Shown here in pieces: positions 1-64,000 of a stretch of 64,000 nucleotides of DNA. This DNA is from Anaerolineales bacterium (GTDB taxonomy: Bacteria > Chloroflexota > Anaerolineae > Anaerolineales > Villigracilaceae), in contig JACZJC010000078.1 in the NCBI GenBank assembly GCA_014860745.1, forward strand, positions 1 through 64,000, written 5' to 3'. The notes under the pieces were generated by a model that was not told where the DNA came from, did not search any database, and saw nothing but the letters and a program-made list of their open reading frames with translations. Within the stretch, counting starts at the first letter, position 1; every line of letters begins with the position of its first letter. Both the position numbers and the translations under genes were made by a program.

Positions 1-1520
1 TGGGTGGTGGAAGTGTTTTTCTTGTCGGTGTTTAAGGGGTGTTTAAAAGAGTTTAAATCACTCCCATTTGCGTCCACCATATGACTCCCATTTGCGTCTG
101 CTAATGCTCCCATTTGCGTCCAGCTAATACTCCCATCTGCGTCTGCCATATGACTCCCATTTGCGTCCACCCTATAACTCCCATCTGCGTCCAGCGGCTC
201 GTCCAGCAATACCCGAAAGGCACGCGGCATGGACTCTACGCGCAGGTCGGCGTAGGTCTTTGAATCCGGCAGGTCGATTTCTTGCAGAAAGCGGGAGAGG
301 TTTCCTCCGCGTTGTTGCGAAGTCCATTGCTGATGGAGCCAGGCTTGTACGGTTTTGTAACGTGTTGAACCGATCAACTCCGCCATCTCCTGATATCCTT
401 GCTTGAAGGTCACCACATCCCGCCGTTCGCCGGTACGCGCATTGATGAATGCCATATCGCGCGCGACCGTGATCAACCAGGCTTGTGCAGGCGTCAGGTT
501 ATAGCGGTGGATGGTTTCTGTGATGAAGTAATGTGGGATGTGAATGTCACCCAGGCAGTTGATGATCCTGCGATGCAGTTCCTGCGCCAGACGCTCGATT
601 TCAGGTGAAAACTTTTCACCTGTTTCCAAACGCGCCATATCCATCACCGTGTTCACACTTGCACCTGGCGCAAGTGCAGGTGTGGGTGCATGAGGCAGTT
701 TCATATCCAGCGGAGTAAGCAGATCCATGACATCCTTCACGGCGAGCAGCTCCTGCAGGGCATTGGAGACGGAGTTATGTTTTTCGATCAATGCTTTCAA
801 CCGCAGATGAACCGCAATGGCGTCGGCGCGTGTCAGGCGCGGAGTCATGAAGACCTGATAGCGGATCGGTGCGCGATGGGGACGCCCGTCGCGTCCACGC
901 CGGAAACGGCGTGTGTCTTGGGAATCGACACGTTGCACGAGTCCAGTCAGGTGATCCTGGATGGTGGCGTGTTTCAATAAACGCCAGAAGGCGCCGTTGC
1001 TCAAGGCGCTGAAGCGCATCACCTCGCGACTGTGCAGAGGTTTTCCAGATGGATGGTTCTGATCCTGAACTCTCCACGCCGCCTGATGGAATCCAACATA
1101 TAACCAAACTGCCTTGGATCCGATCTCCATTCCGAGTCTTCGCAAATAGCCTTTCACCACGACCTGCTTGTGTGGCTGGACGATGCGGTCATAATCCAGC
1201 CACTGCACCGGCTCGATGTTTAATTCAGGTTCGTCCGTTTCCTCCGCTTCGGTTTCCATTTCTTCTGGTGACTCATCACCGACAACGAACTTCACAGAGA
1301 TGGAACGATTCAGAATGCCAACCAGCAATCGCTGCACCGTGCTGGTCAGTCTTGACTCCAGCCAGTCACGGGCATAGGCATTGCGCGTGGAAACAAGCAG
1401 TACATCGTTTTCCAATCCCAACGCAACCGTACCCAGCACCCAGGTTTCATACGAGGCGCGTGGCATGTCCATCTGTAGTTGAGTCAACACGGAACCCCAG
1501 GCTTGTTGAAGATCGCTCAC
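1..1520 (-). CDS. Replication initiator-like protein with N-terminal DnaA_N domain (partial; continues past the left window edge)
   Basis: Manual minus-strand translation from GTG at 1520: MSDLQQAWGSVLTQLQMDMPRASYETWVLGTVALGLENDVLLVSTRNAYARDWLESRL... matches the DnaA N-terminal domain pattern. No stop seen down to base 1 in the stretches checked. Absent from the ORF track because it has no stop inside the window. Confidence 0.8.
   Translation of the reverse strand, partial: MSDLQQAWGSVLTQLQMDMPRASYETWVLGTVALGLENDVLLVSTRNAYARDWLESRLTSTVQRLLVGILNRSISVKFVVGDESPEEMETEAEETDEPELNIEPVQWLDYDRIVQPHKQVVVKGYLRRLGMEIGSKAVWLYVGFHQAAWRVQDQNHPSGKPLHSREVMRFSALSNGAFWRLLKHATIQDHLTGLVQRVDSQDTRRFRRGRDGRPHRAPIRYQVFMTPRLTRADAIAVHLRLKALIEKHNSVSNALQELLAVKDVMDLLTPLDMKLPHAPTPALAPGASVNTVMDMARLETGEKFSPEIERLAQELHRRIINCLGDIHIPHYFITETIHRYNLTPAQAWLITVARDMAFINARTGERRDVVTFKQGYQEMAELIGSTRYKTVQAWLHQQWTSQQRGGNLSRFLQEIDLPDSKTYADLRVESMPRAFRVLLDEPLDADGSYRVDANGSHMADADGSISWTQMGALADANGSHMVDANGSDLNSFKHPLNTDKKNTSTT
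60..192. repeat. Six direct iteron-like repeats, consensus ACTCCCATYTGCGTC, starts near 61, 85, 107, 130, 154, 178
   Basis: Read directly: ctcccatttgcgtcc / ctcccatttgcgtct / ctcccatttgcgtcc / ctcccatctgcgtct / ctcccatttgcgtcc / ctcccatctgcgtcc, spaced 24, 22, 23, 24 and 24 bp. Confidence 0.9.
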
Positions 1521-1744
1521 GCATAACCTCCTCGCAAAACAAGCCTGTTTTTTTCCACAGGTCTCACAGACCGTTCGCGCAGGATTTCTTTCGCCTCAGC
1601 CTTTCCTGTGCGTTCGACGTGGGCGGCAGCGTAGGCGGATGAGTAGACGGCGCGTGGACAGGGCGTGGGCGGCACGTTGTCTCTGCCGCCCACGTTCTTC
1701 ATCACGTGCAAATGAAAAAGTATTTTTTGGCGGAACGTCATCAT
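1517..1744 (-). CDS. Small hypothetical protein
   Basis: 75-aa ORF sitting between and slightly overlapping its same-strand neighbours. Confidence 0.4.
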   Translation of the reverse strand: MMTFRQKILFHLHVMKNVGGRDNVPPTPCPRAVYSSAYAAAHVERTGKAEAKEILRERSVRPVEKNRLVLRGGYA

Positions 1745-2349
1745 TTGCCTTTGTGAGCTAAAGTAAATGTGGTGGATTTCGGTTTGGGTTCAAGCTTCAA
1801 CAATCCGGTTTCATACGCTTTCAGACCAAAGCGCAGCAGGGCCGTGATCAATTCCCCAATGGGAACGTGCAAGCCATCATCGGAGGCCAGCTCTGCCAGT
1901 TCCAGTTTGAGTTCAGGAGAGAAGCCGCGCCAGGTGGTGATGACCCGCCACAAAGCTTCCGGTCGTTTATGTCGGGAAGTACGTCGGGGTTTATCCTTCG
2001 AATGGGAAGAGGTAGATTGTGGAAACAGAGTCATGCGCATGCGTTCTGGATTGGGACGCGGGTGGAGATCAAAATCACCGCGTTCATAGGACCGCAGCGC
2101 GTATTCGAGCACCGCACATGCGACCTCTCCTGCGGGGACTTGCAGATCATCGGCAATCGTCTTCACCTTCAAAGCCAGCTTGGGATCGATGCCGCGATAG
2201 ACCACCTTGCGGCTCTGTTGTTGTTTTTCCCATTGACGGTTGCGTTTGCGCGGTGCTGCCACACGCAGGGAGTCGTAGAGGCTGGGTGGTTGAACAAGGG
2301 TGGGTGTTTCGGTCTTGTCAAAAGGGTCGCGTCGTCCGGTCATCTCCAC
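1741..2349 (-). CDS. Hypothetical protein with two tandem homologous domains, possible partition/DNA-binding partner of ParA
   Basis: YRGIDPKLALKVKTIADDLQVPAGEVACAVLEYALRSYERGDFDLHPRPNPERMRMTL aligns to WRGFSPELKLELAELASDDGLHVPIGELITALLRFGLKAYETGLLKLEPKPKSTTFTL; directly downstream of parA. Confidence 0.7.
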   Translation of the reverse strand: MEMTGRRDPFDKTETPTLVQPPSLYDSLRVAAPRKRNRQWEKQQQSRKVVYRGIDPKLALKVKTIADDLQVPAGEVACAVLEYALRSYERGDFDLHPRPNPERMRMTLFPQSTSSHSKDKPRRTSRHKRPEALWRVITTWRGFSPELKLELAELASDDGLHVPIGELITALLRFGLKAYETGLLKLEPKPKSTTFTLAHKGK

Positions 2350-2352
2350 CTC

Positions 2353-3123
2353 CTAAAATTTCAGCACGTGCTGGGTCAATGCTTGATATTCCTTGGCAGC
2401 CCGGCACACAGGATCAAATTCCAAAATGGTTTTCCCCTCGGCGGCGCATTCCCGTAACAGCGTGGAGCGATGGATGGGCGGCAGAACACTTGCATCAAAC
2501 CGTTCCTTCAGGTTTTCCACCGTGGCTTTGCTCTCACGGGTTTGTTCGTCGAAGAAGGTCGGCAGGATGCCCAATAGATTTCCGCGCCAGTTTTTCTTTT
2601 CCTGAAGCACGCTCATCATGAGCAGCACCTTCGAGACGCCGTCCGCGGAAAGGAACTCGGTGGCAGTCGGTACGATCACGAGGTCGGAGGCCCAGACCGC
2701 GCGTTCCTGGATGCCACCTACGCTAGGCGCGGTGTCGAAGAGGATGTAGTGCAGTCCATCTTTGAAAAAACGCTGGATGGATTGGCGGATGGCAGAGATG
2801 GGTTTGTCCTGCGCGTTGAGCACGGTCTGGGCGGCCATCGTCTGTTGGTTGCCGGGCAGGAGGTACAGTCCTTCCCGACCAGAAAAGCGCACCCACGACT
2901 GCACAAAGGTGGTCTCCTGCGGTGTGCTTCCCATTGTGAGCAGATAAAACGCACCGGGTTCGGGGTTGTGTCCCAGTGCTGTGGCGGATTGACCCTGCGG
3001 GTCAAGATCGATCAGCAGAACACGCCGACCTTTTTGAGACAGGCAGTGGGCGAGGGATACGGCGGTCGTGGTCTTGCCGACCCCGCCTTTTTGATTGGCA
3101 ATACAGATGACTTTGGTGGACAT
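2353..3123 (-). CDS. parA: ParA/Soj-family partition ATPase
   Basis: Deviant Walker A KGGVGKTTT, MSTKVICIANQKGGVGKTTTAVSLAHCLSQKGRRVLLIDLDPQGQSA. Confidence 0.95.
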   Translation of the reverse strand: MSTKVICIANQKGGVGKTTTAVSLAHCLSQKGRRVLLIDLDPQGQSATALGHNPEPGAFYLLTMGSTPQETTFVQSWVRFSGREGLYLLPGNQQTMAAQTVLNAQDKPISAIRQSIQRFFKDGLHYILFDTAPSVGGIQERAVWASDLVIVPTATEFLSADGVSKVLLMMSVLQEKKNWRGNLLGILPTFFDEQTRESKATVENLKERFDASVLPPIHRSTLLRECAAEGKTILEFDPVCRAAKEYQALTQHVLKF

Positions 3124-3259
3124 GATATGTTCCTATTTTTGAAAACGATGAAGATGGATCAGGCTCTGAGGGGATCAGAACAAAAGAAAGAAAACGATCA
3201 CCCCGATAAGAATGCTTCCGCCAAATATGGCGAGTCCGACGAAAATTCCTGTGAACATC

Positions 3260-3463
3260 TCAGGACTCGCTTTCTGCCGGTTCGGCGGAATCCGATTCAG
3301 TCTGTGGTGATTGGTGTTCTCCGGACATTGATTCGGATACAGGTGGGGATGCCGTTTTATTTTTACGGTCTCTTCGCCAGCCAAGGATCATGCGATATAC
3401 ATGTCCCAGATTGCGGCGTTGTTCGGCGGTCAGTTCGATTTCCTGGGTGGGCTGTTCTAACAT
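3260..3463 (-). CDS. Small hypothetical protein
   Basis: 67-aa ORF in the element operon. Confidence 0.4.
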   Translation of the reverse strand: MLEQPTQEIELTAEQRRNLGHVYRMILGWRRDRKNKTASPPVSESMSGEHQSPQTESDSAEPAESES

Positions 3464-3672
3464 GCTGCACCCCTGTCATCGGTTTCGGCAGATAACTCGG
3501 TTTGTTTGTCTCCGCCTGCCAGCTGTCCCTCGATCAGTCCAAGGCGCTTGAGTTCATTTCTGATGATCAATGCTGCTTGGGATTTCACGGGTCGATATTC
3601 CTGCTGGGCTAATTGATTGAGTGCGTTCATTTCTGGTTCGAGAAGGTATATGACAACTCTGGCCATGTTCAA
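3457..3672 (-). CDS. Small hypothetical protein, ribbon-helix-helix-like
   Basis: 71-aa ORF MNMARVVIYLLEPEMNALNQLAQQEYRPVKSQAALIIRNELKRLG; overlaps the next ORF by a few nt. Confidence 0.5.
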   Translation of the reverse strand: MNMARVVIYLLEPEMNALNQLAQQEYRPVKSQAALIIRNELKRLGLIEGQLAGGDKQTELSAETDDRGAAC

Positions 3673-3688
3673 CCTCGCTTGGGTTAAG

Positions 3689-3722
3689 ATAAAAGAGCCA
3701 CGTACAGCGGCTCTTTTACACG
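3689..3722. terminator. Rho-independent terminator-like hairpin
   Basis: taaaagagcc-acgtacagc-ggctctttta inverted repeat. Confidence 0.6.
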
Positions 3723-3852
3723 GCGGGAGTCAATTAATTCCCCATTTTGAGTCACAGGAATTCTACTGAAATTCCGGCGGCATTATTTGATGGGTATTCT
3801 CGATACTCATGTGGCCCCCACGGAGATTTTATAGAAATTGTGGTGGAGTAAA

Positions 3853-4023
3853 TTAAAGATGAGTCTTATATGGGCGGGTTGGATGTGAATGAATATCATC
3901 GTCACTTTTCCTGAATATCCCTCGTAAGCGAAATATCAGGATGAAGAACAACACTATTCCAATCACAATGGGGAAAAGGAAGAATACAATGCCCACAAGG
4001 AGTCCGATAAATAATGAATTCAT
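3853..4023 (-). CDS. Very small membrane protein
   Basis: Manual translation MNSLFIGLLVGIVFFLFPIVIGIVLFFILIFRLRGIFRKSDDDIHSHPTRPYKTHL (56 aa), one strong TM segment; below the ORF-track cutoff. Confidence 0.45.
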   Translation of the reverse strand: MNSLFIGLLVGIVFFLFPIVIGIVLFFILIFRLRGIFRKSDDDIHSHPTRPYKTHL

Positions 4024-4281
4024 TTTTTACCCGTTAGGTATGATACTGGGTCAAAAAAACACTACGTTAAGTACCATTTCATGCAGTATGAATTGAAATC
4101 GGGATGGTAAACGCCTCTATCGTAAGTGTCATGGACCCCATTTGCGTGAAAAATAATTTTATTTCAAGATGATTAATGACAAGCAGAAACCACCATAGAC
4201 GCAAATCACATAAATCCTGTGCTAAATGTCATGTTTTTTGGGCGCGTTGTTGTCAACTTGGGTTTACAGATCTCTTCGGAA

Positions 4282-4318
4282 AAGATAAAAGCCGCATGAG
4301 CAGCGGCTTTTATTTGGG
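4282..4318. terminator. Rho-independent terminator-like hairpin
   Basis: ataaaagccgc-atgagca-gcggcttttat inverted repeat. Confidence 0.6.
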
Positions 4319-4335
4319 ATTAATATCTCTTGATT

Positions 4336-4968
4336 TTATGTTCCAGTTTCCTGTTGTAGCGAGGCGTTTTTGCGAAGTTCCTCAAATACCTTTTTTCGAT
4401 TCTCGTAGAAACTGTTCTCGGACATGCAGGGAGTCCCGTCAGCATACGTACCAAATTCCTGGGAAAGGAATTCGGTCAAGGTCATGGGGTTTCGGAATGG
4501 ATCGCGATTTTCCCAGGCTAATACGACCCGCATCCAGCGATCAAGCGAGTGGGTGGGTGGTCTGCCACGCCGTTTCGGTCTATCCATGCTTGCCAGCATT
4601 TGGATTGTGTTTGAAATCCCTGATTCGAGCAGGTTCGTCTGAGGTTGATCTTCCTCGTATCCCAGCAATGAAAGGAAATAACCGGTCTGTCTGATGGATC
4701 GGTGAATTCGCCAGAGGTCGATTCTGCGATGTCGAATGAAACGATCCAGACTCCAGCCGGCGCGCATCCCAACCGTGATCAACGCGAGGATGAGAATGGA
4801 CATTAGTGCTGCCGCAACTTCGGCGAGTTCATCTCCAAATCTTGTTTGAATTCGATGGAAGACCCAGAGGATCGAACCAAACAACAATCCACCGCATGTG
4901 AATAGAATTAGATACAACACGATTCGCAATCTTGGATGAATATGACTACGTTTGGTGTATTTAGCCAT
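4336..4968 (-). CDS. Hypothetical membrane protein
   Basis: 210-aa ORF with two hydrophobic N-terminal segments (IVLYLILFTCGGLLFGSILWVF; ALMSILILALITVGMRAG). Confidence 0.55.
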   Translation of the reverse strand: MAKYTKRSHIHPRLRIVLYLILFTCGGLLFGSILWVFHRIQTRFGDELAEVAAALMSILILALITVGMRAGWSLDRFIRHRRIDLWRIHRSIRQTGYFLSLLGYEEDQPQTNLLESGISNTIQMLASMDRPKRRGRPPTHSLDRWMRVVLAWENRDPFRNPMTLTEFLSQEFGTYADGTPCMSENSFYENRKKVFEELRKNASLQQETGT

Positions 4969-5144
4969 AAGGCTAAAATTCTAATGGAGAAGCCCGAAAA
5001 AATGAATGTGAAAAAACTTACAATCACCTAACTACGATTTCATCAAATTACCAAAGCCAATCGTTGTCGTATCGAATACATGCTACTTGCGATAAGCAAA
5101 CTTACTGCCATCCAAGTTATAATTATTTTTGGGAGAATTGTTTT

Positions 5145-5360
5145 ATGGATGATTGGTTGACTACCTATGATGCTGCGCGCGTAAGCGGCTATAACCCGGA
5201 TTACATCCGTCAATTGATTCGATCTAACAAAGTGGTTGGGCGAAAGTGGGGACCGTCATGGCAGGTCAGCCGGCGTTCCCTGGAAACTTATATAAAGCAT
5301 GCAGAGAAACTGGGGGAACGTCGCGGGGCAAAGCCAAAGCCTGGTTCAAAAAGACGATAA
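5145..5360 (+). CDS. Small helix-turn-helix / excisionase-like DNA-binding protein
   Basis: MDDWLTTYDAARVSGYNPDYIRQLIRSNKVVGRKWGPSWQVSRRSLETYIKHAEKLGERRG resembles MerR/Xis-type HTH (HTH_17) proteins. Confidence 0.7.
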   Translation: MDDWLTTYDAARVSGYNPDYIRQLIRSNKVVGRKWGPSWQVSRRSLETYIKHAEKLGERRGAKPKPGSKRR

Positions 5361-5402
5361 ATCGATGGGGCGGGGGATTATTGACTTTTGATTTCTGTGT
5401 AG

Positions 5403-5432
5403 TATAATTATCGTATCAGTACGATAATTATA
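5403..5432. promoter_or_regulatory. Perfect 13-bp inverted repeat, candidate operator/promoter element
   Basis: TATAATTATCGTA-TCAG-TACGATAATTATA. Confidence 0.6.
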
Positions 5433-5549
5433 TCTGTTGAAACGGGCCGTGAATGTGGTGGAACACACGCACGACCCTAACCCAACCCACCGATAGTAGC
5501 GGAGGGACGGGCTGACTTCATTATATCAGCCCAGTTTTCACGCCCTGGT

Positions 5550-5580
5550 GGGATTCACCGGGGCGATTTCTTTTTCTGAC
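5550..5580 (+). terminator. Terminator-like hairpin upstream of the recombinase operon
   Basis: cgccctggtgggattcaccggggcg followed by atttcttttt. Confidence 0.5.
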
Positions 5581-5623
5581 CGGGCAGAATGAGATCGCTC
5601 CAATAGTCTAAAGGAGCCATCTA

Positions 5624-5863
5624 ATGCTAAACATGAATCCAAGTCCACGAACAAAAGCTATTTCGATCCTTTCCAAATTTCGCCAGGAGTGGCAGGAAGC
5701 GGCAAGTGGAAAGAGCCTGTTGGAGGTTGAAGGAAATATCGGCATGGTATTGGCCGATCTTGTGAATTCCTTTGAACTTGCCTCCCATGAACAATCCCTT
5801 GTGTTGGGACCGCAACTCTTCGAGGAAATGCGGGAAATCCTTTACCAGCCGTCCCGCAACTAA
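5624..5863 (+). CDS. Small hypothetical protein
   Basis: 79-aa ORF upstream of the recombinase, same strand. Confidence 0.5.
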   Translation: MLNMNPSPRTKAISILSKFRQEWQEAASGKSLLEVEGNIGMVLADLVNSFELASHEQSLVLGPQLFEEMREILYQPSRN

Positions 5864-5938
5864 GCGACAGCCAGCCCGGTCTGGCACCGCTAATCCTATA
5901 CCATTCCCCAAAAATAATATCACCCCTGAAGGAAGATC

Positions 5939-7651
5939 ATGAATACAATTAAACGTGCTGTACTCTATGCAAGAGTTTCCAGCGATGACCGCGGCAAGGA
6001 AGGACGGAATCTGGCTGGACAATTGGAAATGTGCCGGGATTTTGCACTCGACAATGGGTGGCAAATCATTGCAGAATTGGCCGAGGATGATCGTGGCGCA
6101 TCCGGCGCTTCATTCGAATTACCTGAACTTAATCACGCACGCGATATGGCGCAAAAAGGAGAGTTTGATGTATTGGTAGTCCGTGAGATTGACCGCCTGA
6201 GTCGTAAGCTTGCGAAGCAACTCATTGTTGAAGAACAATTGAATCGAGCCGGTGTCGAAGTTGTTTATGTGCTTGCCAGTTACGAGAACTCGCCGGAAGG
6301 GCGTTTGAACAAACATATTCGTGCGACTATCGCTGAATACGAACGTGAGAAAATTGCCGAGCGCATGGTGCGCGGAAGGCGGCAGGTGGTCAAAAACGGG
6401 AAAATCATGCTTCATGGAGATAAACCCCCGTTTGGTTATCGCTTGTCGGAAGACGGTAAAAATTTGGTGATTCATGAAGAGGAGGCAGCAGTCGTACGGT
6501 TGGTTTACAGGTTTTATGTTGAGGGCGACGAGCGTGGAAAGCGGCTGTCTGCACGTGATATTGCCAAAAGATTGACTGCAATGAAAGTTCCCACCTGGGC
6601 GGATATTCGCGGGTTGTTCAAAAAGCGCGGAAAAGGAGAATGGTCCGGGAGGTTGGTCATGCGGATTTTGGGTTCAGAAACATATGCAGGTCATTGGCAT
6701 TATGGAAAACGTAACACTTTCGGAGGGTACCACAAGCCCAACGCCCGCGAATGGTGGCTGAGCTTTGATGTCCCGGCGATTGTCTCTGAGGAGACATGGA
6801 AACGCGCTCAAATTCAACGAAAGTTGAACACCAGTGAATCACTTCGCCATATAAAGAGAGAGTATTTACTTCGGAGTCGGGTTAGGTGTGGTTTGTGCAA
6901 AAGCAGCGTCAATTGCTATGCTACTCGACCAACTGGTAAGGAGCTTCGATATTATCTTTACTACCGCTGTAATGGTTATATGGGGAACATCGCCAATGTC
7001 GAGTGTAACCTTCCGAGTTTTCGAGTCGATATTGTTGACCCATTGGTTTGGAACTGGGTAAAAGATCTCCTCACGAAACCCGGGGTGTTGGAGCATGGAC
7101 TTGCTGAGTATCAGGAAGGGCGAGAACAGTTCTGCGCTCCGATTCGTGACCGCTTGATTGTTTTGGAGGATCTCTGGCAGGGTTCAAAAACACAATTAGA
7201 TCGCGTCCTCGATCTATATATATCTGGACAGGTTCAGAGGGAGTTGCTGATTGATAAGAAACAGCAATTGGAATCGACCCTCTCAGCTTTTGAGAAGGAA
7301 CGTGATGAATTGAATTTGAACCTGGAATCTGAAGCTTTAACAGATAATGAGATTCGGCAAATTGTGGAATTCGCTGCTCAGATTGCAGAGGGTTTGGAAC
7401 CGGGCGACGAATCGTTTGAAGATCGCAGGAGAATTATTGAACTGTTGGATGTGAGGGCGTCTTTTATAGTGGAAGACAATCAAAAGTATGTAGATGTATG
7501 GTGTTTCCTGGGTAGAAACAAGTTATCGATTGGGGACCCTACTTCTCGAAATGCGGCACACGCCAAAGATTATCGGTACTGTAACGTGCAAAGCCGCCAC
7601 CGACAACATCATACATACCGCCGCGTGCCATGGCTTGCAGGCAATGCTTGA
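5939..7651 (+). CDS. Large serine recombinase (resolvase + recombinase + zinc-ribbon domains)
   Basis: [31 protein letters not shown]..., [11 protein letters not shown], zinc-ribbon Cys (RCGLCKS...YRCNG). The last about 37 codons are antisense to the yyaL fragment. Confidence 0.93.
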
Positions 7652-8336
7652 TGAGTTTTAGGAATTCGTCGTTTTTGCGGACCACGGAATGATGAAGTAA
7701 AAATTCGAGCACCATGGCCTGCGGGAATTTCGGCGCATCGCCCCAGCCGCCGTATCCCCAATCGTAGGATTCCTGCATGGCGTTTGCGATCGCAACGAGG
7801 TGTTCCGGCGTGAGCGAATCGCCGCTCTGATTTTTCGCCTGTGTTTGCAAGTGAGCGCCGACCTGAACTCCTGTTTTTTCCACTTCGTTTCTATCGTTTT
7901 TCCAGGCGTTGGCAAGGCCGCTCAAAACATCCTTGAATGCCGGCATGTTGAAACGGCGTACCGGCGGAAAATAGGTCCCTGCATAAAAAGGTTTCAGGTC
8001 CGGTGTGAGAAAGACCGACATGGGCCAGCCGCCTGAGCCTGTCATGGCGATGACCGCCTGCATGTAGATGCCATCGATGTCGGGGCGTTCTTCGCGATCT
8101 ACCTTGATATTGATGAAGTGCTCGTTCATGAACTTTGCGGTTTCTTCATCCTCGAAGGATTCGTGTGCCATCACATGGCACCAGTGACAGGCTGCATATC
8201 CGATGCTGAGGAAGATGGGTTTATCTTCCGCTGCGGCTTTTTTTAGCGCTTCATCGCCCCATGGGAACCAATCTACAGGGTTGTGAGCATGTTGAAGCAG
8301 GTAAGGGGAGATCTCTTTATTTAAGTGGTTTGTCAT
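7539..8336 (-). pseudogene. yyaL: Truncated YyaL-type thioredoxin-domain (DUF255) protein, disrupted by element integration
   Basis: [61 protein letters not shown]...[15 protein letters not shown] then stop; full-length family members are far longer and continue ...HFEKMLYDNA. Confidence 0.9.
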
Positions 8337-8802
8337 GAAGATACCTTTAGTAAAAGGTGTGGGCAAATAACACTAAAATTATAGCCCATACAAATGTGCT
8401 CCGGGACTCATTAACCATTAGCATGTTATGCCCAAAAAACTGTTGCATTTCACCTTGATTTTTGCCCTGAAATTGTAGAAAAGGCTAGGTATGAGCGGCT
8501 AACATTGAATAGTCTTGAAAATCTTAACCTTGCGGACAGGGCACTTGGACGGATATCAGGAGAACCAGCAGGTCAGTTACGAAAAAACTCCCCGTTCGAT
8601 TACATCGGCGGATAACGATCACTCAACAGTTTTTTACAACAGACAATCCCGCGTCTTTCCGGATGTGGGACTGTCTCCGTTTAATCGGCAATTACCCATC
8701 AACAGAACGGGAGAGCCAGCGAAAAGGGCAACCACTTTGGTCGGGTGGAAACGGCAAAGGCAACGGAGGCAACCAGTGGGTCCGGCGCGATACGTGCAAC
8801 TC

Positions 8803-8835
8803 AACAGGGATGCGGTAATCGCATCCCTGTTTTGA
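8803..8835 (+). terminator. Strong terminator hairpin
   Basis: AACAGGGATGCG-GTAAT-CGCATCCCTGTT followed by TTG. Confidence 0.6.
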
Positions 8836-9022
8836 TTCCTAAGCCTGTCCCGTTAAGAACAGGAAAATCTGACATTTTCAAGCCCCATATTCGGCTTTTA
8901 GTCACCTTTAGACGGTTACATTCATAACAAATTGGTAAATATGTTGTATTTTAATCAAAATATTACTATAATATTAGTACAAGCATTCAATACAAAGGAT
9001 TCCCATACTTGAAGAATTTCCT

Positions 9023-9679
9023 ATGAAAATAACTCCTTCCAAAAAACAGAGCGACATCCCAGAACGGACCAACCCATTTCTCACCGGGCTAGAAGATGAA
9101 GCAATCAGCGTTGGACAGCGCCTGCGGGAGATTCGAATTCTGCGGGGATTATCCTTGCGGGCGCTGGCAGAGCTGAGTGGGTTAAATATCAACACCCTGA
9201 GCCTGATCGAGAACGAACACACATCCCCCAGCGTAAGTACTCTCCAGCAACTGGCGCAAAGCCTGCAAGTGTCGATCACAGAATTTTTTCTAACGGACCA
9301 CGGAAGTAAAAAGCTGGTGCACCAAAAACAGGGGAGCCGTCCAAGCCTTGCATTCAAACACAGCAAGATGGAGGATCTTGCTGCTGGAATGCCACGTTTC
9401 GGAGCGGAACCGATCATCGTCACGCTTGAACCTGGCGCCGATAGTGGAAAAAAACCCATCGTTCATACAGGACGCGAGTTTGTTTACTGTTTAGAAGGAC
9501 AGATTGCCTACACTGTGGATAACGAGAAGTATCTATTGGAGGAGGGTGATAGTTTGATTTTCGAAGCTTATCTTCCACATCAATGGAAAAATACTGATCC
9601 CACTCCTTCGCAAGTTTTGCTGGTGCTATGCCCAATGGATGAACGGGATCAGCCCCGGGAACAACACTTCACGCGTTAA
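9023..9679 (+). CDS. XRE-family regulator with C-terminal cupin domain
   Basis: HTH LREIRILRGLSLRALAELSGLNINTLSLIENEHTSPSVSTLQQLAQSL plus cupin GREFVYCLEGQIAYTVDNEKYLLEEGDSLIFEAYLPHQW. Confidence 0.9.
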   Translation: MKITPSKKQSDIPERTNPFLTGLEDEAISVGQRLREIRILRGLSLRALAELSGLNINTLSLIENEHTSPSVSTLQQLAQSLQVSITEFFLTDHGSKKLVHQKQGSRPSLAFKHSKMEDLAAGMPRFGAEPIIVTLEPGADSGKKPIVHTGREFVYCLEGQIAYTVDNEKYLLEEGDSLIFEAYLPHQWKNTDPTPSQVLLVLCPMDERDQPREQHFTR

Positions 9680-9705
9680 TTACATGCTTTGAAAGGAGGT
9701 ATCTC

Positions 9706-9891
9706 ATGTATACAAAGATGGCTCCCCAGCTATGCCTGATGATTCCCATGCTGAACGTATTCACCGCTTCAAACCAAACCCGAGACTGGTCTTGGGCAAT
9801 GGAGTTTATCACCCCGATAATTTTGGTGAGTTTGGGGATTATTTTGTATATCCTCCACCGCAAACATCAAAACAAGAAAAAGGAGTTGTAA
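9706..9891 (+). CDS. Small membrane protein
   Basis: 61-aa ORF with one TM segment, directly upstream of the NifX-like gene. Confidence 0.45.
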   Translation: MYTKMAPQLCLMIPMLNVFTASNQTRDWSWAMEFITPIILVSLGIILYILHRKHQNKKKEL

Positions 9892-10296
9892 ATGAAAATC
9901 GCAGTCGTTACAGATAATGGAAAATCAATCAGCCAGCACTTTGGACGCGCATCGCATTATATAGTCGTCACCATCGAAGACGGAAGAATCGTCAGCCGTG
10001 AGATGCGTGACAAAATGGGACATGCCCAATTCCAGGGAAAGCATCAAGAAGATCATCATCATGAAGCGGGCGAAAAGCATGGCTACGGAGTCGCCGCTGA
10101 CAATCGGCATGGACGCATGGCTGAATCGATCACCGATTGCGAGGCATTGTTATGTCGCGGGATGGGAATGGGCGCATATGAAAATATTAAAGCGCGTAAT
10201 ATCCGCCCAGTGGTCACCGATATAGCCGATATTGATGAAGCTGTTCTGGCTTATGCAAATGGGCAGATCGTTGATCACATCGAAAAACTCCATTAG
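9892..10296 (+). CDS. NifX/NifB-C-type dinitrogenase iron-molybdenum cofactor family protein with His-rich insert
   Basis: MKIAVVTDNGKSISQHFGRASHYIVVTIEDGRIVSRE ... HHHEAGEKHG. Confidence 0.85.
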   Translation: MKIAVVTDNGKSISQHFGRASHYIVVTIEDGRIVSREMRDKMGHAQFQGKHQEDHHHEAGEKHGYGVAADNRHGRMAESITDCEALLCRGMGMGAYENIKARNIRPVVTDIADIDEAVLAYANGQIVDHIEKLH

Positions 10297-10509
10297 CTGG
10301 GAAGAACGCAAAACGTGATTGTAAGTATCTGCACCTGTGAGGTACGTGCAGTCAGCTGGCTCTGCTGGTAGGAACAATCACAAAAGCAGGAATGAAGATG
10401 AAACCATGAAGAGGCCACCCCTGCCGGTTGGGGACCTGGCCAGATCTGGTGGGCAAGGTTTGGGAAGTGTGGAAACCGGCTATGCAATAGAAATTGAACA
10501 ATTTGTGCG

Positions 10510-10530
10510 AGGGGCTCCACAAGAGCCCCT
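10510..10530. terminator. Hairpin just upstream of a small ORF (attenuator or terminator)
   Basis: AGGGGCTC-CACAA-GAGCCCCT. Confidence 0.4.
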
Positions 10531-10550
10531 TAGAAAGGTTTGGAGGCAAA

Positions 10551-10781
10551 ATGGATACCCGATTATTACGTAACCGTTTTGGACAGGGACAAGGACAAGG
10601 TCGTGGTGCACGTGGTCAAGGTCAGGGTGGAGGCGGACGCGGGAGAGGAAATAAACCCAGCTCCGGCCCCGGTGGAAATTGCATCTGCCCAAAATGCGGG
10701 CATAAGGAAAAACATGTAGCCGGTCAACGCTGTCTTGACCGGGTTTGTCCCAAGTGCGGGACAAAGATGAACCGCGAGTGA
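10551..10781 (+). CDS. Small Gly/Arg-rich zinc-ribbon protein
   Basis: MDTRLLRNRFGQGQGQGRGARGQGQGGGGRGRG...CICPKCGHKEKHVAGQRCLDRVCPKCGTKMNRE; CxxC pairs. Confidence 0.75.
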   Translation: MDTRLLRNRFGQGQGQGRGARGQGQGGGGRGRGNKPSSGPGGNCICPKCGHKEKHVAGQRCLDRVCPKCGTKMNRE

Positions 10782-10863
10782 GTATCATGGTATCCGTCTC
10801 AACTTGCGGCATTGTTATCGAAGTTGTGGTCATGTCAGATGTTGACCCTGCGCAGGAGTGAAA

Positions 10864-11310
10864 ATGACCAGCAAAGTAAAGATCGGTATCATTATCTGCA
10901 ATCGCTACCGGACTTGTGCAGGTGGGAAATGCCTGAGGGCGTTGAGAAATAAAGAAGGCGCATTTCAACAGTACGCTGATTCAGATATGGAACTGGTCGG
11001 CTACACCACTTGCGATGGCTGTCCGGGTGGCAATGTCGAATATACCGGGGAGGAAATGGTAAAGAATGGAGCGCAGGTTATTCACCTGGCTACCGGACTA
11101 TTGGTTGGTTATCCTCCCTGCCCCTATATTCACACATTTAAAAGTTTTCTCGAAAAACGCTATGGGGTAAAAGTTGTGGTTGGCACACATCCTATTCCCA
11201 AAAAATATCTGGATCTACACACAAGCTTGGGAACCTGGAAAGATGCTGAATGGCAACCACTTTTAGAATCGACAATGGCAGATGAAGCGACCCGGAAGGC
11301 TTACGACTGA
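10864..11310 (+). CDS. CGGC-domain-like putative metal-binding protein
   Basis: VKIGIIICNRYRTCAGGKCLRALRN...TTCDGCPGGN resembles the CGGC domain family. Confidence 0.7.
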   Translation: MTSKVKIGIIICNRYRTCAGGKCLRALRNKEGAFQQYADSDMELVGYTTCDGCPGGNVEYTGEEMVKNGAQVIHLATGLLVGYPPCPYIHTFKSFLEKRYGVKVVVGTHPIPKKYLDLHTSLGTWKDAEWQPLLESTMADEATRKAYD

Positions 11311-11318
11311 GTAAAACG

Positions 11319-12326
11319 ATGAACTATGTTTTTGGTCCTGTCCCTTCCAGAAGATTAGGTCAATCGCTGGGAATTGACACCATCCCGCTCAAGACCTGCA
11401 ACTGGAATTGCGTCTATTGCCAGTTGGGGCGCACCATGCCGCTGACAAATGAGCGGCGTGAATATATTCCAGTGGAGGATATTCTCCTCGAAGTGGAGCA
11501 GGTTCTAAGATCCCGCGTGAACGGTGAGATCGATTGGGTGACTTTCGTTGGCTCAGGTGAACCGACTTTGCACAGCCGTCTCGGTGAATTGATCCGCCGT
11601 GTAAAAAATATCATTGCGCTTCCGGTGGCGGTCATCACCAATGGGTCTTTGTTATACCTGCTTGAAGTTCGAAAGGAATTGAGCGCTGCGGATGCGGTTC
11701 TGCCGACGCTGGATGCTGGCACGGCTGAACTATATCGCAAGGTCAATCGGCCTCATCCACAAATTACGTTTGAGCGGCTTGTGGATGGATTAATTGCTTT
11801 TCGCGAAGAGTATCGGGGAAAGTTATGGGTTGAGGTAATGCTGGTGCGCGGATTAAATGACACCTTCCAAGTACTGGAAGATATTGGAAAAGTTCTGCAA
11901 ATGGTTAAACCAGATGCCGTGCATATCAACCTGCCGACGCGTCCGCCAACTGAAACCTGGGTGCAATCGCCGGATGAGGAAGGCTTGATGCGGGCTATGT
12001 CCATTCTGGGAAACATCGCTGAGGTGGTGCATCCGGCAGAAGGAAGTTTCGACCTGAGCGGGCACGAGAATGTGGTGGATGCGATTATTGGCATCATAGC
12101 CCGCCACCCGATGCGGCAGGATGAACTCGAGCGGACGCTGACTCGTTGGTCGCCGGGAGAGGTAAACAAAGCATTGGTGGATTTAGAAGCAAGTAGCAGG
12201 GCACAGATCGTAGAGCGTTACGGAACACGTTTCTGGAGTGCAGAGCCTGCGCGCTATCCAGATGAAGCTCAAAGCCAGCTCACGAATCCGGCTCATAACA
12301 AAGCGAGTACCCGTGCTCGCGAATAG
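11319..12326 (+). CDS. Radical SAM protein with C-terminal winged-helix-like region
   Basis: CNWNCVYCQLG cluster motif; MNYVFGPVPSRRLGQSLGIDTIPLKTCNWNCVYCQLG is typical of this radical SAM subfamily. Confidence 0.9.
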   Translation: MNYVFGPVPSRRLGQSLGIDTIPLKTCNWNCVYCQLGRTMPLTNERREYIPVEDILLEVEQVLRSRVNGEIDWVTFVGSGEPTLHSRLGELIRRVKNIIALPVAVITNGSLLYLLEVRKELSAADAVLPTLDAGTAELYRKVNRPHPQITFERLVDGLIAFREEYRGKLWVEVMLVRGLNDTFQVLEDIGKVLQMVKPDAVHINLPTRPPTETWVQSPDEEGLMRAMSILGNIAEVVHPAEGSFDLSGHENVVDAIIGIIARHPMRQDELERTLTRWSPGEVNKALVDLEASSRAQIVERYGTRFWSAEPARYPDEAQSQLTNPAHNKASTRARE

Positions 12327-12407
12327 AAATGAGAATCAGGATGTCTTCTTGAGAAGATGCTTACATGGTGAATGAAATTTCAGTCTTTCTTCACCGGAGT
12401 AAGAGTG

Positions 12408-12728
12408 ATGAGTCTAAACACTATTTTTGATATCCAGTCTAGACTATGTAAATCAATGGGGTATCCCATTCGGTTAGAGATACTTCACAACTTGCGCAAT
12501 AGTCCGAAATGCGTCAATGAACTATCTGAACTCCTGGGGCAACCGCAATCTACGATTTCCCGCCATTTGTCAATTCTGCGATCCGCGGGAATTGTACTGG
12601 CAGATCATCAGAGGCAATATGTTTACTATCGCATTGCAAATCCAAAGTTATTGGAAGTTTGTGACCTGATGCGAGAAGTATTAGAAGAGCAAAGCGCTCA
12701 TGAAGCTAAACTAGCACGGGAACTGTAG
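12408..12728 (+). CDS. ArsR-family transcriptional regulator
   Basis: CKSMGYPIRLEILHNLRNSPKCVNELSELLGQPQSTISRHLSILRSAGIV. Confidence 0.9.
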   Translation: MSLNTIFDIQSRLCKSMGYPIRLEILHNLRNSPKCVNELSELLGQPQSTISRHLSILRSAGIVLADHQRQYVYYRIANPKLLEVCDLMREVLEEQSAHEAKLAREL

Positions 12729-12769
12729 GAAGAAGGTCAATCTTTCAGGATGAGACGGAGAACTTGTCA

Positions 12770-13597
12770 ATGACGGATGCGAACGCGATTTTGAACGCGT
12801 TTTTACTTAGCCTGTTAGCTGGTTTGGGCACTGGTCTGGGCGGCTTGATAGTCGTGATTCGTAAACCTGGAAAAAGGATGTTCGGCTTTTTGATGGGGAT
12901 TACGGCTGGGGTCATGATCACGCTTGCATTTCATGAATTGGTTAATGAAGCCTGGGAACTGCAAGGTTTTATGACCGCCACTATTGGATTTTTTACCGGT
13001 GCGGTTTTTATGCTTGCACTCGACATTCTGATTCCACACATTCGCTTTGGCGAAAGAGAGTCCACACTTTTTGATAAGCCTGTTATCCAGGATATAGACC
13101 AAGAAACCCGTTTTTGGAGACGTCGGCATGGCGGCAGTATAGTTAACCAGCAACTCCTGAAGACTGGAACCTTGCTTGCCATTGGCATTACGATCCACAA
13201 TATTCCTGAGGGCATTGCTGTAGGGGCTGGTTATATGCACTTTCCTGAATTCGGTCTCTTCATTATTATGGCTGTCATGCTTCACAATATTCCAGAGGGC
13301 ATTGCCACAACCTTGCCGCTATGCAAGAGCGGCGTTAGCCGATGGAATTCTTTCAAGGTTGCTCTGTTTTCAGGATTTGCCGAACCTGTCGGTGCATTAC
13401 TCGCGGCTCTCTTTCTCAAATCTTTCAGTTTCTTTCTACCCGGGGCGCTGGCGTTTGCAGGCGGGGTAATGGTGTTCATCACTTTGGATGAACTGCTTCC
13501 CACAGCCCGGGAGTATGGACATCAGCACTATACCGCCGTAGGCATTATCCTTGGAGCGATTTTTGTATTTCTGTTATCAGGATTTTTTGGGGTGTGA
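12770..13597 (+). CDS. ZIP-family metal transporter
   Basis: Motifs HNIPEGIAVG and HNIPEGIATTLPL in a multi-TM protein. Confidence 0.92.
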   Translation: MTDANAILNAFLLSLLAGLGTGLGGLIVVIRKPGKRMFGFLMGITAGVMITLAFHELVNEAWELQGFMTATIGFFTGAVFMLALDILIPHIRFGERESTLFDKPVIQDIDQETRFWRRRHGGSIVNQQLLKTGTLLAIGITIHNIPEGIAVGAGYMHFPEFGLFIIMAVMLHNIPEGIATTLPLCKSGVSRWNSFKVALFSGFAEPVGALLAALFLKSFSFFLPGALAFAGGVMVFITLDELLPTAREYGHQHYTAVGIILGAIFVFLLSGFFGV

Positions 13598-13620
13598 CTT
13601 TTCGAAAGGAGTGACGAAAA

Positions 13621-14181
13621 ATGGAATGGTTACCTGAATTGAAACTTGGCTGGTCCAACGGCTGGCTCTTGCTTGGCGCATTCTACATAATCTTCGGCAT
13701 TCTCATGTTATTGACCCCAAAAGATATTGTCGCCAAACTTTTTAGCGTCTCTGGCTGGAGCAGGCAACAAGTTATCTTCTCTGTAATTGGGAAACCGTTC
13801 TCTCTCGCCTGTCTCGGAATAATTATTTTCTCGCCGCTAAAAATTGGGCAGAATGTTTTTATATCGGGCAGCGTAGTGTTCCTGATTGGATTTACCGGGA
13901 TGATGATCGCTTTATCCAACTTTAGAAGCACACCCTCCGACCAACCTGTAACGCAGGGACTCTACCGGATCTCGCGCAATCCTCAATGGATATCATTGGC
14001 AGCCATGTTTCTGGGATCTTGTATTGCGATCGGTTCGTGGCTGGCAATCCTTCTCTTGCTGATCGCAGTGGTCTTTTATCATTTCCGTATCCTTGGGGAA
14101 GAGCGAGCTTGCTTGAATCGTTTTGGAGAACCCTACCAGAGTTACCTAAAACGCGTGCCGCGTTATTTCATGTTTTTCTGA
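13621..14181 (+). CDS. Isoprenylcysteine carboxyl methyltransferase-like membrane protein
   Basis: YRISRNPQWISLAAMFLG ... EERACLNRFGEPYQSYLKRVPRYF pattern. Confidence 0.8.
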   Translation: MEWLPELKLGWSNGWLLLGAFYIIFGILMLLTPKDIVAKLFSVSGWSRQQVIFSVIGKPFSLACLGIIIFSPLKIGQNVFISGSVVFLIGFTGMMIALSNFRSTPSDQPVTQGLYRISRNPQWISLAAMFLGSCIAIGSWLAILLLLIAVVFYHFRILGEERACLNRFGEPYQSYLKRVPRYFMFF

Positions 14182-14198
14182 AAAATAGAAGATGCCTC

Positions 14199-14933
14199 AT
14201 GATGACAGTCCTTGATGATCTATTCTCTAGCCTGACCGAAGACTTTCCCACACGTTCTGTGCTTGTTGGCGCACATTGGACGGTGGTATGCAGTCGTTAT
14301 TGCGGGATGGCGGCGACTCAGGCATCTGATCACCCGCATGGACATGAGCAGGTCCGTGATGTGGGTCACTTGCATCAGAAGAATGCCCGTGAATTGGCGG
14401 AATTGGCATATTCGACACAACCGTTGGAAGCACCCATCGGTGTAGCCGCGATCAATTCGCTGCTGGATGTGGACGAATCGCTTGCAGTGGAGGTCAACGC
14501 ATCCGAAGTCCTGACCAGCCGCGGGCGGGGAAAGAACGTAGCCCTGGTCGGGCACTTTCCATTTATTCAACAACTTCGTCAAAGCGCCAAAAACCTTTGG
14601 ATCATAGAACAGCATCCTACTGACGATGAATACCCAGCCGAATCTGCAGTTGATCTGTTGCCTCAAGCGGACGTGGTCGCCATCACTGGAAGTGCCTTGG
14701 TGAATCACACCCTGGACGGGCTTCTTGCGCTTTGTAAACCCAATTCAACTGTGATGGTGTTGGGACCAAGCACCCCACTATCCCCCATACTCTTCAAGCA
14801 TGGCATTACCATCATATCCGGGACACGTGTGATCGATGAAGAGGCAGTTCTGCGTACGGTTGGTCAGGGCGCATCCTTTCGCCAGGTGGAAGGAAAAAAG
14901 TTATTGACTCTTGTACATGATAAGGAAAAGTAG
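14199..14933 (+). CDS. DUF364-domain protein (putative heavy-metal chelation family)
   Basis: VALVGHFPFIQQLRQSAKNLWIIEQHP...PQADVVAITGSALVNHTLDGLLALCKPNSTVMVLGPSTPLSPILFKHGI. Confidence 0.8.
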   Translation: MMTVLDDLFSSLTEDFPTRSVLVGAHWTVVCSRYCGMAATQASDHPHGHEQVRDVGHLHQKNARELAELAYSTQPLEAPIGVAAINSLLDVDESLAVEVNASEVLTSRGRGKNVALVGHFPFIQQLRQSAKNLWIIEQHPTDDEYPAESAVDLLPQADVVAITGSALVNHTLDGLLALCKPNSTVMVLGPSTPLSPILFKHGITIISGTRVIDEEAVLRTVGQGASFRQVEGKKLLTLVHDKEK

Positions 14934-14937
14934 TGTA

Positions 14938-15384
14938 ATGGAAATCATGATGCGTCCCATTGGCGTGATCCACTCACCGTTCACCGAAAAAGACCAGACC
15001 CCCATTCAGTCCGTGCGCTCACAAGTCATTGGGCTGGTGGAAGTTTATCCTGAGTTTGCCGATGGGCTGAAAGATATCGAGGATTTATCCCATATCCATC
15101 TGTTGTACATCTTCCATGCATCATCTGGCTACTCGCTTCATGTTAAACCATTTTTAGACGATCTTGAACACGGCATATTTGCAACACGCTATCCTTATCG
15201 CCCCAATCCGATCGGCATATCCACTGTACGGCTTATAACACGCCAGGAAAATATGCTCACCATCGAAGGTGTGGATGTGCTGGACGGCACACCCCTGCTC
15301 GACATCAAGCCCTATGTCCCAGACTTCGACCTCCGCACAGAAGATGTGCGCGTTGGCTGGTATGAAACACGGAGTAAAAAGTGA
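14938..15384 (+). CDS. tsaA: TrmO/TsaA-family tRNA methyltransferase-like protein
   Basis: MRPIGVIHSPFTEKDQTPIQS...FATRYPYRPNPIGISTVRL...GVDVLDGTPLLDIKPYVP. Confidence 0.92.
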   Translation: MEIMMRPIGVIHSPFTEKDQTPIQSVRSQVIGLVEVYPEFADGLKDIEDLSHIHLLYIFHASSGYSLHVKPFLDDLEHGIFATRYPYRPNPIGISTVRLITRQENMLTIEGVDVLDGTPLLDIKPYVPDFDLRTEDVRVGWYETRSKK

Positions 15385-16598
15385 AACGACATCAAATAAG
15401 AATTCTCCTTCTTCTTGTCAGTGTATTCATTGCTCCAATCATAAATGCTCATGCTCAATCGGCTGCGCCTGTTGTGCGTGCTGTACTTTTCTATTCACCC
15501 TCTTGTGGGCATTGCGAATATGTGATCATTAACACACTTCAGCCCATGATCAGAAAATATGGAGACCAACTGCAAATCATTGGTGTGGATGTCACTCAGC
15601 AACAGGGGCAAGCCTTATTTATGTCTGCCATGCAAAAATTCAACCTTGAACATGCCGGGGTACCCTTCCTGGTCATTGACGATTTGTATCTGATAGGTTC
15701 AGCCGACATTCCAGAAAAATTTCCCGACTTGGTTGAGACCTATCTCACACAGGGCGGCATAGATTGGCCCGATATTCCCGGGTTGCAGGAGGTAATCTCC
15801 CAATCTTCAGAAGCGGATGTCTCAACTGCTACCATTACAGCCACTCAGGCAAATACCCCGCCTGTAACTATCACTGTCCAACCTGGGACGCTTCAAACGA
15901 CCCTTATGCCTTCTGCCGTTTCCCCGGCATTTGCCTCACCGACAGCCACACCCGGCATCATCGGCATACACACAGAAACATCCAACTGGCACGATCAATT
16001 TGCCCTTGACCCTACTGGCAACACATTATCTGTATTTGTGCTGTTAGGCATGCTCGGATCCATTGTGTGGGCTGTCATTCTTTTTAGAAGCACAACTGGG
16101 ACTTCCCTGAAAGGGAAGTGGGCATGGATCATTCCGTTGCTCTGCATTATTGGCTTTGGCGTGGCTGGCTACCTGGCATACATTGAGACCACCAATACAA
16201 CAGCTGTCTGCGGACCCGTGGGAGACTGCAATACCGTCCAACAAAGCGAGTATGCGCGTCTCTTTGGCATGCTTCCAATTGGAGTGTTAGGCTTGTTAGG
16301 ATACATAGCAATTCTCATTTCTTGGCTGATTGCGCGATATGCTAATGATCATCTTGCCGATCTTGCCGTCATATCCTTATTCCTCATGACCGTCTCTGGT
16401 ACGCTATTCTCGATCTACCTTACCTTCCTGGAACCCTTCGTCATCGGCGCAACCTGTGCCTGGTGCTTGACATCCGCAATATTAATGACCATACTAATGT
16501 TACTTACGGTGAGACCGGCAAAGCTGGCGTTTATCAAAAAAATATTCGGCGCTCCTTTCCATAGAAGACATATGCAGATTGAAGCCCGCGATGATTGA
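15381..16598 (+). CDS. Thioredoxin-like + vitamin K epoxide reductase (VKOR) fusion
   Basis: N-terminal FYSPSCGHCEYV; C-terminal multi-TM VKOR with CGPVGDCNTVQQSEYARLFG and GATCAWCLTSA. Confidence 0.88.
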   Translation: MKRHQIRILLLLVSVFIAPIINAHAQSAAPVVRAVLFYSPSCGHCEYVIINTLQPMIRKYGDQLQIIGVDVTQQQGQALFMSAMQKFNLEHAGVPFLVIDDLYLIGSADIPEKFPDLVETYLTQGGIDWPDIPGLQEVISQSSEADVSTATITATQANTPPVTITVQPGTLQTTLMPSAVSPAFASPTATPGIIGIHTETSNWHDQFALDPTGNTLSVFVLLGMLGSIVWAVILFRSTTGTSLKGKWAWIIPLLCIIGFGVAGYLAYIETTNTTAVCGPVGDCNTVQQSEYARLFGMLPIGVLGLLGYIAILISWLIARYANDHLADLAVISLFLMTVSGTLFSIYLTFLEPFVIGATCAWCLTSAILMTILMLLTVRPAKLAFIKKIFGAPFHRRHMQIEARDD

Positions 16599-16616
16599 TC
16601 TTCAAAAAAATGATAC

Positions 16617-16739
16617 TTCGTGTATGTAGCCGAAAAATTAAATATTTCTGAAGCGGCCAAGCAACTGCATGTCAGTCAACCCACGGTGAGCCACCAGATC
16701 AAACTATTGAAGCAGGTATGGGGATGTGGTGTTTTTTAA
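16617..16739 (+). pseudogene. Remnant of a LysR-type regulator (HTH segment only)
   Basis: Manual translation FVYVAEKLNISEAAKQLHVSQPTVSHQIKLLKQVWGCGVF*; an in-frame stop lies just upstream. Confidence 0.8.
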
Positions 16740-16778
16740 TTGATTGGTCATTTTGAGATACGGGCCAGTGGAAATTCA

Positions 16779-18317
16779 TCAACCATGGAATGGTTCGTTA
16801 ACTTCCCTTAATTTGGACTTCAACATATTCAGTAATTCAGCCGCTGTTTCCTTCTTTGTCGCTGACAGATCGGTGAGTTCTTCGGGGTCGGATTTAATGT
16901 CGAAAAGCTGATAGCGTTCGCCAAGGCTGCCAAGTTGTTCGTAGCCGAGGTAATAAATCAATTTGTAATTCCCCAGCACTTGTATGATCGTGGCTTCGGT
17001 GAGCGGCAGTTCGACGTTATTCCGCCGGGCTTGGACGGTGTAAACTGCATTTTCCTTTTGAAGAATTTGAGGTGTGTATGGCGGCAGGATGGCTCCCTCC
17101 GACCAATCGGGAATCTTGTGCCCGGTCACGTGCAGCATGGTTGTCATCAGATCGACCGCCGCAGTCGGGGTGTGGATCTCCCTGCCGGTTTGCTGCCCGG
17201 GTTCGAAAATCATCAACGGCACGCGGACGATGGGCTGGTAGAGTGTTGGTGTGACATGGCCGGAGATACCGCGTTCCTGCATTTCGCCATGGTCGGAGGT
17301 GAGCACCACCCAGGAATTTTCGAGCACACCGGTGGATTCCAGCGTGTCGAACAGGCGGCCGAACTCGCTGTCCACATTGAGGATGAATTCGTTGTAATAC
17401 GCCCTCGCATTCGAGAGAGTCTCGTATGCGTTCCCTTCAGAGAAAAATTCATCCTGCGGTTTGTCGAGCGGTTTGAAATTATCTTTGAGGAAAATATTGT
17501 TGAACTCGATCCTCGGCTTGTATGGGAAATGCGGCGGATGGTAATGAACGTATGCAAAGAATGGCTGCGGCAAATCGGTGACATGTTCTCTCAACCAGTC
17601 GATGCCTTCTTCGAGGGCGTAAAAATTTCCGCCGTTCGTATTCGGCAGGCCGTTTGGGTAAAGGTTTTTGTAGCTGGCGAGTTTTCTTTGCTGATACTCT
17701 TCGTAAAGATGATTTAAAAATAACGAATATGAATACCCATACTCGCTCCGCTTCATATCCCTGGACCAGCTTACCGTGGCAATATCTTCATCCCCGGAAA
17801 AGATTTTTCGGATCAGCCCATCGTTGCTAATGAAGAGCGATTCCATGGGGACGTACTCATCGATGTCCCGTTGAAATTGTTGCAGCAGAGTGTTTGCAAG
17901 CGGATTATGGGTGTATCCCATGCGGTGATAATCGTCGAAGGCGTGGAAGATACTTTTAGCGGCGTAAGAATCGCGGACCTCCGCACCAAACCGGAAAGCG
18001 CGGTGTGACCACGGATGCGACATGGTGAGCAGGGACGCCGTGCCAGGCGTTGTGTAATTGCCGCCGGAAAAATGGTTGTAATAAACGTTGGCCCGTTTTG
18101 CGAGTCTATCAAGATTGGGCGTGGTTTCCCGACCGTAGCCATAAAGGGAGATGTCGTACGCTGAAAAAGAATCAAACAGGATAACGAGCACATTTTTTCT
18201 TTCCCCTTGCATCAACTGCGACGCACCAATTGTTTTTAAAAGCGGCGGAGCCAAAAGCCCCAACGGAACCATCCCCGCCAATTTCAAAAAATCCCGGCGC
18301 CCAAAACCATGTTTCAT
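16779..18317 (-). CDS. Tat-signal sulfatase-like hydrolase/transferase (alkaline phosphatase superfamily)
   Basis: MKHGFGRRDFLKLAGMVPLGLLAPPLL signal; VLVILFDSFSAYDISLYGYGRETTPNLDRLAKRANVYYNHFSGGNYTTPGTASLLTM; LTSDHGEM. Confidence 0.88.
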   Translation of the reverse strand: MKHGFGRRDFLKLAGMVPLGLLAPPLLKTIGASQLMQGERKNVLVILFDSFSAYDISLYGYGRETTPNLDRLAKRANVYYNHFSGGNYTTPGTASLLTMSHPWSHRAFRFGAEVRDSYAAKSIFHAFDDYHRMGYTHNPLANTLLQQFQRDIDEYVPMESLFISNDGLIRKIFSGDEDIATVSWSRDMKRSEYGYSYSLFLNHLYEEYQQRKLASYKNLYPNGLPNTNGGNFYALEEGIDWLREHVTDLPQPFFAYVHYHPPHFPYKPRIEFNNIFLKDNFKPLDKPQDEFFSEGNAYETLSNARAYYNEFILNVDSEFGRLFDTLESTGVLENSWVVLTSDHGEMQERGISGHVTPTLYQPIVRVPLMIFEPGQQTGREIHTPTAAVDLMTTMLHVTGHKIPDWSEGAILPPYTPQILQKENAVYTVQARRNNVELPLTEATIIQVLGNYKLIYYLGYEQLGSLGERYQLFDIKSDPEELTDLSATKKETAAELLNMLKSKLREVNEPFHG

Positions 18318-18451
18318 AACTAAATCCTCAAATCTATTTGAAAAATTCCCTGATAACAGAAAAACCATCCATTTAATTGGATCGATGTATTTTCATTATA
18401 ACAAAATATGTAAGACAGACTTTGGAATAAAAGATGAGGCATCGAGCATTC

Positions 18452-19981
18452 TCATGCGATGCCCGAACAAATTTCCTTTCGCAGTTCCCCTTTTTGGACT
18501 TTCCCCATGGCATTGCGGGGCAGGCCATCTTTGAAGACTATGGATTTGGGAGATTTGTATGGCGCAAGCTTTTCGCGGCAAAAACGCATCAATTCCTCGC
18601 CGCTGGCTGATTCGGTTTTCTCCAGCACAACCACCGCTGTGACTCTTTCCCCCCATTCTCGATCTGGGCAGCCAATGACTGCACATGCAGCCACGGCGGG
18701 ATGCTCCGCCAGCACGCGTTCCACTTCAGGCGGGTAGATATTCAGCCCGCCGCTGATGATTAAATCTTTGGAACGGCCGCACAGAGTCAGGTAGCCGTCC
18801 GCTTCGAGGTAGCCAAGATCACCGGTTTTGAACCAGCCGTCGGCGGAGAAAGAGGCGGATGTTTTTTCGGGCTGATTCCAATATCCTTTGAAAATGTTCG
18901 ATCCGCGAAGCTGCACATCCCCGATCTCTCCAATTGGAAGCGGCTCCTCTATCTCTGAGTTTACGATACGCACTTCCACTCCGGGCAGGGGCAGCCCCAC
19001 CGAGCCGATGCGGCGCTCGCCATGCAAGGGATTGGAACAATTCATGCCAGTTTCGGTCATGCCGTAGCGTTCAAGCAGGGTGTGGCCAAAGGTTTTCTGA
19101 AAACCGGTGAATACTTCGTCGGGCAGGCGGTCGGATCCGGAGGTGATGAGGCGGACATGCGAAAGGTTGAAGCTTTTTGCATCGGGCACATCTAGCAAGC
19201 GCTGGTGAATGGTTGGGACCGCCATGAAAATCGTGCAGCGGCGATCCACAAGTGTTTGCAGAGTTTTCCGCGCATCGAATTCGCGCATCATGATCGTGGT
19301 TGCACCCGCATGCAAAGCGCCGTGCAATGCGACGAATAATCCGTGAACGTGGAAGATGGGCAGTACATGAAGCAGGATGTCATCCGGCTGCCAGCCCCAG
19401 GATATGTGAAGCGCCTCAAGATTCGAACTCAGATTGCCATGGGTGATCTCGGCTCCTTTGGGTCTCCCGGTGGTGCCGCTGGTGTAGATGATGACAGCTG
19501 TAGCAGTGAGACTCGCGGTCGGCGATTGGAGATTTACACTTGGCGATTTTGCGATTTGGGAAATGAATTGGTCAGGCTTGGAGGGCTCGAGGAAAATGCA
19601 TCCCTGCAAATCAGGCAGACCCGGAAGAATGTTTTGGATTTTGTCTTTGGAAGATTCGAGGGCAAAAAATAATTTTGTTCCAGAGTCCTCAAGAAAATAG
19701 TTCAATTCGTCGGGAGGGTAGGCAAGGTTTAGCGGAAGAGTAATGGCTCCCATTCGAACGGTTGCGAGATGCAAAAGAATGAACTCAAGGCTTTTGGAAA
19801 GTTGCAAGGCAATCCGGTCGCCGGGCACAACACCCAGGCCTTGAAGATAGGCCGCCGTTCGGTTTATCAGGCTGTCTAATTCGGCATAGGTGACGCGCTG
19901 AAGGGGCGGGTCGATAAATTCAAGCGCAACCTTTTCTGGAAATTTTCGGACATTTTCGGTGAATGAAGTTAGGAAGGACAT
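18452..19981 (-). CDS. AMP-dependent acyl-CoA synthetase/ligase
   Basis: IIYTSGTTGRPKGAEITHGNL, YGMTETGMN, GWFKTGDLGYLEADGYLTLCGRSKDLIISGGLNIYPPEVE. Confidence 0.93.
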   Translation of the reverse strand: MSFLTSFTENVRKFPEKVALEFIDPPLQRVTYAELDSLINRTAAYLQGLGVVPGDRIALQLSKSLEFILLHLATVRMGAITLPLNLAYPPDELNYFLEDSGTKLFFALESSKDKIQNILPGLPDLQGCIFLEPSKPDQFISQIAKSPSVNLQSPTASLTATAVIIYTSGTTGRPKGAEITHGNLSSNLEALHISWGWQPDDILLHVLPIFHVHGLFVALHGALHAGATTIMMREFDARKTLQTLVDRRCTIFMAVPTIHQRLLDVPDAKSFNLSHVRLITSGSDRLPDEVFTGFQKTFGHTLLERYGMTETGMNCSNPLHGERRIGSVGLPLPGVEVRIVNSEIEEPLPIGEIGDVQLRGSNIFKGYWNQPEKTSASFSADGWFKTGDLGYLEADGYLTLCGRSKDLIISGGLNIYPPEVERVLAEHPAVAACAVIGCPDREWGERVTAVVVLEKTESASGEELMRFCREKLAPYKSPKSIVFKDGLPRNAMGKVQKGELRKEICSGIA

Positions 19982-20805
19982 TGGCCAATTATACGAGAAT
20001 TGAAGGCGGTGTACACGCTGAAGAATCCAGCCAGCGCATCGGCTCCGGATGTGTGCCCGCTGGATAGAATTTTCGATATCGGGAGTTCAAGGTTTAAATT
20101 TGGAAAAATCATTGCATCGAAAAATTCATGCCATGATATTTCCGCTTCGCCTCTCCCTGCGGATTTGAGCCATGCGGCCGAAAGGGAGGTGGTCAACGGG
20201 GCGGCGGATTCGGCAATTTCTTTTGCGAAAGGTTCTACTTTTTCTCTTGGGTGGATGGTCCATGCCGCGTACAATGCGCCCATGAGGAAGTCGTCTCCAG
20301 TTGGGGTGAGACCAATACCCAGGCCGGCAACCTGGGCGGCCAGGGATTTTGCCGTTGTAATATCTGCTGCAACAAACGCGGAGGAAATGCCGGCGATAAG
20401 TACATTGGAGAATTGAGGGTTGGAAAACGAGGATTGGTTAATTGCTGAATTGGTTAATTGTTTGCAAATATTCTCCCTCCTGATATATAACGCTTCCCAA
20501 TCAGGGCGTGGGTTCCAGAGGTTCGCGTCCGCGGTGCGGATGGAGAGTTGGCCGAGATGTAGATGATCGGGAGAATTGTAGATCGGGGATTTGATGTTTA
20601 TGTAATCGGGGAAACTAACCTTGTTCTCGATTACAAGATTGAATGGTCCGTTTCCGATTTCTGGGGTGACGATGGATAGAACCTCCCTGCGCTCGTTGAT
20701 GAGATTACAGGCGTTATCGAAGATGTGCAAAAAACGCGGTCGATGCGTATGAATGAGCCAGTTTATGACAGACGGAGTGGCGGAATGAGCTTGAATGGGA
20801 TGCAT
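19969..20805 (-). CDS. DUF2877 protein (YlbF/AllH-like, proposed oxamate carbamoyltransferase subunit)
   Basis: GLGIGLTPTGDDFLMGALYAAW...SSGHTSGADALAGFFSVY. Confidence 0.75.
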   Translation of the reverse strand: MHPIQAHSATPSVINWLIHTHRPRFLHIFDNACNLINERREVLSIVTPEIGNGPFNLVIENKVSFPDYINIKSPIYNSPDHLHLGQLSIRTADANLWNPRPDWEALYIRRENICKQLTNSAINQSSFSNPQFSNVLIAGISSAFVAADITTAKSLAAQVAGLGIGLTPTGDDFLMGALYAAWTIHPREKVEPFAKEIAESAAPLTTSLSAAWLKSAGRGEAEISWHEFFDAMIFPNLNLELPISKILSSGHTSGADALAGFFSVYTAFNSRIIGQCPS

Positions 20806-21046
20806 AATCTATTCCCCAATTCTACCAATGGAGTCATTCAATACGGCTGAAACCGCTGCATGCCTTTTTGTGGTATCCTCCCGCAGCAGGTAATTCTCAA
20901 AGGTTATCGGTACATAAGGAGAAGGCTAAATGGATGCGCTCAAGATTGATCTCGCTCAAACAGCGCCTATCTGGACCGTATGGATAAAGTGAAACGAAAT
21001 GGATGCAGAAAATTTCAACCCTTATCAATAGAAAGGAAGTGCTCAA

Positions 21047-21406
21047 ATGTTAAACCTGAATTCAGTAATGATCGGAACAAAACAGCCTCAAGTGTTGGCG
21101 GCTTTTTATGAAAAAGTTTTCGAAAAGCCGGCGGATATGGTCGACCCGGAAAACGGTTTTTGGGGATGGCAGGCGGGAAGCGCGTTCATGGGAATTTTGA
21201 ACCATTCCGAAATGGGCGGCTCCACGAAAGACCCGGGCCGGGTGATGGTCAATTTTGAAACTCCACAGGTCAGGGAGGAGTTCGAGCGCATAAAATCCCT
21301 CGGCGGTGTGGTCATCCATGAACCGTACGAAATGGGGCAGGGCTGGATTGCGACGCTCGCCGATCCTGATGGAAATTACTTTCAGTTAATGAACGTGGTA
21401 GGATAA
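21047..21406 (+). CDS. VOC (glyoxalase-fold) family protein
   Basis: LNSVMIGTKQPQVLAAFYEKVF...WIATLADPDGNYFQLMN. Confidence 0.85.
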   Translation: MLNLNSVMIGTKQPQVLAAFYEKVFEKPADMVDPENGFWGWQAGSAFMGILNHSEMGGSTKDPGRVMVNFETPQVREEFERIKSLGGVVIHEPYEMGQGWIATLADPDGNYFQLMNVVG

Positions 21407-21410
21407 AAAA

Positions 21411-21908
21411 ATGGGCGAAAATATTCTCGCAAAATTGTTCGAGCACAACAACTGGGCAAACCAAAAGGTCATCGAAGTGTGCGCCGCACTGACGGATGAG
21501 CAACTGGACACGCCGCCTCAATCCGCCACGGAGGGGAGTATCCGCAGTACACTTCTCCATCTTGTGTCAGCGCAGCACGGCTACCTGCGGCTTCTCACCC
21601 TCCCCGTCGAGGAGAGGCGGGAGCGCGTCACTGTGGAGTTTCCCGATTTGGAAAAATCCTTGAAGGACAGCGGCGAACATTTGTTGGAACTCGCCAGAGA
21701 TGTGAGCAAACTTCCCGCGACTCGACTCCAAACAAGAGACGACTATTGGGTTGAGCCGTGGGTGCTCATGGTGCAGATCATCAACCATGCCACCGAACAC
21801 CGCGAACAGATCAAGAGCATGCTCACGGCATTGGGCATCACCCCGCCAAGTATTGACGGCTGGGATTATGGCGAAGCGGTCCACGCGCTCGTTCCGATCT
21901 CATCCTGA
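21411..21908 (+). CDS. DinB-family protein
   Basis: LAKLFEHNNWANQKVIEVCAALTDEQLD...LLHLVSAQHGYL...QIINHATEHREQIKSMLTALG. Confidence 0.88.
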   Translation: MGENILAKLFEHNNWANQKVIEVCAALTDEQLDTPPQSATEGSIRSTLLHLVSAQHGYLRLLTLPVEERRERVTVEFPDLEKSLKDSGEHLLELARDVSKLPATRLQTRDDYWVEPWVLMVQIINHATEHREQIKSMLTALGITPPSIDGWDYGEAVHALVPISS

Positions 21909-21917
21909 TCGAGGTGT

Positions 21918-22769
21918 TCAAAAGGATTCCGTCTTTGTCCTTTTGGCAAATGATCCAAGCTGGGTTGGTTCCCGCTTCAAGAGCCACCTCAAAACATTTG
22001 GATTTCCCGCCAGACCCCATTGGTTGTAATACTCGAACATTCTTATTAAATTATCCACTGCGTATTCGCTTAACCCTTGTGCGCGTCTTCTCCAGTCACT
22101 GATCTCTTCCTGCTCGGCCCTAACAATCCGACTCAAGACATGCCCGAACACCTCTGCTGCATCCGCATGGGATATTGGGAGTGTGCCGGCCAGTTCGTAG
22201 ACCGCATTCCTGTGATTTGATTCGGTCAAAATGATTTTGGCGGCTTCTGCGAGGTCTTCAAGATCGATGAAGCTGAATTTGGCGTGGATAGAATAAGGTA
22301 TGCGCAAAACACCCTCTTCGATGATGCTCTTCCAGCCTGCCAGCAGATTTTGCATGTACGGCGCGGGTTGCAGGATCGTGAAGGGAATTCCCGACTCGAA
22401 GAGCATCTCTTCCATGCGCAGCTTCTGCCAGTGATGATTCATCTTTTCTGTTTGAGGGTGCAGGACGGAATGATAGATAATATGCTCCACGCCCGCCTTT
22501 TGCGCTTCGTCAATCACCATCCTGCCTATTATCAACTCATCCGGGCTCATGTTTGGGCAGATGTGATATATACACTGCACATCCTGCATTGCAGAGCGGA
22601 TCGAATCTCTATCTCGAAGATCGCCAACGATGACCTTCTCCGCTCCAAGGGACTGTAATATTGAAGCATGTTCTTCGCGATGGACGAACGCGCTGACACT
22701 CTCCACGGTCGAGATGCTCTTGACCAGGGCCCTGCCTGTTTTACCGCCTGCGCCTGTGATAAGTATCAT
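21918..22769 (-). CDS. NmrA/SDR-family NAD(P)-binding protein
   Basis: MILITGAGGKTGRALVKSI...GDLRDRDSIRSAMQ. Confidence 0.9.
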   Translation of the reverse strand: MILITGAGGKTGRALVKSISTVESVSAFVHREEHASILQSLGAEKVIVGDLRDRDSIRSAMQDVQCIYHICPNMSPDELIIGRMVIDEAQKAGVEHIIYHSVLHPQTEKMNHHWQKLRMEEMLFESGIPFTILQPAPYMQNLLAGWKSIIEEGVLRIPYSIHAKFSFIDLEDLAEAAKIILTESNHRNAVYELAGTLPISHADAAEVFGHVLSRIVRAEQEEISDWRRRAQGLSEYAVDNLIRMFEYYNQWGLAGNPNVLRWLLKREPTQLGSFAKRTKTESF

Positions 22770-22874
22770 AAATTGGATGGCTTATAATTCTGAATGATAT
22801 CCATTATACAAAATAATCCTGTAAAACCCCGGTTCTGCCGGTGAAAAAAAACAACCCGATGGGAGATTGAGCTC

Positions 22875-23840
22875 ATGAAAGCAATGGTTTATCAAAAATA
22901 CGGGTCACCGGATGTTCTAAAGCTTGAAGAAGTCAAAAAACCGACACCTTCGGATAATCAATTGCTGATAAAAATCCGTGCAGCCTCCGTAAATAGATCT
23001 GACTGGGAGGGACTTATTGGCAGGCCGCTCTATGCCCGCATAGGGGGGCTGTTCACACCCGGAAACAAGATCCTGGGTTCTGACATTGCTGGGACGGTGG
23101 AAGCGGTAGGCAAAGACATCAAACTGTTCAAGCCCGGGGATGAGGTATTCGGTCTCATGTTAAATTATGGAGGCAGTTTTGCAGAGTATGCCTGCAAGTC
23201 TGAGAGAGCACTGGCGCTGAAACCTGCGGGCATGTCGTTCGAAGAAGCCGCAGCTATTCCGCAAGCCGCATTTATCGCCCTGCAAGGGATTCGCGAAAAG
23301 GGACAGGTTCAGCCGGGGCAAAAAGTATTGATCAATGGCGCTGGGGGCGGGACGGGTGCATTCGCAATTCAGCTGGCCAAATTAGCCGGGGCCGAAGTGA
23401 CCGGTGTGGATAACACAGAGAAAATGGACTTTATGCGCTCGCTCGGCGCAGATCACGTCATTGATTACACCAAAGAAGATTTCACCAAAAGTGGACAGCA
23501 ATATGACCTGATCCTTGATGTGATCGCAAATCGTTCCATTTTTGCCTATCTGCGGGCGCTCAAGCCGAATGGAAATTATTTCATGGCTGGAGGTTCTGTT
23601 GCCACAATGTTCCAGAGTTTGCTCCTGGGGCCGTCGATCAGGAGAATCACAGGGAAGAGAATTGAACTTCTGATCGTTCGAACAGATGCAAAGGATCTGG
23701 TTTACATGACCGAACTGATCGAATCGGGAAAGGTCAGGCTCGTCATCGACAAAAGGTACCCGTTAAGTGAGACCCCCGAAGCGCTCCGCTACCTTGGAGA
23801 AGGACATGCCAAAGGGAAAGTTGTCATTACCGTGGATTAA
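22875..23840 (+). CDS. Zinc-independent MDR-family NAD(P) oxidoreductase
   Basis: MKAMVYQKYGSPDVLKLEEV...KVLINGAGGGTGAFAIQLAKLAGAEVTGV. Confidence 0.9.
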   Translation: MKAMVYQKYGSPDVLKLEEVKKPTPSDNQLLIKIRAASVNRSDWEGLIGRPLYARIGGLFTPGNKILGSDIAGTVEAVGKDIKLFKPGDEVFGLMLNYGGSFAEYACKSERALALKPAGMSFEEAAAIPQAAFIALQGIREKGQVQPGQKVLINGAGGGTGAFAIQLAKLAGAEVTGVDNTEKMDFMRSLGADHVIDYTKEDFTKSGQQYDLILDVIANRSIFAYLRALKPNGNYFMAGGSVATMFQSLLLGPSIRRITGKRIELLIVRTDAKDLVYMTELIESGKVRLVIDKRYPLSETPEALRYLGEGHAKGKVVITVD

Positions 23841-23874
23841 AATAGCACAATTTATTTTATAAGGAAAAATAATC

Positions 23875-24867
23875 ATGAAAGCAGTAATTTGGACAAAATA
23901 CGGATCACCGGACGGTCTTCAACTCCAAGAGGTGGCAAAGCCCAGCCCCAGGGATAATGAAGTCCTGATCAAAATCCACGCCTCCACCGCCTCAAGAGCG
24001 GATACCGAGTTCCGCAGGTTGATACTTCCCCTCCTGTTTGCGATTCCAGTTCGAATGTATATTGGTCTCTTTAGACCATCCCGAATAAAGATTCTCGGCA
24101 CGGAGTTCGCGGGAGAGGTTGTGGCAATTGGTAAAGATGTGACCCAATATCAAACGGGCGATCAGGTCTATGGGTACACAGGTCTTGGCATGGGAACCTA
24201 TGCGGAATACATGTGTTTATCTAAAAAACCATCAGGGCTGCTTGGCGTGATGTCAAAGAGACCGACCAACATCACCTATGAAGAAGCCGCCGCCATCCCA
24301 TTCGGTGGACTCGAAGCCCTGCATACCCTTGGAAGGGTAAATATCCAGCCTGGACAAAAAGTCTTGATCGTCGGTGCGGGTGGGAGCATTGGCACGTATT
24401 CTGTTCAACTAGCCAAACATTATGGCGCGGAAGTGACCGGCGTGGACAGCGGCGGAAAATTGGACATGCTGCGCTCCATCGGTGCGGACCATGTGATCGA
24501 CTACACGCGGGAGGATTACACCAAAAACGGACAGAAGTACGATGCCATCCTGGATACGATCGGCGGGAGTCCGTTTGGGGGGAGCGTACGATCGTTAAAC
24601 GAGAACGGAACCTATCTCAACGTGAATCCAAAATGGCACCACAAGCTTCAAATGGGTTGGAACAAGGGCCGAACCAGCAAGAAACTCCTCTCCTGGGAAG
24701 GTGGTTATACGACCGAAAACCTGCTCAGGCTCAAAGAGTTGATCGAAGCGGGCACGATCAAACCCGTCATCGATCGGACCTATCCGTTGGAGCAGATCGC
24801 CGAGGCGCACAGATATGTTGAAACCGATCAGAAAAAGGGGAATGTGGTGGTGAGGATTGGAGATTGA
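23875..24867 (+). CDS. MDR-family NAD(P) oxidoreductase, tandem paralog
   Basis: MKAVIWTKYGSPDGLQLQEV...VGAGGSIGTYSVQLAKHYGAEVTGVDSGGKLDMLRSIGADHVIDYTREDYTKNGQKYD; closely similar to the preceding gene. Confidence 0.9.
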   Translation: MKAVIWTKYGSPDGLQLQEVAKPSPRDNEVLIKIHASTASRADTEFRRLILPLLFAIPVRMYIGLFRPSRIKILGTEFAGEVVAIGKDVTQYQTGDQVYGYTGLGMGTYAEYMCLSKKPSGLLGVMSKRPTNITYEEAAAIPFGGLEALHTLGRVNIQPGQKVLIVGAGGSIGTYSVQLAKHYGAEVTGVDSGGKLDMLRSIGADHVIDYTREDYTKNGQKYDAILDTIGGSPFGGSVRSLNENGTYLNVNPKWHHKLQMGWNKGRTSKKLLSWEGGYTTENLLRLKELIEAGTIKPVIDRTYPLEQIAEAHRYVETDQKKGNVVVRIGD

Positions 24868-24992
24868 GATTAGAGACTGAGAATTGGAGGATTGGAGAAT
24901 TGATTAGGGAAGTCGGTTTGAATTGAGGTTGCGAGTCGGCCCCCTATTCCGTCTAGCCCGAGGGGAGAAGCCAAAACCTCCTCGCACACAAC

Positions 24993-25147
24993 ATTGACTT
25001 GGAAACCCGACTCGTCGATCACGCAGAAAAGGATTCGTCGCCATACCCTCTCCCTTGGGAGCCCCACAGGGGTGCTCACCCTTCGGATACGATGTCGCGA
25101 AGGGGCAATCGGACATGCCGATCAATCGTCACAATCGGGGTGAGGTC
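24993..25147. repeat. Copy 1 of a degenerate repeat also found at 27917-28032
   Basis: Shares ATTGACTTGGAAA and CCGATCAATCGTCACAATCRGGRTGAGGTC with copy 2. Confidence 0.75.
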
Positions 25148-25161
25148 TGCTCGTCGCAGTG

Positions 25162-25314
25162 GGCGATAGCGGTCACGCGTTCAAGTTCACGCCGTTGCTG
25201 GGAAAATTGATTGCCGATGTTCTCGAACACAAGCCAAACAAGTTCGCCAAAAAATTCGCGTGGCGCAAACGAGGCGAGATCGTCACCGTGGATGCGAGAT
25301 ACCACGGAAAGTGA
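25162..25314 (+). pseudogene. C-terminal remnant of a sarcosine/N-methyl-amino-acid oxidase-like FAD oxidoreductase
   Basis: Manual translation GDSGHAFKFTPLLGKLIADVLEHKPNKFAKKFAWRKRGEIVTVDARYHGK*. Confidence 0.7.
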
Positions 25315-25353
25315 GAGCTGCGCAGGTTGGATTATCGATATTGAACAGCGAGT

Positions 25354-27666
25354 CTATGGCATTCCCTGCCCCTGCTCCATGTGTATCTTCTGCCAGAATT
25401 CGCCGTTTATACCTGAGCTGGCCGCCATATCGACATAATAATCATAAACGCCATCTTTCAGTGTGCCACCCCCTCCACCCCAATACCAACTTTCGACAGC
25501 CCCTTCACTTGGGCAAGGTCCCACCCACTGAAAGGTAAAGGGATCTCCGTGGTCTGGAGTGGCCAGGAAACTCACAAAAGTGCCGCCATCCGGCAGTTTT
25601 TGAAAGGTTCCTCCCAAATTCACCTGATAGTGATGCGTTCCGATGTCATAAGTCATACCGTTACACTCAGGAACGAGGGTGCTGCCATACGATTCTCCCA
25701 TGGCCGAATATGTCACCTGGCCGATTCCTTCCAATGTACCGTCCTCCACAGCGCGCAGAGAGAACTTGAATAATGTTCGTAAAATCTGGTGGATGGTACC
25801 TGTGCCATATTCCGAAACGGACGTATCTTCCAGATATAGCTCACTTGTGCCAAAGAAACAAGCATCGTCCTTTTCATCAAAGTTCCAGGTCTCCGGCTCC
25901 TTGTATTTTCCATCCAGATCGAAATCTTCCATGCCGTCAAAACAGCCGCCTCCATCCGAGTCTTCATCCAACTCCATCTTGATGCCGTCCTGATCGTAGT
26001 CGCGCCCAAAGTAAGACAGGGCTGAAAGTGCATACCCCCATTGCTCGTCATAGATACTTGCGCGCAGATCATCCTTGTCTTCCAGATCGTCCTTGTCGGT
26101 ATCGCGGTCATTTGGATCCGTGCCGAAGCGGTTGGTCTCGTCGAAATCCATAATGCCGTCACCGTCAGAGTCCATGCTGATCTCCGGGTCGTTCAAAGTC
26201 GGGATGGAATCGGGGGAGGTCATCCAGTAATATTTCCATGTGTAGCCATCAATGTCCACCGCGTATGCACCCCACCACGGATCGTTGATGAATACATAAC
26301 GCGTTGACGTATCTTCATAATAGCCGGTGATGACGATGGCGTGTCCGGGTCTTATTGCCGCCAAAATGGGAGCGCCCGCACTGATCCCCAACTGGACGTC
26401 TGCCCAAAACACGTTAACGTCAAATGTGTCCGGTTGCTGGCGGAATAGCGACTCCCCCTCCAGGGCAAAAGCCAACGCCTGGCTGGTCTGGCTGGAATAC
26501 AAACCCTGGCCATACATCAGGTCATACTCGGGGCCGGGAAACGAATCATGGAAGACCTCAAAGCCGATGCGATCCTGGCTGAGGTCTCCGCCGTAAAAAG
26601 CGTTGATCATAGCTACAGAAGCCAGGGCGCAATTCCCGTAGTCGGCGGGGTCGGAACGATCAAGTTCGGGGTGAGCCACATCCCAGGCATGTTCGCCTGT
26701 TTCATTTTTCGATTCAAGCAAAATCATTTGCGTATCTTTATGCTGACCGATGAATGGCACTCCCAGCGTGGTTTGCTGGACCGGCATTGCCAGATGAGCC
26801 CTTGAGAATTGAAGGTTAATCGTAAGAGTTTGCACGGGCGAGAACTCAGCACGTTCATCATTTTCTGCGATTGCCTGCACGCGCCAGAAATACTTGCCGG
26901 GTTGTAATTCAACATTCGATGCCGGCTCATTCACCGTTTCATCTATTGTCAACGTGCCAAATGTATCATCACTGGCAACCTGCACTTGATATTGAGTCGC
27001 ACCCGGAGCAGGATACCAACTGAGTTCAAAACTCGACTCTTTGATCACTGCCCCATTAAGCGGAATCATGACCTCCACAGCAGGTTGTGGATTGGACATG
27101 CCCGGTGTAGCCTGGTCGGGATTAATAATCGTCCATTCGAGCGGGTGGGAAAGAGTCGAGAGTGGGAAACGACCGATCGTCAGACCAGGCTCAAGGTCAA
27201 GAATCATTCCACCACGGCTAAGTTTGACAGTCCCTGCTTGATCTTCTCCCCACGCAACGCGGTCGAGCAGATTATTCTCAGCCGTGTAGAGTTCAAGGAA
27301 ACCGGCTTCGGTGTTCAAGAACTCCAAGCGATCCGCATGAACCGTGTTACCTTCAACGCTGTTGACGCCATCGAAGAGAATCAACAGGTATTCATCTACA
27401 TCGAGGTCTGGAGAGTTTTCAGGAATTGAAAATGAATCACCCCGCTCATTTTTCAAAACCATACCAGTGACTGATGTGCCATTCCCCAATGCCTTCAATT
27501 CTACAAAGGCATGTTGTCCATCCGCCGGCAAAAAGAGGATTTCATTCAGCAAGACCGGAGCGGCATTCGCATCATCGTTGATTGGGAGGCCGGATTGAAG
27601 GAAATTACAGGAGAGGATTGCGACCATAAGGATCGCTGTAATTCCGAAAAATCGTTGCTTGTCCAT
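25354..27666 (-). CDS. Secreted lipoprotein with lamin-tail-like, fibronectin-like, C39-type peptidase and TSP3-like Ca-binding segments
   Basis: Lipobox AILSC; NEILFLPADGQHAFVELKALG; YGNCALASVAMINAFYGG...GHAIVITGYYEDTSTRYVFINDPWWG; DSDGDGIMDFDETNRFGTDPNDRDTDKDDLEDKDD. Confidence 0.75.
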   Translation of the reverse strand: MDKQRFFGITAILMVAILSCNFLQSGLPINDDANAAPVLLNEILFLPADGQHAFVELKALGNGTSVTGMVLKNERGDSFSIPENSPDLDVDEYLLILFDGVNSVEGNTVHADRLEFLNTEAGFLELYTAENNLLDRVAWGEDQAGTVKLSRGGMILDLEPGLTIGRFPLSTLSHPLEWTIINPDQATPGMSNPQPAVEVMIPLNGAVIKESSFELSWYPAPGATQYQVQVASDDTFGTLTIDETVNEPASNVELQPGKYFWRVQAIAENDERAEFSPVQTLTINLQFSRAHLAMPVQQTTLGVPFIGQHKDTQMILLESKNETGEHAWDVAHPELDRSDPADYGNCALASVAMINAFYGGDLSQDRIGFEVFHDSFPGPEYDLMYGQGLYSSQTSQALAFALEGESLFRQQPDTFDVNVFWADVQLGISAGAPILAAIRPGHAIVITGYYEDTSTRYVFINDPWWGAYAVDIDGYTWKYYWMTSPDSIPTLNDPEISMDSDGDGIMDFDETNRFGTDPNDRDTDKDDLEDKDDLRASIYDEQWGYALSALSYFGRDYDQDGIKMELDEDSDGGGCFDGMEDFDLDGKYKEPETWNFDEKDDACFFGTSELYLEDTSVSEYGTGTIHQILRTLFKFSLRAVEDGTLEGIGQVTYSAMGESYGSTLVPECNGMTYDIGTHHYQVNLGGTFQKLPDGGTFVSFLATPDHGDPFTFQWVGPCPSEGAVESWYWGGGGGTLKDGVYDYYVDMAASSGINGEFWQKIHMEQGQGMP

Positions 27667-27727
27667 GAGCCACCTGCCTTTCACTCTAAACAAATGAGGC
27701 GGTTATGCAAACGATGATGCCTGTTTA

Positions 27728-27850
27728 TTATTTCGCCAGCGGTATTTGAATAAAAAACGTACTATCCGGTAATTTTACCTCGTCATAGCCGGGGCTTCCC
27801 ACCCAGATCTTCCCGCGGTGCGCTTTGACGATTCCCGCCGCGATGGCGTG
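27728..27850 (-). pseudogene. C-terminal remnant of a histidine kinase ATPase domain
   Basis: Manual minus-strand translation AIAAGIVKAHRGKIWVGSPGYDEVKLPDSTFFIQIPLAK*. Confidence 0.7.
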
Positions 27851-27916
27851 TCGAAGTGGTGAGGTTCATTACGATGCAAGCGTCGGATAGAGGAAATGCT
27901 GGCATGCACTCAAACC

Positions 27917-28032
27917 ATTGACTTGGAAATTCACCAAAATCATCAACCGACTAGCTCCCTTCCCATTTGGGAAGGGCGGGGGGATAGGTCACAACCCACA
28001 TACCGATCAATCGTCACAATCAGGATGAGGTC
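27917..28032. repeat. Copy 2 of the degenerate repeat (see 24993-25147)
   Basis: ATTGACTTGGAAA ... CCGATCAATCGTCACAATCAGGATGAGGTC, 28/30 identical to copy 1 over the last block. Confidence 0.75.
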
Positions 28033-28174
28033 CCTGGACTGGGCGATTTAATTTATTCATAATGCTCTATTTACGCGGGCATCCCTCTTGGAACAGACTG
28101 CTAAGCCTATCGCTATATTGATGGAAATAAAAAAGGTGGAATGTTGTTATACGTTAGGATAGCAATTGCTTCTA

Positions 28175-31084
28175 CTATTTTGCAACTTCTAATAGTTGTC
28201 GCCAACTATAATCGCCACGCTCTCCAAAGACATTTATGATTTCAATGGCTTTAGCTCTTGATGTATCATCTGAGTTCATTGCAGATGTAAGGGTTTGTTC
28301 AACACCTTTTTTAGTGTCTTCCAATAAGTAGAACTGTTTACTAGATAAAACTATTTTGTGCAAATTCGAAACAGCTAAGTTTGGGAATTTTTCGGAATGT
28401 TTTCCTAAGAACTCGATAATTTCTTGAGTCTCAAAACCATCAGACTTAAATGTAAGAGTTTGTTCTATAATGGAATTTAGTTCTAATAGATTTACTGGCA
28501 CATTCTTGAGTAACCTGCTGAAACTCGATATTTCCTTTGTAAAGGCACCTTTGTTCTCAGCATCGTTTGCGACTTCTGTCCTCCATTGCCATAAACCCCA
28601 GATTTTTTTCCATGTAACATCTTCGACAGATGGCTGTCGAGATTCTAAAACCTTGCTAAGCCAAAAGTTGCCATGTGAACGCGTTTCATCGTCCGCCATT
28701 TGATAATACAAGCGTAACAGACCATCTCTAGAATTCAATTTGATCATATCTACCAGATATGCTTTTAAGATATGTGTTGCCATCTTTTCATTTGAGGTAT
28801 CAAGTCCATGGCTCTGTTCTGATGCTGGCAATCCCTTGAGAGCTTTTTTATATTGGCTGATTAATTCTGGAAATACATTTGTGTAAACGTCAGAGAATCG
28901 AATATATGCACTCCACGCAGCCTGCCAATATTTTTTCTTACTACTTCCGCTGAAGAATATTCTCTTACTATGTTCAAGAGCCCATTCTTTGTCAAGATAT
29001 ATGAATTGAGGGAAGTACCAGCCATAAATTGAATGAACTGCTAAACTTCGATTTTTTCTTTTGTCTAATTTTTCGGCTAGTGTTTTTTTCAATAAAGGAA
29101 TCATAATAGGCGTTCCCTTATTATCGGCTTCTTGTTTTCGCTTACGTTCGCAATAGAGCCCGTATGAAACCAGACTGTGCATTGCTACTCCATGCAAACA
29201 ATTTAGTGAATGTGTAGCAGGGTCATAACCTTGGGCATCCTCATTATCTGGAAACGGCTCTCGTTGGTGAAGAAGTTCTACGATTATCTTTCCACTTCTT
29301 TCTAGTAAATCATCATTTATAGAGAGCTCTTTTACCCTAAACAATTCTTCGAAAAGTTGCACAATTGCTAATTTTGCTGCTGGAAGTCCTTCCTCAAAAT
29401 CACTTTGTTGATAGCTTTCTGCTTTTTGTTTGACAATATGTTCGCAGACAGCAATGATGCCATCTAACTCGAATTTCTCTTGCTTCTTGACGGCGTTTTT
29501 TATGCCTCTTAGAAAATGTGTGTGATAGATAAACCGCAAGTCATTATTAATAAACGAAGTGGCTTGGTTTGTGTAGTCATTCAGTCTAGCTTGAATATCA
29601 TTTTCCAAGATGTTAGCTAAACCTTCTCTTGACGGCTCTCCAAATGGAGCATTATTTGTTGGCACATACTCAACAAGATATTGAACCACTCCAATAATGG
29701 ATTTCTTGACAAACTCATCAGATTCGATCGGGCTTTTTTCTCCAACAAAGGATACAGTAACTGGCTCATCGTCTGGCTTTGGAGATGGTTCGCCATACTT
29801 CCCAAGCAATTTTTCATAATACTCTTTCTCATCCGCTTCAAGATAAGAGGCTAATGGGGTTAACTCCCTTAACTGCCACGTTTCAATGAGAGTCTTCCTC
29901 TTTTCTTCCTTAGTATTACCAGCGAATCCTTCAGGGTGACCATTCAATATCTCTTCTACAAATCCTGCATCTGGATTTTTCCTATCAAACAGGATCTCCT
30001 CTTTGATAGACTGTGAAAAATTACTATACTGTGCCTCTACAAAGCTATAAAACTCAGATTGACCAGCATGGATGGGATGTTCTCTATAGGCAATGTATGC
30101 TTTTTCAATCAAGTCTTTATATTGTTTACCCCAAGACTGAAGCATATATATGGCTATTCGCCTAAAAATCGAATAATCGCTATCAATGTAACGGGATAAG
30201 ATTAAGTGGACAGCTCTTGGTTTTTGTGCGTATCCTTCAGTTAGTGATGCAATAATGGTGTTTACAAGGATGTTTTTAATTTCATTGTCGTAATTTGTTT
30301 CTGATCTTGGGCTTATCCTTAACCTCCAATAGCTATTGAGTTTCTTGACGTTATCATCGATTCTTGGATCGTGTTCTGAATCGATGGCTTTTATTAATTG
30401 TTCTTCTGCAACGTTCACAACCCCATTCGGGTCCATTTTTGTTAGTACAGGCAAGTTTAGTTGAAGAGCTTGGCTCAGCCAGTAAAAATCATGTCGAGTG
30501 CTTGCAACAAGCTTCCCTTCATCAAATCTGTCCTTAACTTGTACAGGTTCCAATAAGATAGACAAAGTTGCTAAAGCAGCTTGTACTTTACCTCCTTTAG
30601 CAAGATATTCCATGATAATTCCCAATTCACGCGAGAGCATCATAAAATTGGAAAACGGAGTTTCTATCCAACTTTGGAACTTGCCTACGATTTCGGCTGT
30701 AATATCTACAGGAACTTTTAGCAATACTTCAAGTATGGTCCTAAGAGCTCTTGAATTGTCCGTTTCAAGTGATAGAGCAATATCCCTCACAATATCGGGG
30801 AATTTATCCGCCATCCTTTTCAGATATTCGCCAGCATACCACGTTGGCATGCTAAAGTAGCCAGGATTGTTAGGATCTTCAAGCGGAGGTGGAACTTTTA
30901 GAAAGAACTTGTTTTCATGAAGAGGCAATACCCATGCTGGATTTTCCAAATCCATAAAGAAATATCGAGCGAACTTTTCCTCTTCAAGATACTTTATTGT
31001 TTCAGATATTTCGGCTTGGCTAATATCTTCACGCTTCTTAAGCTGTTCCAACCTGTCAGAGGCTTCATAAAACGTGGTGCTCAT
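28175..31084 (-). CDS. Large (969 aa) helical protein of unknown function, coupled to the upstream SIR2-like gene
   Basis: Long uninterrupted ORF; start overlaps the SIR2 stop (ATGA). Helix-rich composition, DUF4020-like by association only. Confidence 0.75.
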   Translation of the reverse strand: MSTTFYEASDRLEQLKKREDISQAEISETIKYLEEEKFARYFFMDLENPAWVLPLHENKFFLKVPPPLEDPNNPGYFSMPTWYAGEYLKRMADKFPDIVRDIALSLETDNSRALRTILEVLLKVPVDITAEIVGKFQSWIETPFSNFMMLSRELGIIMEYLAKGGKVQAALATLSILLEPVQVKDRFDEGKLVASTRHDFYWLSQALQLNLPVLTKMDPNGVVNVAEEQLIKAIDSEHDPRIDDNVKKLNSYWRLRISPRSETNYDNEIKNILVNTIIASLTEGYAQKPRAVHLILSRYIDSDYSIFRRIAIYMLQSWGKQYKDLIEKAYIAYREHPIHAGQSEFYSFVEAQYSNFSQSIKEEILFDRKNPDAGFVEEILNGHPEGFAGNTKEEKRKTLIETWQLRELTPLASYLEADEKEYYEKLLGKYGEPSPKPDDEPVTVSFVGEKSPIESDEFVKKSIIGVVQYLVEYVPTNNAPFGEPSREGLANILENDIQARLNDYTNQATSFINNDLRFIYHTHFLRGIKNAVKKQEKFELDGIIAVCEHIVKQKAESYQQSDFEEGLPAAKLAIVQLFEELFRVKELSINDDLLERSGKIIVELLHQREPFPDNEDAQGYDPATHSLNCLHGVAMHSLVSYGLYCERKRKQEADNKGTPIMIPLLKKTLAEKLDKRKNRSLAVHSIYGWYFPQFIYLDKEWALEHSKRIFFSGSSKKKYWQAAWSAYIRFSDVYTNVFPELISQYKKALKGLPASEQSHGLDTSNEKMATHILKAYLVDMIKLNSRDGLLRLYYQMADDETRSHGNFWLSKVLESRQPSVEDVTWKKIWGLWQWRTEVANDAENKGAFTKEISSFSRLLKNVPVNLLELNSIIEQTLTFKSDGFETQEIIEFLGKHSEKFPNLAVSNLHKIVLSSKQFYLLEDTKKGVEQTLTSAMNSDDTSRAKAIEIINVFGERGDYSWRQLLEVAK

Positions 31085-32094
31085 ATTGGAACTCCAGTTT
31101 CTGTTAAATCTGGATTAACTTTAATGGTGCTAGCTTTTATTTGTGAGTAAATGTTTTTGATGATAGCTTCCATTTCAGAATAGCTACTGCTTGCTAGATA
31201 CCGAAGTATTATTACATCATACTCAGTCTCAATTCTTCTATCTTTTTCCTCTATATATGCGAGATAATTTTTACGCTCTTCTTCTGGAAGTTTGGGGTCG
31301 ATATTGTTTCTCTCTATAGGCAATAATGCGAATTTGGTTGGTGGATTTTTGGGTGGATCAATCGGATACCCCAAAATGAAATTCTTTCTTTTTTTGTACA
31401 ACTCTAAAATGTCAAATAACGTCCGTTCTTCTAAGGCAAAGCCTATAAACACTACGTTATGTACATCAAGAAAGCTAGATAGAAAGTTAGGGAGTGGGCT
31501 GTCGGCGCTGTAAGCTTTCTCGAAATCATCTGCAGTCAATATTAATGATTGCGAAGATTTTTCTACATTTTCTTGAACTATCTTGCCGTGAATATGATAA
31601 AGCCTTCGTGCTTCTAAGTTGCTGGCATTTACGAATGGGAAAACTTGGATCTCATCGTTGGAAAACCCTTTGTTTTGTGTAGCCGCAACATCTTCTATAC
31701 AACTGTCATAATTGGTCGTTACAAACGATTTAAAAGGAATTTGGATAAAATTTTCAAGTAGCTCGGTTGTTTTCTTGAGAGGGAAGTGCCCGTCATCGAA
31801 TCTTCGATACAAGATACTGTAAAAATCGTCGCCGTTCTCGTTTATTATTTTCTTGATTTCCTTTACCCTCAGAGATAAATCATCTATTTTAGTGAGTGTG
31901 TCATCTGCTATCTTGGTTTGATCTGCTAAATAGTCAATGAGTTGGCTAAAGGTTGGGTATCCCGCATGTACTGAGAGTCCTGCTCCGACAAATACCGAGC
32001 AATCTAAACCCAAGCAAAGGTTGATTAGATGCGAGTATGAAGCTCGGTCCCGTTCTCTATGCCAATACTTGTATGTGTTCCCGACTAGATCCAT
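31081..32094 (-). CDS. SIR2-like (NADase-type) domain protein
   Basis: CSVFVGAGLSVHAGYPTFSQLI, KSFVTTNYDSCIED, RRLYHIHGKI, VVFIGFALEE. Confidence 0.88.
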   Translation of the reverse strand: MDLVGNTYKYWHRERDRASYSHLINLCLGLDCSVFVGAGLSVHAGYPTFSQLIDYLADQTKIADDTLTKIDDLSLRVKEIKKIINENGDDFYSILYRRFDDGHFPLKKTTELLENFIQIPFKSFVTTNYDSCIEDVAATQNKGFSNDEIQVFPFVNASNLEARRLYHIHGKIVQENVEKSSQSLILTADDFEKAYSADSPLPNFLSSFLDVHNVVFIGFALEERTLFDILELYKKRKNFILGYPIDPPKNPPTKFALLPIERNNIDPKLPEEERKNYLAYIEEKDRRIETEYDVIILRYLASSSYSEMEAIIKNIYSQIKASTIKVNPDLTETGVPI

Positions 32095-32147
32095 AAGGAA
32101 ATTATACAGCAAGTTTATTTATCGATGATATTGTGTTGCTAAGATGG

Positions 32148-32240
32148 TCACTTCCTTCCCTCTTCCAGTGCCTTCGCCAGTAATTCCTTCGTCGCCTTCG
32201 GGTTAACTTTCCCATTTTTGAGGAAAAAGAAAAAGCCGAT
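32148..32240 (-). pseudogene. C-terminal gene remnant, possibly GatB-like
   Basis: Manual translation IGFFFFLKNGKVNPKATKELLAKALEEGRK*; resembles the GatB C-terminus. Confidence 0.35.
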
Positions 32241-32291
32241 GGTCAGGCACAACTCCCTACGGGGAATCAACCATCGGCTTAGAAAGCGCCG

Positions 32292-32310
32292 CACTGAGCT
32301 TGTCGAAGTG
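32292..32310. repeat. Copy of the widespread CTTCGACAAGCTCAGTG-type dispersed repeat
   Basis: CACTGAGCTTGTCGAAGTG. Confidence 0.5.
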
Positions 32311-32333
32311 AAGCGGGGCACTTCATCCGATAA

Positions 32334-34667
32334 TTATTTCCCACTCACCAACTCCCACAACCGATTCGAATTCAGCGGAATTTCCAAAATCTCAAAATCC
32401 ACATCGTGCAACGCATCTTCCAACGCCTGAGCAAACAGCGGACCAACAGGGATCGCGCCCGCTTCGCCCGCGCCCTTCACACCCATCGGGTTGAGCGGCG
32501 AAAGCGTTACGCCATGTCCCGTATCGATGCGCGGCACATCCAGGCTCGTGGGCAGGTGATAATCCATGAACGTGCCGTTGAGCAGCTGCCCGTTTTCGTC
32601 GTAGGCGAGCCGTTCATAAAAGGCGTTACCGATTCCCTGCGCCACGCCGCCATGGATCTGCCCATCGAGGATCAGCGGATTGATGACCTTGCCGCAATCG
32701 TGCACGACGAGATATTTTTGGATGTGGATCTGCAGCGTCTCAGGATTGACCTCCACGATCATGGCGTGGATGCCGCTGGCAGTGGCGCCTCTTTCTGGAC
32801 CGAAATAGCTGGTCGCTTCCAAACCAGGCTCTGTCCCAGGTTTGACAGCGCCGCGCATCGGATTCGCCATGCCTGCGAGTTCGCCCAATGAAATAGACAT
32901 GCGCGGCAGGTCTTGCACCTTCACCATTCCATCAGCGAGTTCGAGTTCATCTTCGGGCGCGTTGAAATGTTCGGAGGCGAGTTTGAGAATTTTCTTGCGC
33001 ACCACTTTCGCGGCTTCATTGATTGCATTGCCCGCAACGACCGCGCCGCGGCTGGCGAACGTCCCCGCACCCCAATAGAACTGGTCGGTGTCACCTGTGA
33101 CGACGTCGATTTTGTTTACATCCACACCGAGCTGCTCCGCGACGATCTGCGCGAAACTCGTGAAGTGACCCTGTCCCTGCGTGCCAACACCTGTGACGAC
33201 CGAGACGCGTCCACTGCTCATTACTTGTACCTTCGCGCCTTCGTATGGTCCGATGCCCGTGCCTTCCACGTACGCGACGATACCAATGCCAACGTGTTTT
33301 CCTTCAGCGCGTAACTTCGGTTGGATCTCATTGACGAATTTGTGATAACCGATCTTCTCCATCGCTTGATCTAACAACGGTTCATAATTGCCACTGTCAT
33401 ACACAAGCGGAGCAAAATCCTGATAGATGATCTCGTTGTTGTATGGGAACTTATCAGGCGGAATGAAGTTGCGTCGGCGGATTTCGGCGCGGTCAATCTT
33501 CAATTCTTTCGCGGCAATATCCAACGCACGTTCAATGACGAACACGCCATGCTGGCGTCCCGCGCCGCGATACGGTGTGACGATTGTTTTATTTGTAAAA
33601 ACTGCTGTGAATTCACTATAATAATTTTTGATATCGTATGGTCCGAGCAATGTACATGAACTGTTAAGCGGCACGGTCAAGCCATACGGAGCATACGCGC
33701 CCGTATCATGCAGAAAGACATCATGCACGCCGAGAATGTGACCGTCCTTATCGAATGCGATCTCCGCATCGTGGATTTGTCCGCGCTCATGTGTGGTGGC
33801 GACAAAATTTTCGGCGCGGTCTTCGATCCACTTGACAGGTCGATTCAACTTCATCGCCGCCCACGGGACGAGCACTTCCTCCTGATAGAACATCATGATC
33901 TTCGGACCGAATCCCCCGCCGATGAACGGCGCTATGACTCGCACTTGTCTTTCAGATAATCCAAGCATTCCCGCCAACCCGTTGCGGATCACAACAGGAG
34001 CCTGCGTGGTATCCCAGACCGTTAATCGTCCCGCACGTTTATCCCACTCCGCGACGATGCCGCGGTTCTCGATGGCGGCAGCGCATCCGTGCTCGTAAAG
34101 AAAACGACGCTTAATAATTAAGGCAGCATTATCTTTTACTGCTTCATAATCGCCTTTTCTTTGTACAACATTTGCGGCGATGTTTGAGCCAATTTCTTCA
34201 TGAATCAAAGTGCTATCAGGTTGTAGTGCTTTCTCAATATCAACAACGGCTTTAAGAGGTTCATAGTCAATTTGAATATCAGCGAGCGCGTCTTCGGCGA
34301 TATAACGACTCTCCGCCAGCACCATCACTATCGGCTCCCCCGCAAACTTGGCCTTATCCTTGGCAAGCGGAACTTGAGTCTTTTCGTTGAAAACTATGTC
34401 ATCCACAGGCGGCGGCGAAACGAGCAGTGGTCCAGGCTTCCAGTAATCACCCAGATCGTTCGCCGTATAAATAGCAACCACACCTTCACGTAGCAAGGCT
34501 TGCGAAACGTCAATGCTGTTTATCTTTGCATGAGCGTACGGGCTCCGCACGAAGGCAACATGGAGCATGTTCGGTAAATCCACATCGTCCACAAACAATC
34601 CCTGTCCCGTCAGCAGACGCGGGTCTTCGTTACGTTTTATCCGTTCGCCGAAATATCGAGTTGCCAT
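32334..34667 (-). CDS. Xanthine dehydrogenase/aldehyde oxidase-family molybdopterin-binding subunit
   Basis: GQGLFVDDVDLPNMLHVAFVRSPYAHAKI, PFIGGGFGPK, TGDTDQFYWGAGTFASR, MGVKGAGEAGAIP. Confidence 0.95.
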   Translation of the reverse strand: MATRYFGERIKRNEDPRLLTGQGLFVDDVDLPNMLHVAFVRSPYAHAKINSIDVSQALLREGVVAIYTANDLGDYWKPGPLLVSPPPVDDIVFNEKTQVPLAKDKAKFAGEPIVMVLAESRYIAEDALADIQIDYEPLKAVVDIEKALQPDSTLIHEEIGSNIAANVVQRKGDYEAVKDNAALIIKRRFLYEHGCAAAIENRGIVAEWDKRAGRLTVWDTTQAPVVIRNGLAGMLGLSERQVRVIAPFIGGGFGPKIMMFYQEEVLVPWAAMKLNRPVKWIEDRAENFVATTHERGQIHDAEIAFDKDGHILGVHDVFLHDTGAYAPYGLTVPLNSSCTLLGPYDIKNYYSEFTAVFTNKTIVTPYRGAGRQHGVFVIERALDIAAKELKIDRAEIRRRNFIPPDKFPYNNEIIYQDFAPLVYDSGNYEPLLDQAMEKIGYHKFVNEIQPKLRAEGKHVGIGIVAYVEGTGIGPYEGAKVQVMSSGRVSVVTGVGTQGQGHFTSFAQIVAEQLGVDVNKIDVVTGDTDQFYWGAGTFASRGAVVAGNAINEAAKVVRKKILKLASEHFNAPEDELELADGMVKVQDLPRMSISLGELAGMANPMRGAVKPGTEPGLEATSYFGPERGATASGIHAMIVEVNPETLQIHIQKYLVVHDCGKVINPLILDGQIHGGVAQGIGNAFYERLAYDENGQLLNGTFMDYHLPTSLDVPRIDTGHGVTLSPLNPMGVKGAGEAGAIPVGPLFAQALEDALHDVDFEILEIPLNSNRLWELVSGK

Positions 34668-34686
34668 TCAGACCTCAATTCTCCCC

Positions 34687-34730
34687 AATTCTCCAATTCT
34701 CGGCATCGAGAAAACCGAGAATTGGAGAAT
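34687..34730. repeat. Purine-rich palindromic repeat (hairpin)
   Basis: AATTCTCCAATTCTCGG ... CCGAGAATTGGAGAAT, arms 16/17 matched. Confidence 0.8.
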
Positions 34731-34743
34731 CAGAGAATTTCTC

Positions 34744-35526
34744 TTACGCCCACGCCACCGCTCTACAAAACGCTGCTTCGCCGCCTTTGAACTTCCATGG
34801 GAAGACGCCGAGCGTGATGCGTTTGTTGTGCAGTTCCTTCAAGCCGATGTCACCGCCGAGGTTTTCCACATGCATGCAATCGTGCGGAAACAAGGCGTTG
34901 TGCGTCAATTGATAGGCGGAATCAGGGAAGAGCACGTCCATTTGATCTTCGCCAAATTTTTCCACTGTCTTCGCACGGACTTTCTGCCAGTGTTCCAACC
35001 CGCCTTTGCCGAGGAAACGACCGATGGGCAGGTTCATGGGGTGGTCGGTGGAGATCATATCCACGCCCCAGATGTGGATCTTCTTCTTCAACAGCCAATC
35101 ACAAATGCTGAAATGCGGACCTGGATGACGTTGAATATATCTTTCCTCATCCGCTTCTTCACTGAAGAACGAATACTTGTGCCAACCTGTGTGTATGAAA
35201 AGAATATCACCATCTTGCACATCGGCGCGCTTTTCGATATCTTCGGGGGTAAAGAGACCCACATCATCCAGCATGTCGCTCAAGTCAACGATGACGCCGG
35301 GTCCATAGCACCACTCGATGGGAATCTGGTCAATCGTCTTGCCTTTGGTCACAAAATGCCGCGGCGCATCGAGATGTGTGCCCATGTGGTTCGACGTCTG
35401 GATATACTGGGCATTGACCCCATGCTCCGATTTGCGTTTGATATATTTCACTTCAAACGGCGGATAGAAGGGCCAGAAGGAACAGTCCTGGTTGAGGTCT
35501 TGAGAGAGGTCGTAAATTTTGGTCAT
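34744..35526 (-). CDS. Cyclase/kynurenine-formamidase-like family hydrolase
   Basis: MTKIYDLSQDLNQDCSFWPFYPPFE, SNHMGTHLDAPRHFV, ILFIHTGWHKY, GVDMISTDHP. Confidence 0.88.
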   Translation of the reverse strand: MTKIYDLSQDLNQDCSFWPFYPPFEVKYIKRKSEHGVNAQYIQTSNHMGTHLDAPRHFVTKGKTIDQIPIEWCYGPGVIVDLSDMLDDVGLFTPEDIEKRADVQDGDILFIHTGWHKYSFFSEEADEERYIQRHPGPHFSICDWLLKKKIHIWGVDMISTDHPMNLPIGRFLGKGGLEHWQKVRAKTVEKFGEDQMDVLFPDSAYQLTHNALFPHDCMHVENLGGDIGLKELHNKRITLGVFPWKFKGGEAAFCRAVAWA

Positions 35527-35584
35527 GGGAAACTCCTTGGGTGAATTAAGAGATTTGAGAATTAGAGATTGGAGAATTGGGTGG

Positions 35585-36070
35585 CTAGGATTCAAGCCAT
35601 GCAAAATCGGTTTCGTCAAAGAGGATTTCGGGGAAATTTTCTGGGAGGCGTGAGGTGAGATATTCGACAGGGTTTTCCCTCACGGACCTGGCGACTGTGA
35701 TCTCGCCAGAACGTTGACCCTTGAGGCTTGAAACATACAGATTAAGTTGCCGTGCAATTTCCGTCAGGCGCGTTGCATAACTTTTCGAATCGGCAGATGA
35801 CATCAATTCACGAGCCGACGCTCGATTGAGCCAATACTTTGTCTCGAACAAACTGCCGCGAGCATAATACAAAAATTGAATCTTCTTCCCGAAATGAAAC
35901 CGCCCAAACGACTCGGCGATGTTCGCCCCGATTGAATCCGCCGCGCGGGAAATCTGTTTTCCAACTACATCGCGCGGAAATTCATTCCAGCGTTCAGCAA
36001 CCTTGTATATCGCATCCGCAATCTGTTCAACGTTCTTCAACACTCTCACATCCTCCAACGAAGTCGGCAT
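35585..36070 (-). CDS. Four-helix-bundle (S23/IVP-type) protein
   Basis: YKVAERWNEFPRDVVGKQISRAADSIGANIAESFGRFHFGKKIQFLYYARGSLFETKYWLNRA. Confidence 0.88.
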   Translation of the reverse strand: MPTSLEDVRVLKNVEQIADAIYKVAERWNEFPRDVVGKQISRAADSIGANIAESFGRFHFGKKIQFLYYARGSLFETKYWLNRASARELMSSADSKSYATRLTEIARQLNLYVSSLKGQRSGEITVARSVRENPVEYLTSRLPENFPEILFDETDFAWLES

Positions 36071-36106
36071 ATCAACCTCAATTCTCCAATTCTCCCAATT
36101 CTCTTT

Positions 36107-37363
36107 TTACAAACCATACTTCTCAGCATATGCAAGCAACGCCTGCTCGAAAATGGAAAGCGGCGCCCTTATCAACCCCGCCCCCACCTGACCGATGCCC
36201 GCGTTTTTATGTGCAATGCCAGTATTGATGCGCGGCGTGATGCCCAACTCAACGACTTTGCGAATGTCGATCCCTGTCGGTGTGCCGCGGAAGTCGAGTG
36301 ACGGCATCGTGAAGAACTTGCTTTCGCCAGCGGTGATCTCATACATTTCTAGAGTCGCATTTATCGCGTCTTTAGGCGTGCCGCCAACGAATGTAACGAT
36401 CGCAGGCGCGGTCGCCATTGCAAATCCGCCAATGCCCGCAGTTTCCGTAATGGCACTGTCGCCGATGTCGGGGTTGGCGTCGGCTTGAGAAAAGCCCGAG
36501 AAGAACAGACCCACTGGAATTTCGGCAGGAGCCGTGAACCATTGCTTCTCGCCGAGTCCGCTGACTCTGATTCCAAAATCCGTGCCGTTGCGCGCCATCG
36601 TTGTCACGATCGTCGAACCATCCACACCATGCGCCGCGTCGGTCATCGCTTTGCACGCCGCCATCACAGGGTTCAAAACGCTCAACGCATTATCGCCGAT
36701 GAACTGCAACACTTCAGACATCGCTGCGCTGTCCCTCATCGTCTTCGCGATCAACGGCGCGAGCAATTTCAAATACAACAACGACCCCGCCTTGTTGCGG
36801 TTGTGTCCCTCGTCACCCATGTGCAACGCTTCGGCGATCAGCGCACGCATGTCGATGCCATTCGATGCCGCGAGCGCATCTGCCAGCGCGGTGCCCAACA
36901 CATCATTCATCCAACGCAGCTTCTTCAACACGTCATCGCTGAACGCGCCGTAACGCAAAACTTTTCCGTAGCCCTCATTCAAATTCGAGAACGATTTATT
37001 CCCATGCTCGGCATTTTCCACGACGTAGACCTTCATCGAAGCGGATGTAACTCCCGCCATCGGCCCAACCGTTCCGTGATGATGACAGGAATCAAATTCG
37101 ACTTCGCCTCTCTCCACCATTGAAGTTGCTTCTGCTTCGGACGCGGCTGCGCCCTCGAACAGCATCGCCCCGATGATCGCCCCGCGCAGCGGACCAGACA
37201 TCCGCGCCCACTCAATTGGCGGACCTGCGTGCAAGTACAGGTTATCCTTCATCCCCGGGATGACATCCCGCGCGGTGGCAATGCCTTTGAGGATGGGTCT
37301 TGCGGACATCAGTCGTTCAGTAGCGGTTTGGTTTGCGGTGTCAATATCCATAGTTGTCTCCAT
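36107..37363 (-). CDS. DUF1116 protein (YlbE/AllG-like)
   Basis: LHAGPPIEWARMSGPLRGAIIGAMLFEG, CHHHGTVGPMAGVTSASMKVYVVEN, GHNRNKAGSLLYLKLLAP. Confidence 0.9.
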   Translation of the reverse strand: METTMDIDTANQTATERLMSARPILKGIATARDVIPGMKDNLYLHAGPPIEWARMSGPLRGAIIGAMLFEGAAASEAEATSMVERGEVEFDSCHHHGTVGPMAGVTSASMKVYVVENAEHGNKSFSNLNEGYGKVLRYGAFSDDVLKKLRWMNDVLGTALADALAASNGIDMRALIAEALHMGDEGHNRNKAGSLLYLKLLAPLIAKTMRDSAAMSEVLQFIGDNALSVLNPVMAACKAMTDAAHGVDGSTIVTTMARNGTDFGIRVSGLGEKQWFTAPAEIPVGLFFSGFSQADANPDIGDSAITETAGIGGFAMATAPAIVTFVGGTPKDAINATLEMYEITAGESKFFTMPSLDFRGTPTGIDIRKVVELGITPRINTGIAHKNAGIGQVGAGLIRAPLSIFEQALLAYAEKYGL

Positions 37364-37369
37364 TCGATA

Positions 37370-37415
37370 ACTGGAGATTGGAGACTTGGGACTACACTAG
37401 TCGCTAATCTCCAGT
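37370..37415. repeat. Purine-rich palindromic repeat (hairpin)
   Basis: ACTGGAGATTGGAGACT ... AGTCGCTAATCTCCAGT, 15/17 matched. Confidence 0.8.
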
Positions 37416-37424
37416 CTCTTTTCT

Positions 37425-39107
37425 CTATTTCCTCATCTTAGCCAGCAACGTCGCCATTTTTTCGTTGCCGCTTGCTGGTGGCTTCCACTCTACGTGTACG
37501 GCTTGCGCTCCTTGCGATGTGAGGCTATCGTAAAACGACTCAAGCCCAACATTGATTGCGGCGAGAGATTGCTTCAATTGCTCAAGGTTTACAGGGGTAA
37601 ATTCATATTTCTTTTTGCTGCTAAATCGCAAACTGACATATTCCATCGCTTCGGTAGTACTACGGAAAACTTTTACCCCCGCGTCCTCCAAAACCGAAAC
37701 TTGCGACTGGAGATTTTGTGGGTCATCACTCGTCCCGATCACTATCGCTACGAACTCCAAGTCGCTAGTTACTAATCTCTGTTCTCTAATCTCTTTTATC
37801 ACAGGCACCAACTCACCCGCAGGATCTATATGTGAGCCTTCACCGAGCACCACATCGAACAGGATCATCCCCACCTCGGGGTCGGCGGCTTCCTGTTTCA
37901 TGCGGCGAATGCGCAGGTCGTTGTCGATCATCGGGTGCAGACGACCGACCATAAAAAACTCATCACCGAGATCGATGATGGAATGTGCCTCACTTTTGAG
38001 CGGATCTTTTAGATTTTGATTCGGTGTAATTGGACCGTTGGAATAAATCGGCGAGAGACTTGCCTGCAAGCCAACCATGGCTTCAAAGGCAAGCGTGCCG
38101 CCTGAGAATAGACCGCGAAGATAGAGACTGGAGATTGGAGACTTTTTAGTAGTCTCTAGTCTCAAGTCTCCAATTTTCACCGCAAGCTCCGCGGCTTCAC
38201 TAAGGCTAATCGCAAACCGCAAATTGCCGATCTTTCTGGCAGGCGCAGGGTAGCCAATGAAATAAATAACAACCGGCTTGCCAGTCCCTTGCGCGGCAGA
38301 AATTAATTGTGTCGCAACGTTGGGTGACGGCGGTTTGGAAATAAGGGCAATCACCTTTGTTTGATCGTCGCGCGCTAAAACATCGAGGGCTTGATGTGCT
38401 GTGATCGCTCCCACCTCGGACTTCAGATCCCGCCCGCCTGTGCCAATGGCATGTGATATGCCGCCGCCTAACTCGTGGATATGAGCCGTCACGGCTTGCG
38501 TGCCTGTGCCAGACGCGCCCACCACGCCAATATTGCCGCGCCGCACTCGGTTGGCAAACCCCAGCCCGATACCGTTGATGATGGCGGTGCCACAATCAGG
38601 TCCCATCACGAGTAGACCCTTTTCACGGGCGAATTTTTTCAACGCGATCTCATCTTCGAGCGAGACGTTGTCGCTGTAAAGAAATACGTGTTTGCCAAGC
38701 TCAAGCGCTTCACGTGCCACCCCAGCCGCATAGCGCCCAGGCACAGAGATCAACACCCAATTCGCTTCGGGCAGTTGTTTCACGGCTCCGCTCAAACTTC
38801 GCGGGCGGAAGTCTTGCGAGACGCTGGATGATTTGCGACGGGCGAGCAGCTCGTCAACTTGTCCGATTGCGGCTTCAGCAGAAGCATCGCTCTCCGCTTT
38901 CACAACGATGAGCAGATCATCGGGGTTGGCAGTGACGGCTTCGGGGAGTAGATTATTTGCCGCGAGCAGGTCGCGGTTGGCGGGAGTTGCCATCACCACA
39001 CCTGCGTCCGCGACGCCAGGCAAGCCGAGCAAGCCGCGTTGCAGTTGCATCAACACGACCGAGTCGTAATAGGCTCCCGCGCGAACGTTCCATTTGATGA
39101 CGGTCAT
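37425..39107 (-). CDS. fdrA: FdrA family acyl-CoA synthetase-like protein (AllF-like)
   Basis: VMATPANRDLLAANNLLPEAVTANPDDLLIVVKA, MGPDCGTAIINGIGLGFANRVRRGNIGVVGASGTGTQAVT, RGLFSGGTLAFEA. Confidence 0.92.
   Translation of the reverse strand: MTVIKWNVRAGAYYDSVVLMQLQRGLLGLPGVADAGVVMATPANRDLLAANNLLPEAVTANPDDLLIVVKAESDASAEAAIGQVDELLARRKSSSVSQDFRPRSLSGAVKQLPEANWVLISVPGRYAAGVAREALELGKHVFLYSDNVSLEDEIALKKFAREKGLLVMGPDCGTAIINGIGLGFANRVRRGNIGVVGASGTGTQAVTAHIHELGGGISHAIGTGGRDLKSEVGAITAHQALDVLARDDQTKVIALISKPPSPNVATQLISAAQGTGKPVVIYFIGYPAPARKIGNLRFAISLSEAAELAVKIGDLRLETTKKSPISSLYLRGLFSGGTLAFEAMVGLQASLSPIYSNGPITPNQNLKDPLKSEAHSIIDLGDEFFMVGRLHPMIDNDLRIRRMKQEAADPEVGMILFDVVLGEGSHIDPAGELVPVIKEIREQRLVTSDLEFVAIVIGTSDDPQNLQSQVSVLEDAGVKVFRSTTEAMEYVSLRFSSKKKYEFTPVNLEQLKQSLAAINVGLESFYDSLTSQGAQAVHVEWKPPASGNEKMATLLAKMRK
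38124..38170. repeat. Purine-rich palindromic repeat inserted in frame within fdrA
   Basis: GAGACTGGAGATTGGAGACT-ttttagt-AGTCTCTAGTCTCAAGTCTC, 17/20 matched arms. Confidence 0.85.
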
Positions 39108-40381
39108 ATCACCCTCACCACTTTCTGGATCTCTTTCGCCCATGCGAACAGCGACTCGTCTGCATTCCACTTGCCGACCAGTTGCAAACCCATCGGCAAA
39201 TTGTCTTCGTTCTTCTTTGTGGGGATATTGATGGCAGGGAAGCCGATCTGCGTCCACGGCAGGCACATAACGGGGTCGCCTGTGGAGTCAAGTCCTTTGT
39301 TTGCGGGTCCGATGGCAGGCGGGCAGATCCAGAGGTCAATGTTGTTTTCGGTCATGGTTTGGGTGATGGAGGCACGGAAGGAATCATGGGCGGTGATTAG
39401 AGACTGGAGATCAGAGACTGATTGTCCACGTTTGATAAGGTCGGTGAATTTAGAGGAGTAGAGCGATTTGTATTTTGCAAACCAGTCTTTGTGAACTTGG
39501 GATGCGTCGTAAGACATAATGGCGTCGTGACGGTCGCGGACTTGCTGAAAATCATCCATGACTTGGACGCGGCGCAGGGTGTATCCTGCTTGGGCGAGTG
39601 AATCGCAAAGGTTGTTGAAGCAGGCTAAAGCGTAGTCTGAAGCGCAGGAGAGATAGGGTCCGTCGGGGATTCCGAGAGTCGGCTTTCGCGTCGTAGTCTC
39701 CAGTCTCCAATCTCCAATCAATACAGAAGCAACTCGCTCCGCCGTTTCCACATCCCGCGCAAACAACCCAATATGATCGAATATTGGGGAAAGAGGAATG
39801 ACGCCATCACGGGAGATTCTTTCATACGTAGGCTTGAAACCGACCGCGCCACAAAACGCGGCGGGACGGATCACGGAGCCGATGGTCTGCGTGCCGAGTG
39901 CAACATCACATAACCCCGCGCCGATGGCGGCGGCGGAGCCGCTGCTCGAACCGCCTGGGGTATGGTTGGGATTATGCGGGTTGCGCGTGGGTCCGGGTGT
40001 GAAGTAGGCGAACTCGGTGGTGACTGTTTTGCCCATGATGAGCGCGCCCGCGTTCTTGAGTTGCGTCACGCTTGCGGCTTCATTCCCCTGCAAATCTTGT
40101 GAAGGCAATTTACTTCCCGCTTGCGTAGTGAACCCCTTGACGTGAAAAATATCCTTCACGCCAACGGTCATGCCAAAAAGTGCAGGGCGGTTATTTGCAT
40201 CAGGATGTTTTTTGATAAGTTCTTCTGCTTCTTTGTGCAATCTCTCAAAACGATTTGCTTCTGGAATAAACGATAGAATTTCTGGTTCACGAGAATCGAA
40301 GAGAGACTGGAGATTGGAGACTAAGTCTCTTGCGGGGATTTCGTTGTTGCGAAAGGCGCGGGTGAATTCAACGGGATTCAT
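39104..40381 (-). CDS. Amidase-signature family protein
   Basis: TPGGSSSGSAAAIGAGLCDVALGTQTIGSVIRPAAFCGAVGFKPTY. Confidence 0.93.
   Translation of the reverse strand: MNPVEFTRAFRNNEIPARDLVSNLQSLFDSREPEILSFIPEANRFERLHKEAEELIKKHPDANNRPALFGMTVGVKDIFHVKGFTTQAGSKLPSQDLQGNEAASVTQLKNAGALIMGKTVTTEFAYFTPGPTRNPHNPNHTPGGSSSGSAAAIGAGLCDVALGTQTIGSVIRPAAFCGAVGFKPTYERISRDGVIPLSPIFDHIGLFARDVETAERVASVLIGDWRLETTTRKPTLGIPDGPYLSCASDYALACFNNLCDSLAQAGYTLRRVQVMDDFQQVRDRHDAIMSYDASQVHKDWFAKYKSLYSSKFTDLIKRGQSVSDLQSLITAHDSFRASITQTMTENNIDLWICPPAIGPANKGLDSTGDPVMCLPWTQIGFPAINIPTKKNEDNLPMGLQLVGKWNADESLFAWAKEIQKVVRVI
39695..39720. repeat. Purine-rich repeat copy in frame within the amidase gene
   Basis: AGTCTCCAGTCTCCAATCTCCAATCA; encodes GDWRLETT on the gene strand. 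Confidence 0.75.
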
Positions 40382-40397
40382 AGTCTCTAATCTCTGA

Positions 40398-40874
40398 TCA
40401 TTTCATTTTTTCACTTGCAAGTTTGACCGCATCCACAATATGTTGGTAGCCTGTGCAGCGGCAAAGATTGCCAGAAAGCGCATGACGGATATCGTCTTCC
40501 GTGGGATTCGGGTTTTGCTTTAGGAAAGGAATCAGCGTCATCAAAATACCCGGCGTGCAATACCCGCATTGGAGGCCATGTGCCTCCCAGAAGGCTTGCT
40601 GTATCGGATGCAAATCATCTTTATCTTTTGCAAGACCTTCGACTGTCGTGATGGCATGGCCGTCCGCCTGCACGGCGAAGATCAAACACGAGCGCATGGA
40701 TTCGCCGTCGAACAGGATCGTACACGCGCCGCACACACCGTGTTCACAGCCGACATGCGTGCCTGTCAGTCCAAGTTCATGGCGCAGGAAATCGCTGAGC
40801 AGCAAGCGCGGTTCCACCTCGCGTTTATATTCCTTTTCGTTGACTGTGATCGTCGTTGGAAATGATTGGTTCAT
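40398..40874 (-). CDS. (2Fe-2S)-binding subunit of a xanthine dehydrogenase-family hydroxylase
   Basis: GCEHGVCGACTILFDG, CGYCTPGILMT, NLCRCTGYQHIVDAV. Confidence 0.95.
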   Translation of the reverse strand: MNQSFPTTITVNEKEYKREVEPRLLLSDFLRHELGLTGTHVGCEHGVCGACTILFDGESMRSCLIFAVQADGHAITTVEGLAKDKDDLHPIQQAFWEAHGLQCGYCTPGILMTLIPFLKQNPNPTEDDIRHALSGNLCRCTGYQHIVDAVKLASEKMK

Positions 40875-41752
40875 TGCTTGTTTTCCTCTGCGCGCCTCAT
40901 GGATTGTTTCAATGCGTTTTTCGTCAACACCTTTGCCAGATGACGTTGGAATTCCGGCGAGGTATGAACATTGCCGAACGGATTGATCTCTTTTTCGCCC
41001 GCAGTGACTGCGGCTGATTCGATCAATGCATCACCCAGCAGATTCCCTTCCAAGCTTTTTGCCGTCTCTTTTGCATCCACAGGCCCATCGCCCGCGTTCA
41101 AATAAACAAGCTTTGCAGAGTCACACCTTCCGTTTTCATTAAGCGTGACCAGCGCGGCGACGCCCATCAACGCGTAATCGCCTGCGCGCGGCGCAATCTC
41201 CATGAACGACCAGCCTGTGCGCGGCCTCATAAACGGCAATTCAATCTCAACCAATATTTCATCGGGTTCGAGCGCGGTGGTGAACATGCCGACGAAAAAA
41301 TCCTCTGCTTTGATCCAGCGTTCGCCGGATTTATTTTGCGCTTTCAATCTCGCATCCAACGCGAGCATCAACACGGGAAGTTCCGCGGCGGGGTCGGCGT
41401 TGACGATACTCCCGCCGATCGTGCCGCGGTTGCGAATTTGTGGATGGGCTATGAACGGAGCGGCTTCATGCAGCAGCGGCGTTCGTTTTGCAATCGAAGA
41501 ATCAAATTCGAGATGCCGCTCGCGCGTCATCGCCCCGATCCGCAGCGTATTCTTCTCTTCATGAATGTAACTCAACTCATTCACTCGATTCAAATCAATC
41601 AACATGCCAGGCTGGACGATACGAAAATTCATCGCAGGCACCAGGCTTTGGCCGCCAGCCAGCAGTTTCGCATCGTCGCCGTATTGAGCCTTTATTTCAA
41701 GCGCTTGTTCGAGAGATGTTGGAGAATGATATTCAAAAGGGGCAGGCTTCAT
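40871..41752 (-). CDS. FAD-binding subunit of a xanthine dehydrogenase-family hydroxylase
   Basis: AKLLAGGQSLVPAMNFRI, IRNRGTIGGSIVNADPAAELP. Confidence 0.95.
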   Translation of the reverse strand: MKPAPFEYHSPTSLEQALEIKAQYGDDAKLLAGGQSLVPAMNFRIVQPGMLIDLNRVNELSYIHEEKNTLRIGAMTRERHLEFDSSIAKRTPLLHEAAPFIAHPQIRNRGTIGGSIVNADPAAELPVLMLALDARLKAQNKSGERWIKAEDFFVGMFTTALEPDEILVEIELPFMRPRTGWSFMEIAPRAGDYALMGVAALVTLNENGRCDSAKLVYLNAGDGPVDAKETAKSLEGNLLGDALIESAAVTAGEKEINPFGNVHTSPEFQRHLAKVLTKNALKQSMRRAEENKQ

Positions 41753-41759
41753 AAAGACC

Positions 41760-42842
41760 TCAAAGATCGGAGACTAGGGATTGAACGTGCTTCGCTTCTT
41801 CCTTGCCCTCAAGCTGATCCGGTTTCCTGTGGGTTTTCACCACCTCAGACATGATGGAGAGTGCGATTTCTTCCGGGGTGCTGGCGCCGATGTCGAGACC
41901 GATGGGGGCGTGCAGCCGCGATAACTCCGATTCGCTCAGACTGTCGTTCAGCAATCGTTCGCGGCGTTTTGCATTTGTCGTTTTGCTTCCCAATGCGCCG
42001 ACATAAAAGGCAGGACTGGTCAACGCAATTTTCAACGCGGGGTCGTCCAGTTTTGGGTCGTGGGTGAGCATGGCAATCGCAGTGGATCGGGTGATCCGAA
42101 TCTTTGCAAACGCATCGTCCACCCAATCCTGGATCAACATATCCACATGAGGGAAGCGCTCCTCACTCCCCCAGGCTTTGCGCGGGTCGACGAGAATCGT
42201 TCGAAAGCCAAGAGTCTTTGCAAGTGCAGCCAGGGCGATGGCGATGTGGACTCCTCCGACCATAATCAGCGTTGGAGGCGGGGAGACCACATCAAAAAAG
42301 ACTTCAACGGTTTCGCTTAATGACACCCGGCGCGAGTTACCTTGTGAAAGAGCCTGCATGCCAACTGTTAACACCGCATTGTCCCATTGGTTGCCGATGG
42401 AGCCGAATGTGATTCTGCCCTCTGCGATCAGCATTTCACGCCCCAGTAAATCGTCCGGGCCGCGAATTATGATGGCGTGAACAAAAGGTATTTCATCTAA
42501 AAATATTGAATGAAGTTTATTTACAAAGTCAGTCTCAAGTGGCTGAACGAAGATATCAATGCTTCCCCCGCAGGCGAGGCCCACCTCCCATGCGGTTTCA
42601 TCCACCACGCCGAAATGCAAAAGTTGTGGACGATTGGTTTTCAGAGATTGCATCCCCGCTTCGGCGACGGCATTTTCCACGCAACCGCCGCTGACCGAGC
42701 CGGTCATTTTTCCAGCGAGAGTGACCGCCATCTTTGAGCCGGCGCTCCGCGGTGAAGACCCCCAAGTCTGTACCACCGTTGCCAGCGCAATGGGAATCCC
42801 TTCTTTTTGCCAACGAATTAGGTCGGGCAGAATATCGCACAT
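41760..42842 (-). CDS. XdhC/CoxI-family maturation protein
   Basis: WGSSPRSAGSKMAVTLAGKMTGSVSGGCVENAV, DPRKAW, YVGALGSKTTNAKRRERL. Confidence 0.93.
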   Translation of the reverse strand: MCDILPDLIRWQKEGIPIALATVVQTWGSSPRSAGSKMAVTLAGKMTGSVSGGCVENAVAEAGMQSLKTNRPQLLHFGVVDETAWEVGLACGGSIDIFVQPLETDFVNKLHSIFLDEIPFVHAIIIRGPDDLLGREMLIAEGRITFGSIGNQWDNAVLTVGMQALSQGNSRRVSLSETVEVFFDVVSPPPTLIMVGGVHIAIALAALAKTLGFRTILVDPRKAWGSEERFPHVDMLIQDWVDDAFAKIRITRSTAIAMLTHDPKLDDPALKIALTSPAFYVGALGSKTTNAKRRERLLNDSLSESELSRLHAPIGLDIGASTPEEIALSIMSEVVKTHRKPDQLEGKEEAKHVQSLVSDL

Positions 42843-42896
42843 GGAATCCTCATACCACTAAAGTTAAAGCCAGGAATTCGTTCAATATCCGGGTTG

Positions 42897-43352
42897 CTAC
42901 TCTGAATCCTCTTTTTCTATTCGCTTGCGGACTTCGTCATAGAACACCCCCGCTAATTTTTGCGAGACAGGCACCATCAGCCGCGAGACCAGGCTTGCCA
43001 ATTGTCCCGAGACGCTGATATCCGCCGTCCATTGCACGAGGGTGGCATTGTCGGGAGCATCGGTCAGCATCATCTCACTGACCGCATCCGCAGCGCTTCC
43101 GGTGGCCGTGCCGTGCGCCTTGAGTTTTGCGCGGTTGGGTTCGTCTAATTCGAGGATGTCCACTTCGCCGGAGAAGCGCGCTTTTACAGATCCCAGCCCG
43201 ACCGAGACGACCCCGCGGTATTTTTTCATTTCTTCGATGGTCTCTATTTTTTCCACGCCCGGCGCGCATTGTCCGATCTGTGTTGGATCGGTCATGAAAT
43301 CCCATACCTTCTTGCGCGGCGCGTGGATCGTTACGCTGCCTTTAAGCTGCAT
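42897..43352 (-). CDS. CoxG/SRPBCC family protein
   Basis: MQLKGSVTIHAPRKKVWDFMTDPTQIGQCAPGVEKIE. Confidence 0.9.
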   Translation of the reverse strand: MQLKGSVTIHAPRKKVWDFMTDPTQIGQCAPGVEKIETIEEMKKYRGVVSVGLGSVKARFSGEVDILELDEPNRAKLKAHGTATGSAADAVSEMMLTDAPDNATLVQWTADISVSGQLASLVSRLMVPVSQKLAGVFYDEVRKRIEKEDSE

Positions 43353-43708
43353 GAATTCTCCTCATCAACTGGTTGGTGGTTAGGGTTGGAGTTTAGCACA
43401 AGGCGAATGTGAAAGTCAACGTGTAATCGAATGTGTCAGTTCGGCAGGCAGGCAGGGGGGAGAGTGAGGCGGAGCCTGACCCGGAAAATGGACAAATTAG
43501 CGTAACCGGGTCCGATTTATTGGGTTATTTATGGTGATATGCATCCATCTCAGGGAGTTATTCCGCTTGTGGATTGTTTTTACCGCTGGACCAGATCGCT
43601 CCATCCTTTTATGTCGCCTCGCATTTGACGCCTGGCGATTTTTTATTGGAGGTGTCTATTGAAGATGGTTTATTCGTTTCGCCTCGATCAATTATCAACT
43701 AAAGGAGA

Positions 43709-45205
43709 ATGACAGGTATGGCTACGAAAAAGAAAACCACAAAATCAAAGACAGGTACGATGAAGGCTGTTAAATCCACGGGCTCGTCCGTAGGGATGAC
43801 AACCACCCGGAACGGTGTGATGGGTTACATGCCCAATGACATGCCCTCGTATGGGCGGTTGATTCTGCTTGGTTTCCAGCACGTGCTGACGATGTTCCCC
43901 GCGACGGTGTTCGTGGCGGCATTCTGCGGTTTCAATGTTGGGACAGTCTTGTTCGCTTCCGGCGTCTCGACGATTGTCGCGCTTCTTCTTTCTCGCCGCG
44001 GGGTCGGAACTTTTATCCCCTTGTTTTACGGCTCGAGTTTTAGTTATATAGCCGCCTATGCGGGGATCAGCGGCGCCATGCTCGGCGCTCCTTATACGCC
44101 GTTCAGCGGACCGCTGCCGGATGAGATCATCAGTGTGATGCAGGCTGGTATCGTGGTGACCGGCTTGATCAACATTGCGGTCGGCTATCTTATTCAATGG
44201 GTCGGCAAGGCAAATCTCGATAAAGTCCTCCCGCCTGTTATTACAGGTTCGGTTGCGGCCATCATTGGCTTCGGTCTTGCATTCGCTGCTGTTGGGAACC
44301 TGGCCAGCAACAATTTCCTTGTAGCGTTGATCACATTGCTGCTTACAATTTTATTCTCTGTATATTTGCAAAATAAGGGATTCGTTGGAATGCTCCCGGT
44401 TTTGCTGGGAGCTGTTGGAGGCTACGTTATTTCGGCGCTGGTGGCACCCGGCTCTGTAAATCTTGCCCCGGTTGCCGCTGCTCCAATGTTTCAAATACCG
44501 CATTTTACCTGGCCTTCCTTTAGCGGACCGTTGGTGGTGACGGCCATTGTAAGCATATCCATCATGGCGATTGCCACAATACCGGAATCGACAGCCCACC
44601 TATACCAAATGAGCCTGTACATTGACCGTTTTGCCGAAGAATCAGGCCGTGAAAAGATTCATCTCGATAAGAATATTGGCTTCAACCTGGTCCTCGACGG
44701 GATTGGCGATTTTCTCAACGGTCTCGTTGGAGCCACGGCCGGCACGAATTATGGTGAAAATAATTCGCTGATGGCAATCACACGCAACTACTCGGGTCCT
44801 GCCTTGATTGCGGCTGGTGTGATCGCGATCCTGCTTGGTTTCAGCGGACAGCTTGCCGCTCTCGTCAATTCCGTGCCGTTGGCAGTCAGCGGCGGCCTGG
44901 CAGTGTACCTCTTCGGGGTGATCGGTATGCAAGGCATTGCGCTGATGCAGGAACATAAGGTCAGTATGTTCAATCCGCGCAACCTGGCGATTGGCGCCAC
45001 CATCATGGTGGTCGGAATTGGCGGAAATATCGGTTATCCGAACGGTCTGCTGCCCATTACCGTTCCGAATGTTTTCCCGCAGGGGCTTCCCGCCATCGCG
45101 ACTGCCGCCGTGCTAGGCATCCTTCTTAATGCCATCTTCCTCATCTTCAAGCCGCCGATGGTCGACACCGAAATTCTTGACGAAGCAGTCTCTGCAGCGG
45201 ATTAA
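43709..45205 (+). CDS. NCS2-family uracil/xanthine permease
   Basis: LILLGFQHVLTMFPATVFVAAF, FYGSSFSYIAAY, FLNGLVGATAGTNYGENNSLMAITRNYS. Confidence 0.92.
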   Translation: MTGMATKKKTTKSKTGTMKAVKSTGSSVGMTTTRNGVMGYMPNDMPSYGRLILLGFQHVLTMFPATVFVAAFCGFNVGTVLFASGVSTIVALLLSRRGVGTFIPLFYGSSFSYIAAYAGISGAMLGAPYTPFSGPLPDEIISVMQAGIVVTGLINIAVGYLIQWVGKANLDKVLPPVITGSVAAIIGFGLAFAAVGNLASNNFLVALITLLLTILFSVYLQNKGFVGMLPVLLGAVGGYVISALVAPGSVNLAPVAAAPMFQIPHFTWPSFSGPLVVTAIVSISIMAIATIPESTAHLYQMSLYIDRFAEESGREKIHLDKNIGFNLVLDGIGDFLNGLVGATAGTNYGENNSLMAITRNYSGPALIAAGVIAILLGFSGQLAALVNSVPLAVSGGLAVYLFGVIGMQGIALMQEHKVSMFNPRNLAIGATIMVVGIGGNIGYPNGLLPITVPNVFPQGLPAIATAAVLGILLNAIFLIFKPPMVDTEILDEAVSAAD

Positions 45206-45228
45206 AATCAAAGAGGTGTTTCTTTTGA

Positions 45229-45268
45229 AACAACATGACAGGCGCTTTGCCTGTCATGTTGTTTTTTA
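45229..45268 (+). terminator. Strong rho-independent terminator
   Basis: AACAACATGACAGGC-gcttt-GCCTGTCATGTTGTT then T-run; 15-bp perfect stem. Confidence 0.85.
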
Positions 45269-45409
45269 TTTCTCAGATTGATATTCTACGAGTCGGATGG
45301 TGGATAAATTTGAGGTTGCCAATAAATCGGGGTATACTCGTCGTGAAAACTATCCACTTGGTGTGGAATTTGTGGTTATTCAATTCAAAAACAAGGAACT
45401 TCCATTCGT

Positions 45410-46003
45410 ATGCGAAACCTGGAAAATGTGATTTATGTAGTTTCGGGGCTGCCAAGATCGGGCACCTCCATGATGATGCAAATGCTCGAAGCGGGTGGGC
45501 TTCAAATCCTGACCGATAACATCCGCTCGGCAGATGATGATAATTTACAGGGGTATTACGAACTGGAACGGGTAAAACAACTGAAGGATGGGGACACCGA
45601 ATGGGTTACCCAGGCTGCCGGAAAGGTGATCAAGGTTATTTCATCCCTGCTGGAGCATCTTCCAGTCAATTTTCACTATAAGCTGGTATTCATGGAACGC
45701 GATCTGATGGAAATATTGGCATCGCAAAGAAAAATGCTCGAGCGAAGGGGTAAACCAAATAATCCTGAAGACGACGCGATGTTTTCAAATCTTTACACAA
45801 AACATTTGGTGAAAGTGAAAAGCTGGCTCTCCGCCCAGACCAACTTCGATGTGACCTATGTCAACTATAACGAGCTAATAACAAAGCCAAAGGAATTTGC
45901 CGCGACTATCGCCGGTTTCCTTGAAACGCCTGTCGATGTTCAGGCCATGGCCGGTGTTCCGGAGGGGAAGTTCTACCGCCAGCGAAACCCGGCATCGAAA
46001 TAA
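45410..46003 (+). CDS. Sulfotransferase-fold family protein
   Basis: VIYVVSGLPRSGTSMMMQMLEAGGLQILTD (P-loop 5'-PSB-like motif), late YVNYNELITKPKEFAATIAGFL. Confidence 0.82.
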   Translation: MRNLENVIYVVSGLPRSGTSMMMQMLEAGGLQILTDNIRSADDDNLQGYYELERVKQLKDGDTEWVTQAAGKVIKVISSLLEHLPVNFHYKLVFMERDLMEILASQRKMLERRGKPNNPEDDAMFSNLYTKHLVKVKSWLSAQTNFDVTYVNYNELITKPKEFAATIAGFLETPVDVQAMAGVPEGKFYRQRNPASK

Positions 46004-46015
46004 TCCGCTTTGAAT

Positions 46016-47554
46016 TTATTCAGATTGGAAAGGTACATTTACTTCCTTTAGTTTCGATTTCACAATATTTAATAAGTCGGCCGCAGTTCCTTTTTGTGAT
46101 TTGGCTATATCAACGAGTTCCTCGGGGTCCGCTTTGATATTGAAAAGCTGGGCTTTTTCTCCCCCCTCTTCAAGTTCATCGTAACCAAGATAATAAATAA
46201 GTTTGTATTCTCCCTCGACATGCATGATCGTGCCCTGCTGGATTGGATGCGCCGGGTCATTGCGCCTGGCTTGCACCGCGTATACAGGTTTGTTACTTTG
46301 GAGAACCTGGGGGGCGAAGGGCGGCAATATGGACCCTTCAGACCACTCCGGAATATCATGGCCGGTTACGTGCAGGAGAGTCGTCATAACGTCGATGGCG
46401 CTGGTCGGTGTATGGATATCCTGACCGGTTTGCTGACCCGGTTCAAAAATCATCAATGGGATTCGAACAAGGGGCTGATAAAGGGTCGGTGTGGTATGGC
46501 CGGAGATGCCGCGTTCCTGCATTTCACCATGATCGGATGTAAACACCACCCAGGTGTTTTCCAACAACCCTGCGGATTCGAGCGCATTGAATAATCTTCC
46601 AAATTCACTGTCCACATTCAGGATGAATTCGTCGTAATATGCCCGGGACTTTGCCAGGGTTTCATAGAGATTATCCTCGGTAAATAGATCGTCCGGTTTA
46701 TTCAGGGGGTTCCACGCATCATGGACGAATGTATCGCTGAATTCCCGCCTCGGTTTATAGGGAAAGTGGGGGGGGAAAAAATGAAAATATCCAAAAAACG
46801 GCTGGTCGAGACCCACCAGGCGGTCTTCCAGCCAGTCAATGCCTGCTTCGAGCGTATAGTAATTATCGGCATTGGTGCTGGGCAGTCCGTTCGGGTAGAG
46901 GTCTTTGTACCCTGCGATTTTTTCGTCGCGGCTTTTTTCGTATAAATGGGACAGGAAAAGGGAGTATGCGAATCCCTCTTCGCTGCGTTTCATCGCCCGT
47001 ATCCAGCTGACCGTGGCAATATCTTCATCCCTGGAAAATATAGTACGGATCAAGCCGTCATTGTTGATGAATAGTTTTTCCCTTGGGACGTACTCATCGA
47101 TATCCTGTTGAAATTGCGCTAATAACGTATTTGCCAGCGGATTGTGGGTATATGAAATCCGATAATAGTCATCGAAGGCATTGAAGACGCTGCTGCCTGC
47201 CAGGGTATCCCTTACCTTTGCTCCGAACCGGAATGCGCGATGGGTCCATGGAAGGGTCATGGTCAGCAGGGATGCCGTGCCCGGGGTGGTGAAGTTGCCG
47301 TTTGCGAAGTGATTGTGATACACCTTTGCCCGTTTGGCGAGTTTTGCCAGATTCGGCATGGTATCCCGTTCGTATCCGTACAAGGAAATGTTATAGGCAG
47401 AAAGTGCATCGAACACGATAACTAGAACGTTTTTTTTCTCACCCTGTAGGAACTGGATTGCGCCTAGCTTTTTCAGCAGGGGAGGGGCGACAATCCCGAG
47501 CGGCGCCGCCCCTGCCAGCTTAAGGAAGTCACGACGGCTGAGACCATGTTTCAC
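46016..47554 (-). CDS. Tat-signal sulfatase-like hydrolase/transferase, paralog of 16779-18317
   Basis: MKHGLSRRDFLKLAGAAPLGIVAPPLLKKLGAIQFLQGEKKNVLVIVFDALSAYNISLYGYERDTMPNLAKLAKRAKVYHNHFANGNFTTPGTASLLTM. Confidence 0.88.
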   Translation of the reverse strand: MKHGLSRRDFLKLAGAAPLGIVAPPLLKKLGAIQFLQGEKKNVLVIVFDALSAYNISLYGYERDTMPNLAKLAKRAKVYHNHFANGNFTTPGTASLLTMTLPWTHRAFRFGAKVRDTLAGSSVFNAFDDYYRISYTHNPLANTLLAQFQQDIDEYVPREKLFINNDGLIRTIFSRDEDIATVSWIRAMKRSEEGFAYSLFLSHLYEKSRDEKIAGYKDLYPNGLPSTNADNYYTLEAGIDWLEDRLVGLDQPFFGYFHFFPPHFPYKPRREFSDTFVHDAWNPLNKPDDLFTEDNLYETLAKSRAYYDEFILNVDSEFGRLFNALESAGLLENTWVVFTSDHGEMQERGISGHTTPTLYQPLVRIPLMIFEPGQQTGQDIHTPTSAIDVMTTLLHVTGHDIPEWSEGSILPPFAPQVLQSNKPVYAVQARRNDPAHPIQQGTIMHVEGEYKLIYYLGYDELEEGGEKAQLFNIKADPEELVDIAKSQKGTAADLLNIVKSKLKEVNVPFQSE

Positions 47555-47566
47555 TTTTTATGAACC

Positions 47567-48151
47567 TCAAATGTTGCGGATTAATAGAATGACCCCGGCG
47601 GCAATGTCAACGACCAGGTATAAGATCATTAGCGTGGAAAGCCGTTCGATACTTGCCTCAACGAAGCGAAAAAATTTATCGGATGCCAGGACAAAGTAAG
47701 TTGGACTTAATATGGTTGGCACCACAATGAGGAGGGCCACCGAATATAAAACCCGCAAGGGATGATCGAACCCCACAAAAAAAGCGATCACCTGCGGCGG
47801 CATGGAACTTTCGCGGAAAAAGTATATATGCCCCGCTATGGCCCAGAGCGAAACAATGGTGACCAGGATGCTCAATAGGGCGATCCGCCTTTTTTCCCCC
47901 CACTTTTTTGAAATCAACAGCCCAAGGATTGCGAAGGCAAAAAAGATAACGACGCTTTCCACAAGAGCAAAGATCAATCCATAGGCCATCACCCCGACCG
48001 CATCCCAGGAATCTGTACGTTCAGTCACCCAGGAAAAATCATTGAAGGTCAGGATAAAGGTCCAAATGTGAAGCGGCAGGGCGCTCATCAGGAACAGGGA
48101 CCACAGCCCCTGCCGGGAGTAAAACCTCAAGGTTGCATTAAAGGTAGCCAA
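47567..48151 (-). CDS. Hypothetical multi-pass membrane protein
   Basis: 194-aa ORF with several hydrophobic segments; overlaps the upstream phosphodiesterase gene end. Confidence 0.7.
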   Translation of the reverse strand: MATFNATLRFYSRQGLWSLFLMSALPLHIWTFILTFNDFSWVTERTDSWDAVGVMAYGLIFALVESVVIFFAFAILGLLISKKWGEKRRIALLSILVTIVSLWAIAGHIYFFRESSMPPQVIAFFVGFDHPLRVLYSVALLIVVPTILSPTYFVLASDKFFRFVEASIERLSTLMILYLVVDIAAGVILLIRNI

Positions 48152-49952
48152 GATCTTTTAACCTTTTTTCGATCTGCTCCTCGTCTTCGTCGCTGTACGA
48201 AGGAGGAGGCGGCGCCTTTTGACTATTTTTTAAATTTTTACCAAGTGCGATGGCGGGGATATCGCGATACGAAGGCGCTGACCAATTGTCTAGCCCTTCG
48301 TTCGAAAAAAGAACGCCGGGAACGGATTTTGAGTCAAAGCAGTGATCAGCACCCCAATGCTCATCATTCTTTTCGATTGCTTCGCTTCGCCACTGACCGA
48401 GGCCTGTTTCCGCCGACCCGCGATAGGGTGGGCAATAGCCGACAAAGAGATCGGGGCCGTATGCCGCAAAGGGACCTTGATATGCTTCGCTGCGAATAAG
48501 GGCGGTTTGAACTACCTGTCCGCCATCGGGACCTTTCCATTGGAGCAAATCTTCTTTCAGTTTCGTGAGTAGATTCGTTGCGTGATTCTCATCGACCAGA
48601 CCCTTGCCTTCCCTGCCCGCAATGTTCAGGTAGATGCTGTTCAAACCCAAAGCGTAAGCCTGAGTCTGGGACCAGTCAGCCTCTTTCAGGTCAGAGGATG
48701 AGGCGTTTTTCTTCATCAGATAATTGTGATCCACAAGCCATCGGTTCAAATGGACTTTGTAATCGAATCTTCCAAAACCATGATCGGAGAGGACGAGGAT
48801 GCGGGTATTCTTTTTTCGAGATGCTTTTTCGACAATCCGGCCGATCATCTGGTCGAGGCGGACGTACCATGATTCGATGACATCCTCCCTGCCTTTGAAG
48901 AACATATGCTGAACGCGGTCGAGGCTGTCGAAGACACAGGCAAGCAGGCCTTCTTCGAAAGTACTCAGGGAGTGATTGAGAACCCGTTCGCGCTCTTCGT
49001 CGATCATTTCACATAGCTTGAGGAATTGTTCGTCGTTGATGAGGCCTTCATTGAGGGCTGTGGTATCCTGCGGCCAGCCCAGGGTTAGGAATGGGCCGTT
49101 TTTCTTCCATTGATCCTGAATGAAATTTTTCGGTGTGGCGTATGGCCAGGGGGAGGCCAGCGGATGAAGTTGAAGCGGCAGGAAATAAATCGATACCGGG
49201 TTCAGGTTGGTGAGAATGGCGCGGCTGATGGCTTTGACGGTCATGCCAAAGCCGACCGCGAAAGGTAGTTCGACGATCTCGCCCCATTCGCCGAACTTCA
49301 GGTTGACTTTTTGTTTCCCGATCTGCAGGGCGGCATGTTGATTGTCGCCTATCTCCAACTCAAAGTTGACGTTGACGCTTCCGTTCTTTTTTGCGGGGCC
49401 TTCAAGAATGCCGTTGTATTTCGAAGCACCCTTCTTTGTCAATGGGCGGATGGCTGTCTTCCGTTCGGAATCCTCCGGGAGAGTTTCAACCGAAAAGTGT
49501 GTTCCCACGCCAAGACGGCCAAGGATATCCGGAGTCCCAAGCCCGGGGATGGTCTGTACGGGGGAGGCGAATTTTGCAGGAAATGTGGCAGGCCACCACA
49601 TGGAAGTGGCGGGATATCCGTCTTCCACAGATTCATCGAAGATGGTGCGGGCTGTATAGGGTGGGACGAATTGCAGCCCGAGCAGGTTTTTCTGTGTTGG
49701 CAGAAGGGATACCTGCAGACTGTAGTTGGCGGGGTTGCGATGCACGAAATCGAACATCCCATGGCCGCCGGGGTTCATACCCGTGGCAATGCTTGTCCAC
49801 GAAACTTCGCTTTGCGGTGGGTCGGAAACCTGAAATCGGGAATATCCCCCAGCCTGTAGGAGTTTGCTCAGGTTTGGGGTTTTGCCTTGCGAATGAAGTT
49901 TTTCGAAGAACGTTGGGTCGAAGGCGTCCAGGCCAATAATCAGTGTACGCAT
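48138..49952 (-). CDS. Type I phosphodiesterase/nucleotide pyrophosphatase-like (alkaline phosphatase superfamily)
   Basis: MRTLIIGLDAFDPTFFEKLHSQGKTPNLSKLLQAGGYSRFQVSDPPQSEVSWTSIATGMNPGGHGMFDFV; VLSDHGFG. Confidence 0.9.
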   Translation of the reverse strand: MRTLIIGLDAFDPTFFEKLHSQGKTPNLSKLLQAGGYSRFQVSDPPQSEVSWTSIATGMNPGGHGMFDFVHRNPANYSLQVSLLPTQKNLLGLQFVPPYTARTIFDESVEDGYPATSMWWPATFPAKFASPVQTIPGLGTPDILGRLGVGTHFSVETLPEDSERKTAIRPLTKKGASKYNGILEGPAKKNGSVNVNFELEIGDNQHAALQIGKQKVNLKFGEWGEIVELPFAVGFGMTVKAISRAILTNLNPVSIYFLPLQLHPLASPWPYATPKNFIQDQWKKNGPFLTLGWPQDTTALNEGLINDEQFLKLCEMIDEERERVLNHSLSTFEEGLLACVFDSLDRVQHMFFKGREDVIESWYVRLDQMIGRIVEKASRKKNTRILVLSDHGFGRFDYKVHLNRWLVDHNYLMKKNASSSDLKEADWSQTQAYALGLNSIYLNIAGREGKGLVDENHATNLLTKLKEDLLQWKGPDGGQVVQTALIRSEAYQGPFAAYGPDLFVGYCPPYRGSAETGLGQWRSEAIEKNDEHWGADHCFDSKSVPGVLFSNEGLDNWSAPSYRDIPAIALGKNLKNSQKAPPPPSYSDEDEEQIEKRLKDLGYL

Positions 49953-50019
49953 GAGTGAGGATTATTTTTATTCAGAAAGCGGGCGGCGCGTATTTCAAGA
50001 CCGCCGCCCGAGGTCAATG

Positions 50020-50208
50020 CTATTTATTGGTTTCAGACTGATCTTGCGTAGTCTCATCGTTCTCATTCTCTTTGCGCATGGAGCGGCGGAATTTTGCGAT
50101 TGCCATTTTGATGCGGCCGGAGAACATCAGAACCGTGCCGGAGATCAGGCCGAACGTCACGGCAAGGATTTGGAATAACATTCCACCAGAGCTGGGATCA
50201 ATATACAT
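50020..50208 (-). CDS. Small membrane protein associated with the AP-superfamily cluster
   Basis: MYIDPSSGGMLFQILAVTFGLISGTVLMFSGRIKMAIAKFRRSMRKE. Confidence 0.65.
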   Translation of the reverse strand: MYIDPSSGGMLFQILAVTFGLISGTVLMFSGRIKMAIAKFRRSMRKENENDETTQDQSETNK

Positions 50209-50395
50209 ACTTTCCTCTTTTAATTATATTTACTTGATTTGATATTGTATTAATATATCACAATCCCGAAGTCCGTGACAGACAGGCACGAGGCGGCTTT
50301 GGAGCGGGCAAATTATACTTTATGGGGGATTACTCCGTGGTTGTTTTTGGCTATAATTCTAAAAACCAAAATTTTTATCAACAAGGAGAAAAAAG

Positions 50396-50860
50396 ATGAA
50401 AAAATACAGTATGTTCCTGGCTATTCTGGCATTGGTATTGGCTTCCTTGGCCTGCCAGACGGTGGTCGGCGGCGGGAATGGTGTGGACCAGGTCGAAAAC
50501 CTGCCCCCTGTGGACAATCCCGAAGAGTTTTCCACCGCTTCTCCCGAATCTTCCGATGATTTTGGCTTTTCTTTCGAAGGTGATTCTGAATTCCCGACGC
50601 CCGACGACGCGACGAATGTCGTCAGCGTGGCGGGGACAGTAAATTATCAAACCAAATTAAGCCTCGACGAGGTGATGGCGTTCTATCGTGACTACTACGG
50701 TAAGCAGGGGTTCACGGAACGCGACCTGTTAACCACCGTCACTGACGGCGTCTTTAGCTTTGTTTTTGACGGCCACGAAAGCGGAAAGGCCATCGTCATT
50801 CAAGGTGTTGACCTTGGTGATGGAACGGTGAATGTGAATATTTCCCTTCAGGATGTATAG
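50396..50860 (+). CDS. Small lipoprotein of unknown function
   Basis: MKKYSMFLAILALVLASLACQ lipobox. Confidence 0.7.
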   Translation: MKKYSMFLAILALVLASLACQTVVGGGNGVDQVENLPPVDNPEEFSTASPESSDDFGFSFEGDSEFPTPDDATNVVSVAGTVNYQTKLSLDEVMAFYRDYYGKQGFTERDLLTTVTDGVFSFVFDGHESGKAIVIQGVDLGDGTVNVNISLQDV

Positions 50861-50911
50861 AAAAGCATCCCGAAAATTCGTTTCCATGATGCGTTGACGA
50901 AAGTCGGAGAC

Positions 50912-51808
50912 ATGAACAAGACGATAATTCTGCCCTCCTTTATATTTGCTATGATTTTGCTTGCAGGATGTTCCAGACCGCCTTCCGGTAATGTCTCTTT
51001 GCCTGAAATTGGAAGTACTCGGGTGTCGTCCATGGACGGGATGAGCATGGTCTATGTTCCCGAAGGCCGCTTCATCATGGGAAGTGAGTTTGGTCTCACC
51101 GATGAGCAGCCTCAACACGAAGTATTTCTCGACGCCTACTGGATCGACTTGACGGAAGCAAGCAATGGGATGTATCGCCAATGTGTTGCGGATAAAAAAT
51201 GCGATAACCCTGAATCGACAATTTTCTTTGATGATACGGATTACCGGGACCATCCAGCGGTTTTTGTCTCATGGGAAGATGCGCAAAATTACTGCGCCTG
51301 GGCGGGTCGCCGCCTGCCCACGGAGGCGGAGTGGGAGAAAGCCGCCATTTGGGATCCGAACACGAACGAGCAACGCACGTATCCCTGGGGAGGAAAATAT
51401 GATTGCAGGATGGGTAACTTCGATGATGAGTTGAGTTTGGATGCTTCGATCATGCCGGACACGAACGAAGGATGTGATGGTTTTGTTGGCAGTGCACCGG
51501 CAGGGAGCTTCCCTGAGAGCACCAGTCCATATGGCGCTTTGGACATGGGTGGTAATGTTTGGGAATGGGTACACGATGCATTCATCGAAGTGGATCCGCT
51601 TGGTTCCTCTGTGCAGAACTATTATGCAATTTCGCCGGATTCCAATCCCCAGGGAGTGGATCCTGAAATCACGGTCTATCGTGTTGTGAGGGGAGGTTCC
51701 TGGAGCACCATGTTTGGCTTTGGAAGAGGAGCATACCGTCTTTGGTATGGGTTGGACGAGATCCACGATGATGTGGGTTTTCGCTGTGCCTTGCCGGCTG
51801 TGCCTTGA
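50912..51808 (+). CDS. Lipoprotein with SUMF1/FGE-sulfatase fold, lacking the FGE catalytic cysteine pair
   Basis: LLAGC lipobox; MVYVPEGRFIMGSEFGLTDEQPQHEVFLDAYWIDLTEASNGMY...WEDAQNYCAWAGRRLPTEAEWEKAA...RGGSWSTMFGFGRGAYRLWYGLDEIHDDVGFRCA. Confidence 0.85.
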   Translation: MNKTIILPSFIFAMILLAGCSRPPSGNVSLPEIGSTRVSSMDGMSMVYVPEGRFIMGSEFGLTDEQPQHEVFLDAYWIDLTEASNGMYRQCVADKKCDNPESTIFFDDTDYRDHPAVFVSWEDAQNYCAWAGRRLPTEAEWEKAAIWDPNTNEQRTYPWGGKYDCRMGNFDDELSLDASIMPDTNEGCDGFVGSAPAGSFPESTSPYGALDMGGNVWEWVHDAFIEVDPLGSSVQNYYAISPDSNPQGVDPEITVYRVVRGGSWSTMFGFGRGAYRLWYGLDEIHDDVGFRCALPAVP

Positions 51809-51840
51809 TTGAAAAATCACCCCAATAATTTTATAAACAG

Positions 51841-51880
51841 AAAATGCTGCCGATGTTTATTATGTCGGCTGCATTTTTAT
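51841..51880. terminator. Bidirectional terminator between convergent genes
   Basis: AAAATGCTGCCGA-tgtttattatg-TCGGCTGCATTTTT. Confidence 0.7.
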
Positions 51881-53581
51881 TTTAACTTCCACCCATTTTC
51901 GGAGGGAATTGACAAGGAAAATCTTTGAGCAATTTGCCAGTTCATCCCTGTGAAGAATCCGCTCTTGGATTTGGCCGGTCTCCAGCAACCAGCCGCGGAA
52001 AGTGCCGGGGAGCAGCCCACAGGTGACGGGGGGAGTGAAGCGTTCGTTATCCATTTCCACAACCAGATTACCGATGGTGAATTCGGTTAATTCGCCATTT
52101 TCATTGAAGACTAGAACATCATCATATTCCTTTGGGGGAGAGGGATAGATCTCGCGGTGGGTTGTTTTATGGAAGAGAAAAACATTGCTTGAATTCACTG
52201 AATGGTTAGCCAGGCAGGCTTTGAACACTCGTTCTTCCGAAAGAAAATCAACGGTCTCTTCTGAAAATTCGCCGGAACGGTTGACTAAAATTTTTACACG
52301 CTTCGGGGAAGTGAAGCCTCCCGCCACCTCGGAGAGAAAATCCACCAGCCCTTCCCTTGAAAAAGAAAAATCGAAATATTCCGCCGAATCTGCCATGCGG
52401 GCGATGTGCTTATCCAGCAGGAAATACCCTTCGTTCGGAGTCCAAAGTATGGTTTCGAAAAGTGAAAATTCAACGGGACGTTCCGTCAGCACCCGGGCTT
52501 TGAGCAGCGCCTCGTTGAATTCATCCGTGCTGGTCGAATCCCAGACGATTCCGCCTCCCACGCCATATTCCGCCTGCGCTTTTGTTTTGTCGATCAACGC
52601 CGTGCGGATGGCGACATTGAATTGCGCCATGCGATTCGGAGAAATATATCCGATGGAACCCGTGTAAATCCTGCGCGGAGTTGTTTCCAACTGCGCGATG
52701 ATTTTCATCGTGCTGACCTTCGGTGCGCCTGTGATGGAGGCGCAGGGAAAGAGTGCGGAAAATATTTCAGTGATGGATGATTTTGTTTTGGCCTGCACAG
52801 TCGAGGTCATTTGAAGAAGCGTCGGATATTTTTCCACATGAAACAAATCAGGGACTTGTACACTGCCAATCTCAGCGATTCGCCCAAGGTCATTGCGGAC
52901 CATGTCCACGATCATGACATTTTCCGCGCGGTTTTTTTCGGATGCGCGTAGCCAATTTGAGTTATCCAAGTCTTCGCTTTTGAATCGTCCGCGTTTGAAC
53001 GTCCCTTTCATTGGGCGGCTGTAAATCCAATTCCCATCCAGCTTGAAGAATAACTCAGGGGAGGCCGAACAAATCACATGCCTGCCGATGTTGAGCATGG
53101 CGGCATACTTGTTTTGGCTCTGGGCAAGATGTAGAAAGAAATTCCATTCATCTTCGACGAAATCCGCTTTCAGGCGCATCGTGTAATTGACCTGATACGT
53201 CTGCCCGTGCGCGATGGCGTCTTTTATTTTTTCGATGGCGGTGTTATAACTTTCGCGCCCGGTGGTCGCCTGCCAATTCAAGGAGGCAGGGCTTTCCTTC
53301 GGTGCTGGCAATTGAACCGTGCGCGGCTCTGAATACAGACCGAACCACAGCAGTGGAAATTCGCCCGGGCTTAAAACCTGCAGGGCGCTGTCGAAGGCAG
53401 GCGCAGCCTCGTAACTGACGAATCCCGCCGCATGCCAGCCGTTCGTATTGACAAGGCGCTCAACTTCTTTTAAAGTCTCCTTCACATCCCGAATCTGATC
53501 CGCTTGCAGGATCTTGTGCGGGTGTGAAAGATGCAGCCATTCGCCGCTGCTTTTTAATAAAACTTCATTTATGCCAACCAA
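51860..53581 (-). CDS. pabB: Aminodeoxychorismate synthase component I fused to aminotransferase class IV lyase (PabB-PabC)
   Basis: QVNYTMRL, SASPELFFKLDGNWIYSRPMKGT, GSIGYISPNRMAQFNVAIRTA then a class IV aminotransferase-like C-terminus. Confidence 0.9.
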   Translation of the reverse strand: MVGINEVLLKSSGEWLHLSHPHKILQADQIRDVKETLKEVERLVNTNGWHAAGFVSYEAAPAFDSALQVLSPGEFPLLWFGLYSEPRTVQLPAPKESPASLNWQATTGRESYNTAIEKIKDAIAHGQTYQVNYTMRLKADFVEDEWNFFLHLAQSQNKYAAMLNIGRHVICSASPELFFKLDGNWIYSRPMKGTFKRGRFKSEDLDNSNWLRASEKNRAENVMIVDMVRNDLGRIAEIGSVQVPDLFHVEKYPTLLQMTSTVQAKTKSSITEIFSALFPCASITGAPKVSTMKIIAQLETTPRRIYTGSIGYISPNRMAQFNVAIRTALIDKTKAQAEYGVGGGIVWDSTSTDEFNEALLKARVLTERPVEFSLFETILWTPNEGYFLLDKHIARMADSAEYFDFSFSREGLVDFLSEVAGGFTSPKRVKILVNRSGEFSEETVDFLSEERVFKACLANHSVNSSNVFLFHKTTHREIYPSPPKEYDDVLVFNENGELTEFTIGNLVVEMDNERFTPPVTCGLLPGTFRGWLLETGQIQERILHRDELANCSKIFLVNSLRKWVEVKIKMQPT

Positions 53582-53593
53582 GGTTGCCTCGAG

Positions 53594-53980
53594 ATGAAAA
53601 AATTCCTTTCAATTGTACCGCGCTGGTTTCCCGCCCTCCTGCTCATGCTGATCATCTTCGCCTTTTCCTCGCGCCCGAGCGATGAAATACCGCATTTCCC
53701 CGGCTGGGATTACTTCATCAAAAAAGGCGCGCACGCCCTCGGTTACGGCCTGCTCGCATTGGCATATTTGCGCATCTTCAAGGCGGAGAAAAAATATTAT
53801 CTGCTTTCGTGGCTGTTGGCGGTTTTTTATTCTGCAACCGATGAATTTCATCAATCTTTTGTACCTGGGCGGCACGCATCCGCCGCCGATGTTTTAGTCT
53901 TCGACAATTTTGGTGCAATAGCTGCATTGACCCTGCATTATTTTTGGAGAAAACGTGAAAAAGAAAATCAACCGGCGTGA
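53594..53980 (+). CDS. VanZ-family membrane protein
   Basis: ALLLMLIIFAFSSRPSDEIP...KKGAHALGYGLLALAYLR...YSATDEFHQSFVPGRHASAADVLVFDNFGAIAAL. Confidence 0.9.
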   Translation: MKKFLSIVPRWFPALLLMLIIFAFSSRPSDEIPHFPGWDYFIKKGAHALGYGLLALAYLRIFKAEKKYYLLSWLLAVFYSATDEFHQSFVPGRHASAADVLVFDNFGAIAALTLHYFWRKREKENQPA

Positions 53981-54308
53981 CTATTTACGAATCGCATCTA
54001 TCGGGACAGCCTCCGCCCTTGCTCTTTCATGCGGAATGATTCAAACCCCGCCCCGATCTTCGACCGAGGAGCCTGAATCCATGACCCAAACAGATTTGAA
54101 CACTGACAATTCCTCCCCCAGTGCGGAGGTGCTTGTCCTCGGCGAATATTCGCACATCTCGCTCTTCGCCAGCGGAGACGATTACGATGCACTCTTTGAG
54201 CCTGTGGATGATGTGTTGTTCTTCGCGGGCGAGGCGACATCAAGTGAATATCCCGGCACGGCGCATGGGGCGTATCTGACGGGAGTGGCGGCAGTGGGGG
54301 AGATGTAG
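53955..54308 (+). pseudogene. Flavin monoamine oxidase-like gene with internal deletion (signal + C-terminal tail only)
   Basis: RRDYLRIASIGTASALALSC signal, ...AEVLVLGEYSHISLFASGDDYDALFEPVDDVLFFAGEATSSEYPGTAHGAYLTGVAAVGEM. Confidence 0.75.
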
Positions 54309-54418
54309 CCATAGAGTGGCAGATAATACGGATTTATACGGCGAATATCTGGAAGTAAAATAATCTTCTTCAAATGGGAGAGAAGTAAGCCTAAGCCTCG
54401 ACGAAAATTTTAGAATTG

Positions 54419-55069
54419 TTATTCTGTTTTTTGTGGGAAAGATCTTAAAGTCATTTCGGGCCAATAACGTTTGCGAAGCCGTTCGTATGTTTCAGTTAAT
54501 GCCCATCTCGGAAGGTTTGCTGATGTTCCTTGGGTGTTCCACTTAAAGACGCCCACATAATAATATGGGTGTTTATATGAAACAGGATTCATGATTGATT
54601 GTTCTAATGAGCCAAGCGTATCATCGTTAAAAGGATCGGTTGCAGCAAAGTGTGCGGCAACTTTGTTCCTCCAAAGATAAATTTCTGGAATTGCATCTCT
54701 AACATAGTCTGTGCAATATGCCTTTATTACCTTTTTGTTCATCGGATCTACTAATGCGCTAGATCGCCATTTTTTCTTCTTCATCAAATCTACTAGTGCT
54801 ATTTAACGTAAATAATTGACAATCGTTGTTGAAAACCAATTAAAAGAACACGGAATAATCGGTGCGACATTATTTGAGATATGCCCAACAACATTGGCTG
54901 CATGAGGATCTTTGGCAATCATGCTTAATTCTTGCTCGCGGACAGTATCGGCTAGGATTTTCAGCCCCACATAGCTTTGAGGAAAAACTTGATAGTTATT
55001 AAAGGGAGAATTTGTAGGATCAAGCGAAATGCCTTGAGCATGGTCGAGAATAATAGGAGGTGTATTCAT
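54419..55069 (-). pseudogene. Hypothetical protein gene split by one in-frame TAA (54803-54805)
   Basis: ORFs 54803..55069 and 54419..54787 lie in the same frame: ...FSTTIVNYLR*IALVDLMKKKKWRSS... Confidence 0.7.
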
Positions 55070-55163
55070 TTATTGTTAACCATTTATCTCTCTTCGTAAA
55101 TGAAGTTATGTAAAATAACTTCATCCTATCCGTCCCAATTCGCCATCCACCCTCAACCGCCCC

Positions 55164-55937
55164 TTATTCAAACTCAATCTCGATCTCTTCGTCGTCCTTC
55201 CAATCTTCACTGCGCTCGAACTCGATGTCGCCGAACAGCACATCCTGCCTGGCGGTCACGCGATAGCGCTTAACCAACTCCAGCAGCGCGAGGAAGGTCA
55301 CTACGATCTCCACGCGTGTGGCTTTGTCGGTGATCAGCCCGCTGAATGACATGCGCTGAATGTTCTTCAATGTCTTGGTGATGAAGTCGATCTTCTCGCG
55401 GATGGTCACCCTCGGCGCGGTGATGATCGTCCCCAGCGGTTTCTTGTCCGCGCCTTTTGAGAACGCAGATTCTGCGGCGTTGAGCAAGCCTTCGAGAGTC
55501 AGATTCGAGAGGTCAAGTTTCGGTTCCACTTTCGGAGGCGGCGCCACACGCAGGAACGTCCGCAGGTTTTGGGACTGCCGTTCTTCCATCCAGGCAGCGA
55601 TTTCCTTGTAACGTTTGTACAGCCTCAACTGCTCCACAAGCGAAACGCCAGGGTCTTCCTCGCCAACTTCGCGTTCGGGCGGGCGCGGCAATAGCGCTTC
55701 TGACTTGATCTGCACCAGCTTCGCCGCGATCACCAGGAACGACGAGATCTCTTCGGGTAGTTGATTCTCCACCGCCCGCAAATGCTCAAGGTACTGGTCC
55801 GTCACCGAGGCCAGCGACACCGACGTAATATCCAATTCGGCGCGTTCGATCAGGCTCAACAACAAGTCAAGCGGACCCTCGTAGTCCGGGGTCAGAACCT
55901 TATACGTGCCGAGTTGATTTCCAAAAATTCCATCCAT
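55164..55937 (-). CDS. scpA: Segregation and condensation protein A
   Basis: [42 protein letters not shown]. Confidence 0.93.
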
Positions 55938-55967
55938 AGCGGGCGAATTATAACTTATGTACCTTTT

Positions 55968-56060
55968 CAGGACACGGATTTGACGGAAGGCACGGACAAA
56001 CACGGATTATTAAAATGTCTTTCAGTGTGCATCCGCGCGATCCGTGCCGTCCGTGTACAA
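55968..56060. repeat. CACGGA/TCCGTG-type imperfect palindromic intergenic repeat
   Basis: gacacggatttgacggaaggcacggacaaacacggatt ... atccgtgccgtccgtgt. Confidence 0.5.
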
Positions 56061-56084
56061 AAGGAGGGCGGTATAATCCAGCCC

Positions 56085-56561
56085 ATGTCCAAACTAACTC
56101 ACCTCGATGAACACGGTCGCGCCAAGATGGTGGATGTCAGCGACAAGCCTGACACCTCTCGCACCGCCATCGCGCGCGGCGAAGTCCACATGAAAAAAGA
56201 GACATTGGATTTGATCCGTGCAGGTCAGATAAAGAAGGGCGATGTGTTGACTGTGGCACAAATCGCAGGCATCACCGCCTCCAAACGGACCTCGGACCTG
56301 ATTCCGTTATGTCATCCTCTTCCACTCTCAAAAGTGGACGTCGACCTCGAGCTGGACGATACGCTCCCCGGAGTGGTCATCACCGCCACAGCCAAAGTCA
56401 CCGGCAAGACCGGCGTCGAAATGGAAGCCCTCACCGCCGTCTCCGTCGCCGCGCTCACCGTCTACGACATGGCAAAAGCCGCCGAGAAAACCATGCGCAT
56501 TCAGAATATTCGCCTCATCGAAAAGCATGGCGGTCAATCGGGTGACATTGTCAATCTGTAA
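56085..56561 (+). CDS. moaC: Cyclic pyranopterin monophosphate synthase MoaC
   Basis: [65 protein letters not shown]. Confidence 0.96.
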
Positions 56562-56633
56562 GGACGACCCTTCAATCCCGTCCAGGTGCCTCACTTTCAC
56601 TGAGCGGGTCGCCCCTACATTATTGGTAAACCT

Positions 56634-57002
56634 ATGAATTACTCCTCAATCAACCTCCAGGAAAAACTCACAAAATTCTCCGAACACTGGTCGCCGAAAA
56701 TTATCGCCCAGTTGAACGACTACCATCTCAAATTAGCAAAGGTAAAGGGCGAATTCGTCTGGCACGACCACCCCGAAACCGATGAAGTTTTCATCGTTGT
56801 CAAAGGTCACCTCGAAATTTTCTTCCGCGATGGCAAAGTCTCACTGGATGAAGGTGAAATGTTCGTCGTCCCGAAAGGAGTAGAGCACAAACCTGTCGCC
56901 GGGCAGGAATGTCACATTCTGCTGATCGAACCTGCGGGTACGGTCAACACAAGTGATGCAAAGGACTCATCGCTAACCGCCCCAAATGACATCTGGATTT
57001 AA
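56634..57002 (+). CDS. Cupin-domain protein
   Basis: [54 protein letters not shown]. Confidence 0.92.
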
Positions 57003-57036
57003 CACTTTCAACCTGTAACCTGTAACCCAAGAAACC

Positions 57037-57285
57037 ATGAATCACATCAAACTATTATTCTTCGCCACCATCCGCGACCGCGCCGGGACAAAATCCATGG
57101 AAATGGACATCCCCGCCGACATGACCATCCTGCAATTGAAAGAAAAGCTCGGTGCGGATTATCCCAACCTGAAAGAGTCCATGAAATCCGTACTCATCAC
57201 CATCAATCGCGAATACGCCTTTGACGAAGCCGTTGTCCCAACCAGCGCGGAGATTGCTTTATTCCCGCCTGTTTCCGGAGGATAA
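57037..57285 (+). CDS. moaD: MoaD/ThiS-family sulfur carrier
   Basis: IKLLFFATIRDRAGTKSMEMDIP...ALFPPVSGG C-terminal GG. Confidence 0.93.
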   Translation: MNHIKLLFFATIRDRAGTKSMEMDIPADMTILQLKEKLGADYPNLKESMKSVLITINREYAFDEAVVPTSAEIALFPPVSGG

Positions 57286-57294
57286 CCTTTCAAG

Positions 57295-57762
57295 ATGCAA
57301 CCATCCAACCAGCCGACGATCTACTCCATCACCGAGTCCGAAATCGACCTTAACGACCTGCTCGCCAAAATCACGCTCACATCCACGGGTGCTGCTGCGA
57401 TTTTTACGGGCATGGTGCGAGGAGTCACCTCGCGCGGTGACGCGCATCAGACGGAATATCTCGAATATGAGTCCTACATACCGATGGCGGAAGCCAAGAT
57501 GAAACAGGTCGCTGAAGAGATTCGTGAGAGATGGCCTGTTGTGGAAGGTATCGCCATCGTCCAGCGCATCGGCAAGCTCTACCCGAAAACGCCGACGGTG
57601 CTCATCGCTTGTACCGCCGCGCACCGCGACACTGGCGTATTCGACGCCGCCCGCTATGGCATTGACCGTCTCAAGGAAATTGTCCCAGTTTGGAAAAAGG
57701 AAGTTGGACCCGACGGGCAGGAGTGGGTCGAGGGCGATTACATCCCCAAGCCCGGAGAATAA
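57295..57762 (+). CDS. moaE: Molybdopterin synthase catalytic subunit MoaE
   Basis: GAAAIFTGMVRGVTSRGD, LEYESYIPMAEAKMKQVAEEI, VWKKEVGPDGQEWVEGD. Confidence 0.95.
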   Translation: MQPSNQPTIYSITESEIDLNDLLAKITLTSTGAAAIFTGMVRGVTSRGDAHQTEYLEYESYIPMAEAKMKQVAEEIRERWPVVEGIAIVQRIGKLYPKTPTVLIACTAAHRDTGVFDAARYGIDRLKEIVPVWKKEVGPDGQEWVEGDYIPKPGE

Positions 57763-57764
57763 TA

Positions 57765-58328
57765 TTGTTATTACATACGCAACGATTGCTTTTGAGAAAT
57801 TTTACCGCCTCCGACCTGGAGGCGTTTTTGGCTTACCGTAATGAACCAGAGGTTTCGAAATACCAGAGTTGGGCTGTACCTTATCAGCGAGAGAAAGGTG
57901 AGGCGTTTATTGCCGAGATGAAAGACATCCACTCGCCAAAGCAAGGGCAGTGGCTGCAGCTTGCATTGGAGTTGAAGGAAACTGGTGAATTGATCGGCGA
58001 TGTCGGGTTTTGCATTAAAGAGAATGATATCCGTCAGGCTGTGATCGGATTTACAATTTCGTCCACCTTTTGGAAAAATGGATTTGCCACCGAGGCGTTG
58101 AAAGCCCTGCTGGATTATCTCTTTGAAGATATCGACCTGCACCGTGTCACTGCTGATTGCGATACGGAAAACACTAGCTCATGGAAAACGTTGGAAAAAC
58201 TTGGCTTTCGGCGGGAAGCTCATTTTGTGGAGAGCTTCTCCGTCCATAACGGGTACACGAGCGAATATCATTACGGGCTTTTACAGCGGGAGTGGCGGGC
58301 AAGGACCGGGCAAGGGAATGCTTGTTGA
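57765..58328 (+). CDS. GNAT-family N-acetyltransferase
   Basis: TQRLLLRNFTASDLEAFLAYRNEPEVSKYQSW...TADCDTENTSSWKTLEKLGFRREAHF. Confidence 0.88.
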   Translation: MLLHTQRLLLRNFTASDLEAFLAYRNEPEVSKYQSWAVPYQREKGEAFIAEMKDIHSPKQGQWLQLALELKETGELIGDVGFCIKENDIRQAVIGFTISSTFWKNGFATEALKALLDYLFEDIDLHRVTADCDTENTSSWKTLEKLGFRREAHFVESFSVHNGYTSEYHYGLLQREWRARTGQGNAC

Positions 58329-58450
58329 GGCCGGGCATCCGTCGGCATGGATGAAGCGTGAGGTTTAACCGCCGCCCGTGACGAAGTTAATCCTGTGGGG
58401 TTTTTATATTGAGCTTCATTTCGATCAATAAATAACTCTCTGGAGGAGAA

Positions 58451-59695
58451 ATGCAGGAACGTATTGTTATTACGGGTATGGGAACGGTTAATCCGCTCGG
58501 GTTGAATGTAGCGGAAACCTGGAGAAATTTGATCGCGGGCGTTTCCGGCGTCGGTCCCATCACTCTGTTCGATTCACACGCAGCCGCATTACAGGTGCAT
58601 ATCGCCGCGGAAGTGAAGAATTTCAAACCTGAAGAGTTTATGGACGCAAAAGAGGCGCGGCGCCGCGACCGGTTCGAGCAATTCGCGATCGTGGCAGCGA
58701 AAGAGGCCTTGCTTCAGTCCAGTTTGGAGATCACCGAAAAGAACGCCGGCAGGATCGGTGTGATTATTTCATCGGCGATTGGCGGCCTGCATTCATTGCA
58801 GGAAGCGACGTTGACAAATTACAAGGAGGGACCGAAGCGTGTCAGTCCGTTTTTGATTCCCATGTTGATGGCGAACGGCGGTGCCGGGATGGCGGCGATC
58901 GAATTTGGGATAAAAGGCCCGTGTTTTTCCGTGGCTTCCGCCTGCGCTTCCGGCGCGGATGGAATTGGAACGGCGTTGATGATGCTGCACACAGGGATGA
59001 TCGATGCGGCGCTGACGGGAGCTTCCGAAGCCACGATCACATCCACGGGTGTGGCTGCCTTCGACCGCGTGGGAGCGATGTCACGCAGGAACGATAATTC
59101 CTCGATGACGCCACAGCCCTTCGATAAAAACCGGGATGGCCTGGTGATGGGAGAAGGTGCGGCTGTGCTGGTACTGGAACGGGAAGCGGATGCAAAAGCC
59201 CGTGGAGCGAACATTCTCGCAGAACTGGCGGGCTATGGTGCCACGGCCGACGCATATCATGTTACTGCGCCGCACGAGCATGGTGCCGGCGGTGCAGCCG
59301 CCATGTTAATGGCGATTTCCTCTGCGAAGGCAAATATCGATGAAGTTGGCTACATCAATGCGCACGGCACTGGGACGCTCTTAAACGACCAGGCAGAGAC
59401 ACGCGCCGTGAAAGCTGCGTTTGGAGAACGGGCATACAAACTGCCCATTTCCTCCACAAAATCGATGACAGGTCATATGATGGGCGCGACAGGCGCGTTG
59501 GAAGCCATCTTTTGCGTGCAGGCCGTCCGCGAGGGGATTTTGCCGCCAACAATTCATTACGAAACTCCCGACCCGGAATGTGACCTGGATTACATCCCGA
59601 ACAAGGCGCGGGAGGCCAAGGTCACATTTGCCATCTCCAATGCCTTCGGCTTTGGCGGCCATAATGCGGTGCTGGCCGTAAAGAAGCATTCCTGA
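58451..59695 (+). CDS. fabF: 3-oxoacyl-ACP synthase II
   Basis: [71 protein letters not shown]. Confidence 0.95.
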
Positions 59696-59778
59696 TCCGC
59701 CTTGTGATACGAGAAAATGCGTGCTATAATCCGCCGTCGCGAATTTGGATACTACATCACAAAGTAAGGAAGAACGAA

Positions 59779-60126
59779 ATGGCAGACCTGATAAAGGCCG
59801 TTGAGGCCAAAGTTAATGAAAAAATCCCGCAGTTGAATCCCGGTGACACGGTTAGCGTGCATGTCAAGATCAAAGAAGGCGACCGTGATCGCATTCAGGA
59901 ATTCAAAGGCATTGTGATTCGCCTGCGCAAGAGCGGCAACGACGCCAATGTCACCGTCCGCCGCATGGCCTCCAATGGCGTGGGTGTGGAACGCACGTTC
60001 CTTCTGCGTTCCCCGCGCATCGACAAGATCGTCGTCGAGCGCCATGGCAAAGTGCGCCGCGCACAGTTATATTTCATGCGCGCCCGTACCGGCAAGAGCG
60101 CCCGCCTCAAAGAAAAGTTCGACTAG
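59779..60126 (+). CDS. rplS: 50S ribosomal protein L19
   Basis: [95 protein letters not shown]. Confidence 0.98.
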
Positions 60127-60148
60127 AAAATAATCCGCCCAAGGGTTC

Positions 60149-60190
60149 TGGAAAGACCCTAAAGGTCTTCATGACCTTTAGGGTCTTTTT
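60149..60190 (+). terminator. Rho-independent terminator after rplS
   Basis: AAAGACCCTAAAGGTC-ttcat-GACCTTTAGGGTCTTT plus T-run. Confidence 0.85.
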
Positions 60191-60203
60191 CTTTGGAGTT
60201 TTC

Positions 60204-60920
60204 ATGAAGAAACCAATGATCGGCATTACAACTCGCAATGGCAGGGATGCGGACGGCCACCCGCTCACCGCGCTTCAACATTCGTATATCATCGCCATCG
60301 TGCAGGCAGGTGGGTTGCCTGTTTTGATTCCCGAAATTTTGCCCGAAGAGGATTTCCTTGACTTGTATTCCCGTCTCAAAGGCATTCTCTTCACTGGAGG
60401 CGGCGACATCTCTTTGAAATATTTCGACGGCTCAGACCACCCGAGGATTGGTGAAGTGGACGATGAGCGGGATACCACCGAGATCACTCTCATGCGGACC
60501 GCTGTCCAGGATGGCAGGCCAATATTGGGAATCTGTCGTGGCGCGCAGGTGATGAATGTGGCGTTGGGCGGCACGCTGTACACCCACATCTACGATCAGT
60601 TGAAAGGCGCGCTCGACCATGCCTACCCGGGGGATTTGCGCCGAACAATTGTCCACCCCGTCAATGTGGATGAAACCACCCGTTCTGCTGAAATCTTCGG
60701 CGAGACTCTGCTGAACGTCAACAGTTTGCATCATCAGGGATTGAAGGATATCGCCCCGGGACTGAAAGTCGCCGGGCATGCCCCCGACGGCTTGGTGGAG
60801 GTGATCGAAATTCCAGATCATCCCTACGCAATTGCAGTGCAATGGCATCCCGAATGGCTGACCGACCAGCCTGCCATGCAGAGATTGTTCAAATCCTTTG
60901 TGGATGCGTCGAGAAAATAA
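60204..60920 (+). CDS. Gamma-glutamyl-GABA hydrolase family (class I glutamine amidotransferase-like)
   Basis: PMIGITTRNGRDADGHPL, LFTGGGDISLKYF, ILGICRGAQVMNVALGGTLYTHI, AVQWHPEW. Confidence 0.93.
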   Translation: MKKPMIGITTRNGRDADGHPLTALQHSYIIAIVQAGGLPVLIPEILPEEDFLDLYSRLKGILFTGGGDISLKYFDGSDHPRIGEVDDERDTTEITLMRTAVQDGRPILGICRGAQVMNVALGGTLYTHIYDQLKGALDHAYPGDLRRTIVHPVNVDETTRSAEIFGETLLNVNSLHHQGLKDIAPGLKVAGHAPDGLVEVIEIPDHPYAIAVQWHPEWLTDQPAMQRLFKSFVDASRK

Positions 60921-60989
60921 TTATTAATGCCTAATTCGCTGGTTGCGGATCAAGTATCACAATTTCGAATATCGTAGTATTATTTTTCG

Positions 60990-61811
60990 ATGTTATCTTC
61001 TCAAAACCCTATAGGTATTTTTGACTCCGGTGTGGGCGGGCTTTCGGTCTTGCGTGAGATACGCAATCTGATGCCCGCGGAAAATATTGTCTACTTCGGA
61101 GACCAGGGACATGTCCCTTACGGTCCGCGCTCGATGGAGCAGATTCAGAATTTTTCAGAGGGGATTACCAGATTTTTACTCAGCCATAAATCAAAAATAA
61201 TCGTCGTGGCTTGCAATACGGCTTCTGCGGCAGCCTTGAAACATTTGCGTGCTACTTTCCCAAATGTTCAATTCGTGGGTATGGAACCCGCCGTCAAACC
61301 CGCAGCGGAAAAAACGCAGACAGGCAAAGTGGGTGTGCTGGCCACGTCCGCCACGTTTCAGGGAGCTTTATATGCTTCCGTGGTGGAACGTTTTGGCGCA
61401 GGTGTGGAGTTGTTTCAACACACCTGCCCGGGGCTGGTTAATCAAATTGAAATGGGGGAGTTGGATTCGCCGAAGACTCGCGCCATCCTTGAAGATGCTT
61501 TGCTTCCCATGATGGATAAGAATATCGATACTGTCGTTTTGGGATGTACGCACTATCCGTTTGTGATACCGCTCGTCGAGCGGATTGTGGGAGATACTGT
61601 TCGGGTGATCGACCCAGCTCCCTCGGTGGCGAAACAGGTCAAACGTCTGCTGGAGGCGGGGGGGGTGTTGAATCAAAATGGAAAAGATGCAAGCGTCCGC
61701 TTTTTCACTTCGGGTGATTCTGATTTGGTCAAATCTCTGTTACCTTTGTTGCTGGGCGCAGATGGGGAAGTTGAAACCGTCACATGGAAAAATGATCGGG
61801 AGATTCAATGA
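60990..61811 (+). CDS. murI: Glutamate racemase
   Basis: IGIFDSGVGGLSVLREIRNLMPAENIVYFGDQGHVPYG, VVACNTASAAAL, VLGCTHYPFVIP. Confidence 0.96.
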   Translation: MLSSQNPIGIFDSGVGGLSVLREIRNLMPAENIVYFGDQGHVPYGPRSMEQIQNFSEGITRFLLSHKSKIIVVACNTASAAALKHLRATFPNVQFVGMEPAVKPAAEKTQTGKVGVLATSATFQGALYASVVERFGAGVELFQHTCPGLVNQIEMGELDSPKTRAILEDALLPMMDKNIDTVVLGCTHYPFVIPLVERIVGDTVRVIDPAPSVAKQVKRLLEAGGVLNQNGKDASVRFFTSGDSDLVKSLLPLLLGADGEVETVTWKNDREIQ

Positions 61812-62883
61812 TCTCCGCTCCCATTTTTCGCATATCTTGAAATAGCCGCACGGGCTCGGCGATGTGTCCCATCATATGGACGCCCGGTTTTCTTGAAGAA
61901 CCGTCAAGATATTGACTTAAATAGGCGACGACGGGGATCGCGGTGAGTTCATATCCATCAGGATGTGCGACTCGTATCTGTGCCTCGGCTTGTTTGCCGT
62001 TCAATAGGCCTTTTGCTTCCACTTTGAGCGCCACAAGATAGGGCGGCCTGGACTTTCCCATGGCCCACCACATCAACTTCCCAAGCGGACGAAGACCGCG
62101 CTTTGGCGCAAGTTTGATACCGACGAAAACCAGCGGGGTGACGATGAGGTCTGCCAGCCAGTTTGAGCCTGAAATATAAAAGCCAGTTTCTTTGAGGGAG
62201 GGATACATGGTTGGCAGATTTCGCAGCTCCTCAAAGAACATGGAATAACAGGTGCGTTTGCCGAGGTCTTTTCCAAAATTGAAAGAGCGCATTTCCCAGG
62301 AGGTGGGTTTCGTCCACACACCGTTTTTGTAGACCTGTGCTTGATAATCGAGAAAGGCTTCCATGAGTTCGTCGACGGCTTCGGTGTAGGGAATGTTATT
62401 CATGTTGAGGTAGCCAGCCGTGACGGCAGATTCAAGGATATCCATTTTTGTGGCTGCGTACCGAATCAGCGCGGCGGGCAGACCGGGGTGATAGCCCGCT
62501 TCGGTAACGAAGCACAGCCCGGCTTGTTTGATTTCATTTTCGCGGGCATACAATGCATTTAGTTTTTTTGACGAGAATTGCACATCCAAATAATCAACTC
62601 TCGCGTCGATACAGGCGCGGACAACTGTTTCAGCGTGGTGAGTGGTTGGGGCGGCAACCAGGCATAAGTTTACATTTTGAAGCGCTTGTGCGAGGCTGTC
62701 CGAGTCTGAAGCGTCCACTCGTCTCACCGTCACTCGCGGGCTGTTTAATTCATCTGCAAATGATTTTGCCTTTTCCAGGCTGCGACCGGAAATGATGATG
62801 TTTGCATCGGTTTGGGCAAGCAGGTGTTTGGCAAGAAATTTGCCCGTATAGCCGTAGCCGCCAAGAATGAGCAGGGTTTTCAT
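61780..62883 (-). CDS. Saccharopine dehydrogenase-family NADP-binding protein
   Basis: KTLLILGGYGYTGKFLAKHLLAQTDANIIISGRSLEKAKSFADEL. Confidence 0.88.
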   Translation of the reverse strand: MKTLLILGGYGYTGKFLAKHLLAQTDANIIISGRSLEKAKSFADELNSPRVTVRRVDASDSDSLAQALQNVNLCLVAAPTTHHAETVVRACIDARVDYLDVQFSSKKLNALYARENEIKQAGLCFVTEAGYHPGLPAALIRYAATKMDILESAVTAGYLNMNNIPYTEAVDELMEAFLDYQAQVYKNGVWTKPTSWEMRSFNFGKDLGKRTCYSMFFEELRNLPTMYPSLKETGFYISGSNWLADLIVTPLVFVGIKLAPKRGLRPLGKLMWWAMGKSRPPYLVALKVEAKGLLNGKQAEAQIRVAHPDGYELTAIPVVAYLSQYLDGSSRKPGVHMMGHIAEPVRLFQDMRKMGAEIIESPDHFSM

Positions 62884-62893
62884 TTTGTATCCC

Positions 62894-63664
62894 TTATTTG
62901 CCAATGAAGATGAACTTCCAGAACAGCCCAATGTTGCGCGGGCTTACCCAAAAGGCGGGAGTGCGTTTGCGATATTCAGAATAAGTTGGGATGCGTTCGA
63001 GCAATTCCTTTTCTTCCACAAGCCGAATCCAGCCAAAAAATCCAAGCGGCATAAGAAATGAAAAGGTGATCGGGTAAATGCCCAGATTGAGAAATGCCAG
63101 CCCAAATCCCACACGGAGTATGCCCGCGTAAACGGGGTGCCGAAGAGCCTGGTATATGCCTGACTTGATGAGTTGTCCATTTTGGGGATGGTACACATAC
63201 AACATCGAAAGATTGTCGAAACCAAAAGTCAGGATGGAGCGGATCCAGAGTGAAATGCCGACGATTAAGTTATACCAGCCCAGAATGAAAAGGATGGTTG
63301 TGATGGTTGGTTGTGTGAATGTGAACTTGGGTCCGTTCATGTAACCAATGTGCGCAACCGCAGCAAGCAGCATGGCAAGCCCGGGGAGGGCGTATTTCCA
63401 AACGGCTTGGTTATAGGCTTGTTCCCCGTATTTTTCGAGAAGTCTATTTTTCTGGGTGAAAACGCGGCTGACAGATAGAAAACCGATTGCAACGATCACG
63501 ATCTGGCTGTCGAGGGTCCAGGTGGGGATCTGGTCGGTAAGAACGAAGTAAATGGTAACGAGAGAAAAAATAAACAAAAAACGGAATGCAAACTTTAGTT
63601 TTCCACCTGTTGAATTCAACTCAGGGACATACTTATTAAGTTCGTCCAAGCCTTTGAGCTGCAT
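62894..63664 (-). CDS. Isoprenylcysteine methyltransferase-like (ICMT/PEMT) membrane protein
   Basis: LIKSGIYQALRHPVYAGILRVGFG...RLVEEKELLERIPTYSEYRKRTPAF. Confidence 0.85.
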   Translation of the reverse strand: MQLKGLDELNKYVPELNSTGGKLKFAFRFLFIFSLVTIYFVLTDQIPTWTLDSQIVIVAIGFLSVSRVFTQKNRLLEKYGEQAYNQAVWKYALPGLAMLLAAVAHIGYMNGPKFTFTQPTITTILFILGWYNLIVGISLWIRSILTFGFDNLSMLYVYHPQNGQLIKSGIYQALRHPVYAGILRVGFGLAFLNLGIYPITFSFLMPLGFFGWIRLVEEKELLERIPTYSEYRKRTPAFWVSPRNIGLFWKFIFIGK

Positions 63665-63809
63665 ATTGCCTCTTGCTTTAGTATAGTACTTCGTTGTGCA
63701 AAGTCAAGCTGGAGAAATTCTTGTTCTTGAGGTGTGAATCAACACAATATACTGATTGGCGTAATCAGCTTTTTAGCGCCCCAAATTTTATCCAAGCTCA
63801 TAAGTTAGC

Positions 63810-64000
63810 TTATTGATCGGCTGGATTTATCTTCAGGTCGTCGGCCGAAACGTGGATGGACCCCAGTGCTTTGAAACTCAAATTCCCCGCTTCGAGATTG
63901 TATTTATTATTAATTCTTTCGAACAGGGCATGATAGCCAGCCTTGACCATTTCTTTCCAATCCAGCCCGAGGAGGGCGGCGATCTGCTGGATAGCCCGGG
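63810..64000 (-). CDS. Partial CDS, hypothetical (N-terminal part outside window)
   Basis: Manual translation ...RAIQQIAALLGLDWKEMVKAGYHALFERINNKYNLEAGNLSFKALGSIHVSADDLKINPADQ*. Confidence 0.65.
   Translation of the reverse strand, partial: RAIQQIAALLGLDWKEMVKAGYHALFERINNKYNLEAGNLSFKALGSIHVSADDLKINPADQ

Follow-up and report, generated by a model that had tools for sequence, protein, structure and literature searches.

The described systems closest to the locus reported here are defence-associated sirtuins, in which a SIR2 effector is joined to a large helical sensor. DSR2 recognizes a phage tail tube protein through its C-terminal domain, which then opens the pocket of SIR2 (PMC10973363). 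DSR1, according to a review, inhibits replication without killing cells (PMC10952713), and we found no described DSR1 trigger in the open-access PMC literature. The pair of genes described below lies in the window, a 64,000-nucleotide stretch of an Anaerolineales contig (JACZJC010000078.1). An initial annotation had proposed it as a two-gene SIR2 NADase system with a large sensor, possibly of a new type.

The pair comprises the following features:

31081..32094, minus strand: predicted SIR2-like NADase gene, 337 aa from ATG (Pfam SIR2_2, Dsr1 model PDLC04166 and ThsA alignment)
28175..31084, minus strand: partner gene, 969 aa, all-helical, a homologue of the C-terminal (sensor) part of Dsr1
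31081..31099, minus strand: ATGA stop/start overlap with GGAG, read from the sequence as translational coupling

The stop of the SIR2 gene overlaps the start of the partner gene as annotated initially, and we additionally found the GGAG seven bases 5′ of the partner ATG, within the 3′ end of the SIR2 gene. The partner frame is closed just upstream of its own ATG, and both frames are open and intact. On sequence grounds, open frames of 969 and 337 aa with protein-family matches cannot be chance. An in-frame TTG at 32112 provides an alternative upstream start for the SIR2 gene that would add 6 aa. Only a few bases separate the SIR2 ATG from the end of a perfect TATAAT (window 32097-32112), which could point to a leaderless transcript or to a start further on.

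The SIR2 protein keeps the motifs first noted in it, GAGLS, TTNYD (N128) and an HG motif in the form HIHG (H169), and it matches Pfam SIR2_2 at E 5e-19. Alignment with ThsA equates N128 with the asparagine of the ThsA TTNYD motif and H169 with the histidine of its MHG motif. On the PADLOC Dsr1 model PDLC04166, the protein covers positions 26-217. The curated NCBIfam Dsr1 model, NF041818, matches the SIR2 part only, with 35-38 bits against a cut-off of 1400. In the SIR2 tree, the protein lies nearest to ThsA on a long branch, apart from Dsr1. Its structure model had a pLDDT of 34 and was unusable.

The partner aligns with positions 302-1213 of the same PADLOC model (E 1e-65), so the two genes, taken in order, match one Dsr1 chain. 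We also compared a profile of nine partner relatives (A1) with a profile of seven C-terminal parts from annotated Dsr1 and closely related SIR2 proteins (A4). The two were matched with a probability of 99.6% and E 1.3e-24 over 691 columns; controls with reversed or shuffled profiles gave at most 21, against 217 for the real comparison. Sequence identity to Dsr1 relatives is low (19-27%), the NCBIfam Dsr1 model did not match the partner, and searches of Pfam, NCBIfam and the PDB gave no significant match to it. The initial annotation had seen no NTPase, helicase or Argonaute motif in the partner, and the Pfam search, which gave nothing significant, confirms this. Its guess of a HEAT/ARM-like fold agrees with our structure model, which consists of helices only and is of low confidence (pLDDT 52); a fold search with this low-confidence model returned generic HEAT solenoids only. 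The PADLOC model and the profile comparison thus both place the partner in one family with the C-terminal part of Dsr1, and we rejected the suggestion of a new sensor type. A two-gene SIR2 NADase system with a large sensor nevertheless stands as the best reading of the pair. Its parts largely match a described SIR2 system, Dsr1, an outcome that the initial annotation had named as counting against its candidate; the two-gene layout and an apparently separate origin remain as variation.

We surveyed the occurrence of the helical module in three samples that overlap, each of some 400 genomes, and found it in about 40 Chloroflexota genomes of those samples, as well as on several plasmids. Its partners, fused or separate, are SIR2, TIR, a small helical protein and STAND-type NTPases. 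TIR is fused to the module in L028, and an NTPase is fused to it in L052, L053, L056, L115, L116 and the haloarchaeal plasmids L060 and L061. Separate NTPases come with DUF4062 or with a domain weakly resembling an Argonaute-associated REase (L055, L054), and L022 combines a DUF4062-NTPase fused to the module with a SIR2 gene; in one bacterial defence system, DUF4062 has been reported to be a TIR-like NADase (PMC13174449). The commonest partner is a family of small helical proteins with conserved HxRE and AHH motifs, encoded before the module, separate from it or fused to it (L023, L026, L030, L051, L058, L098 and others). R-x4-6-H is not conserved in this family, which we therefore could not confirm as HEPN. 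In one Chloroflexota genus (L105-L108), this small protein has, by eye, an N-terminal FRG-like domain.

SIR2 and the module also occur together on plasmids. On Bacillus plasmids the two form one chain of about 1300 aa; some B. cereus plasmid copies of this gene are annotated in pieces, as if broken, with three pieces in L167 (AP023006.1). The Chloroflexota locus L031 apparently holds a SIR2-module chain with a frameshift break. On the Vibrio coralliilyticus plasmid pOCN014, the SIR2 protein (306 aa, WP_040122581) and the module (942 aa, WP_040122582) are encoded by separate genes with an 8-bp overlap. They cover positions 5-301 and 311-1213 of the PADLOC Dsr1 model, in that order, and are annotated merely as a SIR2 family protein and a hypothetical protein. 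We saw no second Chloroflexota two-gene pair of SIR2 and module in the samples searched, and none of the phage records contained the module. A Streptomyces plasmid copy adjoins TniB and transposase genes.

We consider it likely that the two genes form a DSR1-like anti-phage system in which a sensor-held SIR2 NADase is released by a phage product. In support, the genes are intact and coupled, the catalytic residues are kept, both proteins are homologous to and collinear with Dsr1, the module is reused with other effectors, and the locus bears signs of horizontal acquisition. Weighing against this reading are the low identity to Dsr1 relatives, the failure of the NCBIfam Dsr1 model on the partner and a setting outside any defence island. 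We infer that the 969-aa HEAT-like sensor and the SIR2 NADase effector would be co-produced through coupled translation and would form a complex in which the SIR2 protein is kept inactive. By analogy with DSR2, the partner would most likely hold the SIR2 protein in this state until a phage product binds. The product recognized by the sensor would most likely be a late-made structural protein, whose binding would free or open the SIR2 protein for NAD+ hydrolysis. Loss of NAD+ would then lead to growth arrest or cell death and stop the infection; the outcome for the cell is uncertain, because DSR1 itself is reviewed as not killing cells (PMC10952713).

The pair forms an AT-rich insertion between metabolic genes, at a variable site. 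Its GC content is 38%, against 50-53% around it, and it is lacking at the corresponding site in genus mates; the low GC and this absence are signs of horizontal acquisition. The insertion lies between 27845-27920 and 32310-32334. In the genus mates, the xanthine-dehydrogenase-type gene (32334) is near the quinone-reductase-type genes (to 24867); between the two lie other small cargo and an intergenic piece that matches window 27845-27920. Most genus mates are without the module, and one (G593) has it in a different architecture. Three features were located downstream of the pair:

27845..27920, no strand: intergenic piece conserved in genus mates (L154 and L157, at 83-91% identity), present once in its own genome
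27730..27860 (approximate), minus strand: remnant reading like a histidine-kinase C-terminus (GIVKAHRGKIWVGSPG...), by-eye translation
27998..28032, no strand: direct repeat of 35 bp whose other copy, at 25113-25147, is 91% identical

The pair had initially been placed in an island bounded by gene remnants and repeats, like a defence island. What stands of this picture is the AT-rich insertion with one by-eye kinase-type remnant and one 35-bp repeat pair. The ten neighbours scanned are metabolic (among them AllG, a CoA-ligase-type gene, an amidase, a cyclase and zinc dehydrogenases), and we rejected the defence-island setting. Also amid metabolic genes, at 35588-36070, lies a gene of the 23S rRNA-intervening-sequence protein family (PF05635).

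One genus mate has, at this intergenic spot, what by eye reads as a DUF433/DUF5615 toxin-antitoxin pair (L157:8691-9283), and positions 28060-28160 of the window may be a remnant of such a pair. Seen with this occupant of the spot, a compact two-gene unit could itself be toxin-antitoxin-like, a SIR2 toxin restrained by its partner, with coupled translation suiting an inhibitor and its enzyme and with partner loss or another mobile element, not a phage protein, as the trigger. We regard this as unlikely, as 969 aa is far above the usual size of an antitoxin and the module is permanently fused elsewhere to TIR, SIR2 and NTPases, in the manner of a sensor.

The trees bear on how the two-gene DSR1-like system arose. 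The window module groups with the NTPase-fused modules of L052, L053 and L056 (support 100/97 in one tree and 96 in another), outside the Dsr1 clade, which consists of the Bacillus and Vibrio modules and the TIR-fused L028. Approximately unbiased (AU) tests rejected placement of the window module in the Dsr1 clade (p 0.018 and 0.007), with groups named after seeing the tree and with long branches. The module tree, these tests and the position of the SIR2 protein apart from Dsr1 suggest that SIR2 probably joined the window's module independently of Dsr1. The collinearity of both halves with one Dsr1 chain would be expected of a single-chain Dsr1 in decay, cut in two by a frameshift and perhaps no longer working, and there do seem to be SIR2-module chains with such breaks between frames (L031 and the B. 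cereus L167). We nevertheless think a simple frameshift break quite improbable: the second gene has a ribosome site and a start codon of its own, both frames are intact, the AU tests set the module apart from Dsr1, and Vibrio provides a separate two-gene case. The pair is thus probably a DSR1-like effector and sensor in two genes, not a broken Dsr1. Thoeris, with SIR2 responding to a nucleotide signal, we rejected as very improbable: although PADLOC, the SIR2 tree and the plasmid matches all put the SIR2 protein nearest to ThsA, the window SIR2 is without a SLOG domain, none of the ten scanned neighbours is a TIR gene (TIR genes adjoin most of the SIR2 plasmid loci inspected as ThsA), and the partner is a Dsr1-type module.

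We see about an even chance that bacteria and archaea use the helical module as a general plug-in sensor for SIR2, TIR, DUF4062/STAND NTPase, nuclease-like, FRG-like and undescribed small helical HxRE...AHH effectors, and that the window represents a second, independent joining of SIR2, as a separate subunit. One module is paired with several effector types, and it is without a name in the current Pfam and NCBIfam libraries. A DSR1-type single-protein defence turned into two parts offers a sensor and an NADase that can be purified, mixed and swapped; it would allow tests of which signal the Dsr1 module detects and by what means it gates SIR2. In the open-access PMC literature we found no prior account of either the two-gene form or the module; an earlier description is possible elsewhere.

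Compared with other SIR2 systems, the partner has no helicase, NTPase or Argonaute domain in PADLOC or Pfam searches, in contrast to SIR2-HerA, SIR2-STAND/AVAST and SIR2-Argonaute. Thoeris ThsA has the closest SIR2 domain, weakly so, but the window SIR2 is without the SLOG domain and without a TIR partner. The closest relatives of the window's sensor module are the NTPase-module proteins (L052, L053, L022), which differ in having an NTPase as effector or switch, sometimes with DUF4062, and no fused SIR2. DSR2, also a SIR2 with a large helical sensor, supplies sensor gating as the working model (PMC10973363); neither the partner sequence nor its profile (E up to 10) found DSR2 chains in the PDB, a weak test at this distance. 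The Vibrio coralliilyticus pair is likewise split into a SIR2 gene and a gene for a 942-aa module whose ends overlap, but its module is inside the Dsr1 clade, whereas the window module is outside. With DSR1 (defence-associated sirtuin 1, PDLC04166), the pair shares a SIR2 domain with catalytic N and H followed, in the same order, by the homologous helical C-terminal sensor part. It differs in having two genes with their own starts instead of one chain and a module on another branch, at 19-27% identity. The pair is not a formal DSR1 member, since it is not a single chain, scores below the NCBIfam cut-off and has its module outside the Dsr1 clade. It would work like DSR1 in two pieces, and is probably a two-part version of the known DSR1 alarm system, not a new type.
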